This document shows positions 1-39,992 of a stretch of DNA of 39,992 nt, piece by piece (within the stretch, counting starts at the first letter, position 1; every line of letters begins with the position of its first letter). Location of the stretch: assembly GCA_016933615.1 (NCBI GenBank), contig JAFGAO010000045.1:1-39992 (forward strand), read 5' to 3'. Both the position numbers and the translations under genes were made by a program. The notes under the pieces are model-generated. The model was not told the DNA's origin and made no database searches. It saw only the letters and a program-made list of their open reading frames with translations. Origin of the DNA: Acidobacteriota bacterium (lineage in GTDB: Bacteria > Acidobacteriota > UBA6911).

Positions 1-25
1 CCGGTGGCGCAGGAAATAGGAAAAT

Positions 26-562
26 ATGGAGAGAAATGTTGAGATCAAAGCCCGCATAAGAAGCATCGAATCGATTTTTCCCAAAGCCGCCGGTATTGCC
101 GATGCGGGCCCGGAAGAAACGAACCAGGACGACACCTTTTTCTCCTGCGAAAGCGGGCGGCTGAAGCTCCGGGCCTTTTCGCCCGGTAGGGGTGAACTGA
201 TTTTCTATCACCGAGCCGATCGAAAAGGTCCTAAAGAGTCCTTCTACCTTGTTTCCCCCACGGCCGCACCGGATGCTTTGCGCGAGTGCCTGTCGCTGGC
301 TTACGGGCAGGCCGGGCGCGTCCGGAAAAAGCGCACCCTGTTTCTTGCCGGGAGAACCCGCATCCACCTCGACCGGGTGCAAGGACTGGGCGATTTTCTT
401 GAGCTCGAAGTGATGCTCGAGGACGGGGAGCCTGCAGAGGCAGGCGAGGCTGTTGCGCAGGAGATTATGAAAGAGCTGGGCATCGGGCCGGATCAACTCA
501 TCGATGGCGCTTATGTGGATCTGCTGGCATCGGTAAAACCTGATAGCGGTAACTGTGATTAA
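26..562 (+). CDS. CYTH-domain protein, class IV adenylate cyclase / triphosphatase-like
   Basis: This 178-residue protein looks like a CYTH (CyaB/thiamine-triphosphatase) tunnel-fold protein. It opens with NVEIKAR, the form of the family's N-terminal ExExK strand seen in class IV cyclase-like members (N in place of the first E). A QDDTFF...GRLKLR stretch follows, matching the family's Q-x-DTYF and G-x-LKLR strands, and the later HLDRVQGLGDFLELEV matches the paired strand that ends in acidic metal ligands. The family hydrolyses or cyclises triphosphate substrates with Mg or Mn; the real substrate (ATP, inorganic triphosphate, thiamine triphosphate) cannot be told from sequence. It is cytoplasmic, with no signal or membrane segment. 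The ATG at 26 follows a purine-rich AGGAAATAGG. The stop is just upstream of the pirin gene, so the two may be co-transcribed. Confidence 0.8.
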   Translation: MERNVEIKARIRSIESIFPKAAGIADAGPEETNQDDTFFSCESGRLKLRAFSPGRGELIFYHRADRKGPKESFYLVSPTAAPDALRECLSLAYGQAGRVRKKRTLFLAGRTRIHLDRVQGLGDFLELEVMLEDGEPAEAGEAVAQEIMKELGIGPDQLIDGAYVDLLASVKPDSGNCD

Positions 563-600
563 GGAGGAGTGAAATACCTGAAACTCGAAAAATACGCAAG

Positions 601-1533
601 GTGTTCCGGGGCAAACCGACAATGGAAGGCGCCGGAGTGCATCTGAGAAGGGTTTTCGGATTTTCCGAAGTGCCCGCATTCGATCCTTTCCTTCTTTTCG
701 ACGATTTCCGTTCCGACACTCCGGAGCACTTCCTGAAAGGATTCCCCTGGCATCCCCACCGCGGGATCGAGACCATCACCTATGTTCTCAGGGGGAATGT
801 GGAGCACGGCGACAGTCTGGGCAACCGCGGAGTCATAGGTTCGGGGGACGTGCAGTGGATGACGGCCGGAAGCGGCATCGTCCACCAGGAAATTCCGAAA
901 GGGGACGCCGGCGGCAGAATGTACGGCTTCCAGCTCTGGGCCAACCTGCCCTCCGGGCAGAAAATGATGGACCCGCGCTATCGGGATGTGACCGCCGCGC
1001 AGATTCCCGAAGTGCGGCTGCCGAACGGGTCGACGGCCAGAATCATCGCGGGCGGAGTGGCGGGCGCGAAAGGGCCTGTCGGCGACATCGTCATCGACCC
1101 CGAATATATCGACGTCACGGTTCCCGCGAATTCGGAATTCACCCACCCCACAAAACCGGCGCACACGGTTTTCGCCTACGTGATCGACGGCAGGGGATAC
1201 TTCTGCCGGGAGAAGAATCCTTTCACCTACGAGGTGGAAGGGGAAAACTACTTCGACCTCAAGCGTGATCCGTTTGTCGATGACGGTTCGCTGGTGCTTT
1301 TCGACGATGGCGAGGAGATCGCGGTTTTCACGGAGGATCGTCCCGTAAGGTTCCTCCTGATATCCGGCAAACCCATCGGCGAGCCCGTCGCCTGGCAAGG
1401 CCCCATCGTGATGAACACACGCGAAGAGCTGCAGCTCGCCTTCAAGGAATACAGGGAAGGAACGTTCATCAAATACAAGAAGGAACGAACCCAGAATTCA
1501 CGGAGAATTCGGCGTCATTTCATTAAGACTTAA
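601..1533 (+). CDS. Pirin family protein
   Basis: Bicupin pirin. The N-terminal cupin carries HPHRGIETITYVL, then a GSGDVQWMTAGSGIVHQE block. From the GTG at 601, the likely iron ligands are H51, H53, H95 and E97, matching the four ligands of human pirin and E. coli YhhW. The second cupin runs through roughly residues 170-285. Pirins are cytoplasmic iron proteins, some with quercetin 2,3-dioxygenase activity and others acting as redox-sensing partners; the role here is unknown. The start is odd. Family-like sequence (ETRKIRKVFRGKPT) reads in frame upstream of 601, and a strong AAGGAGG lies at 561-567, but no ATG, GTG or TTG occurs in that frame there; only an ATA at 574 is well spaced. GTG 601 is therefore a conservative start and the true protein may be about nine residues longer. 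The C-terminal tail is basic and not family-typical. Confidence 0.9.
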   Translation: MFRGKPTMEGAGVHLRRVFGFSEVPAFDPFLLFDDFRSDTPEHFLKGFPWHPHRGIETITYVLRGNVEHGDSLGNRGVIGSGDVQWMTAGSGIVHQEIPKGDAGGRMYGFQLWANLPSGQKMMDPRYRDVTAAQIPEVRLPNGSTARIIAGGVAGAKGPVGDIVIDPEYIDVTVPANSEFTHPTKPAHTVFAYVIDGRGYFCREKNPFTYEVEGENYFDLKRDPFVDDGSLVLFDDGEEIAVFTEDRPVRFLLISGKPIGEPVAWQGPIVMNTREELQLAFKEYREGTFIKYKKERTQNSRRIRRHFIKT

Positions 1534-1623
1534 CACGCAGCGGTTAATCTTCCTGCTTACTTAACAAATACCTTTTTGTTTGTTTCGATGCGTGCGTTCC
1601 GGGCGGGAAAATTGGCCCGGCTC

Positions 1624-1649
1624 TTGCCGGATCGATTCGCGATCGGCAA
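1624..1649 (+). terminator. Probable terminator hairpin after pirin
   Basis: TTGCC plus GATCG pair with CGATC plus GGCAA, ten pairs interrupted by one bulged G at 1629, with a five-base loop. The hairpin is followed by a T-rich tail (TCCTTTATTGTTTTT). It lies 90 nt after the pirin stop and would end that transcript. The tail is not a pure T run, so confidence is moderate. Confidence 0.55.
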
Positions 1650-1677
1650 ATCCTTTATTGTTTTTGGAGATCAATTT

Positions 1678-1857
1678 ATGAAAGGAAACAGCTCAAAATC
1701 CAGGGAATGGGGAAGTCTTTTTGCCGGTTTTCGACCTGAGTCCCGGGGTGTCTCAAATAAAAAAGCCAGAAGGAATCCCTGGCGCCTGCTGGGATTCGCA
1801 TTTGTCGCCGGATCGCCGGTTCTGCCTGCAGTCCCTCATCTTTTGCCCAATTTTTGA
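1678..1857 (+). CDS. Small ORF, doubtful, 59 aa
   Basis: An ATG eight bases after GGAGA opens a 59-residue reading frame. The product is basic in the middle (NKKARRNPWR) and has a short hydrophobic C-terminal stretch rich in Leu, Pro and Val. I recognise no family. The supporting signs are the plausible ribosome binding site and the position between a terminator-like hairpin and the next gene. Against it: short length, a DNA inverted repeat inside it, and no motif. It could equally be non-coding leader of the EamA gene, whose TTG start follows 15 nt later. Confidence 0.2.
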   Translation: MKGNSSKSREWGSLFAGFRPESRGVSNKKARRNPWRLLGFAFVAGSPVLPAVPHLLPNF

Positions 1858-1872
1858 GAGCGTACCGGCTGA

Positions 1873-2751
1873 TTGAAATTATCTCCAGTGACCGGATTTC
1901 AGAAAATAATACTGGCCACGATATTATTCTCGCTCAATCCTTCCGTTTTCCGGCTGATTGAACTGGATTCGCTGACCATGCTCTGGGCCGTGAACCTGGT
2001 GGCGGTCCTGTGCCTGGCTGCAATGCAGCCGCGGAGAAAGCTTGCCGGGATCGTTCGAATGCGGAGCAGGGCCGGTGCGCTGCTGATTCTGGCGGCTGCG
2101 TTTACGGTCAACAACCTTCTCTATATTTCCGCAATAAAAATAACGACCGTGGCGAATTCGGTTCTGACCCACTACAGCGCCCCGGTCTTCCTGTTCTTTT
2201 TCAGCTTCATTTTCATCCGGGAAAAAATCATCCGCTCCTCGTTCGCGGCGCTGCTGCTTTCCCTGTGCGGCCTGACGCTGATTCTGTCGCGGAATGAGTT
2301 GAGCTTTTCGAACAGGGATTTCCTCGGCCTGATGCTCGGGACCGGGTCGGCCCTGTTCTTTGCCCTGGAGATTCTGTTCAAGAAAATTCTTATCGGGCAT
2401 TTCAGGGCCGATTTCATCGTTCCGGCCTATCTCGCGATCTCGGTCGGTATTCTCGCCCCGTTTGTTTCATTGGAAGGACTTTTAAGCCTGGATCCCGCCG
2501 ATGCCTGCCTGCTGCTGCTGTCCGGGATTGTCGGGTCCGCGCTGGGAATCACCCTTTTCACGTCCGGCCTCCGCGACGTGCAGGCAAACCGCGCCGGCGT
2601 GGTGAGCTATCTCGAGCCGCTGGGAGCCATTGTATGGAGCGCCCTGATCCTGGCGGAATTTCCTGCGGTAGCGACGCTGGCCGGCGGAGGTTTCATTTTG
2701 GCCGGCACGTACCTGGTGTGCGTCCGGGACCTGAAACCGGTGCGGAAATAA
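1873..2751 (+). CDS. EamA-family (DMT superfamily) transporter
   Basis: This 292-residue, strongly hydrophobic protein shows about ten membrane segments in two repeats of five, the usual size and plan of EamA/RhaT-type drug/metabolite transporters. The first repeat ends around residue 135 (SFAALLLSLCGLTLILS) and the second closes with a segment containing SYLEPLGAIVWSALIL, where the Pro-Gly pair in a late helix (LEP followed by G) is a typical EamA signature. Such proteins export or import small metabolites across the inner membrane; the substrate cannot be inferred. The chosen start is TTG at 1873, preceded by GAGAG, because it gives the full first helix; the next ATG (1978) would cut that helix away. 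It stands alone, with no clear functional link to its neighbours. Confidence 0.8.
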   Translation: MKLSPVTGFQKIILATILFSLNPSVFRLIELDSLTMLWAVNLVAVLCLAAMQPRRKLAGIVRMRSRAGALLILAAAFTVNNLLYISAIKITTVANSVLTHYSAPVFLFFFSFIFIREKIIRSSFAALLLSLCGLTLILSRNELSFSNRDFLGLMLGTGSALFFALEILFKKILIGHFRADFIVPAYLAISVGILAPFVSLEGLLSLDPADACLLLLSGIVGSALGITLFTSGLRDVQANRAGVVSYLEPLGAIVWSALILAEFPAVATLAGGGFILAGTYLVCVRDLKPVRK

Positions 2752-2797
2752 CTGTTTTCTTCTTGATTTTCACCTTTTCTTCACCTATTTTGTACTC

Positions 2798-3604
2798 ATG
2801 ATCACCGTAGGGACAAGCGGATTCCAGTACCGCGATTGGGCGTCGGTGTTTTATCCCGGAAGCCTCGATCCGAAACTGCGGCTGCGCTATTACAGCCGCC
2901 GGTTCGGATGCTGCGAGCTGGGAGCCACGGTCTACCGGATACCGGAAGCCATTATGATTCAGGAACTTGTCGAGGAAACCGGCGGGGACTTCCAGTTCGT
3001 TTTCCGGGCACCTTTCCGCCTGGCGGAAGAGCATCCGGACAACCCGGAACTGGCCCGGAGGTTTGCGGCGGCGCTGTGGCCGGTGAAGGCGGCCGGGCGG
3101 CTGGCGGGCGCGCTCCTGCAGTTTCCGCCCGGGTTCGGATTCATGCGCGACAACTTCGACCGGTTGTGCCGGGTCCGGGATCTCATCGAGGGCATTGCGC
3201 TGATCGCGGAATTCGGCTGCCCCGACTGGCTGTCTCCCCGGGCGGCGAAGCACATGGCGGCCGAACGGATTGCGCTCGCGTGCGTGGACGGCGGAGAGCG
3301 CCTGGCAGAGAAGACTTTTTTCTGCGCGACCGCCGAACCGGCATACGTCCGCTTCCAGGGGAGAAACAGCTCCCGGTGGGTGAAGGGGGACGGGTCGGCC
3401 CGGCACGATTACCTGTACAGCCGGGTGGAGCTTGCGGCCGCCGTTGCGGCAATCCGCCGCCTGGAGCAGCAGTGCGAACGGGTGCTCGTGTTTTTCGGCA
3501 ACCACTGGCGCGGGCAGGCCGTCGTCAACGCCCGCATGCTCCTCGAAGAACTCTCCGGTGCTTTGAACGGGGAACGGGAAACCGGCAACGGGAAACGGAA
3601 GTAA
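2798..3604 (+). CDS. DUF72 (YecE-like) protein, first gene of DNA-polymerase cassette
   Basis: 268 residues. The start MITVGTSGFQYRDW and FYPGSL match the DUF72 TIM-barrel family, as do the later HDYLYS and FFGNHWRGQAVVNARML segments. The function of DUF72 is not established. Several positions I remember as conserved are changed: the family's EIN-x-TFYR reads ELGATVYR, EFRHPSW reads EFGCPDW, and RLHGR reads RFQGR, so the Asn, Arg and two His residues of the presumed pocket are missing. The last codons run almost into the next gene (2 nt gap), which strongly suggests co-translation with the Y-family polymerase-like protein and DnaE2. In known mutasome operons this position is held by ImuA or a SulA-like partner, so a non-enzymatic partner role is a reasonable guess, but only a guess. 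Confidence 0.85.
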   Translation: MITVGTSGFQYRDWASVFYPGSLDPKLRLRYYSRRFGCCELGATVYRIPEAIMIQELVEETGGDFQFVFRAPFRLAEEHPDNPELARRFAAALWPVKAAGRLAGALLQFPPGFGFMRDNFDRLCRVRDLIEGIALIAEFGCPDWLSPRAAKHMAAERIALACVDGGERLAEKTFFCATAEPAYVRFQGRNSSRWVKGDGSARHDYLYSRVELAAAVAAIRRLEQQCERVLVFFGNHWRGQAVVNARMLLEELSGALNGERETGNGKRK

Positions 3605-3606
3605 AA

Positions 3607-4764
3607 ATGGAACGAGAGATCATTTATATGACGGTAGCCAATTTCCCCGTGGCGGTGGAGCGGGTGGTGCATCCCGCACTGCGCGGGCGGCCGGTTGTCG
3701 TGGCGCACCGGGATGCGGCCCGCTCCGTTGTGGCGTCAGTGTCCGCCGAGGCCCGGACGGAAGGCATTTGCCCGGGAATGGCGCTTTCCAGGGCGATGCG
3801 CTTTTGCCGCGGCATGATCGTTCTGCCCCCGGACGAGATGCTGTACGCCCGGGCCTCCCGCGCGATCTTCCGGGTTCTGGCCGGCTTCTCGCCCCTGCTC
3901 GAGCCTTCGGGGCACGGCCACGCCTACCTGGATATTACCGGAACCGGCCGGCTGTTCGGGCCTCCGCGGGATACGGCCTGGAGAGCGCAGAAGGAGATCC
4001 GGCGTCAGCTCCGCCTGGACGCTTCGCTCGGAGTGGCCTCCAACAAGCTGGTCAGCCGGATCGCATCCGAGGTTATCCAGCCCGACGGGCTGCGGGATGT
4101 TCCCCACGGGGACGAACCTTTTTTCCTGTCCCCGCTGCCGGTGCGCCTGCTTCCGGGCGTCGGACCCAAAACGGAGGAACAGCTCGCGGATCTGAATCTG
4201 CGCATCATTCGCGACGTCGCGGCGATGAGGATGGAACACCTCGCGCTGGCGTTCGGGCGCTTCGGGTTTGCGCTCCACCAGCACGCGCGCGGAATCGACC
4301 GGACGCCCGTGTATCCGATGCTCGCCGTTCCCTCCGTTGAAGAGGCGGAAGCGCTGCCGGAAGACAGCAACGATGCGGATCTTCTGAAACGCGTTCTGCG
4401 CGCAATCTGCGAACGCGCCGCCCTGCGCTTGCGCGAGCAGAGGCAGCGCGCCGGGCGGATGGAGCTGTGCGTGCAGTATGCGGACCACCGGGAGGGAGTC
4501 CGGAAGGTGAAGATTGCGCCCCCGCTGCAGTCGTCGGCGATTCTTTACACGCGCGCCCTGGCCTTGATGGACCGGGTGCTGCAGCGGCGCACGCGCGTGC
4601 GCCGCGTTTGCCTGCGGCTGGAGGACTTTTCGGCGGCATCGGTCCAGATGGAGCTTTTTGCCGGTCCGGCGCCCGAGCGCTGCACAAGGCTGGAGCTGGC
4701 TCTCGACACCCTGCGTCACCGCTACGGCGAAAAAGCGGTTGTTCATGTATGTTTGTCCATCTGA
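3607..4764 (+). CDS. imuB: ImuB-like, catalytically inactive Y-family DNA polymerase
   Basis: 385 residues with Y-family architecture: palm and fingers (1-170), helix-hairpin-helix thumb (about 175-235, with LLPGVGPKTEEQLADL), and little finger (about 245-345). All three catalytic carboxylates are gone. The usual IDMDAF strand reads MTVANF (T9, A11), and SIDEAYLD reads GHGHAYLD (G104, H105). The fold-defining LRGRPVVV and SNKLVSRIASE are kept. QMELF at 347-351 fits the beta-clamp-binding consensus. Loss of the active site with a retained clamp motif is the hallmark of ImuB, the scaffold that brings DnaE2 (ImuC) to the clamp during mutagenic lesion bypass. It is shorter than mycobacterial ImuB and has no long C-terminal extension. 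The ATG at 3607 is chosen over a far longer upstream frame that shadows the DUF72 gene. It overlaps dnaE2 by 16 nt. Confidence 0.85.
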   Translation: MEREIIYMTVANFPVAVERVVHPALRGRPVVVAHRDAARSVVASVSAEARTEGICPGMALSRAMRFCRGMIVLPPDEMLYARASRAIFRVLAGFSPLLEPSGHGHAYLDITGTGRLFGPPRDTAWRAQKEIRRQLRLDASLGVASNKLVSRIASEVIQPDGLRDVPHGDEPFFLSPLPVRLLPGVGPKTEEQLADLNLRIIRDVAAMRMEHLALAFGRFGFALHQHARGIDRTPVYPMLAVPSVEEAEALPEDSNDADLLKRVLRAICERAALRLREQRQRAGRMELCVQYADHREGVRKVKIAPPLQSSAILYTRALALMDRVLQRRTRVRRVCLRLEDFSAASVQMELFAGPAPERCTRLELALDTLRHRYGEKAVVHVCLSI

Positions 4765-7727
4765 ATGTGCACTCCAACTACTCGTTCTGCCGCGGAGCCT
4801 CCAAAATAGAAGACCTGGTCGACGCGGCCCTGGCCCGCGGCATGCCGGCGATGGCCCTGACCGATATCAACGGCGTTTACGGGCTGGTCTGGTTTCTGCA
4901 GTACGCGCGGGAGCGCGGCCTGCGGCCGATAGTGGGGTCGGAATTGAAAACGGAGACGGAGCGCGCCGTTCTGCTGGCGCGCAACCGGCAGGGGTACGAG
5001 ACTCTCTGCCGCATCATCTCCCGCCGCCTGTCCGAGGAGGGTTTCCGCCTGAGCGACGCCCTGATGCAGGACCGCGAGCACCTGGTTGTCATGAGCGACC
5101 GGGTGCCGTTGCTGCGGGCTCTCGGCCGCGGCAACGGGACGTCCGGGCTGTATGTCGAGTTGAACGATCCGGGGGCGGAGCCCCCTCTGATGGATTTCTC
5201 GCGACGCAGCGGGGTCCCGCCCGTGGCTACCAACGACGTGTACTTTGCCGACCCTTGCGGGTTTTCGCTGCACCGGCTGCTGCGCGCGATCGACCTGAAC
5301 ACGTCTCTGTCCCGGGTCCCGCCGGAGGAACTGGCGGGCGAGGACCGCTGGCTGAAAACCGCACGGGATATGGCGCGCCGGTATCCCCATGTTCCCGGGG
5401 CCCTGGAAAATACGGAGCGCATCGCGGCCGAATGCTCGGCGGATCTGGATATCGGCCGTCTCGTGTTTCCCTCTTACGATCCCCCGGATGGTGCGGACGC
5501 CTTCGAATACCTGCGGGAGGAGTGCTACCGGGGCGCCGAATGGCGCTACGGCGAGCTTTCCGATTCCGTGCTCAAACGGCTGGGGCACGAGCTCGGGATC
5601 ATCAAAGACAAAGGCTTCGCCACCTATTTCCTGGTCGTGCGGGATATCGTCCGGCAGTCCGGCCGCACCTGCGGCCGCGGGTCGGCGGCCGCGAGCCTGG
5701 TTTCGTACTGCCTCGGGATCACGCACGTGGAGCCGATCACGCACAATCTTTTCTTCGAGCGCTTTCTCAACGAGGGGCGAAGCGATCCTCCCGACATCGA
5801 CATCGATTTTCCGTGGGACGAACGCGATCGCGTGTTCGACTACGTTTTCCAGAAATACGGTTCTTGCCGGGCCGCCATGATTTCCAATCACGTGGGATTC
5901 GGCGCGAGGGCCGCCGTGCGGGAAGTGGCCAAGGTCTACGGCCTTCCGGAGCGGGAAATCAACGCAGTGACCGGGCGCATGGGATACTTCTGGCGGGTAG
6001 GCCAACTGGAGGATTCCATACGGAACCACCCGGTGTACAAGGACATGGACCTGAAGCCTCCCTGGCCCGAGATTGTGCGCCTGGCCGTGAAGCTCGAAGG
6101 CTACCCCCGGCATCTGTCCGTGCACTGCGGCGGCATTGTCGTGGTCCCCGATCGGATCGACCGGTATGTCCCGGTGGAGCCCGCCCCGAAAGGGGTTCCC
6201 ATCGTCCAGTGGGAGAAGGACCAGGCGGAGGATGCCGGCCTGATCAAGATCGATCTTCTCGGGAACCGGTCCCTGGCCGTGATCCGGGATGCCTTGGCGG
6301 CGATCAGGGAAAATTGCGGGACGGACATCGATTATGAGCGGTGGGATCCGACGCGGGATGCGAAAACCCGGGATTTCATGCGTCGGGGGGACACCATGGG
6401 CGTGTTCTACGTGGAGTCCCCCTCGATGCGGCAGCTGCAGAAGAAGTGCGGCACGGGCGATTTCGATCACCTGGTGATCCACAGCTCGATCATCCGCCCC
6501 GCGGCCAACCGCTACATCCGCGAGTACGTGCGGCGCCTGCGGGGCGGTGCCTACGACCCGCTGCATCCCATTCTCGACGAGGTGCTGCGCGAAACCTACG
6601 GCATCATGGTCTACCAGGAGGACGTCTCTAAAATCGCCATGGCCATGTCAGGATTCAGCGCGGCGGATGCCGACCTTCTGCGCAAGATCATCTCGAAAAA
6701 GCGCGCGGCCCGGAAGCTGGAGGATTACAGGGAGCGGTTCCATGCCGGCGCCGCGGCGCGGGGCGTGTCGCGCGACGTGGCGGAAAAAGTCTGGGACATG
6801 ATCATGAGTTTTTCGGGGTACTCGTTCTGCAAGCCGCATTCCGCTTCCTACGCCCTGGTCTCCTACAAGTCCTGCTGGCTGCGGGCGCATTACCCGGCCG
6901 AGTTCATGGCGGCGGTGCTGACCAACCGGGGCGGATACTATTCGGCCTTCGCCTATGTTTCCGAGGCGCGCCGGATGGGGCTGCAAGTTTTGATGCCGGA
7001 TGTGAATTCGAGCCGAAGGGAGTATCGGGGCAGGGGGAAAAAGATCCGGGTGGGGTTGATGCAGCTGAAGGGGCTGCGGGAAAAGGCGCTGCGGGCGGTC
7101 GTTGAGGAACGCCGGAACGGCCCGTACGCATCGTTCGAGGATTTCCTCCGCCGCGTGCCGCTCGACCCGGCGGATGCGAAGATACTGGTCAAGACGGGTG
7201 CGTGCGACAGTATTTCCGGCGGCGCCACGCGGCCGGAAATGATCTGGACGGCCCTGGCCCTGCATGAACGGCGCGCCGCGCGGCGTCCGGCCGTCCGCAC
7301 ACTGTTTCAGGATATGGATCCCGTCGTCCCGCCGCGGGTGCCACGCTACAGCGCCCGGACGGTCCTGGAGCATGAGATCGAGACCCTGGATTTTCTGATC
7401 AGCCGGCACCCGCTGTCGCTGTATGCCGAACCGCTTTCAAGGCTGAAATACGTGAGAGGGGCGGACCTTTATAAATATGTCGGCCGCCGGGTGACGGCCG
7501 TGGGCTGGTGGGTGACCGGGAAAGCTGTCACAACCCGGCAGGAGGAGCCGATGGAGTTCATCAGCTTCGAGGATACGACCGCGCTGTACGAAACCACTTT
7601 CTTCCCGGAGGCCTACGCGCGTTTCTGCCACATGATGGGCCGTTGCCGCCCCTACGTGCTCACCGGCCTGGTCGAGGAGGACTTCGGGGCCGTCAGCCTG
7701 ACCGTCGATTCCGTCCGTTTCTTATGA
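4749..7727 (+). CDS. dnaE2: Error-prone DNA polymerase III alpha subunit, DnaE2/ImuC type
   Basis: 992 residues. The order is N-terminal PHP domain (HLNVHSNYSFCRGAS, 3-18), C-family polymerase core, tandem helix-hairpin-helix (about 800-830), and a terminal OB fold (VTAVGWWVTGK onward). It is shorter than replicative DnaE (about 1,160) and ends at the OB fold, as DnaE2 proteins do. The polymerase is intact: PPDIDIDF gives D351 and D353, and KIDLLG gives D502. The PHP TDH motif reads TDI, so the proofreading-type metal site is probably inactive. I see no good clamp motif, which fits a polymerase that borrows the clamp contact of ImuB. The ATG at 4749 is set inside the imuB 3' end, giving translational coupling. 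Its expected role is lesion-bypass synthesis after DNA damage. I found no LexA-like dyad upstream of the cassette. Confidence 0.88.
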   Translation: MFVHLNVHSNYSFCRGASKIEDLVDAALARGMPAMALTDINGVYGLVWFLQYARERGLRPIVGSELKTETERAVLLARNRQGYETLCRIISRRLSEEGFRLSDALMQDREHLVVMSDRVPLLRALGRGNGTSGLYVELNDPGAEPPLMDFSRRSGVPPVATNDVYFADPCGFSLHRLLRAIDLNTSLSRVPPEELAGEDRWLKTARDMARRYPHVPGALENTERIAAECSADLDIGRLVFPSYDPPDGADAFEYLREECYRGAEWRYGELSDSVLKRLGHELGIIKDKGFATYFLVVRDIVRQSGRTCGRGSAAASLVSYCLGITHVEPITHNLFFERFLNEGRSDPPDIDIDFPWDERDRVFDYVFQKYGSCRAAMISNHVGFGARAAVREVAKVYGLPEREINAVTGRMGYFWRVGQLEDSIRNHPVYKDMDLKPPWPEIVRLAVKLEGYPRHLSVHCGGIVVVPDRIDRYVPVEPAPKGVPIVQWEKDQAEDAGLIKIDLLGNRSLAVIRDALAAIRENCGTDIDYERWDPTRDAKTRDFMRRGDTMGVFYVESPSMRQLQKKCGTGDFDHLVIHSSIIRPAANRYIREYVRRLRGGAYDPLHPILDEVLRETYGIMVYQEDVSKIAMAMSGFSAADADLLRKIISKKRAARKLEDYRERFHAGAAARGVSRDVAEKVWDMIMSFSGYSFCKPHSASYALVSYKSCWLRAHYPAEFMAAVLTNRGGYYSAFAYVSEARRMGLQVLMPDVNSSRREYRGRGKKIRVGLMQLKGLREKALRAVVEERRNGPYASFEDFLRRVPLDPADAKILVKTGACDSISGGATRPEMIWTALALHERRAARRPAVRTLFQDMDPVVPPRVPRYSARTVLEHEIETLDFLISRHPLSLYAEPLSRLKYVRGADLYKYVGRRVTAVGWWVTGKAVTTRQEEPMEFISFEDTTALYETTFFPEAYARFCHMMGRCRPYVLTGLVEEDFGAVSLTVDSVRFL

Positions 7728-7732
7728 AAATA

Positions 7733-7761
7733 TTGACACTGTTCATATTTGTACATAGTAT
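7733..7761 (+). promoter_or_regulatory. Sigma70-type promoter of the perR-like gene
   Basis: TTGACA at 7733-7738, a 17-nt spacer, and TAGTAT at 7756-7761. It begins five bases after the dnaE2 stop. The predicted transcription start (about 7768) lies next to the ATG at 7770, so the mRNA would be leaderless or nearly so. The spacer holds an imperfect dyad, TGTTC...GTACA, that could be an autoregulatory operator. Confidence 0.65.
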
Positions 7762-7769
7762 CAATCTCG

Positions 7770-8168
7770 ATGCTGGAAATAGTGAAAATACTTCGAGATC
7801 ATGGAGTGTCTCCCACCCCGCAGCGGATTGCCGTTGCAAGTTCGGTTCTGTATACAAAGGAGCATCCATCGGCGGACGATATCTGGAGTATCGTCAAGGA
7901 ATCCTGGCCCACGCTTTCCCGGACCACCGTATACAACACCCTGAACCTTCTGGTTGAGAGGGGAGTATTGAAGCCGAAGGTTATCCGGGAAGGCAGAACC
8001 GTTTACGATCCCTGCGTCGAGAGGCATCATCATTTCATCGACGAAAAAACGGGTGAAATCCAAGACATCCCTTGGGATTCCATAAAAGTGGCGGGAGTCG
8101 ACGCTCTCGAGGATTTCGAAGTGCTGGAATATCACGTGGTCATTCGAGGCCGCATGAAGAAGGAGTAA
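7770..8168 (+). CDS. Fur-family regulator, PerR-like
   Basis: 132 residues from ATG 7770. The N-terminal winged helix has the family's SPTPQRIAV and [19 protein letters not shown] recognition helix. The hinge and metal site contains ERHHHFID. The C-terminal half lacks both CxxC pairs that hold structural zinc in Bacillus PerR and many Fur proteins; only one Cys (in DPCVERHHH) remains. PerR proteins repress peroxide-defence genes and are inactivated when H2O2 oxidises a metal-binding His. The neighbour 64 nt downstream is a peroxiredoxin, which supports a PerR-type assignment over iron-sensing Fur. A TTG at 7749 would add seven residues but sits inside the promoter's -10 region, so the ATG is preferred. 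No ribosome binding site precedes it, consistent with a leaderless transcript. Confidence 0.82.
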
Positions 8169-8232
8169 CGGTCGGTTCCCGGTCCTGATCCCTGGTATCG
8201 GCACACGGCCCGAATTTCAGAAAGGAGACTTT

Positions 8233-8952
8233 ATGGCGGAAGAAATGGAAGTCGGTTGTGCCCGACCAACAGGAGGACCGGTCGGCGAGGAGCCTTCCGG
8301 AGAGCCGGTTTCCCAAACTCAATCTGTAAAGGAGGTCAAGCCCATGATTCAAGTCGGCAAAAAAGCCCCGGATTTCATCGCCCCTGCCTATCAAAAGGGC
8401 AAATTTATTTCTGTAAAGCTTTCGCAGTATTTGGGGAAATGGGTGTTGTTATGCTTTTATCCCGGTGATTTTACCTTTGTCTGAGCGACCGAGATTTCGG
8501 CAGTTGCCGAAAAATATCCCGAATTTCAGAAACTCGGCGTCGACATTCTGTCCATGAGCATTGACAGTATCTACGTGCATAAAATGTGGGACGACAATGA
8601 ACTGTCGAAAATGGTCCGGGGGGGCGTACCCTTCCCGATGCTGTCCGACGCCGGGGGCAGGGTGGGGAAAGCATTCGGAATTTTTGATGAGGACGCCGGC
8701 GTGGAAACCCGGGGGCGGTTTATCATAGATCCCGAGGGCGTCGTCCAGGGTTATGAGGTATTGACGCCTCCCGTGGGCCGCAATATCAGCGAATCCCTGC
8801 GCCAGGTGCAGGCTTTCCAGGTGGTGAGGGAAAGCAAAGGGAAAGAAGCCACGCCTTCAGGATGGAAACCGGGTAAGGTCACGCTGAAACCGGGTCCGGA
8901 TCTGGTCGGCAAGGTCTGGGAAGTCTGGAAAACGGACATGGCTTTTGATTGA
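8233..8952 (+). CDS. Selenocysteine-containing peroxiredoxin (AhpC/Prx1-like), UGA at codon 84
   Basis: The reading frame runs 8233-8952 with one in-frame TGA at 8482-8484. It falls exactly where AhpC-type peroxiredoxins have the peroxidatic Cys: FYPGDFTFV, then U84, then ATE, against the family's FTFVCPTE. The sequence on both sides is one continuous peroxiredoxin (APDF early, MSIDS in the middle, GRFIIDPEG with its Arg, PSGWKPG near the end). So the TGA is read as selenocysteine, giving a 239-residue selenoprotein; a SECIS-like hairpin follows it. The C-terminal resolving Cys is absent (EATPSGW where the family has a VCPAxW-type motif). The only other Cys is Cys9 in an N-terminal extension (VGCARPT). 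Start: ATG 8233 follows AAAGGAG; an internal ATG at 8344 follows AAAGGAGG and would give a normal-length protein. Its role is peroxide reduction in the cytoplasm, likely under the adjacent PerR-like regulator. Confidence 0.9.
8482..8512 (+). promoter_or_regulatory. Bacterial SECIS-like element after the Sec UGA
   Basis: The UGA (8482-8484) is followed by a perfect 7-bp stem, TTTCGGC (8495-8501) with GCCGAAA (8506-8512), closing a four-base loop AGTT. The loop G lies 19 nt after the UGA. Bacterial SECIS hairpins sit at about this distance and carry a G-U in the loop for SelB binding. The fold is read by eye, not computed. Confidence 0.7.
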
Positions 8953-9089
8953 TGATTCATACTGTTTGAACCGATCCCGTGGCGGACGCACAGGTTCGCC
9001 CCGGAATCTATTGCGTGCAAGGGTGCGATGGATGATTTCATCGAACACGATCGCATCCAGCGGCGGCAATATTTCCTCGGGGAGGGTTC

Positions 9090-10475
9090 TTGCCGGTGTT
9101 TTTTGAACAGTTCAAAGTAGAAGGGCTGGGTTGCTATTCGTACCTGATCGGTTGCCCGGGCGCCGGAGCGGCGTTTGTGGTGGACCCGGAGCGCCATGTG
9201 GACCGGTATCTGGAGGCGGCGGAGCGGGAGGGAATGACCATCACCCATATTTTCGACACCCACCTGCACGCCGACCATATCTCCGGGGCGGTGGAGCTGG
9301 CGGACAAGTCGGGCGCCGATATTTACGTCCACCCGGAGGTTCGGGGCGAATACCGGCACAAGACGCTGCGGGGCGGCGATCGCTTTTCCTTCGGCGTGGC
9401 GAAGGTGGAAGTTCTGGAAACGCCGGGCCATACCCCCAACTCAGTCACGCTTGCCGTGGCGGATACCGCCCGTTCACCCGAAACCATGCTTCTGCTAACC
9501 GGGGATCTGCTGTTTGTCGGAGATATCGGGCGGCCCGACCTGGCCGGAGAGGATATGCTGCAACAGCAGGTCCGCAACCTGTACGACAGCCTCTACAAGA
9601 CGCTGTCGAGGTTTGGAGACTGGGTCGAGGTCTACCCGGCCCACGGCGCGGGATCCCTTTGCGGCAAGGGGATGAGCAGCAAGCCGATGAGCACTCTCGG
9701 GTTCGAACGGAAGAACAATCCTCTTTTAAACAACATGCCTTTTGAGGAGTTCCGGAGGATAATGACCGGCGGCTTCCAGCTTCGCCCCCCCGGTTTCGCG
9801 GAAATCGTACGCAGGAACCGGGCCTCGCCGAAGGCCCTGGGTACCCTCCGGGAGGTCGGCAAGCTTTCGGTCTTCGAAGTCGAGAACCTCAGAAAACAGG
9901 GGGCCGTTCTGGTCGATGTGCGGCAGGCGACGTCCTTCGGGGCCTCCTTCATCCCGGGATCCCTCAATATCGGCCTCACTCCCCAGTCCGCCACCTGGCT
10001 CGGGATGGTGGCCCGGGCGGACAAAAATATTGTCATCGTCAGCGACACGGAGACCGACGCCCACGCTGCGGCATACCAGTTCCGGCGCGTCGGATTCGAC
10101 AAAATTCTCGGTTTCCTCGACGGCGGAGTTTCGAACTGGGCCATGGACGCGCTGCCGCTCGACCATCTGCCGCAGCTGAGCGTGCAGAGCCTCCGGCGAG
10201 TTATGGAAAAATACCCGGACCACATTGTCCTCGATGTGCGCACCGCCGAGGAATGGAGCCAGGGACATATTGAAAACATCCGGCACAAGCCCGTCGCCGA
10301 TCTTGTTCGGGAGGGGGTGGATATCGAAGACAAAAGCCGCCACATAAGCCTCATCTGCGAGTCGGGCCACCGTTCCAACATTGCCGGAAGCCTGCTCAAG
10401 GCGGCCGGGTACGAACACACCTACAGTGTCATCGGCGGCATGAGCGCATGGCGCAAATTGCAGCGGATGTCTTGA
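9090..10475 (+). CDS. MBL-fold hydrolase with two rhodanese domains (persulfide dioxygenase-like)
   Basis: 461 residues. The N-terminal metallo-beta-lactamase domain (1-240) has the THLHADH metal motif and the downstream PGHTPNS, TGDLLFVGDIGRPD and YPAHGAGSLCG ligands typical of the ETHE1/persulfide-dioxygenase group. Two rhodanese domains follow. The first (about 265-350) has VSDTETD where the active-site loop should be, so its catalytic Cys is missing. The second (about 360-460) has CESGHRS with C423 as the likely sulfur carrier. Proteins of this plan oxidise or transfer sulfane sulfur in the cytoplasm. The neighbours (PerR, Sec-peroxiredoxin) suggest a redox or sulfide stress role. The start is TTG 9090, preceded by GGGGAGGG; GTG 9096 is an alternative. 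The 137-nt gap before it shows no clear gene. Confidence 0.88.
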   Translation: MPVFFEQFKVEGLGCYSYLIGCPGAGAAFVVDPERHVDRYLEAAEREGMTITHIFDTHLHADHISGAVELADKSGADIYVHPEVRGEYRHKTLRGGDRFSFGVAKVEVLETPGHTPNSVTLAVADTARSPETMLLLTGDLLFVGDIGRPDLAGEDMLQQQVRNLYDSLYKTLSRFGDWVEVYPAHGAGSLCGKGMSSKPMSTLGFERKNNPLLNNMPFEEFRRIMTGGFQLRPPGFAEIVRRNRASPKALGTLREVGKLSVFEVENLRKQGAVLVDVRQATSFGASFIPGSLNIGLTPQSATWLGMVARADKNIVIVSDTETDAHAAAYQFRRVGFDKILGFLDGGVSNWAMDALPLDHLPQLSVQSLRRVMEKYPDHIVLDVRTAEEWSQGHIENIRHKPVADLVREGVDIEDKSRHISLICESGHRSNIAGSLLKAAGYEHTYSVIGGMSAWRKLQRMS

Positions 10476-10523
10476 AATCAGCCCGCCGCATGCAGAGCGC
10501 GGATTTCTGGAAGGAGGACAATC

Positions 10524-10592
10524 ATGGCGATACTGGAGCCCGGCGGCAAAGCCCCCGCTTTTTCACTGATGAACCAGCATTTTTATATGTGA
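10524..10592 (+). pseudogene. N-terminal remnant of a BCP/PrxQ-type peroxiredoxin
   Basis: An AAGGAGG (10511-10517) six bases before an ATG opens a frame reading MAILEPGGKAPAFSL and ending at a TGA after 22 codons. The first 15 residues match the usual start of BCP/PrxQ peroxiredoxins (a GDKAPDFSL-type motif). The similarity stops at about 10570, and nothing downstream resembles the rest of such a protein in any frame before the next gene. I read this as the stump of a deleted gene that kept its ribosome binding site. The TGA is not a plausible Sec codon because no peroxiredoxin sequence follows it. It may still be translated as a leader peptide for the MBL gene that starts 26 nt after it. 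Confidence 0.6.
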
Positions 10593-10617
10593 ATACAGGG
10601 GAGAAAGGGGGAGAGTA

Positions 10618-11361
10618 ATGAGCAGGGCTAAAATTTTCGGATGCTTTTTCACTGTTGCGCTGGGGGTAATTATGGCTGCTTCGGTCTTGTACGGACAGAA
10701 GGAATTTCCAGAGGACGTAATAAAAACCTCGGGCGGGGATTTGAAAATCACCTGCATCGGCCATGCGAGCCTTATGTTTGCCTTTGCCGGTAAGGTTATC
10801 CATATCGATCCCACCACGATGGTGTTTCCCGATTACGCCTCGCTTCCCAAGGCGGATCTGATTCTGGTTACCCATGAACACGGCGACCACATGGATGTGA
10901 AGGCCATCGATGCCGTACGCACCGCCGACACTAAAATTATTAGCAACGCCGCCGCGGCCAAATCGATCCCGGATGCGGTCGTCATGAATAACGGCGACGT
11001 TCAAACCGTCGCGGGTATTGCGATTGAAGCGGTGCCGGCCTACAATCCGGAAAAGCCCTTTCATCCCAAGGGCAACGGCAACGGGTATATTCTGACGTTC
11101 GGAGACAAGCGGGTCTACGTCGCCGGAGATACCGAGAATGTGCCGGAGATGAAGGCGCTCCAGGGAATCGATGTGGCCTTTCTGCCGATGAACCAGCCCT
11201 ATACGATGACGCCGGAGCAGGTCGCCGATGCCGCCAGAACGATCAAGCCCGAGATCCTCTATCCGTATCATTACCGTTTCGGCGAAACCGATACCGGGAA
11301 GCTCCTGGATCTGCTCAAAGACGAGCCGGGGATTGAAGTGCGGCTGCGCGACCTGCAGTAA
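10618..11361 (+). CDS. Exported MBL-fold hydrolase (UlaG-like)
   Basis: 247 residues. It starts with a signal peptide: a basic start, then a hydrophobic stretch FFTVALGVIMAASVL, with probable cleavage near residue 26. The mature part is a compact metallo-beta-lactamase fold: CIGHASLMF, HIDPT, the metal motif THEHGDHMD, then VYVAGDTE and YPYHYRFGETD. This matches the UlaG-like / UPF0173-type group, whose members include lactonases. The substrate is unknown; the protein should act in the periplasm or outside the cell. A GGGGGAG precedes the ATG. It follows a truncated peroxiredoxin remnant, so it may have moved into this place when that gene was lost. Confidence 0.83.
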   Translation: MSRAKIFGCFFTVALGVIMAASVLYGQKEFPEDVIKTSGGDLKITCIGHASLMFAFAGKVIHIDPTTMVFPDYASLPKADLILVTHEHGDHMDVKAIDAVRTADTKIISNAAAAKSIPDAVVMNNGDVQTVAGIAIEAVPAYNPEKPFHPKGNGNGYILTFGDKRVYVAGDTENVPEMKALQGIDVAFLPMNQPYTMTPEQVADAARTIKPEILYPYHYRFGETDTGKLLDLLKDEPGIEVRLRDLQ

Positions 11362-11472
11362 TCAATGGGCGGCCGCTTTTGCAAGGACGCATCCGCGCCC
11401 GGAATTCCTGAATCAAAAACAGGGCGCGTGGTGCGATTTCCATCCATTCTAAGTGCGCCCGGGTGAAGCGCT

Positions 11473-13587
11473 ATGAAATACACATGGTCCGCTGTTCTGA
11501 TTCTGGGTCTTGCACTGGCAGTGTCTTGTTCCCGGGAGTCCCGCATGGGGAATCCGCAAAACGCCGCATCCAATATATCCACTGAGCCGCCCGGCTGGAT
11601 GGGTTCGGCCGTCGGGAAGCTGGAAGAGGAGCTGATCGCGAATTACGGGCAATCCCAGCGCAAGAGGGTGCAGCGCGGGCTGAAACAGGTCGCCACATTC
11701 TGGCGCGATGCCGACGGCAACCGGGAGGAATTGGAAAAATTTGTTCAAGGGAACTTTGCCGGAGACCGGGCGGCGCTGGATACGATGTTCGGCCAATACG
11801 AATACCTGCTCGAACAGGTTCTCGGCCACATGGTCGAGATCGTCCGGGAGTTCCGGCGGCAGACGGATCTCGACGTCGGCCCGATCCGGCCCTATGACGA
11901 GGTTTTTGCTGGCTACGATCCGTCGGCCCATCTGATCGACGATTTTTTCAGGAACAAGCTGGCCTTCGTCGTTCTTTTGAATTTCCCGTTGACTGCGCTG
12001 GAGGAAAGGCTGGCCGAAGGGGAGGCATGGACCCGTCGCCAATGGGCCGAGACCCGCCTGGCGGAATTTTTTTCCAGAAGGATCCCGGCGGATGCCAATC
12101 TGGCGATATCGAAGGCGGAGGCGGAAGCAAACCTGTACATATCCTCGTACAACATCTGGATGCACCATCTGCTGGACGACGACGGGCGTCGTCTCTTTCC
12201 AAGGGGCATGTGCCTGCTGTCGCACTGGAACCTGCGCGACGAAATCAAAGCGAATTACGGCGATACTAAGAACGGCCTTGCCAGGCAGCGCATGATCTCC
12301 AAGGTAATGCAGCGGATCGTCGACCAGTCGATTCCCGGGGCGGTGGTCAATAATCCGCAACTGGACTGGAATCCCTATACGAACGAAGTGCAAACAGCGG
12401 CCGAAACAGACTCGAGCTTTTCTCCCGGCTCCCGGGATGCGGTCGGCACGCCCGAGCCGAACACCCGGTACCTCCATCTGCTTGCGACATACCGGGCGCA
12501 AGCAAAGGCGGACCCTTATTCTCCCGATGCTCCCACCCTCATGGCGCGGCGTTTCAACCGGGACCGCCAAATCCCTGAAGAGCGGGTGGAGAAGATTTTT
12601 GAACAGCTTCTGTCCTCGCCTGCCCTGCCGCGAACCGCGGAGTTGATCAGGAAAAGGCTGGGTCGCCCGCTCGAACCCTTCGATATCTGGTACAACGGAT
12701 TTCGTCCCGGGGTGCCGTATGCCCAGCAGGAACTCGACTCGATCGTTTCCGGGAAATACCCTGATGCGGAGGCGTTTGATAAAGGCATTCCTCTGCTTCT
12801 GCAAAAGCTGGCTTTTTCCCCGGAGCGCGCGGCGTTTTTGGCCGAAAACATCGCGGTGGATCCGGCGCGCGGTTCGGGCCACGCGATGGGCGCGGCCATG
12901 CGCCAGGCGAAGGCCCGCCTTCGCACCAGGATCTATGAAACAGGAATGAACTACAAGGGCTTCAATATCGCTATACACGAACTGGGGCACAACGTCGAGC
13001 AGACCTTCTCTCTTCACGGGATGGATTACTACTCGCTGAACGGGGTTCCCAACAACGCCTTTACCGAAGCGCTGGCGTTCGTTTTCCAGGGACGCGACCT
13101 GGAGTTGCTGGGGCTCGAGCTTTCGGACCCGCTGTCGGATGCGCTCAAGGCATTGAACACTTATTGGGCGACCTGTGAAATCAGCACGGTCAGCCTGGTC
13201 GACATGGGTGTATGGCACTGGATGTATGAGAATCCCGGGGCGACGCCGGAGCGGCTTCGGGATGCGGTACTGAGGATTTCGAGGGATGTCTGGAACCGTT
13301 TCTACGCACCGGTATTCGGCGTGGAGGATGTCACGCTGCTCGGCATCTATTCCCACATGATCGACAGCTTCCTCTATCTTCCCGACTACCCCCTGGGGCA
13401 CATGATTGCGTTCCAGCTCGAAGAGCATATGAAGAAGACGGGCCGGATCGGACCGGAATTCGAAAGAGTCGCACGGCTGGGCCGCATTGCGCCCGACCTC
13501 TGGATGCAGCGGGCGACGGGTTCCCCCGTCGGACCGGAAGCCCTGATCGCCGCGGCCGAACAGGCGTTAAACGTGATCCGGGACTGA
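11473..13587 (+). CDS. HExxH zinc-metallopeptidase-like lipoprotein
   Basis: 704 residues. The N-terminus has a short hydrophobic stretch ending in LALAVSC, a lipobox, so the protein is probably lipid-anchored facing the periplasm. The zinc-peptidase motif HELGH lies at 502-506, followed 26 residues later by E532 in FTEALAF. This is the gluzincin layout (HExxH plus a downstream Glu as third ligand), as in families M2 and M3. Outside the motif I do not recognise a named family. The large N-terminal part (about 40-480) is mostly helical in character and rich in charged residues. Its neighbour is a convergent exported TPR protein. The window holds two other exported peptidases (near 21.1 and 24.5 kb), so peptide use may be important to this organism. 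The start is ATG 11473; the ribosome binding site is weak. Confidence 0.75.
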   Translation: MKYTWSAVLILGLALAVSCSRESRMGNPQNAASNISTEPPGWMGSAVGKLEEELIANYGQSQRKRVQRGLKQVATFWRDADGNREELEKFVQGNFAGDRAALDTMFGQYEYLLEQVLGHMVEIVREFRRQTDLDVGPIRPYDEVFAGYDPSAHLIDDFFRNKLAFVVLLNFPLTALEERLAEGEAWTRRQWAETRLAEFFSRRIPADANLAISKAEAEANLYISSYNIWMHHLLDDDGRRLFPRGMCLLSHWNLRDEIKANYGDTKNGLARQRMISKVMQRIVDQSIPGAVVNNPQLDWNPYTNEVQTAAETDSSFSPGSRDAVGTPEPNTRYLHLLATYRAQAKADPYSPDAPTLMARRFNRDRQIPEERVEKIFEQLLSSPALPRTAELIRKRLGRPLEPFDIWYNGFRPGVPYAQQELDSIVSGKYPDAEAFDKGIPLLLQKLAFSPERAAFLAENIAVDPARGSGHAMGAAMRQAKARLRTRIYETGMNYKGFNIAIHELGHNVEQTFSLHGMDYYSLNGVPNNAFTEALAFVFQGRDLELLGLELSDPLSDALKALNTYWATCEISTVSLVDMGVWHWMYENPGATPERLRDAVLRISRDVWNRFYAPVFGVEDVTLLGIYSHMIDSFLYLPDYPLGHMIAFQLEEHMKKTGRIGPEFERVARLGRIAPDLWMQRATGSPVGPEALIAAAEQALNVIRD

Positions 13588-13635
13588 ACCGCCGCTCTCC
13601 TGATCGATTCCGGGATTGCGTGAAGGATTTTAGTT

Positions 13636-13664
13636 CCCGTCAAAATGAAATAGTATTTTACGGG
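13636..13664. terminator. Hairpin, probable terminator after the HExxH gene
   Basis: CCCGT plus AAAAT pair with ATTTT plus ACGGG, ten pairs with one bulged C at 13641 and an eight-base loop. It lies 49 nt after the stop of the plus-strand lipoprotein gene. There is no T tract beyond the stem itself. Confidence 0.45.
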
Positions 13665-13665
13665 T

Positions 13666-13798
13666 TCGGCTCCCGTGGTCGAAGCCGATCGGTATCGACT
13701 TCACCTTGGGTGAATGCAGACATTGCCGGAAGATTTCGTGATTTATATTTTCAGGGCAAAATGCACCCTTGCGCCTCCCCCGCATTTCGGGGAGAGGC
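13666..13798. other. Run of three further hairpins between convergent genes
   Basis: Three more inverted repeats follow closely: TCGGCT/AGCCGA (13666-13671 and 13683-13688), TTCACC/GGTGAA with a three-base loop (13700-13714), and a ten-pair stem GCCTC+CCCCG with CGGGG+GAGGC (13773-13798). With the flanking hairpins at 13636-13664 and 13836-13860, this makes five in 225 nt. No reading frame here looks coding. It may be a structured small RNA, or simply several end-of-transcript hairpins. Confidence 0.4.
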
Positions 13799-13835
13799 AG
13801 GCCGGATTCCGAATGTTCGGTCGAAGGCGGAGATG

Positions 13836-13860
13836 AAGGCCGGTCCCCGGGACCGGCCTT
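13836..13860. terminator. Perfect 12-bp hairpin after the TPR gene
   Basis: AAGGCCGGTCCC is exactly mirrored by GGGACCGGCCTT around a single central C. It lies 12 nt beyond the stop of the minus-strand TPR gene and faces the plus-strand lipoprotein gene, so it can act as a bidirectional transcript end. Neither side has a strong T run (CTTCTTCC on the plus side). Confidence 0.55.
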
Positions 13861-13872
13861 CTTCCATCCGCC

Positions 13873-14856
13873 CTACTTCATTTCCTGCTGGGCTCTCTGG
13901 ATGACGCGGTCCACTCCGGCGAGCGAGCCGCGATGGCTGCTGGACCAGAGCTGGTCCAGATACTTCTTCGATTGCGCGGACGTCGACCCCTTAAGCAGGT
14001 AGGCTTTGGCGAAGTTCAGCATGGCGGCGTCCATTTGGTTGTTGCGCCAGTAGGACATACCCAGGAAATAATATGCGGTTTCGTTCCGGCTGTTGTATTT
14101 GAGGGAGTTTTCCAGGTTTTTTATCGCCGTGCTGTAGCTTCCGCTTTGATAGGAGGATGCCCCCAGCACCGCATAGGCGGTAGCATAGGAGCCGTTTACC
14201 ATCTCCTGCCAGTCTTTATCGCCCATTCCCTCGGGTTTTTTGGCCGCAGGCAGAATCTTGAGGCATTCCCTTGCATATTTGTCCTGCTCGTTGCCGGCGG
14301 TTCTCCGCATCATCTGGGTAAGAACCACGACATAGTTGGGAGACGATGCCGGGACCTTTTTCCCCCACTGTAAAAACTTGGCGCCGTTATCCAGCTGAAG
14401 GTAGGCAATCGCTATAGAGTACGCCAGCTCCGGGCTTGGGTTGGCGGCATAGGTTTTTTCCCCGTAGGTTGTGAACCCCTTGAGATTGCCGGTGGAGGAA
14501 TACGCATAGGTCAGGGCGTCGATGGTGGTTTTGTCGTTGGGGGCGACGGTCAGAAACTTCTGTCCCAGGGATATGATCTGCGACCAGTTCTGCTGCTGGC
14601 TCAGATCGGCAACCAGCCTCTGGAAAGACGCTTCAAGATAGGCTCGAAGCGAGGATTCGGGCTTTTCCTTGATGAATGCGACAACCATGTCCGTTTTCTT
14701 GACGGGATCCGCTTCGGCATCGATAGTCTGGTACCGGTTGTATTCTTCTTCGGTGTAGTCCTGGGCCCGCGCATTTTCCGGCATAAGCGCAGGAACGGCG
14801 ATGAGCAACAGGCTCAGAAGCAGTGTGAAAAAAATAGAGACCGAGCGAGAAGTCAT
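13873..14856 (-). CDS. Exported tetratricopeptide-repeat protein
   Basis: 327 residues. A Sec signal peptide is clear: basic start, hydrophobic IFFTLLLSLLLIAVPAL, then a probable cleavage after ENARAQ (about residue 32). The mature part is helical. At least two recognisable TPR units lie near 225-300: YAVLGASSYQSGSYSTAIKN, then TAYYFLGMSYWRNNQMDAAM; earlier weaker repeats include ALTYAYSSTGNLKG. The opening YTEEEYNRYQ-type segment resembles TPR proteins I associate with Acidobacteriota; that is a recollection, not a search. TPR proteins are scaffolds, here in the periplasm or outer envelope; the partner is unknown. A strong AAGGAGG precedes the start, a good promoter lies at 14926-14954, and a hairpin lies in the leader. 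Gene and transcript end at the perfect hairpin 13836-13860. Confidence 0.78.
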   Translation of the reverse strand: MTSRSVSIFFTLLLSLLLIAVPALMPENARAQDYTEEEYNRYQTIDAEADPVKKTDMVVAFIKEKPESSLRAYLEASFQRLVADLSQQQNWSQIISLGQKFLTVAPNDKTTIDALTYAYSSTGNLKGFTTYGEKTYAANPSPELAYSIAIAYLQLDNGAKFLQWGKKVPASSPNYVVVLTQMMRRTAGNEQDKYARECLKILPAAKKPEGMGDKDWQEMVNGSYATAYAVLGASSYQSGSYSTAIKNLENSLKYNSRNETAYYFLGMSYWRNNQMDAAMLNFAKAYLLKGSTSAQSKKYLDQLWSSSHRGSLAGVDRVIQRAQQEMK

Positions 14857-14878
14857 AATCAGACCTCCTTAATCATGC

Positions 14879-14904
14879 GAGGGGCGCTTCTCGGTAAGCC
14901 CCTC
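14879..14904 (-). promoter_or_regulatory. Hairpin in the 5' leader of the TPR gene
   Basis: GAGGGGC (14879-14885) pairs perfectly with GCCCCTC (14898-14904) around a 12-base loop. It lies between the promoter and the ribosome binding site of the TPR gene, about 22 nt upstream of the start codon, so it may stabilise the mRNA or affect translation. Confidence 0.4.
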
Positions 14905-14925
14905 CGCTGTATGCGATTTAGGGCT

Positions 14926-14954
14926 TTTATATCAAAAGTACTTCCCAAAGACAA
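14926..14954 (-). promoter_or_regulatory. Sigma70-type promoter of the TPR gene
   Basis: Read on the minus strand: TTGTCT (14954-14949), a 17-nt spacer, then TATAAA (14931-14926). It is placed about 70 nt upstream of the start codon. The divergent ParB-like gene has only a weaker candidate, TTGTCG (14978-14983), 18 nt, TATTCT (15002-15007). Confidence 0.55.
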
Positions 14955-15014
14955 CAAATGAAAAAAGCACGGGGATATTGTCGATTCCGGGCCTGTTTCG
15001 CTATTCTTTACGGC

Positions 15015-15986
15015 ATGGACTTCCAAGAGATATCGATTGAAGAGATTGACTCCGAAAATGAGACGTTCAGGATCAGCGAGGAGATCCGCTCCGCCCCTAT
15101 GGAAATGTCGATACGCAGGATCGGGCAGCTAAATCCCCTTCTGCTGCTGGGAGGGAAGCGCCCCTACCGGGTCGTGTGCGGATTCCGGCGCTTGGACGCC
15201 ATGCGGCGGCTGGGATTGTCCCGCGTCTCCGCGAGGATTGTCGAAGAAGAGAATCGGGATTTGTGCGACGTGTTCTGCCTGGCGCTCAGGGACAACATTT
15301 CTCACAGGCAACTGGATGCGCTGGAAAAAGCAAGAGCGCTCCACAAGCTCAGGAATGAATTCGGCGTCCCGGATGAGGCGATCCTGAGGGACTGGCAGCC
15401 CCTGATGGGGCTGGCGCCGCACGGACAGGTCCTGCAATCCCATTTAATGCTGCATGCGTCGGATCAGGGATTGAGGAATCATTTCAAAGCGGGGCGGCTG
15501 ACGCTGTCCAGCCTGGAGTGCATTGCGGCAATGCCGCCGGCCTCTCAAAAGTTCATTGCCGCCTTTTTTGAGGGAGTCCGTCTGAGCGCCGGCCTTCAGA
15601 AAAAATTCTTCGTCGTGCTCCAGGATCTGGCGGCGATAAGCGCATCGGGGCCTGAGAATCCCCTTGAAGATCCCGAAGCGCTTGCGATTGCCAACGACGC
15701 TGCGGCGTCTCCTTTTCAGCGGGGAGAAAAAATTTTCGCATTTCTTTATTGCAAGCGGTATCCGGCATTGACCCGGGCCGAGGAACGTTTCCGGGAGCGG
15801 AGCAAGTCCCTGGGATTGCCGGGCTCGATCCGGATCACGCCGGCGCCCTATTTTGAAACAAACGACCTGAAAGTGGAATTCAGCGCCTCCGATGCCGGAC
15901 GCTTCCGCGAAATGGCGCGCCGGCTGTTTGAAGCGTCGCAGACGCCGGAACTGGACAGCCTGTTTGGAGTCATTCAAAAATTATGA
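15015..15986 (+). CDS. ParB/Srx-fold domain protein paired with an SPL-like radical SAM gene
   Basis: 323 residues from ATG 15015; a longer frame from 14958 adds 19 residues that read like leader DNA. The N-terminal part carries ParB-N features: MSIRRIGQLNPLLLL, then YRVVCGFRRLDAMRRLG (the GERRxxAA-type loop), then LRDNISHRQLDALEKARAL. The middle (about 110-200) could be a helix-turn-helix region like that of ParB. The C-terminal third is not recognised. Chromosomal ParB binds parS and acts with ParA; no parA is present. Instead the stop overlaps the next gene's start (ATGA, 4 nt), so this is probably a dedicated DNA-binding or nucleotide-binding partner of the radical SAM protein. The name ParB describes the fold and should not be read as a segregation role. 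Confidence 0.78.
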   Translation: MDFQEISIEEIDSENETFRISEEIRSAPMEMSIRRIGQLNPLLLLGGKRPYRVVCGFRRLDAMRRLGLSRVSARIVEEENRDLCDVFCLALRDNISHRQLDALEKARALHKLRNEFGVPDEAILRDWQPLMGLAPHGQVLQSHLMLHASDQGLRNHFKAGRLTLSSLECIAAMPPASQKFIAAFFEGVRLSAGLQKKFFVVLQDLAAISASGPENPLEDPEALAIANDAAASPFQRGEKIFAFLYCKRYPALTRAEERFRERSKSLGLPGSIRITPAPYFETNDLKVEFSASDAGRFREMARRLFEASQTPELDSLFGVIQKL

Positions 15987-17083
15987 TTCCTTACGCGCCC
16001 GAGCGCATACTGGTCCAGGAGGAGTCCTGGCAGGACAGCGTCACCCTGGAGATCCTGGAGCGCCTGCCGGGGGTCGAGGTCCGGACCGTCAAGAGTCGTG
16101 AAGTGCGTTTCCCGGAACCGTCCCAAGGATCCCCGGCGCCTTGGGAAGATAAAAATACCCTGTTTCTGCTGCGCCATCCTGGCAGCTTCCTGAAGAGATG
16201 CCAGGGATCGGGCGCGGATACCTGCTGCAATTATTACGTTTTGAGCTGCACCTGGAATTGCCACCTGGACTGCAGCTACTGCGTCCTTCAGTCCTACCTG
16301 GGCGGCCGGGCCCTGGTGGTAGGCACTAATTTTCAGGATTTGATGCGTGAGGTCCGGGAAAAGCTGGGGAGCTCTCCGCATCGTATCTTCCGTATCGGAA
16401 CCGGAGAGCTGGCGGATTCGCTCGCCCTGGACCCCGCAACCGGTTTTTCGCGCCGGCTGGTTCCGTTTTTCGCCCGACTTTCAAACGGTTTCCTTGAGCT
16501 CAAGACAAAATCCGACTGCGTCGCCAATCTCGAAGGCCTGGATCATGGCGGCCATACCGTTGTTTCCTGGTCTGTAAATTCGAAGCGCATCTGCAGGACC
16601 GAGGAAGAAAAAGCCCCGACGCTGGAAGAGAGGCTGGCGGCGGCGCTTCAGTGCCAGAAATGGGGATACCGGCTGGGATTTCACTTTGATCCCCTAATTT
16701 ACTATGACGGGTGGGAAGACGATTACAGGGAGGCTGTCGGGGAAATCTTCCGCAGCATCAATCCCGAAAGGGTGGCCTGGTTGAGCCTCGGGGCCCTCCG
16801 CTTTCCGCCTCATTTGATCGGTCATGTTAAAAAACGGTTTCCCGAATCGAAAATTCCCTATGGAGAGTTTGTTCCGGGCCACCACGGGAAAATGCGCTAT
16901 TTCCGGCCGATCCGCGAGGCAATGTACAGAAAGATGATTTCCTGGATCCGGGAGGCGGCTCCGGGATTGACGGTCTATCTGTGCATGGAGAGCTTTGCGG
17001 TATGGGAAGGCAGTTTCAGGATTCAGTACCCCGGCCCTTCCTTCACGCCCGATCGATTGGATGCGGCAATCATTAAAGGATAA
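15983..17083 (+). CDS. Spore photoproduct lyase-like radical SAM protein
   Basis: 366 residues. The radical SAM cluster motif is CHLDCSYC, giving C93, C97 and C100 (CX3CX2C), close to the positions I recall for Bacillus SplB. Other SPL-family traits: LKTKSD near 175, WSVNS in the following strand, and the C-terminal VPGHHGKMRYF and YLCMESFAVWE. SPL repairs the UV-made thymine dimer of spores by a 5'-deoxyadenosyl radical. The Cys that donates hydrogen in SplB (C141) aligns to a Glu here (RIGTGELADS, E142), so this is probably not a true spore photoproduct lyase, and no sporulation gene is seen. Two extra Cys precede the cluster (DTCCNYYVLSC). The start overlaps the ParB-like gene by 4 nt. Its likely role is an unknown radical reaction, possibly on DNA. 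Oxygen-sensitive clusters fit an anaerobe. Confidence 0.85.
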   Translation: MIPYAPERILVQEESWQDSVTLEILERLPGVEVRTVKSREVRFPEPSQGSPAPWEDKNTLFLLRHPGSFLKRCQGSGADTCCNYYVLSCTWNCHLDCSYCVLQSYLGGRALVVGTNFQDLMREVREKLGSSPHRIFRIGTGELADSLALDPATGFSRRLVPFFARLSNGFLELKTKSDCVANLEGLDHGGHTVVSWSVNSKRICRTEEEKAPTLEERLAAALQCQKWGYRLGFHFDPLIYYDGWEDDYREAVGEIFRSINPERVAWLSLGALRFPPHLIGHVKKRFPESKIPYGEFVPGHHGKMRYFRPIREAMYRKMISWIREAAPGLTVYLCMESFAVWEGSFRIQYPGPSFTPDRLDAAIIKG

Positions 17084-17339
17084 TCCTTACTTGCCCTCGG
17101 AATAGCGTAACATTTCCATCGCCGTGCTCTTCAATCCGACGCGGTTCAAGTCCGGGTTGAAGCCTTCGGGATCTCCGGCTTAAATTGCTGCCGCCTCATC
17201 GGTTGATGCCGTATTCACAGCGAAATACCAGGAAAGAAATTCAAAGTCCCGCCGATATGAAATGTTGAGCCCCCATACGCTCGCATCTAAATTAGGAAGG
17301 AGAGCTTTTTAGGCGGTCTCCCATCGCCTGCATCCATTT

Positions 17340-18497
17340 ATGTCTACGGCGGGTGAAGCATACAGGCCTCTGACCCAAACTCCTTTCGGTTCGATTTTCC
17401 GCCCGGCCCGAATTCTCGTAGCCGACGGCGACGTGCTCGGCAGGGAGGTCGTGTGCCGCAAGCTTGAGAGCCTGGGGTACGCGTGTGAAAGCTGCGCAGA
17501 CGACCGGACGGCACTGGAAATGATATCCGCGAAAGCCTACGACCTCGTCCTGACCGACAGCGCCGCGCCCGGTAAAGGGGGCGCGGATTTTATCGAGAAG
17601 GTTCTGAAACGCCGGCCCGAAATCGCGGTTATTCTGGTTACGCCCGTGGTCAATATTGAAGTCGCCGTCGAGGCCCTGAAACAAGGCGCTTACGATTACA
17701 TCACCAAGCCCTTCAGCCTTGAAGAGATGTCCGCCGGCGTATCCCGGGCCCTGGAGAAGCGCCGGCTCATTATGGAAAATAAGAGTTACCGGCGCACCCT
17801 CGAGGAACAGGTCGCGAGCCGCACCGACCAGTTGCAGGAAGCCCTCGGTATTCTCGAACAGACGTACCGCTCCACTCTGGTCGCTCTGAGCAAGGCTTTG
17901 GACAGCCGCCATGCCGATTCGGACGGCCATACGCTGCGCATTACCGTTTACGCATCCAGATTGGCCCGGGAGATGGGTATGGGAGAATCGGACATCCGCA
18001 CAATGGAACAGGGCATTCTGCTTCATGATGTGGGGAACATCGGTATGCCCGACGCCCTCATGGGGAAAAAGGATTCCCTGGATGAAAGCGAACGCCTGCT
18101 GATGCGGAAACACCCCGAAATCGGCTACGGCATCCTTTCACGTATCAAATTTCTTAAAGAGCCCGCCCAGCTCGTGCTGCAGCATCACGAGCGCTACGAC
18201 GGCAAAGGGTATCCTCAAGGCCTCAAGGGCGATGCAATCCACCCGGGCGCCCGGGTGTTCGCCGTCGCCGACATGTTCGAGACCCTGACCTGCTCCCGTT
18301 CTTCCTTTAAGGCTGAAAATATCGATCGCGCGCGCAATGAGATAAAAAAGATGTCCGGAACGCTGCTGGACCCCGGCATCGTCGATCGTTTCCTCAGAAT
18401 ACCCGTTCGGGAGTGGAAAGAAATAGGCGAACATTTCACGTGCAACGCCGGACTTCCCAAAATGCGGCGCGTTATCCCGAAAACGAACGGAAATTAA
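17340..18497 (+). CDS. Response regulator with HD-GYP domain
   Basis: 385 residues. The receiver domain (about 24-140) has the acidic strand start VADGD, the phospho-acceptor Asp in LVLTDSAAPGKGG, and the late YDYITKPF Lys. A coiled-coil linker follows (about 150-185). The HD-GYP domain (190-360) has GHTLRI, LLHDVGNIG and HHERYDGKGYPQGLKG. HD-GYP enzymes hydrolyse cyclic di-GMP. Here the usual HDxGK reads HDVGN, a change at a position normally Lys, which may affect metal or substrate binding. No sensor kinase is adjacent. There is no good ribosome binding site before ATG 17340; the 256-nt gap upstream holds nothing I can name. Confidence 0.87.
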   Translation: MSTAGEAYRPLTQTPFGSIFRPARILVADGDVLGREVVCRKLESLGYACESCADDRTALEMISAKAYDLVLTDSAAPGKGGADFIEKVLKRRPEIAVILVTPVVNIEVAVEALKQGAYDYITKPFSLEEMSAGVSRALEKRRLIMENKSYRRTLEEQVASRTDQLQEALGILEQTYRSTLVALSKALDSRHADSDGHTLRITVYASRLAREMGMGESDIRTMEQGILLHDVGNIGMPDALMGKKDSLDESERLLMRKHPEIGYGILSRIKFLKEPAQLVLQHHERYDGKGYPQGLKGDAIHPGARVFAVADMFETLTCSRSSFKAENIDRARNEIKKMSGTLLDPGIVDRFLRIPVREWKEIGEHFTCNAGLPKMRRVIPKTNGN

Positions 18498-18529
18498 TCG
18501 AATCCCCCGAATTGGATCGCGATGGACTA

Positions 18530-18628
18530 GGGCCTGAAAACCCGCGGCCGGAGCCCCGGAGCGCGCTGTCCCGGCAGGTCCGGTCGGGACAATGGATCGG
18601 AATTGCGCCGTTTCAGGTTTTCGGGCCT
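18530..18628 (+). ncRNA. Candidate structured RNA (three-way junction) upstream of copA
   Basis: A 13-pair closing stem joins 18530-18542 with 18616-18628 and includes two G-U wobbles, which favours RNA over a DNA palindrome. Inside it are two hairpins. One pairs 18543-18546 with 18562-18565 and 18548-18551 with 18556-18559. The other is TGTCCCG/CGGGACA (18567-18573 with 18585-18591). A 24-nt single strand precedes the 3' arm. It starts 32 nt after the HD-GYP gene stop and ends about 40 nt before copA. It could be a leader riboswitch, a small RNA, or the 3' end of the upstream transcript. I match it to no known class. GC-rich DNA folds easily, so a computed and comparative test is essential. 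Confidence 0.4.
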
Positions 18629-18655
18629 TGGGATTTCTCTGAATGTTGATACAAT
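18628..18655 (+). promoter_or_regulatory. Candidate promoter of copA
   Basis: TTGGGA (18628-18633), a 16-nt spacer, TACAAT (18650-18655). The -10 matches consensus at five of six positions, the -35 at four. The start of transcription would fall a few bases before the ATG at 18669. It overlaps the 3' arm of the structured RNA candidate. Confidence 0.4.
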
Positions 18656-18668
18656 GACCGGGAGTCCT

Positions 18669-20987
18669 ATGGATAAAGAAAAAAAAGAAGCGCCGGCCCC
18701 GTCTTCAACGATCGTGAAGGACCCCGTCTGCGGTATGACGTTTGAACCTTCGCAAGCCGCCGCGCAGACGGAATTTCAGGGCCGGACCTATTATTTCTGC
18801 AGTACCGGGTGCCTGGAAAAATTCCGCCGCAATCCCGCGGCCGGTCCGGCGCCCGGAGCGCCGGCGCCTTCTGAAACAGCCGGGTATGCGAAGCTCTACA
18901 CATGCCCGATGGATCCGGAGGTTGTCCGGGAGGCGCCCGGAAGCTGCCCCGTCTGCGGGATGGCCCTGGAGCTTCAGACAACATCCCTCGAGGAGGAGGA
19001 CAACGCCGAACTGGATGCGATGCATCACAGGCTGCGGATCAGCCTGTTCCTGACTCTGCCGATTCTCGTGATTGCGATGGGAGGGATGGTTCCCGCAATG
19101 CGCTTCAAGGGAAGCGTCTGGATCCAGTTTGTCCTGGCGGCTCCCGTCGTCCTGTGGGCCGGCCTGCCTTTTTTCCGGAGGGCCTGGGTGTCCGTCTTGA
19201 ATCGCAGCCTGAATATGTTTACGCTGATCGGCGTCGGGACGGGAACCGCATACATCTACAGCGTCGTCGCCGTTCTGCTCCCCGGGTTGCTGCCGGACTC
19301 TTTCCTGGGGCCGGACGGGTCTCCCGAGGTCTACTTTGAAGCTTCGGCCGTGATCATCACCCTCGCGCTGCTGGGTCAGGTAATCGAAATCCGCGCGCGC
19401 AGGAAGACCAACGGAGCGGTGCGCGCCCTGATGAAACTGGCTCCCGCACGGGCCCGGATCGTCGACGGCGGCGGCGCGGAAATGGATATACCGCTCGATC
19501 AGGTGAAGCCCGGAGACAGGCTGCGCGTGCGTCCGGGGGACGCGGTGCCCGTCGACGGCACGGTGCTGGAAGGGCACAGCTCCGTCGACGAGTCCATGCT
19601 GACCGGGGAACCCGTGCCTGTGGAGAAATCCCGGGGAAGCCGCGCGACGGGCGGCACGGTCAATGGAAACGGGACTTTCATCATGCAGGCGGAAAAGGTG
19701 GGACGCGACACCCTCCTGGCTCGCATCGTGCAGATGGTAAGCGAAGCGCAGCGGACCCGGGCGCCCATTCAGCGTGTGGCGGACCGTGTATCCTCCTTTT
19801 TTGTCCCCGCGGTCATTCTGGCGTCCCTTGTCGCTTTCGGGGTGTGGTCCTATGCCGGTCCCGAGCCGAGAATGGTCTACGCGCTGGTGAACGCCGTGGC
19901 CGTTCTCATCATCGCGTGTCCCTGCGCGCTGGGACTGGCGACCCCGATGTCCGTCATGGTGGGAACGGGAAGGGCCGCGCGGGCCGGCGTGCTGCTCAAG
20001 AATGCGGAAGCGCTCGAACTGCTGGGAAAAGTCGACACTCTGGTTGTGGACAAGACGGGCACCCTCACCGAGGGCAAACCCTGCCTGACTTCGATCATCA
20101 CGACGGGAATCTGGACGGAATCGGAACTGGTCAGTATGGCGGCGAGCCTGGAAAGGGGAAGCGAGCATCCGCTTGCGGCCGCGATTCTTTCCGCGGCCGA
20201 ATTGCGCGGACTGCCGCTCGACCGGACAACCGGGTTTGCCTCGGTTACAGGCAGGGGAGTCCGGGGGACCGTGAATGGAAAGAAGGTGGTTGTCGGCAAT
20301 CGCGCCATGATCGATGACCTGGGCGTCGATACGGGGTCGTTTACCCTGGCGGCCGAGAATATGCGCCAGAAGGGACACACGGTCGTATTTGTCCTCGTCG
20401 ACGGCGTCCTTGCGGGCCTGCTGGGTGTTTCCGACCCGATCAAGAGATCCTCCGAGGAGGCGATCCGGGGACTGCACAGGGAGGGCATCCGCCTGGTAAT
20501 GCTTACCGGAGACAGCCGGACCACGGCGGCGATTGTCGCGCGAAGCCTCGGCATCGACCATGTCGAGGCGGAGGTCACCCCGGACCGCAAGGGAGAGGTC
20601 ATAAGGCGGCTTCAGGCTGAAGGCCGGATAGTCGCCATGGCCGGGGACGGCATAAACGACGCGCCCGCGCTCGCGATGGCCCATGTGGGCATTGCCATGG
20701 GTACGGGAACCGACGTGGCTATCCGGAGCGCCGGGATTACCCTGGTCAAAGGGGACCTGCGCGCAGTGGCGCGCGCCAGGAAGCTCAGCAAGGCAACGAT
20801 GCGGAACATCCGCCAGAATCTTTTTTTCGCCTTTGTCTACAACAGTCTCGGGGTGCCGATTGCGGCGGGCGCCCTGTACCCGGCTGTCGGGCTGCTGCTC
20901 AATCCCATGATCGCCAGCGCCGCGATGACATTCAGCTCGATTTCGGTTATCGGCAACGCGCTCCGACTGCGCAATATAAAACTATAA
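18669..20987 (+). CDS. copA: Copper-transporting P1B-type ATPase with YHS and heavy-metal-binding domains
   Basis: 772 residues from ATG 18669 (the frame extends upstream, but that part overlaps the leader). Order: YHS domain (VKDPVCGM, then YYFCSTGC, about 15-58), a short heavy-metal-binding module (YTCPMDPEV...CPVCGMAL, about 75-102), and eight membrane helices. The actuator domain has a TGEP loop, and the transmembrane metal site is CPC at 417-419. The phosphorylation motif DKTGTLT gives D461. SEHPLAAAI marks the nucleotide domain and [11 protein letters not shown] the hinge. YN in helix 7 and MTFSS in helix 8 complete the Cu+ (P1B-1) signature. It exports monovalent copper from the cytoplasm. 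It has no classic CxxC-type HMA domain; the YHS and CPMDP modules take its place. No copper regulator or chaperone lies beside it. Confidence 0.9.
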
Positions 20988-21087
20988 AAAAATTAATGAT
21001 TGAGGATTGCGAACAATTCTCAATCTCCGATTTTCAATCCGCAACCCGGAACGTAAAGGCGTCCGCCCGCCGAAACCCAACCGGGAA

Positions 21088-22767
21088 TCATTCGACGAAC
21101 TGCCTGGCGTAATACTTCGGCGTCAACGGTTCTCCCGTGGCTTTTTCTATCATTTCATCCCAAAACATGGTGTTGCCGGGTTTGAAAATTTTCCGCGCCA
21201 GATAATCCCCGACCTCCCGCTTTCCTATAAAGGTTGTTTCCGCGTAATCCCCGGTCTCGAGGATCCGGTCGCAGATGTGGTAGAAGAGCTGGGACGCCAG
21301 CAGTTCGCCCATCATATAGTTATGGTAATAAACGGGGTAGAGCGCCACGTGGATTTTCGCCGCCCAGTCGGGCTCCTCGCGGCCTTCCGGGCGCCGGAGC
21401 AGCTGGTATTTTTCAACAAGATCCCACCACAGCGCGTTGAGATCCTGATCCGGATTTTCGTACAGGCTTTTTTCGAAACGGACCATCACCTGCACCCACC
21501 GGCTGAAAACCAGCTGCTCCAGGCGCAGCATTTTCGAGGCGGCGTCGGCGATTTCCGATGCCTCGGTTTCCGGAATTCCCGTCATGGACCGGATCCAGGC
21601 GGCATTGGAGGCGAATCGGCCGAAGAGCATGGCGACGGCTTCGGTCGTGAACGGGTGGGCGGGTTCGCGAAGCACCCAGGGAACTTCGCCGTCTTTGTAT
21701 TTATCGTAAACCGCGTGGCCGAACTCGTGCAGGCTCGTGTTCATCCAGGAGACGTCCGGCTTGATGTTGCAGATGACCCGGACATCCCCTTCACGATCCA
21801 CGTCCATGCAGTAGGCGTGCTGATATTTACCTTCTTTTTCGTAGAGATCGCTGCCGGCGACAATGTCGTCGACCGGAAGGCCGATGCCCGCGTAATACTC
21901 CCTGGTGAGTTTTTCGATATCCTGATTCCTGTAGTACCTGTCCAGGTCGATTTCATAGACGCGGGGCGCTTCCTGGAAAAACGGATCCTGATAATGCCAC
22001 GGCATCAGTTCGTTGCCGCCGACGCCGTATTTTTGGGCCAGGACGCGGTCCGCAGCCCCTTTTGTTTCCGCAAAAATATCGCGGGTCAGGCCGTCCAGTT
22101 CATCGAAGAGTTTTTCGACGGCGGCCGGGTCCTGCTCGAGCAGGGAAAGCTGCATGTGCCGGAAGTTCTTGAAGCCCAGTTTATGGGCCGCGGCATTGCG
22201 CATCTTCACCAGCTTCACGACGTCTCCGGCCACCCGGGCCCCGATCTGCTTGCTCGCCTTCCAGGCGCGCTCCAGCTCCCCTGAATCCCTGGAAGTCCGC
22301 AGCAGTTCCTTCAGTTCGTTGTCCGTCTTTTCCTCTCCGTCCAGCTTCGCCCGGAAGGTCGAAAACTTCTGTTCGATCTCCTTCTGCAGTTGGATGATGT
22401 CTTCGAGCTGTTTTTCATCCATCTGCTTGGCCAGGAAGGCGTTGTAAATGACCTTCAGTTGCCGCGCCTGGAGCGGTTTCGTGACGGCGCCCGATTCCTT
22501 GATTCGTTTGAGTTTCCGGAAGCTTTCGGAATCGGCGTGAATTCTGCCGAGTTCCAGCTCCAGGTTCGCCGCGGCCCGGTAATCTTCGGGCTTCCCCGAT
22601 ATGGAAGCAGCAAAATACGCTTTGTTGTTGCGGATGCTTAAATCCTTGACTTTTGCTTCGTAGCCTTCGAGAAAAGACTGGAATTCCCCAACCATATCCG
22701 CATCCCCCTGGTTTGTACAGCCCCCCAAAAGCGCCAGAAACAGAAAAAGTGCGGTCATTTTAACCAT
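21088..22767 (-). CDS. M2/M3-like peptidyl-dipeptidase lipoprotein
   Basis: 559 residues from the ATG at 22767. The frame extends 27 residues upstream, but that part reads as leader, and the chosen start gives a lipobox: FLFLALLGGC. The protein is therefore lipid-anchored, likely in the periplasm. The zinc motif HEFGH lies at 347-351 and a TEAVAMLFGR segment follows with the third ligand Glu. Further downstream is the YHNYMMGELLASQ segment, typical of angiotensin-converting-enzyme-like (M2) peptidases. These clip dipeptides from peptide C-termini. It is divergent from the MFS gene (start codons 152 nt apart), and the Xaa-Pro peptidase lies just beyond, so the region looks suited to peptide breakdown. 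M2 versus M3 cannot be settled by eye. Confidence 0.85.
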   Translation of the reverse strand: MVKMTALFLFLALLGGCTNQGDADMVGEFQSFLEGYEAKVKDLSIRNNKAYFAASISGKPEDYRAAANLELELGRIHADSESFRKLKRIKESGAVTKPLQARQLKVIYNAFLAKQMDEKQLEDIIQLQKEIEQKFSTFRAKLDGEEKTDNELKELLRTSRDSGELERAWKASKQIGARVAGDVVKLVKMRNAAAHKLGFKNFRHMQLSLLEQDPAAVEKLFDELDGLTRDIFAETKGAADRVLAQKYGVGGNELMPWHYQDPFFQEAPRVYEIDLDRYYRNQDIEKLTREYYAGIGLPVDDIVAGSDLYEKEGKYQHAYCMDVDREGDVRVICNIKPDVSWMNTSLHEFGHAVYDKYKDGEVPWVLREPAHPFTTEAVAMLFGRFASNAAWIRSMTGIPETEASEIADAASKMLRLEQLVFSRWVQVMVRFEKSLYENPDQDLNALWWDLVEKYQLLRRPEGREEPDWAAKIHVALYPVYYHNYMMGELLASQLFYHICDRILETGDYAETTFIGKREVGDYLARKIFKPGNTMFWDEMIEKATGEPLTPKYYARQFVE

Positions 22768-22919
22768 TGTGTATCCCCCACGTACTTTTATAGAGTATAC
22801 CCGCTGCCGCCGGTAATGTGACTCGATTTGAAACAACTTTTTGCTCATTCAAATTGCCGATGGGGACATGCCGTGAAACGCGCAATCCTTGCCCCCGTCG
22901 TATCGATCCGAGGGGCTCT

Positions 22920-24323
22920 ATGAAAAATTCCGATGCAGCGGCTTCCGCCTCGCGTTTATCCGTAAAGGAAAAAATCGGGTACGGCCTGGGGGATGCCGCG
23001 TCCAATCTCTACTTTCAAACCATCATGCTGTACGTCATGTTCTTTTATACGGACGTATTCGGGCTCTCCGCCGCAGCCGTGGGAACCATGTTCCTGATCA
23101 CCAGGATATGGGATGCCGTCAACGACCCGATTATGGGAATGATTGCGGACAGGACGCAATCCCGGTGGGGCAAATTCCGTCCCTACATCCTCAGCCTGTC
23201 CCCTCTGCTGGCAATTGTCGGTGTTTTCGCTTTCTTCACCCCCGGTTTTGGGGCCGGGGGAAAACTGTTCTACGCCTATGGGACCTATACGCTTCTGTGG
23301 ATGCTCTATACGGCCGTAAATGTTCCCTATTCGTCACTGATGGGCGTTATTACGCCGAACTCGCTGGAAAGGACGGAAGTCTCCCAGTACCGGTTCGTTC
23401 TGGCGTTCGGCGGGCAGTTCATCGTATCGGGTGCGACCCTGCCCCTGGTGCTCTATTTCGGCAAGGGGGATGAACAGTCCGGCTGGGCGTGGACGATGGG
23501 CGCCTTCGGCATCCTGGCGGTCGTTCTGCTGTCGATTACTTTCTTCACGACCAGGGAAAGGGTGCATCCGCCGGAAGCGCAGAAGGCGGACGCGAAACAG
23601 GATCTGAAAGATCTGTTCCGGAACAGGCCATGGGTGCTGATTGCGGCGGCAACGGTGTTCCAGCTTCTTTTCGCCGTCATGCGCGGCAATTCCATCCCGT
23701 ATTTTTTCAAGTATTACGTTCTCGAGCAGAAGCTCCTGATTTTTTCGTATGCGATCCACCTGAGCGTGGACGGATTCATTTCATCCTTTGCCGCCGTGGG
23801 AAGCGTTGCCACCATCATCGGCGCGGTTCTGGCAAAGGTATTTGCAAAAACCCTGGATAAGAAGAACACCTATTCGGGCTTTCTCATCGCCGCCGCCGTC
23901 ATTTCGTGCGGCTTTTATTTCCTCGAGCCCCATAACGTTCTGTTTATATTCGGCCTCAATGGGGTGGTTTCCTTCCTGATGGGCGCCGTTTCCGTTCTCC
24001 AGTGGGCGATATACGCCGATACCGCGGATTACGGAGAGTGGAAGTTCGGCCGCCGCGCCACCGGCCTGGTCATGGCGGCGTCCCTCTTTGCGCTGAAGCT
24101 TGGACTGGCATTCGGCGGAACATTCGTGGGGTGGATCCTTCAATATCACGGATTCGCCGCCAATGCCGATCAGACCCAATTCGCGACTGCAGGCATCCGG
24201 ATGCTCATGAGCTTTTACCCGGCCGTCTTCGGCGTGATCGGGGGCCTGGTCATGGCGTCCTATCCGCTGAAAAACAGCATCATGCAGAAGATAGAAGAAG
24301 ATCTTGCGGCGCGGCGCCGGTAG
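22920..24323 (+). CDS. GPH-family glycoside/cation symporter (MFS)
   Basis: 467 residues, about twelve membrane segments. The N-terminal KIGYGLGDAASNLYFQ and the DAVNDPIMGMIADRTQSRWGKFRPY loop are signatures of the glycoside-pentoside-hexuronide (MelB/XylP) family, as is the later YADTADYGEWKFGRR. These proteins bring sugars or glycosides into the cell with Na+ or H+. The substrate is unknown. The start ATG 22920 follows GAGGGG; the frame is open for 34 codons upstream, but that part lacks membrane character. It is the only sugar carrier in the window and could supply the cytoplasmic GH3 enzyme at 36.8 kb, though they are 12 kb apart. The 221 nt after it show no gene. Confidence 0.9.
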   Translation: MKNSDAAASASRLSVKEKIGYGLGDAASNLYFQTIMLYVMFFYTDVFGLSAAAVGTMFLITRIWDAVNDPIMGMIADRTQSRWGKFRPYILSLSPLLAIVGVFAFFTPGFGAGGKLFYAYGTYTLLWMLYTAVNVPYSSLMGVITPNSLERTEVSQYRFVLAFGGQFIVSGATLPLVLYFGKGDEQSGWAWTMGAFGILAVVLLSITFFTTRERVHPPEAQKADAKQDLKDLFRNRPWVLIAAATVFQLLFAVMRGNSIPYFFKYYVLEQKLLIFSYAIHLSVDGFISSFAAVGSVATIIGAVLAKVFAKTLDKKNTYSGFLIAAAVISCGFYFLEPHNVLFIFGLNGVVSFLMGAVSVLQWAIYADTADYGEWKFGRRATGLVMAASLFALKLGLAFGGTFVGWILQYHGFAANADQTQFATAGIRMLMSFYPAVFGVIGGLVMASYPLKNSIMQKIEEDLAARRR

Positions 24324-24544
24324 GCGATACCGGAGCATGGACCATGACGCCTGTGCACGCCGCCCCGATTTTCCGCTGTGAAGGCCTGGCGCTTTCGGAC
24401 CGCTTCTGCCGGCCATACCGGATTCATCCGGTCCTTGCCGTTTCGGATACCAAACAGGGAAGGGGCCGAGGAATCGCCGCCGCCTGTCTGAATTTATAAA
24501 TTGATGCGCGCATAAGACCGCGCCGTTTGCTATCATGCAAGGTT

Positions 24545-25894
24545 ATGTTCAGAGCGTTGCTGTGCGGGTGCCTTGTCTTGAGAGCCTGCCTCGCGTGCGC
24601 CGGGGATGAGGATTTCTATGCCGCGAGGCGGAGCGCGCTTATGGACAGGATCGGCCCGTCGGTCGCGGCGCTTCAGGGTTTGCCGGACAATCGCGTTCTG
24701 GCGCCTTTCAGGCAGGACAATAATTTTTATTACCTGACCGGTGTCGAGACACCGGATGCCCTGCTGCTGCTCGACGGAGTCCGGAGGCAGTCCGTTCTGT
24801 TTCTGCCGCCGCGCGATAAAGAAAGGGAGGATTGGGAGGGTCCGGCGCTTTACGCCGGCCCGGATGCCCGGCTCATAACGGGTGTTGATGCGGTGATGGA
24901 TCTTTCTGAATTTGCGGGCGAGCTGAAGGATCGCCTTAAAAGCCCGCAAGCTCTTTATACTCCGTTTATGCCTTACGAGGCGGCTGCGTCCAGCCGGGAG
25001 CGCTCCTTGCGGTACAACGAAAAGCGCCTGGAAAATGCCTGGGACGGGCGCGCGAGCCGGGAGTCGGCGTTTCGGGAAAAACTGAAACAGGCGTCCGGGC
25101 CGACGGCTGTTCTCAGGGACCTATCCCCCCTGCTCTGCGACATGAGGCGTATCAAGGATGCGCGAGAAATCGAGATCCTCCGTGCCGCGGCGGGAATAGG
25201 GGCTCTGGGATTGAAAGAGGCGATCCGTGCCGCGGAGCCCGGAATGTTCGAGTACCAACTGGCGGCCCTGGCGGAATTCGTCAGCCTGTGGAGCGGTGCA
25301 TCCGGGGAGGCGTTCTTCGCCATCGTCGGGTCCGGGCCCAATTCCTGCATCCTGCACTCCTACGGAAAACAGCGAAGGATGGAAGCGGGAGATATTGTAG
25401 TGATGGACTTCGGGCCGGATTTCCAATATTACGTTTCGGATATCACGAGAACGTTTCCCGTTTCCGGCAAATTCAGCATGGAGCAGGCCCGGGTTTACCG
25501 GATCGTTCTGGAGGCGCAGAAAGCGGCTCTGGATACGGTGCGTCCCGGAGCAACCTTCGCGGATGTCGAGGATGCCGTGCGCCGGGTGCTGGAGCGATCG
25601 GGATACGAAGAATACGGGATGCACGCCGTCAGCCATTATGTGGGCATGTCCGTTCACGACGCCGGGAAGCCCGCGCCTTTTGAGCCCGGCGTCGTGATTG
25701 CGGTGGAACCGGGAGTTTATCTGCCCCAAAAGAACCTTGGGATTCGCATTGAGGATACCGTGCTTGTTACGGAGGGTGGGTGCGATGTTCTCAGCCGCGG
25801 CGCACCGAAAGAGATCGCTGAAATAGAAAGTTTGATGTCATCGGGAAGCGGTTTCCCGGCGCCGCTGTCGGATGCATTCGGGAACGGAAATTAG
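24545..25894 (+). CDS. Exported Xaa-Pro aminopeptidase, M24 family
   Basis: 449 residues from ATG 24545 (a TTG 18 nt earlier is also possible). The signal peptide runs MFRALLCGCLVLRACLACAG. An aminopeptidase-P N-terminal domain (about 20-165) contains DNNFYYLTG. The pita-bread catalytic domain (about 190-430) has the metal ligands in order: two Asp in DFGPDF...SDITRTF, His in HYVGMSVHD, Glu in VEPGVY, and Glu in RIEDTVLV. All five are present, so it should be active with two metal ions, removing N-terminal residues next to Pro. The export signal is unusual against the cytoplasmic PepP of E. coli but fits the two other exported peptidases here. It could also cleave peptides secreted by other cells. 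Confidence 0.88.
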   Translation: MFRALLCGCLVLRACLACAGDEDFYAARRSALMDRIGPSVAALQGLPDNRVLAPFRQDNNFYYLTGVETPDALLLLDGVRRQSVLFLPPRDKEREDWEGPALYAGPDARLITGVDAVMDLSEFAGELKDRLKSPQALYTPFMPYEAAASSRERSLRYNEKRLENAWDGRASRESAFREKLKQASGPTAVLRDLSPLLCDMRRIKDAREIEILRAAAGIGALGLKEAIRAAEPGMFEYQLAALAEFVSLWSGASGEAFFAIVGSGPNSCILHSYGKQRRMEAGDIVVMDFGPDFQYYVSDITRTFPVSGKFSMEQARVYRIVLEAQKAALDTVRPGATFADVEDAVRRVLERSGYEEYGMHAVSHYVGMSVHDAGKPAPFEPGVVIAVEPGVYLPQKNLGIRIEDTVLVTEGGCDVLSRGAPKEIAEIESLMSSGSGFPAPLSDAFGNGN

Positions 25895-25909
25895 CCGCGT
25901 ATCCCCCAA

Positions 25910-25993
25910 CGTCGGCTTTCCGGGAGCGAACGGTAGGCCTGAAATGGGGAACCGACGCAGGATTCATCAAGACTGCCGCCTTTTGCTGCGTCG
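25910..25993 (+). promoter_or_regulatory. Leader with mutually exclusive hairpins upstream of hisD
   Basis: Hairpin A pairs 25910-25915 plus 25917-25921 with 25947-25957 (CGTCGG/CCGACG plus TTTCC/GGGAA with one wobble), 11 pairs with one bulge. Hairpin B pairs CGACGCAG (25953-25960) with CTGCGTCG (25986-25993), 8 perfect pairs. The two share 25953-25957, so only one can form. This is the logic of an attenuator or riboswitch. No His-codon run, no T-box sequence and no T-tract terminator was seen. The class is unknown and the pairing was found by eye. Confidence 0.35.
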
Positions 25994-26036
25994 CAGTAGC
26001 CGGGGCCATGGGCTTTGGTGAAAAAAAGGAATCGAT

Positions 26037-27353
26037 ATGGTCCGCATTTTTTACGAGAAGGACAAGAACAGGCTTTTCAATCGCCTTGAAAAAAGAAAGG
26101 CCGAAGTTTCCGGCGAGATCGCCCGAGCGGCGCGCACCATAATTTCTAATGTAAAAAAGGATGGGGACCGGGCGCTGCTGCGCTATGCCGAGGAATTCGA
26201 CAGAGTCAAAATGAACGCCGGGCAGCTGCGCGTGCAGAGGCAATCCCTGCGCGCAGCGGCGAAAAAGGCCGATCCCGCTCTCGTGCGTGATATGGAAAAA
26301 GCCCTATTCAACATTCACGCTTACCACTCGCGGGAAGTTCAGAAATCGTGGGAATTCTCCAAGCGCGGCGTGGTGCTGGGTCAAAGGGTGCTTCCCATCG
26401 ACAGCGTGGGCGTTTACATCCCCGGAGGAAGCGCAGCGTACCCTTCGTCGGTACTGATGAACGTGATTCCGGCCAAGATCGCGGGCGTCCCACGCATCGT
26501 GGCCGCAACGCCTCCGGGCACGTTCCGGAAGAATCCCATCATAGCCGCCGCCCTGCATGAATTGAATGTGGCGGAAGTGTATCTTGTGGGCGGCGCCCAG
26601 GCGGTAGCGGCCTTGGCCTACGGAACGGCGACGATTCCGCGGGTGGATAAAATCGTCGGGCCCGGGAATGCCTATGTAACGGCCGCCAAAAGGGAAGTTT
26701 TCGGCGCCGTCGATATCGACATGATCGCCGGACCGAGCGAGGTGGTGATTATGGCGACCGCCGAATCCAATCCCCGCTTCATCGCCGCCGATATGCTTTC
26801 CCAGGCGGAGCACGACAGGTCCGCCTGCTCGATCTGCTTTACGGATTCCTATCCGCATGCGGTCTTCATACAGCGCGAGATAGAGGCGCAGCTGAAAACG
26901 CTGTCGAGGGAGGAGATCGCACGGAAATCGCTGGAAGCATACGGCGCCATAGTTGTTATGGCGGACGGGAACCGGGCCGCGGAATGGATCAACGAGATCG
27001 CTCCCGAACACCTGGAGATCTTTTCAAGCCTGCCGCTTTCGACCATCGACCGGGTCCGCAATGCAGGGAGCATATTCTACGGGGACCATTCTCCCGAAGC
27101 CGTCGGAGACTACTTCGCCGGCAGCAACCACGTGCTCCCGACCGGCGGGACCGCGAGATTTTTCTCTCCCCTGGGGGTCTACCACTTTCAACGGAGAACA
27201 GGTATCATCCGGTATACCGAGGAGGAGCTGGCGCGCACCTGGAAGTCCATCGACGCACTGGCCCGGGCGGAAGGCCTGGACGCCCACGCGCAATCGGTGC
27301 GCATCCGGCAGGACGGGCGGAAGTCGAAAAAGAGCGGGGTTAAAAGGAAGTGA
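26037..27353 (+). CDS. hisD: Histidinol dehydrogenase
   Basis: 438 residues, the usual length. It makes histidine from histidinol with two NAD+, the last step of the pathway. Seen in order: VGVYIPGG (about 122), the [10 protein letters not shown] nucleotide-binding segment, GPSEVVIMA, and SQAEHD with the zinc-site Gln and His. Next come APEHLEI with the catalytic Glu-His pair, then [19 protein letters not shown] and the late HAQSVRIRQ His. All expected catalytic and zinc residues are present. It is the first gene of the his run; its last codon overlaps the hisC GTG start (GTGA). The ATG follows AAAAAAAGGA and an unusual structured leader. Confidence 0.96.
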
Positions 27354-28465
27354 AAACAAACGATCCCTTGAGCGGCGTCAAATCCCGGGTTCTGAAGGTC
27401 CCGGCTTATTCGCTGCATGCCTACGAAGCGGAGATCAAGCTCAACCAGAACGAAAATCCCTTCGATTTTCCCGCGGATCTCAAGGAAGAGGTGTTTCGTC
27501 GCTTCAGGGTCCGGGAGTGGTCGCGCTACCCCGATTTTGTTCCCGATTCGGTTCGGAAACTGTTGGCGGATTTTGCCGGCTGGCGCAAAGACGGCGTTCT
27601 GGTGGGCAACGGCTCCAATGAACTGCTCCAGGCCGCTTTAATGGTGCTCGTCGACAACGGGACCAAAGTGGGGATCCCGGCACCGACCTTCACCGTGTAC
27701 GGGCTGATTGCTTCCATCCTGGGCGCGGAGATCATTCCGATACCGCTCGATCCCGATATGCGCTATAACGTCGACGAGATTCTATCCGGATCTGCAGGCG
27801 CGGGAGCCGGAGTCCTGATCCTGAACACTCCCAACAATCCGACCGGATCGGTTATAAGCAATGATGATTTGAAGCGGGTGCTGGAGGAATTCCCGGGGCA
27901 TGTTCTTCTGGACGAAGCCTATTTCGAATTCTGGGGACATACCGCCCTGGAATTGCTCGAGGAGTATCCCCGGCTGATTATCACCCGGACATTTTCCAAG
28001 GCCATGGGCATGGCGGGTCTCAGGGTAGGGTACCTGCTTGCTGACGAAGCCCTGGTTTCGGAGATTTCAAAAGCGAAGCTTCCCTACAATGTCAACCAGT
28101 TCAGCCTCACGGCGGCCGAAGTGGCGGTGGAAAACAGGGAAAGGTTCCGCCCGGCGATCGAGGCGGTTTTGAAAGAGAGGGGCAGGCTGGGCCGGGAACT
28201 GGGCGGGATTCCCGGGATCAAAGTCTATCCTTCGGAGGCGAACTTCTTTCTGATTGAAGTGCCGGTCGATCCGCGTCTGCTGTTCGGCGACCTTTACCGT
28301 CAGGGAATTTTGATAAGGGATGTTTCTTCCTACCCGATGCTTTCGAAGTGCCTGCGGATCAGCGTGGGAACCCGCGGGGAAAACGATCGATTGCTGTCCG
28401 CGCTGCGGGCCGCCGTCGGGCGCAGAATGCCCGGCGGTCCGGAAGGCGCCCGGGAATCCATATGA
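27350..28465 (+). CDS. hisC: Histidinol-phosphate aminotransferase
   Basis: 371 residues, a fold-type I PLP aminotransferase. It converts imidazole-acetol phosphate to histidinol phosphate using glutamate. Family marks: LNQNENPFD at the start, NGSNELLQ, APTFTVYG, NTPNNPTGS, the LLDEAYFEF Asp that holds the pyridine ring, the PLP Lys in TFSKAMGMAGLRVGY, and the final RISVGTRGEND with the substrate-carboxylate Arg. It starts at GTG 27350, overlapping hisD by 4 nt, with AAAGGAAG upstream, and its stop overlaps hisB by 4 nt. Coupled translation of hisD-C-B is likely. Confidence 0.96.
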   Translation: MKTNDPLSGVKSRVLKVPAYSLHAYEAEIKLNQNENPFDFPADLKEEVFRRFRVREWSRYPDFVPDSVRKLLADFAGWRKDGVLVGNGSNELLQAALMVLVDNGTKVGIPAPTFTVYGLIASILGAEIIPIPLDPDMRYNVDEILSGSAGAGAGVLILNTPNNPTGSVISNDDLKRVLEEFPGHVLLDEAYFEFWGHTALELLEEYPRLIITRTFSKAMGMAGLRVGYLLADEALVSEISKAKLPYNVNQFSLTAAEVAVENRERFRPAIEAVLKERGRLGRELGGIPGIKVYPSEANFFLIEVPVDPRLLFGDLYRQGILIRDVSSYPMLSKCLRISVGTRGENDRLLSALRAAVGRRMPGGPEGARESI

Positions 28466-29052
28466 GCGAAAGAAAAACAACGGTCAAAAGAAAAACAAGC
28501 GAAACGGATGTGTCCGTTACGCTGAATCTTGACGGAACCGGACTGGGGAATATCCGGACGGGCGTACAGTTTCTGGATCATATGCTGACGCTCTTTGCCA
28601 AGCACGGCGTTTTCGATCTGGACGTCTCCTGCACGGGGGATCTTGCCGTGGACGCGCATCATTCCGTCGAAGATATCGGCATATGCCTGGGATCGGCCCT
28701 GGATAAAACTCTCGGCGACAAATCGGGATTGACAAGGTTCGCGCACGCCTATTTCCCGATGGACGAAACCCTGGTTCGCGTAGTTATGGATCTTTCAGGG
28801 CGCCCCTACCTGGTTTACAACGTCAGGGTCGAACGGGAAAGGGTCGGGGAATTCGACGCGGACCTGATCGAGGAATTCTGGAAGGCCGTCGTGACCCATG
28901 CCCGGGTCAATATGCATATCGAGCTGCTTTACGGACGCAATACCCACCATATTTTCGAGGCAATATTCAAGGCGGCCGCCCGGGCCCTCAGCCTGGCGTC
29001 CCGCATCGATGCGCGCATAGAAGGCGTGCCGTCCACCAAAGGAGTGCTTTAG
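28462..29052 (+). CDS. hisB: Imidazoleglycerol-phosphate dehydratase
   Basis: 196 residues, the monofunctional form with no histidinol-phosphatase domain, so the phosphatase step needs another gene outside the window. The Mn-binding motifs are complete: FLDHML, DAHHSVEDIG, and the repeat-related GRNTHHIFEA near the end. The ending PSTKGVL is typical. ATG 28462 overlaps the hisC stop (ATGA). A frame open from 28348 only reads through the hisC 3' end and is not used. The N-terminal tail is unusually basic (SERKTTVKRKT). Confidence 0.96.
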   Translation: MSERKTTVKRKTSETDVSVTLNLDGTGLGNIRTGVQFLDHMLTLFAKHGVFDLDVSCTGDLAVDAHHSVEDIGICLGSALDKTLGDKSGLTRFAHAYFPMDETLVRVVMDLSGRPYLVYNVRVERERVGEFDADLIEEFWKAVVTHARVNMHIELLYGRNTHHIFEAIFKAAARALSLASRIDARIEGVPSTKGVL

Positions 29053-29053
29053 T

Positions 29054-29674
29054 TTGACGCCGATCACGGAAACGGTCATTGTCGACTACGGGATGGGGAA
29101 TCTCCGAAGCGTCGAAAAAGCATTGGAGCATGCGGGCGGCCGCCCCTTGATTTCCGGCGATCCCGAAAGGGTCCGCAACGCGGACCGGCTGATACTGCCC
29201 GGCGTAGGCGCATTCGGCGATGCGATGAAAAACCTGAAGCAAAAAGGTCTGGATGGGGCGCTGCGCCAGGCGGTGCGGGGCGGAACCCCCCTTCTCGGCC
29301 TGTGCCTCGGATTGCAGCTCCTGTTTACCCGGAGCGAGGAGTTCGGCAGCCACGAAGGTTTGGATCTGATCCCGGGCAGCGTCCTGAGAATCAACGAGCC
29401 TGGTCTGCGGGTGCCGCATGTGGGCTGGAATCAGGTTGAAGGGAGCCGGCCCAACCCCCTGCTCGAGGGAATAGCCGAGGGCAGTTATTTTTATTTCGTT
29501 CATTCTTTTTATGTGCAGCCGGATGACCCTGCCGACGTTTTGCGCTGGACCAGCTACGGATTTCGTTTCTGCTCGATCGCCTGCCGCGAAAAGGTTTGGG
29601 GAGCCCAGTTTCATCCCGAAAAGAGCCAGGAAGCCGGAAAACGGCTCCTGCGCAATTTTCTGACAATCCTGTAA
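29054..29674 (+). CDS. hisH: Imidazole glycerol phosphate synthase, glutaminase subunit
   Basis: 206 residues, class I glutamine amidotransferase that feeds ammonia to HisF. Features: VDYGMGNLRSVEKAL, LPGVGAFGDAM, the nucleophile Cys in GLCLGLQLLF, PHVGWN, and the His-Glu pair in AQFHPEKS. The start TTG at 29054 lies one base after the hisB stop, with AAAGGAG placed in the hisB end; it gives exactly the normal N-terminus, so a TTG start is well supported. Its partner hisF is not adjacent but follows hisA. Confidence 0.95.
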   Translation: MTPITETVIVDYGMGNLRSVEKALEHAGGRPLISGDPERVRNADRLILPGVGAFGDAMKNLKQKGLDGALRQAVRGGTPLLGLCLGLQLLFTRSEEFGSHEGLDLIPGSVLRINEPGLRVPHVGWNQVEGSRPNPLLEGIAEGSYFYFVHSFYVQPDDPADVLRWTSYGFRFCSIACREKVWGAQFHPEKSQEAGKRLLRNFLTIL

Positions 29675-29804
29675 AGAACGGAAGGGCTGCAATAGACATT
29701 CGGCGCTTTCCCCGTGAGCTGGACCCGCCGCACAGTCTGCGGGAAACGGCCGGGGCGGCACCCGGAATTCTGTTGAATATTTTTATAGTGAAAGATTCTT
29801 TACA

Positions 29805-30566
29805 ATGACGAACGGCACGCCCCGGTTTGAATTGATTCCGGCGGTAGATTTGAAGGGAGGCAAATGCGTCCGGCTTCAGGAGGGCATCGCTTCCAGGTCT
29901 ACCGAATACAGCGATGATCCGGTGTCCACGGCCCTGCACTGGGAAGCTCAGGGCGCGACGCGGCTCCACCTTGTGGATCTCGACGGGGCTTTCTCCGGCG
30001 AGTCGGCGCATCTTCCTATTGCAAAATCCATTTTCCGGGCGCTGAAAATACCCGTGCAGTTCGGGGGCGGCCTGCGGACCCTGGAACAGATAGAGGCCGT
30101 ACTGGATCTTGGCGCTGAAAGGGCCATTGTGGGTACGGCGGCGGTGGAAAATCCCTCCATGGTCGGGGAGGCCGTGAAACGCAATCCCGGAGCGATCGTT
30201 GCGGGAATCGACGCCCGTCAGGGAAAGGTCGTGTCGCGCGGATGGACGGAAAAAACGGTTGTGTCCGCCGTGGATCTGGCACGCCGGATGAAAGACGCCG
30301 GGATCCCGCGGATCATTTATACCGATGTGTCCCGGGACGGAATGCTCCGCGGAGTCAATTGGGAGGAAACCGAAAATGTCTGCTCCAAGGCCGGGGTCCG
30401 GGTGATAGCCAGCGGAGGGGTGTCGGGCGTGGAGGATGTGCGGAAATTGTGGGAGCGCCGCGGCTGCGGGATCGAGGGCGTCATCCTTGGAAGGGCGCTG
30501 TACGATAAGAGAATCGACTTCGCCGATCTCCGCAAACAAGTGCTCTCCTGGAAATCCGACGGATGA
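29805..30566 (+). CDS. hisA: Phosphoribosylformimino-5-aminoimidazole carboxamide ribotide isomerase
   Basis: 253 residues, (beta-alpha)8 barrel. The catalytic Asp is in IPAVDLKGG and the second in IYTDVSRDG; the phosphate-binding half-barrel repeats are QFGGGLRT and ASGGVS. Length and order are normal. It lies 130 nt after hisH, more than the packed genes before it; that gap ends in an AT-rich stretch that might hold a second promoter, but I see no clean -35/-10 pair. The 182 nt after it contain a large palindromic repeat. Confidence 0.95.
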
Positions 30567-30577
30567 ATAAAAAAATC

Positions 30578-30656
30578 ACCGCAGAGACGCGGAGTTCGCG
30601 GAGATGCTGAGAAAAAATATTTTTATATCTCTGCGTTACTCCGCGTTCTCTGCGGT
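30578..30656. repeat. Large palindromic intergenic repeat between hisA and hisF
   Basis: Arms 30578-30605 and 30627-30656 are near-perfect inverse copies, starting ACCGCAGAGA and ending TCTCTGCGGT, around a core with AAAAATATTTTT. As RNA it would form a hairpin of nearly 28 pairs. Arms of this wording recur in intergenic repeats of other bacteria as I remember them. It starts 12 nt after the hisA stop. Confidence 0.75.
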
Positions 30657-30685
30657 TCCGCGGCGGGCTTTTAAATGTTACCGGC

Positions 30686-30713
30686 TTTCTTTGCGTTTCT
30701 TTCTTTGCGTTTC
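30686..30713. repeat. Tandem 14-bp direct repeat
   Basis: Two exact, contiguous copies of TTTCTTTGCGTTTC, 30686-30699 and 30700-30713, next to the palindrome and 35 nt before hisF. They share the TTTGCGTT core with part of the palindrome's word set, and may be a decayed edge of the same element. Confidence 0.6.
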
Positions 30714-30748
30714 TGATGGTCCGATAGTACGGGAAAAGGATTGGTAAT

Positions 30749-31525
30749 ATGCTGGCGAAAAGAATTATCCCCTGTCTGGACGTCCGCGACGGGCGCGTCG
30801 TCAAAGGAACCCGTTTCGTAAATCTCGTCGATGCGGGGGACCCGGTGGAGGCCGCCGCACGATACGATTCCGAGGGCGCCGACGAACTGATTTTTTTGGA
30901 TATCACGGCGTCTTCCGACCGCAGGGATATAGTGACGCGAATGGTGCGCTCCGTCGCGGACCGGATTTCCATTCCCTTTACCGTGGGCGGGGGATTGCGA
31001 ACGCTTGAAGACATTCAGGCGATTTTGAGGGCAGGCGCCGACAAGATTTCATTGAACACTTCGGCCGTAGAAAATCCGGGATTCATTTCCGAGGCTTCGA
31101 GGTATTTCGGATCGCAGTGCATTGTCGTGGCCATCGATGCGCGCAGGGCGCTTCCCTGGAATCCGGATGCGCCCCGATGGGAGGTGACCACCCACGGCGG
31201 GAGGGTATCCCGCTCCAGGGAAGCCGTTGAATGGGCCGTCGCTGCGGCCCGGGAAGGTGCGGGGGAAATACTGTTGACGTCCATGGACCGCGACGGCACT
31301 AAAGACGGCTACGACAACATTCTCAACGCCAGAGTTGCCGGAATGGTGGATATCCCCGTCATCGCCTCCGGGGGGTGCGGATCGCTCGAGCATATCGCGG
31401 ATGCGTTTACCGAAGGCAACGCGAGTGCCGCTCTGGCTGCTTCCATTTTTCATTTCGGACAGCATACTATTTCCGAGTGCAAAAGATTCCTGCATGAGCT
31501 TGGAATACCCGTACGCTTGACTTAG
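30749..31525 (+). CDS. hisF: Imidazole glycerol phosphate synthase, cyclase subunit
   Basis: 258 residues, (beta-alpha)8 barrel that closes the imidazole ring with ammonia from HisH. Catalytic Asp residues are in [14 protein letters not shown] (D11) and [23 protein letters not shown] and [10 protein letters not shown] form the phosphate sites. Length is normal. It carries its own start region after the palindromic repeat. GGATTGGTAAT before the ATG is a weak ribosome binding site. Confidence 0.95.
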
Positions 31526-31591
31526 TGCTCGCGCCAAATTGGAAACTTAATTTTTGCGCGAACCCTTGGGAGTTTCGTCCGGATTGTGTTT

Positions 31592-31597
31592 TATAAT
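31592..31597 (+). promoter_or_regulatory. Possible -10 element upstream of hisI
   Basis: A consensus TATAAT in an AT-rich patch 115 nt before hisI. The best -35 at a normal distance is poor, so this is only a hint that hisI-glgC has its own promoter. A hairpin TCGCGC/GCGCGA lies just upstream, after the hisF stop. Confidence 0.25.
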
Positions 31598-31711
31598 ATG
31601 ATTCACTGTGATTGAAAATAGGGCAAGGATCATCCGGACCGGGAGCCTGTGCGCAATGCCCCTTGTCGCGATGCATTCCAGGACCGCCTTTAGTGGGAGA
31701 TATTCGGGATA

Positions 31712-32047
31712 ATGAAGAAAATAGAAGAGCTTCGATGGGGATCCGACGGCTTGATCCCGGCCGTTGTGCAGGATGCCGCGACCGGGGAGGTCCTGACGGT
31801 TGCGTATGTAAGCCTCGAAAGCATGGCCAGGATGCGCGAAATCGGGGAGACGGTTTTTTTCAGCCGCAGCCGTCAATGCCTTTGGCACAAGGGAGAAACG
31901 TCGGGGAACACCCAGAAGGTGGTCAATATTTTTACGGACTGCGACGAAGACGCCCTGGTCATCCGGGTGCGGCCGAACGGTCCGGCCTGCCATACGGGGG
32001 CGCGTTCCTGTTTTTACGAGGAAGTGGAGGGGTTTAAAAAGGAATAG
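31712..32047 (+). CDS. hisI: Phosphoribosyl-AMP cyclohydrolase
   Basis: 111 residues, HisI domain alone with no fused HisE pyrophosphohydrolase. Family marks: [36 protein letters not shown], the metal-binding [11 protein letters not shown] and [12 protein letters not shown]. It opens the ring of phosphoribosyl-AMP. hisE and hisG must lie elsewhere. It is the last his gene; glgC follows after 57 nt, so the two may share a transcript. Confidence 0.95.
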
Positions 32048-32104
32048 ATATTTCGGAGTGCAGTTCCGGCATAAGCCGGAAAAATCGATCGATGGGAGAT
32101 CCGT

Positions 32105-33364
32105 ATGCAGGATGTTTTGGGAGTCGTCCTGGGGGGCGGAAAGGGGGAACGGCTGTTCCCCCTTACGAAATTCCGCAGCAAACCTGCAGTGCCGCTGGGA
32201 GGGAAATACCGGCTTGTCGATATCCCCATCAGCAACTGCCTGAATTCGGGCATCAACAGGATATTCGTCCTGACTCAATTCAATTCGGCTTCCTTGAACA
32301 AACACGTCGCGCATACCTACAAATTTGATATGTTCAGCGGCGGCTTCGTGGACATTCTTGCCGCCGAGCAGACCCCCGAAAGTTCGCAGTGGTACCAGGG
32401 AACAGCGGACGCGGTCCGGCAGAGCATCAAGCATTTTCTGCCCTACGGAGATTCCGGACTTATCGTCATACTTTCAGGGGATCAGCTGTATCAGATGGAT
32501 CTGAGGGGATTGATACGGTGCCACACCGGGAACGGGGCGGATATATCCGTCGCAGCGAAGCCGGTTCCCGCTGAAAGCGCTGTAGATCTGGGCATTCTCA
32601 AAGCCCGGCCGGACGGCAGAGTGGTCGCATTCAAGGAAAAGCCCAGGCCTGAGGAGCTGGCTACAGTCCGGAGCGACGCGCCTGTGGACGGGGATCGCGC
32701 CTATCTGGCCAATATGGGTATTTACGTTTTTCACGCAAAATTCCTCATCAAGCTGCTGAACGAATCGAACGCGGTGGATTTCGGGAAGGAGCTCATACCC
32801 CAGTCGGTCGACAAATATAAGGTCTTCAGCTGCCTGTTTGACGGCTATTGGGAAGATGTCGGTACGATACGGACTTTTTTTGAAGCGAACCTCGCGCTGA
32901 CAAGCTCTTTGCCCGAGTTCAATTTTTACGATATGCAGATGCCGATTTACACCCATCCGCGAAACCTGCCCGGTTCCAAGCTCAACAACTGCGACGTCCA
33001 TCAATCCATCATAGCGGACGGCTGCATTCTCAACGGCGCCGATATCACGCATTCCATTATCGGTGTTCGCAGCCGGATCGGGGGCGGGACCACGGTCAAG
33101 CGGTCCGTTATCATGGGGGCGGACCGTTACGAGACCTTCGAGCAGATAAAAGAGAATCAGGCGAAACAGATCTCGAACATCGGGATAGGCAATCACTGCA
33201 CGATCATCAACGCCATCGTCGACAAGGATGTCCGGATCGGCGACAACGTCTCCATCATCAACGCGCACAACCTCCAGGAAAAAGACGGGGAAAACTACTA
33301 CATCCGGGACGGAATCATCATCATTCCCAAACGCGTCTGGATCCCCAGCGGCACCGTAATATGA
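32105..33364 (+). CDS. glgC: Glucose-1-phosphate adenylyltransferase
   Basis: 419 residues. It makes ADP-glucose, the committed step of glycogen synthesis. The nucleotide-binding start is VLGGGKGERLFPLTKFRSKPAVPLGG-like (32105 onward; the loop GGGKGERL and the K in RSKPAV are seen). WYQGTADAVRQ, LSGDQLYQMD and FKEKP are kept, and the left-handed beta-helix C-terminus ends in a cyanobacterial/plant-like IIPKRVWIPSGTVI. The wording is closer to the cyanobacterial/plant type than to enteric GlgC. GGGAG precedes the ATG. No other glg gene is near. It ends at a strong bidirectional terminator. Confidence 0.93.
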   Translation: MQDVLGVVLGGGKGERLFPLTKFRSKPAVPLGGKYRLVDIPISNCLNSGINRIFVLTQFNSASLNKHVAHTYKFDMFSGGFVDILAAEQTPESSQWYQGTADAVRQSIKHFLPYGDSGLIVILSGDQLYQMDLRGLIRCHTGNGADISVAAKPVPAESAVDLGILKARPDGRVVAFKEKPRPEELATVRSDAPVDGDRAYLANMGIYVFHAKFLIKLLNESNAVDFGKELIPQSVDKYKVFSCLFDGYWEDVGTIRTFFEANLALTSSLPEFNFYDMQMPIYTHPRNLPGSKLNNCDVHQSIIADGCILNGADITHSIIGVRSRIGGGTTVKRSVIMGADRYETFEQIKENQAKQISNIGIGNHCTIINAIVDKDVRIGDNVSIINAHNLQEKDGENYYIRDGIIIIPKRVWIPSGTVI

Positions 33365-33387
33365 TTCCTGAGGCTGCGGATAAAAAG

Positions 33388-33428
33388 AAAAAACTCCTCC
33401 ATCGGAATCGTGAACGGAGGAGTTTTTT
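33388..33428. terminator. Bidirectional intrinsic terminator between glgC and the H1-like gene
   Basis: AAAAAACTCCTCC (33388-33400) is mirrored exactly by GGAGGAGTTTTTT (33416-33428) around a 15-base loop. It has a T run on both strands, 23 nt after glgC and 28 nt after the convergent gene. This is the clearest terminator in the window. Confidence 0.9.
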
Positions 33429-33456
33429 CCAAATAGGAAAACTGCGATCCTATCGG

Positions 33457-33723
33457 CTACCCCTTCTTGAGATACAGGATGTTCCCCTTACGCGAAACCT
33501 TGTATCCCTTCTTTTCTAACTGCGCCTTCTGCTTGGCAGCGGATTCCGCAGTCTTGTACTCGCGTTTGTCGCTCTTTGCGGCCTTTGCTTTAGGCTTGGC
33601 CTTTGCTTTAGGCTTGGCCGGTGCTTTTTTCTTGGCCGGTGCTTTTTTCTTGGCTACCACCTTCTTCTTGGCTGCTGCTTTGGGTTTGGCTTTCGGTTTG
33701 GGTTTAGCTTTGGCTGTTGCCAT
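33457..33723 (-). CDS. Histone H1-like Lys/Ala/Pro-rich DNA-binding protein
   Basis: 88 residues from the ATG at 33723, which has GAGGAGG six bases upstream; an ATG two codons earlier touches that site and is less likely, and the frame extends still further without support. Residues 1-50 are almost only Lys, Ala, Pro and Val in repeats such as KPKAKPKA and KKKAPAKKKAPAK, like histone H1 tails and the bacterial AlgP/Hc1 proteins. The C-terminal 35 residues differ: YKTAESAAKQKAQLEKKGYKV then RKGNILYLKKG, a small possible beta-alpha module. It probably binds DNA or RNA non-specifically and helps compact the nucleoid. The repeat part is encoded by exact DNA repeats. Confidence 0.75.
   Translation of the reverse strand: MATAKAKPKPKAKPKAAAKKKVVAKKKAPAKKKAPAKPKAKAKPKAKAAKSDKREYKTAESAAKQKAQLEKKGYKVSRKGNILYLKKG
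33581..33652. repeat. Two pairs of exact 18-bp tandem repeats inside the H1-like gene
   Basis: GCCTTTGCTTTAGGCTTG occurs at 33581-33598 and 33599-33616; GCCGGTGCTTTTTTCTTG occurs at 33617-33634 and 33635-33652. Unit length is six codons, so copy-number change would keep the frame. They encode the KPKAKA and KKAPA units. Confidence 0.9.
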
Positions 33724-34003
33724 TTTCATCCTCCTCAAGTGGAATGATTCAACCGCTAATCTGCGGATTAGGTTAACCTTGAAATCATAAAAAGGCAAGC
33801 AATGAGAGAGGGTAATGTGAATTTATTCGAAGGAACCCGGCCGCGCCCGTCACCCCTCCTGCATTTCCTAATCCGTATTTATTTATCGGCGCCCTGATCC
33901 GCGGGATTAAGGGAAACCGCCTGCATTCTCCGGAGCCTATAAATAGAGGGCATGAAGGGGGGTCCCCTTTCCGTGTACGATCAAATATCCTTTACCAGTG
34001 CTG
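33724..34003. other. Gap upstream of the H1-like gene
   Basis: With the small ORF at 34004-34180 set aside, about 280 nt remain without a gene. They hold a dyad near 33756-33778 and GC-rich, T-containing sequence with no reading frame I can support. Confidence 0.5.
33756..33778. promoter_or_regulatory. Operator-like dyads upstream of the H1-like gene
   Basis: CTAATC (33756-33761) is mirrored by GATTAG (33766-33771), and the 8-bp palindrome GGTTAACC follows at 33771-33778. They lie 33-55 nt upstream of the H1-like start, within the expected leader or promoter. They may be a repressor site or a leader hairpin. Confidence 0.35.
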
Positions 34004-34180
34004 CTAGAAGGGGACGGATACCGGAAGAACAGCGGCCGTGACGGAATCGGGGAACGGGAAACTTTTTTTGAAAATTTTATGCGCCTGGGATTTTTTTCCA
34101 CGCGCGGCATTCAGCTTTGCGTCGGACTTCTCCAGCGAAAGCGGCGAACCGCATCCCGTACATTTTTGATTTGCAGCCAT
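34004..34180 (-). CDS. Small CxxC-containing ORF after pcrA, doubtful
   Basis: A 58-residue frame starts 16 nt after the pcrA stop on the same strand. It begins MAANQKCTGCGSPLSLEKSD, with a CTGC knuckle like half of a zinc ribbon, then becomes basic, and ends in a hydrophobic VLPVSVPF. There is no good ribosome binding site and no second Cys pair. It may be a real small protein co-transcribed with pcrA, a fragment of a larger zinc-ribbon protein, or chance. Confidence 0.3.
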   Translation of the reverse strand: MAANQKCTGCGSPLSLEKSDAKLNAARGKKSQAHKIFKKSFPFPDSVTAAVLPVSVPF

Positions 34181-34196
34181 GAAGCCGTAATCTTAT

Positions 34197-36491
34197 CTAC
34201 AGCACCTTCAGCTTCGCGTACCGCTCGATCAGTGATTTCCGGCCGACCCTGCTGAAGGATACGACAAGTTTGACGTCGCCTCCGGAACGTTCCCGGCTCA
34301 GCACAATGCCGTCGCCGAACCTGTCGTGACGGACCCGGGTGCCCGCTTTGATTGCCTTCGCTTCGGGAGTCGTCGCCGCAAGACCGGCGGAGTTCTTCTG
34401 CTGCTTTTCCAGGTAGGCTTTGAGTTCGGCGATCGATTTCGGCTGCACTTCCGGCCCTTTGCGCGCCGCGGTTCTCCCGATCGCAGGCGCATCGCGCGCC
34501 GCGGTGCGTTTCCCCCATTCCAGGAAGCTATTTGAGGCGCGGGGTTTTGCGCCGTAAAGGCCGAGCGCGTCGATTCCCGTCCGCTGCAGCAGTTCCGGAG
34601 GCATCTCGCTCACGAATCGGGATATCCTGGCCGGCATTCCGGCATCCGGACCGAAGTGTTTCCGGAAGGGAGTCCAAGTAAGGAACAGTTTCTTGCGGGC
34701 CCGCGTGATGCCCACGTAACAGAGGCGCCTTTCCTCCTCCAGGTCCTCAGGGGAATTCAGCGAATGAGAATGGGGGAAAAGCCCTTCTTCAAGGGCCGCG
34801 AGGAATACCGTGTCGAACTCCAGCCCTTTAGCGCTGTGCAGCGTCATGAGCGACACCCGCGCATCCGGATCAAGATGATCCAGTTCGGAGGAGAGAGAGG
34901 CTCGGTCCAGGAATTCGGATATGGATTCCCCCCGTTGTTCGGATTCGCCGGCGGCCCGCATCAGCTCCTCTATGTTTGCGAGTCGGTTTTCGGCTTCCGA
35001 TGCGGTTTCCATGCGCCGGATCATCTGCTCGTACTGGACATCCTTGAGTACGGCGTCCAGAATCCGGGCGATGGAACCCGTGTCTTTGAGGCCGTTCCAC
35101 TTGTCCAGAAGATCCTGAAAACGATGCAGGGCGCGGGCTGTTCTTGCGGGAAGGCCGGGATCATGGGATTTTTCGCGCAGGACACGGAGAATCGGGACAT
35201 CCGTTTCCAGCGCGATTTCCGTCAGCATATCGACACTGGCTTTGCCGATGCCGCGAGGCGGCGTGTTAATGATTCGAAGCAGGGCGACGTCGTCTTCGGG
35301 GTTGAAAAGAATCCGCAAGTAGGCCAATAGATCTTTAACTTCCATGCGCTGGAAAAAGGCGACGCTTCCCACGACCGCGTAGGGGATCCCCGCATCGGTG
35401 AGAACATCCTCAAAACTCCGCGAAAGGAAATTGGTCCGATATAAAATGGCGCTGTGGCCGCCCGGTTCCCGCAAGAGAATATCCCCCATGCGTTCGGCGA
35501 TCCAGGCGGCCTCTTCGCGTGCGGATCCCGCGCTGTAGCAGGTGATGACGTCTCCGCTCCCGTTGTCCGTCCACAGGATTTTGCCTTTTCGCTCCGTATT
35601 GTTTTGAACCACCGCCCCTGCCGCACTCAGGATATTCTGGCTGGAGCGGTAATTCTGCTCCAGCTTTATGGTTTTGGCCCCCGGGAAATCCTTTTCGAAC
35701 CTGAGTATGTTTTGAATGTCGGCGCCTCGGAATTTATAGATGGACTGGTCCTCGTCCCCGACGACGAAGAGATTCCTGTGCCGGGACGTGAGGAGGCGCA
35801 GCAGGTCGTACTGCGGGCGGTTGGTGTCCTGGTACTCGTCCACGAGAATGTAGCGGTACCGGTCGCTCCAGTCGTTTGCGAGCCCCGGCACTTTCCGCAA
35901 CACTTCGGCTGCTTTGAGAAGAAGATCGTCGAAATCCAGGGAGTGGGTGCTCTGCAGGCGCCGGTTGTAATGCGTGTAAACCTGCTGGACATCCCGGGAG
36001 TCCTCCCATGGGAAGCGCTCGGCATAGCGCTCGGGGGGCGTCCCGTGATTTTTTGCAAAGCTGATCCTGCTGAGGATCTCTCGCGGCGTCCGTTCCGTCC
36101 CGAGGCCTGTTTCATTCAATATATTCTTCACAAGGCGTTTCTGATCGTCCGTGTCGTAAATGGAAAAGTCCCGCCTGTACCCCAGTTGATGGATTTCTTT
36201 TCTCAGGAGACGCACGCAGAAAGAGTGGAATGTCGAAATCAGCGGTTCCGCGCTGCGCGACGGTCCCAGGATCTGCTGGACCCGCTGGCGCATTTCAGCG
36301 GCCGCCTTGTTGGTGAAGGTTACGGCCAGGATGGTTTCGGGCCGGGCCGCGGCGTTCCGGATCAAATAGGCGATCCGGTATGCGATGACGCGGGTCTTCC
36401 CGCTGCCGGCGCCGGCAAGCACCAGTGCGGGACCGGCGCCGTGCTTTACGGCCCGCTGCTGTTCGGGGTTGAGCTGAGACAAAATATCCAT
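34197..36491 (-). CDS. pcrA: UvrD/PcrA-type 3'-5' DNA helicase
   Basis: 764 residues, superfamily 1A helicase acting in nucleotide excision repair, mismatch repair and removal of stalled complexes. Motifs in order: Q motif LNPEQQRAV, Walker A AGAGSGKT (about 26-33), Ia VTFTNKAA, Walker B VDEYQDTN, III GDEDQSIYKFRGA, IV NYRSSQNIL, V LMTLHSAKGLEF, VI YVGITRARKKL. The C-terminus has the Tudor-like domain GTRVRHDRFGDG, typical of PcrA/UvrD (binding RNA polymerase in known cases). All motifs are intact. It starts at ATG 36491 with a weak ribosome binding site. UvrD, PcrA and Rep share this layout; the C-terminal domain favours PcrA/UvrD. Confidence 0.93.
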   Translation of the reverse strand: MDILSQLNPEQQRAVKHGAGPALVLAGAGSGKTRVIAYRIAYLIRNAAARPETILAVTFTNKAAAEMRQRVQQILGPSRSAEPLISTFHSFCVRLLRKEIHQLGYRRDFSIYDTDDQKRLVKNILNETGLGTERTPREILSRISFAKNHGTPPERYAERFPWEDSRDVQQVYTHYNRRLQSTHSLDFDDLLLKAAEVLRKVPGLANDWSDRYRYILVDEYQDTNRPQYDLLRLLTSRHRNLFVVGDEDQSIYKFRGADIQNILRFEKDFPGAKTIKLEQNYRSSQNILSAAGAVVQNNTERKGKILWTDNGSGDVITCYSAGSAREEAAWIAERMGDILLREPGGHSAILYRTNFLSRSFEDVLTDAGIPYAVVGSVAFFQRMEVKDLLAYLRILFNPEDDVALLRIINTPPRGIGKASVDMLTEIALETDVPILRVLREKSHDPGLPARTARALHRFQDLLDKWNGLKDTGSIARILDAVLKDVQYEQMIRRMETASEAENRLANIEELMRAAGESEQRGESISEFLDRASLSSELDHLDPDARVSLMTLHSAKGLEFDTVFLAALEEGLFPHSHSLNSPEDLEEERRLCYVGITRARKKLFLTWTPFRKHFGPDAGMPARISRFVSEMPPELLQRTGIDALGLYGAKPRASNSFLEWGKRTAARDAPAIGRTAARKGPEVQPKSIAELKAYLEKQQKNSAGLAATTPEAKAIKAGTRVRHDRFGDGIVLSRERSGGDVKLVVSFSRVGRKSLIERYAKLKVL

Positions 36492-36775
36492 CGGACAATC
36501 CTAGCAGCCAGGGATTAAAATACAATAGCCCGGCCGTTGAGGTTTCCCGGCATTGCGCCGGGCATCGCGCATCATACGGTTTCAACCGTTGTTGCCGTCG
36601 AGGCCGGAGGCGGCCCTGATTGCGAGTTCCGCAAAAATCCGCCGTAAAAATTTCTTTTCATGCCTCCTCTTCCGGGTATATAAGAGAAATCGCGTTGACG
36701 GCAGGCCGGAATCTGCGGTCCGGGCGATTGCTTCGCGGGATCGCAGCTTTCAATACATAAAGAAGATGCAGCGCC

Positions 36776-39070
36776 ATGAAACCAGAGAAACCTCCGTTGT
36801 ACCGGGATCCCAGACATTCCGCCGAACGCCGCGCGCGGGACCTTCTTTCGCGAATGACCCTTGAGGAAAAAGCCGCCCAGATGCTTTGCATATGGGCGGA
36901 TAAAAGCAAAGCGCTCGTCGACGAACGCGGAAATTTCGATGCGAAGAAGGCCGGGGCCTATTTTAAAAAAAGGACGGGATTAGGGCAGGTGGGAAGGCCG
37001 AGCGACGCCGGGGGCGGAAAGAACGCAAGAGAAATGGCAGAACTGACGAACGCCATTCAGAAATTTTTCATTTCCAGCAGCCGTCACGGCATCCCCGTTG
37101 TATTCCACGAGGAATGCCTCCACGGGCACGCGGCCGTCGGCGCCACGAGTTTCCCCCAGCCTATCGGCCTGGCGGCGACCTTCGATCCCTCGCTGGTCGA
37201 ACGCCTGTATTCGATGACCGCAGAAGAGGCGCGCGTCCGGGGAACCCATCAGGCCCTTACGCCGGTGGCGGATGTCGCCCGGGAACCGCGCTGGGGAAGG
37301 GTGGAGGAAACGTTCGGGGAGGATCCCCACCTGGTTTCCCGCATGGCCGTCGCCGCGGTGCGGGGATTTCAGGGAGACGCTTCCTTCAAGGATAAGAATA
37401 GGGTTATTGCAACTTTAAAACATTTCGCCGCGCACGGGCAGCCGGAATCGGGAACCAACTGCGCCCCCGTCAACGTTTCCGAGCGCGTCCTGCGCGAAGT
37501 GTTCCTGCCTCCCTTCCGCCGGGCGATTCAGGAGGCGGGCGCCGTGAGCGTGATGGCGTCCTATAATGAAATCGACGGGGTCCCCTCGCACGCCAATGCA
37601 TGGCTCCTTCAGGATATACTTCGAAAGGAATGGGGTTTCAAGGGATACGTGGTTTCGGATTATTTCGCCATACGCGAACTTCACGAACGCCCTGAGCTCT
37701 TCGGCAATCACCTGGCCGAAGACGGCGAGCAGGCCGCGGCTCTGGCCGTGAAGGCGGGCGTCAATATCGAGTTGCCCGACCCGGACTGCTACCGCCATAT
37801 CGCCGCGCTTGTCCGGGGGGGAGCCCTCCGGGAATCGACCATCGACGCGCTGGTTTCCCCCATGCTGGAGTGGAAATTCCGCCTGGGGCTTTTTGAGGAT
37901 CCGTACGTGGATCCGGATGCCGCCGAGAGAATCGTGGGTTGCGCCGCCCACCGCGCCTTGGCGCTGGAGGCCGCGCGCAAGACCGTCACGCTCCTCAAAA
38001 ACGAAAACAACGTGGCGCCGCTCGATCCCCGCAAGGTCAAAACGATCGCGGTCATCGGTCCCAACGCGGACCGGGTTCTTCTGGGCGGCTACAGCGGAAT
38101 CCCGGGGCATGCTTCAACCCTGCTCGAGGGAATCCGGGACCGGGTCGGAAATTCGGTGAAAATCCTTTATCACGAAGGATGCAAAATCACGGTGGGAGGT
38201 TCGTGGCAGCAGGATGAAGTGCGCCCGGGCGATCCGGAGGAGGACCGAAGGAGCATCGCCGGGGCTGCAAGGCTGGCCCGAAAGGCGGATGCGGTCGTTC
38301 TGGCCGTCGGCGGGAACGAACAGACTTCCCGGGAAGCCTGGATGGGCAATCACCTCGGCGACCGCGCTTCCCTCGACATGGTCGGGCTTCAGGATGAACT
38401 GGTGGACGCGGTCGCGGCGGCGGGAAAGCCGGTTCTGGCGTTCCTGTTCAACGGAAGGCCGCTTTCAGTGCGCAATCTGGCGCAAAAGGTTGCGGTTATT
38501 TTCGAGTGCTGGTACCTGGGGCAGGAGACGGGACCCGCCGCCGCGGGTGCGCTGTTCGGGGATTTCAGTCCGGGAGGCAAACTTCCGATAACGATTCCGC
38601 GTTCCGCGGGACACCTCCCCGCTTACTACAACTGCAAACCGGCGGCCCGCAGAGGATACCTGTTCGACGACGTAAGCCCGCTCTATGCGTTCGGTTTCGG
38701 ACTGAGTTATGCGAAATTTGAAATAACCCGCCCGCGCCTTGACAGGAAAACGATACGTTCCGACGAATCGACGGCGCTCCGGGTGGATGTGGCCAATACC
38801 GGCAAGGTGCGCGGGGATGAGGTGGTGCAGATGTATATACGGGACAGGGTGAGTTCGGTCACGCGTCCCGTAAAGGAGCTCAAAGGCTTCCGGCGAGTCA
38901 CGCTGGAACCGGGACAAAAAGAGACCGTTGTCCTGCCGATCACTCCGGAACACCTTTCTTTCCACGATATCCGAATGAAACGGGTCGTCGAACCCGGGGA
39001 ATTTGAAATCATGGTCGGAAATTCCTCCAGAGACCGGGACCTTCAGAAGATCCTCTTACGTGTGCGATAA
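36776..39070 (+). CDS. Glycoside hydrolase family 3 enzyme (beta-glucosidase/xylosidase-like)
   Basis: 764 residues. N-terminal GH3 barrel: MTLEEKAAQML, FHEECLHG, ATFDPSL, REPRWGRVEETFGEDP, LKHFAAHG and the nucleophile Asp in VVSDYFAI (D295). The alpha/beta sandwich follows (about 395-600: VALLKNE-like TLLKNENN, AVIGPNA, GGNEQTSREAW), then a fibronectin-III-like C-terminus (about 670-760: VDVANTG, VQMYIRD). It removes terminal glucose or xylose from oligosaccharides. There is no signal peptide, so it should work in the cytoplasm on imported oligosaccharides. The 284-nt gap upstream shows no gene and no clear promoter. Confidence 0.92.
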   Translation: MKPEKPPLYRDPRHSAERRARDLLSRMTLEEKAAQMLCIWADKSKALVDERGNFDAKKAGAYFKKRTGLGQVGRPSDAGGGKNAREMAELTNAIQKFFISSSRHGIPVVFHEECLHGHAAVGATSFPQPIGLAATFDPSLVERLYSMTAEEARVRGTHQALTPVADVAREPRWGRVEETFGEDPHLVSRMAVAAVRGFQGDASFKDKNRVIATLKHFAAHGQPESGTNCAPVNVSERVLREVFLPPFRRAIQEAGAVSVMASYNEIDGVPSHANAWLLQDILRKEWGFKGYVVSDYFAIRELHERPELFGNHLAEDGEQAAALAVKAGVNIELPDPDCYRHIAALVRGGALRESTIDALVSPMLEWKFRLGLFEDPYVDPDAAERIVGCAAHRALALEAARKTVTLLKNENNVAPLDPRKVKTIAVIGPNADRVLLGGYSGIPGHASTLLEGIRDRVGNSVKILYHEGCKITVGGSWQQDEVRPGDPEEDRRSIAGAARLARKADAVVLAVGGNEQTSREAWMGNHLGDRASLDMVGLQDELVDAVAAAGKPVLAFLFNGRPLSVRNLAQKVAVIFECWYLGQETGPAAAGALFGDFSPGGKLPITIPRSAGHLPAYYNCKPAARRGYLFDDVSPLYAFGFGLSYAKFEITRPRLDRKTIRSDESTALRVDVANTGKVRGDEVVQMYIRDRVSSVTRPVKELKGFRRVTLEPGQKETVVLPITPEHLSFHDIRMKRVVEPGEFEIMVGNSSRDRDLQKILLRVR

Positions 39071-39227
39071 CCGTCCCTTTCGCCTCCCGCGCAAAGCGGA
39101 TGCCTCTTCCGCGGAAGAGAAATGCCCGCACGAAAACCCGCGGCCCGGGTCGCGTTTCCATAGCGTTTTCTGCGCGGAATCCCGCCCGAACCTTTCTCCT
39201 TTTTATGGAGGAGATTTCATTCCTTCC

Positions 39228-39255
39228 TTGACACGGCGGTCCAAAAAAAGATAGT
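39228..39255 (+). promoter_or_regulatory. Candidate sigma70 promoter of bamA
   Basis: TTGACA (39228-39233), a 16-nt spacer, GATAGT (39250-39255). The -35 is consensus, the -10 matches at four of six positions. It gives a leader of about 105 nt. I see no sigma54 GG-N10-GC pattern nearby. The rest of the 296-nt gap (39071-39366) holds no gene. Confidence 0.5.
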
Positions 39256-39366
39256 GGTAGGAATCTCAAAGGAATTTTACTCGGATAGAAGCCGCGCCCG
39301 CCCGCACTTGAAAGGGCGCTTGAAAACTGAATACATTAACGATGGGTTTGTAAGGAGGAATTTCAT

Positions 39367-39992
39367 ATGAGCCTTGATTGGGTACCTAGAGAAGACGGGA
39401 AAAAGGACCACAGCCGTTACGGCTCGGAACACTGGGGAACCGAAGCTCCATGCGTCATTTATGAGAAGAAACCTTTGAAGGATCCAAAGGGGAATATCGT
39501 GGAGGGCCTTTTCGTTTCCTGGATCCAGCTCAACAATCCCGCTCAGTATAATTCCTACACGACTGAGATGGTTAAAGGAGTCGTCGCCGGATTTGAGAAT
39601 GCGTCTACGGATCGGGAAGTCGTTGCGGCCGTCTTTACCGCGACGGGTCCCATGGCATTCTGCACCGGCGGCAACACCAAGGAATATTCCGAATATTACA
39701 GCAAGCGCCCCGAGGAATACGGCGCCTATATGGAACTGTTCAACAACATGGTGGATTCCATACTCATGTGCAAGAAGCCCGTGATTTGCCGGGTCAATGG
39801 GATGCGGGTCGCCGGCGGCCAGGAAATCGGCCTGGCCTGCGATCTTGCCGTGGCATCGGACCTGGCCATTTTCGGCCAGGCGGGCCCGAGACACGGATCC
39901 GCGCCGGTCGGCGGCTCTTCCGATTTCCTTCCCTGGTTCCTGACGGTGGAAGACGCCATGTGGAACTGCATCAGCTGCGAAATGTGGAGCGC
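39367..39992 (+). CDS. bamA: 6-Oxocyclohex-1-ene-1-carbonyl-CoA hydrolase, 5' part (runs off the window)
   Basis: 208 codons are present and the frame is open at the window end; the full protein should be about 375-380 residues. The start MSLDWVPRED, then HWGTEAPCVIYEK, NNPAQYNSYTTEMVKGV, FCTGGNTKEY, and VNGMRVAGGQEIGLACD, FGQAGPRHGS and DFLPWF agree very closely with BamA/Oah as I remember it, more than with general enoyl-CoA hydratases. BamA hydrates and hydrolytically opens the alicyclic ring made from benzoyl-CoA, giving 3-hydroxypimelyl-CoA, and is a marker of anaerobic aromatic degradation. ATG 39367 has AAGGAGG eight bases before it. Its own promoter suggests it starts a new operon to the right. 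Confidence 0.93.
   Translation, partial: MSLDWVPREDGKKDHSRYGSEHWGTEAPCVIYEKKPLKDPKGNIVEGLFVSWIQLNNPAQYNSYTTEMVKGVVAGFENASTDREVVAAVFTATGPMAFCTGGNTKEYSEYYSKRPEEYGAYMELFNNMVDSILMCKKPVICRVNGMRVAGGQEIGLACDLAVASDLAIFGQAGPRHGSAPVGGSSDFLPWFLTVEDAMWNCISCEMWS

Follow-up and report, generated by a model that had tools for sequence, protein, structure and literature searches.

A probably LexA-controlled operon of DUF72, a dead Y-family polymerase and DnaE: a candidate ImuA-independent mutasome

Organization and regulation of the operon

Here we describe three genes in the window, the whole 39,992-nt stretch of Acidobacteriota DNA that was analysed, which lie on the same strand and encode a DUF72 protein, a catalytically dead Y-family polymerase, and a DnaE-type polymerase (Table 1). 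With a probability of roughly 0.6, this operon specifies a damage-induced, ImuA-independent mutasome in which the dead Y protein would act as organiser, DnaE as the active polymerase, and DUF72 as an optional extra subunit. The first two genes are separated by 2 nt (3605-3606) and the last two overlap by 16 nt (4749-4764), and the coordinates, gap, and overlap given in the initial annotation were exact on recheck. Its description of the locus as a mutasome-like operon was also borne out, with a LexA-type operator present and no ImuA found. Pfam scores were 134 bits for DUF72 (cut-off 25.3), 124 bits for IMS, and 248 bits for DNA_pol3_alpha. Scans of the window with Rfam at the gathering threshold and for tRNAs returned nothing.

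Table 1. Features of the DUF72-Y-DnaE operon and its promoter.
Feature	Position	Strand	Basis or location
Promoter/operator TTGATTTTCACCTTTTCTTCACCTATTTT: LexA-type repeat TTCACC-N7-CACC between sigma-70-like -35 and -10	2763..2791	+	upstream of DUF72
DUF72 protein, 268 aa, TIM barrel	2798..3604	+	Pfam DUF72, fold comparison, residue alignment
Y-family polymerase (385 aa), catalytically dead and lacking the ImuB C-terminal domain	3607..4764	+	Pfam IMS, residue alignment
Putative sliding-clamp-binding motif QMELF in Y protein	4645..4659	+	sequence match to the presumed consensus
RecA-N-terminus-like motif LELALDTLRHRYG in Y protein	4690..4728	+	regular expression; motif described in the available part of PMC6511836
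DnaE-type polymerase (992 aa) with intact catalytic Asp motif; too short for the C-terminal domain	4749..7727	+	Pfam, NCBIfam, tree

LexA control of the cassette is very probable from the promoter sequence. Of the 10 f1-family cassettes with upstream DNA to inspect, 9 have this operator arrangement, and it also precedes one lexA in each of the nine f1 genomes whose lexA promoter could be inspected. Neither the operator nor DUF72 was seen in the 290 bases upstream of Y in G010. At the stringency used, the pattern matches the 3.62 Mb of the window's own genome at two places, the cassette and the lexA promoter, while the reversed control gives 0 matches; the recA loci L132-L145 gave no match.

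The Y-family and DnaE-type polymerases

The Y protein has lost every catalytic acid of its family, confirming the earlier call of a dead polymerase: the first Asp is replaced by Thr, the second by Ala, and the Asp-Glu pair by Gly-His. In a 62-row Y tree, all 15 DUF72-linked Y proteins are dead, and the two DUF72-bearing groups are not united, with 5 changes needed. QMELF is a putative match to the sliding-clamp-binding consensus, and a clamp motif with an LF ending is found in 39 of 48 dead cassette-type Y rows. The RecA-like pattern, found in 42 of these 48, is not specific, since 7 of 13 active Y rows have it too. The protein ends 11 residues past the RecA-like motif, with the ImuB C-terminal domain absent, and the gap and overlap leave no room for a separate ImuB-C gene among the three.

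The DnaE protein keeps its catalytic Asp motif, PDIDIDF. It had been annotated as an intact DnaE2; the active site is indeed intact, and the name DnaE2 needs some qualification. In the DnaE tree three groups are separate and well supported, one of DnaE1s, one of DnaE2s from ImuA/ImuB-type cassettes, and one of DnaEs from the cassettes described here, placing the cassette DnaE apart from 10 DnaE2s of ImuA/ImuB-type cassettes (nine from genomes with an ImuA-like match, and G017 without one). In NCBIfam the DnaE model gives 724 bits and the error-prone DnaE2 model a lower 645 bits, both under cut-off. At 992 aa, compared with 1155 for DnaE1 of its own genome, it is too short and thus likely lacks the C-terminal replisome-binding domain.

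Distribution of the gene order

The order lexA-DUF72-deadY-DnaE was found at L104, L106, L236-L239, and L244, the last on the Desulfosarcina ovata plasmid Do28_1, and lexA-DUF72-deadY at L045 and L235. The trio with lexA extends to a second phylum, Desulfobacterota, and to a plasmid. The initial annotation had proposed a search for DUF72-Y-DnaE neighbourhoods, with an order confined to close relatives counting against its reading; since the trio recurs across a phylum boundary as well as on a plasmid, the order is conserved far beyond close relatives. This recurrence largely refutes the idea that the genes are chance neighbours in one lineage under a common promoter, which we regard as hardly credible: in the Acidobacteriota genomes searched this DUF72 form is limited to one family plus G019, as chance would allow, yet the identical order occurs elsewhere, the DUF72 protein is under purifying selection (below), and cassette DUF72s group on one side of a branch in the DUF72 tree (14 of 14 rows; SH-aLRT 87, not decisive).

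Among 396 Acidobacteriota genomes searched with the A5 query and scored on DUF72 alone, DUF72s above 370 bits came only from the 7 genomes already known. This query takes in the free DUF72s L053 and L054, so weaker matches are not cassette members by score alone. At these two loci (G039 and G054), DUF72 and DnaE lie about 3-4 kb apart and were rejected as an operon, with other genes intervening, in L054 on the opposite strand. A weak lexA match (42-45 bits) lies beside both pairs. The Nonomuraea locus L245 was also rejected, as its Y has an active-type start and 17 kb contained no DUF72 or DnaE match. A phage search gave one weak, unannotated match only, and an unrelated protein from the window, compared with A6, served solely as a negative control.

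DUF72 is not essential to cassettes of this kind. In Desulfobacterota, 28 dead-Y loci were inspected with about 1.5 kb of flank, and 22 of them showed no DUF72. It is absent from five sister lexA-Y-DnaE cassettes of Acidobacteria (L100, L101, L102, L105, and L108), and in the relative G007 it was lost by a clean in-frame deletion that retained the operator, Y, and DnaE. Desulfarculales-type loci L107 and L109-L111 also showed no DUF72.

DUF72 and the absence of ImuA

The initial annotation reported that ImuA and SulA-like ImuA' were absent and placed DUF72 in the position of ImuA. The absence stands, as in the 82% complete genome the single place matched by the ImuA model is RecA and there is no SulA-like match, although an ImuA could be missed at this completeness. 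The model's own cut-off was passed in none of 60 genomes or 14 control genomes. Sub-cut-off, non-RecA ImuA matches were found in 23 of the 60, and in 22 genomes the contig concerned also had Y or DnaE matches; a partial match in G024 was left uncounted as ambiguous, and a second RecA-like match in G057 is RecA by sequence. Dead-Y cassettes occur in 14 of the 60 genomes and ImuA-like genes in 23, with an overlap of 0 (P 0.00035 if the genomes were independent, which they are not).

The suggested mutual exclusivity of DUF72 and ImuA holds in part, for dead-Y cassettes against ImuA-like genes; free DUF72s coexist with ImuA, as in G003, which has three DUF72s and a weak ImuA match beside Y and DnaE matches. 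That DUF72 functionally replaces ImuA is improbable and was set aside. Both the exclusion and the lack of ImuA in the window's genome would fit a replacement, but the exclusion is a property of the ImuA-less dead-Y/DnaE class as a whole, and DUF72 was not seen in most of the members examined. G007 keeps the rest of the cassette without DUF72, and Y carries its own RecA-like motif.

Fold, pocket, and clamp motif of DUF72

The window protein has both the DUF72 (PF01904) profile match and the TIM-barrel fold. Its AlphaFold model (pLDDT 80) matches 1vpq (TM 0.82) and E. coli endonuclease IV (TM 0.52, E 1e-4). Fold and family are common to TM1631 (1VPQ), with 31% identity, and EF0366 (1VPY, 1ZTV). 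It differs at near-invariant pocket sites, with Lys to Arg at 70, His to Glu at 77, and Arg to Gly at 140, and also Asn to Gly at 42; the equivalents of TM1631 Asn44, Lys72, Arg145, and His79 (the last less surely aligned) are lost in the window's family. Among 61 free DUF72s, the pocket Lys and Arg are each present in all 61 and the His in 60. All eight other cassette DUF72s (Desulfobacterota and G019) keep the three residues, which are replaced in all six DUF72s of the window's family. This family is under purifying selection despite the lost pocket, with dN/dS of 0.10-0.19 for DUF72 in four pairs, of which three cover just 106-145 codons, similar to 0.16-0.25 for Y (three pairs) and 0.13-0.28 for DnaE (two pairs). 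Loss of this putative catalytic pocket argues against a nuclease role here, and together with retained selection suggests that the protein acts without catalysis.

Free DUF72s of at least 226 aa number 60 copies in 60 relatives (75 places minus 7 cassette copies and 8 fragments, the latter including two pieces in G059, one with an in-frame stop), and 9 of the 14 control genomes, including that of E. coli, have a DUF72. Many free copies, including E. coli YecE, carry a terminal sliding-clamp-type motif. This motif is found in 0 of 14 cassette DUF72s, one of which has an internal Q..[LM]F, compared with 13 of 25 related free DUF72s; it is also absent from 34 of 36 other free copies. A further 21 DUF72 rows were picked by similarity to A5, with an N-terminal limit of 30 residues rather than 25; two of them, L268 and L274, repeat proteins counted before.

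These data bear on whether DUF72 is a DNA-repair enzyme under LexA control, encoded in the same operon but taking no physical part in the mutasome. We consider this rather unlikely, though it is the strongest alternative: DUF72 is optional and lost in places, free copies are common, and cassette copies from Desulfobacterota and G019 keep the pocket. Loss of the same residues under retained selection in the window's family is difficult to reconcile with an independent enzyme. The absence of the terminal motif from cassette copies is what would be expected if Y supplies the clamp contact, yet most of the other free copies lack it too. The reading we favour is that of DUF72 as an optional subunit of the mutasome, with its binding predicted. 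A broader reading, tentative and somewhat short of even odds, is that DUF72 is a widespread clamp-tethered damage-tolerance family in which many free copies use their own terminal Q..LF tail, whereas in these operons it would be a tail-less mutasome subunit relying on Y for the clamp. The window's family, being also pocket-less, would then place two pseudoenzymes around one polymerase.

Proposed mechanism

We propose that LexA represses the cassette through the repeat upstream of DUF72, and that RecA filaments would trigger LexA cleavage, so that the cassette is expressed along with LexA. The dead Y protein may then serve as organiser, binding the sliding clamp via QMELF and RecA via the RecA-like motif, and would deliver DnaE, the sole active enzyme, to the blocked primer terminus. 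As an optional extra subunit, DUF72 could join with its TIM barrel of the endonuclease IV/UV-endonuclease type. Its role may be lesion processing or sensing in Desulfobacterota, where the pocket is conserved; the pocket-less protein of the window's family would be a non-catalytic DNA- or partner-binding part.

The recurrence of the trio in distant bacteria suggests that DUF72 assists the bypass of DNA damage, a role so far unrecognised. DUF72 structures have been solved since 2004, yet the family has no settled function. The operon, the operator it shares with lexA, the recurrent order in two phyla, and the terminal clamp-type motif of many free copies together suggest a specific and testable role for it in translesion synthesis, within a mutasome architecture that lacks ImuA and may use a second pseudoenzyme.

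Comparison with known systems

Like the ImuA-ImuB-DnaE2 mutasome, the cassette combines LexA-type control, a dead Y organiser, and a second DnaE. It differs in having no ImuA, no ImuB C-terminal domain, and a DnaE of separate lineage. ImuA-less mutasomes of inactive Y and DnaE2, namely the scDinB2-like group of Streptomyces and the Kyrpidia type, are already in print, and the RecA-like Y motif was put forward as a route to RecA instead of ImuA (Timinskas & Venclovas 2019; available part of PMC6511836). The cassette has the features described for these variants, with the DnaE C-terminal domain judged by length and the motif by a non-specific pattern. Common to both are an inactive Y with a RecA-like motif coupled to DnaE2, no ImuA, and often lexA; compared with the variants in the available text, only the present operon includes DUF72, and it has no standalone ImuB-C. 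We found no report in the literature of DUF72 as a member of an ImuA-less mutasome. Some enrichment of DUF72 genes in the vicinity of PolB2 mutasome genes is reported in the part of PMC11791011 available. Those operons (iRadA-PPB2-PolB2) share with the cassette a nearby DUF72, to some degree, and lexA in bacteria, and they include an inactivated RadA homologue. They differ in using an unrelated polymerase family, and in the same text DUF72 appears as a neighbour rather than a fixed member.

Architecture of the cassette

Here we confirmed the gene layout of the initial annotation exactly, with Pfam support for each of the three genes. The Y-family polymerase is dead, as had been stated there: its two N-terminal Asp residues are Thr and Ala, and the Asp-Glu pair is Gly-His. 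Despite the lost catalytic acids, its AlphaFold model is confident (mean pLDDT 87, pTM 0.67). The protein contains a putative clamp-type motif, QMELF, as well as the motif ALDTLRHRYG, which is followed by 11 residues to the protein end. Patterns of the latter type are homologous to the RecA N-terminus, according to Timinskas & Venclovas (PMC6511836).

Coordinates of the features in the window
Feature	Position	Strand	Support or sequence
Promoter/operator upstream of DUF72	2763-2791		TTGATTTTCACCTTTTCTTCACCTATTTT
DUF72 protein	2798-3604	+	Pfam
Y-family protein	3607-4764	+	Pfam
DnaE-type polymerase	4749-7727	+	Pfam
Fur/PerR-like regulator	7749-8168	+	
ParB/Noc-like and spore-photoproduct-lyase-like genes	14958-17083	+	

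We compared 62 Y rows, of which 49 are dead (48 of the cassette type plus the ImuB-type L048) and 13 active (nine free DinBs and the proteins at loci L044, L061, L207 and L218). A clamp motif ending in LF occurs in 39 of the 48 dead cassette-type rows, including 9/9 in the window's family. The RecA-like pattern is found in 42/48 of these rows and also in 7/13 active rows, and is therefore no mark of the dead cassette class.

The DnaE, first annotated as intact, keeps its Asp motif; judged by length, it appears to lack the C-terminal domain (992 aa versus 1155 aa for the genome's own DnaE1). A tree of 44 DnaEs contains three separate groups with support of at least 99: DnaE1s (6 rows), DnaE2s of ImuA/ImuB-type cassettes (10 rows, nine from genomes with an ImuA-like match), and DnaEs of the present kind of cassette (25 rows, one of which, L044, adjoins an active Y). 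DnaE groups are treated in PMC3919608. Since the window DnaE stands apart from the DnaE2s of ImuA/ImuB-type cassettes, DnaE2 describes it only loosely.

A Fur/PerR-like regulator gene lies directly after the DnaE gene. Further downstream, a spore-photoproduct-lyase-like radical SAM gene, scoring above the Pfam cut-off and below that of NCBIfam, shares 4 nt with a gene that weakly matches ParB/Noc; the pair is odd in a presumed Acidobacteriota genome.

A promoter arrangement shared with lexA

Ahead of DUF72, at 2763-2791, stands TTGATTTTCACCTTTTCTTCACCTATTTT. An arrangement of this kind precedes 9/10 window-family cassettes with upstream sequence (G007 included, G010 the exception), and one lexA gene in 9/9 window-family genomes with lexA promoter sequence. 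In the lexA-Y-DnaE cassettes L041-L043, L061, L101 and L108, variants of it stand ahead of lexA. In a scan over 1.12 Mb of loci, many overlapping, 5 of the 50 operator matches fell at unrelated places. The pattern TTCACCNNWNNNNCACCNA has two matches in the whole own genome (reversed control, 0): one upstream of DUF72 and one where contig C1 ends, the sequence running on in C18 like the intact lexA promoter of G008. Within the window the site upstream of DUF72 is the only perfect one; a two-mismatch pattern turns up at least as often as chance predicts (2 matches versus 1.0 expected), and this promoter was absent from the output of a generic promoter scan.

Exclusion between cassette classes

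As initially noted, no ImuA was found in the own genome, where the sole match to the ImuA model NF033429 is RecA by sequence. The SulA model had no match there, and none above its cut-off in 60 genomes. A non-RecA ImuA-like match is present in 23 of these genomes (own included; by reading of matches, some weak), 22 of them sharing a contig with Y or DnaE matches. The dead-Y/DnaE cassette is present in 14, counting G008 by DUF72 and DnaE fragments alone and G019 on two contigs. The two sets overlap in 0/60 genomes (hypergeometric P 0.00035, kinship ignored). Within the window's family, ImuA-type cassettes occur in G003 and G011, both of which lack a dead-Y cassette, and neither type was found in G002, G005 and G013. 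The mutual exclusion that was to be tested between DUF72 and ImuA is one between cassette classes instead.

Recurrence of the gene order

In 7/9 window-family genomes in which the cassette Y was found (own, G001, G004, G006 from 94 bases at a contig start, G009, G012 and G014), the gene preceding Y is DUF72, and the two either overlap or stand up to about 360 bases apart. In G010, neither DUF72 nor operator occurs in the remaining 290 bases of contig upstream of Y. In G007, the DUF72 start is fused directly to the Y start (MIL-DREIIY); operator and first codons remain, joined in frame to the Y gene (L036, 5408-5460), and by sequence the loss is a clean in-frame deletion.

The order is also conserved beyond close relatives. 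Scanning genome contigs with a Y alignment gave 19 loci, several on the same contigs, and DUF72 adjoins Y in seven (L093, L094, L095, L097, L098, L104, L106); L104 and L106, from Desulfobacterota, read lexA-DUF72-Y-DnaE. The closest relative of the window cassette lies on a contig labelled Phycisphaerae (L093; Y 81%, DnaE 88% identical), a placement that may be due to faulty binning. In 297 Desulfobacterota genomes, 28 of the best 30 loci contain a dead Y, and DUF72 is found in 6 of these 28 within about 1.5 kb of flank, always between lexA and Y (L194 repeats the L106 locus). In four further genomes, longer stretches (L236-L239) confirmed lexA-DUF72-Y-DnaE; in L235 the contig stops after Y, and L240 is lexA-Y-DnaE without DUF72. 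G019 belongs to a different family within the window's class; there lexA-DUF72-Y stands together, and a related DnaE lies on a separate contig. The full order also occurs on the mobilizable plasmid Do28_1 of Desulfosarcina ovata, where Y is annotated as a hypothetical protein, so the DUF72-dead Y-DnaE cassette can probably travel. A conjugative relaxase gene lies a few kb from that cassette (L244 6531-12306, NZ_AP021877.1). Searching 396 Acidobacteriota genomes with DUF72 alignment A5 gave seven DUF72s above 370 bits, all among those already found. On the Y tree, DUF72 presence needs 5 changes, and the two DUF72-bearing groups lie apart.

Cassette and free DUF72s

The window DUF72 model (pLDDT 80, pTM 0.82) is most like TM1631 (TM 0.82) and more weakly resembles sugar isomerases and endonuclease IV. 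Konc et al. modelled TM1631 on DNA, with Asn44, Lys72, Gln114, Arg145 and Arg191 at the phosphate (PMC3828134); a later paper names Lys73 as the base (PMC4939058), which is Lys72 by our residue count. By alignment, less sure for His, free DUF72s keep Lys in 61/61, Arg in 61/61, His in 60/61 and Asn in 46/61. All four are kept in 8/8 other cassette DUF72s and replaced in 6/6 of the window's family, in which Gln is kept in 5/6. Despite the lost pocket residues, dN/dS of the window family's DUF72 is 0.10-0.19 in four pairs, three covering part of the gene. In a 75-row tree, a single branch (SH-aLRT 87, not decisive) separates the cassette DUF72s from the other rows, with free DUF72s of the GPAGW type next to them.

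Unexpectedly, 15/61 free DUF72s (60 copies from 60 relatives plus E. coli YecE) have a terminal Q..[LM]F, at most 25 residues from the start or 35 from the end, and 0/61 an internal one; related rows inflate these counts. By its consensus, this is a putative sliding-clamp-binding motif. Shuffled proteins gave a mean of 0.7 and a maximum of 6 in 2000 rounds. The motif is concentrated in the GPAGW type (13/25; rest 2/36), and YecE (L184) ends in QQSSLF. Of the 15 copies with the motif, the 8 from the window's family have it at the N-terminus and the 7 from elsewhere at the C-terminus, a split that suggests that a short, putative binding tail was gained more than once. In a second set of 21, selected by similarity, with two repeats and partly overlapping the first, 17 have the terminal motif and none an internal one (shuffles: mean 0.3, maximum 3). 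The free loci examined were L053, L054, L073-L092, L150-L182 and L255-L275. Cassette DUF72s have the motif terminally in 0/14 and internally in 1/14.

Relation to known mutasomes

In a literature search with subscription papers mostly outside its range, no DUF72 was described as a Y/DnaE2 operon member or clamp binder, and linking YecE to the clamp gave no match; among the YecE matches listed, many concern Shiga-toxin phages. A co-mention of DUF72 and DnaE2 concerns, by our reading, DUF721. In PMC11791011, the surroundings of polB2 mutasome genes are described as somewhat enriched in DUF72 genes, and the DUF72 fold is compared to UV-damage endonuclease. DUF72 as a physical member of the mutasome is the most economical reading, as yet unproven. 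Very probably, the operon encodes a mutasome of a known kind that is under LexA control and independent of ImuA, in which DUF72 would be a new, optional part.
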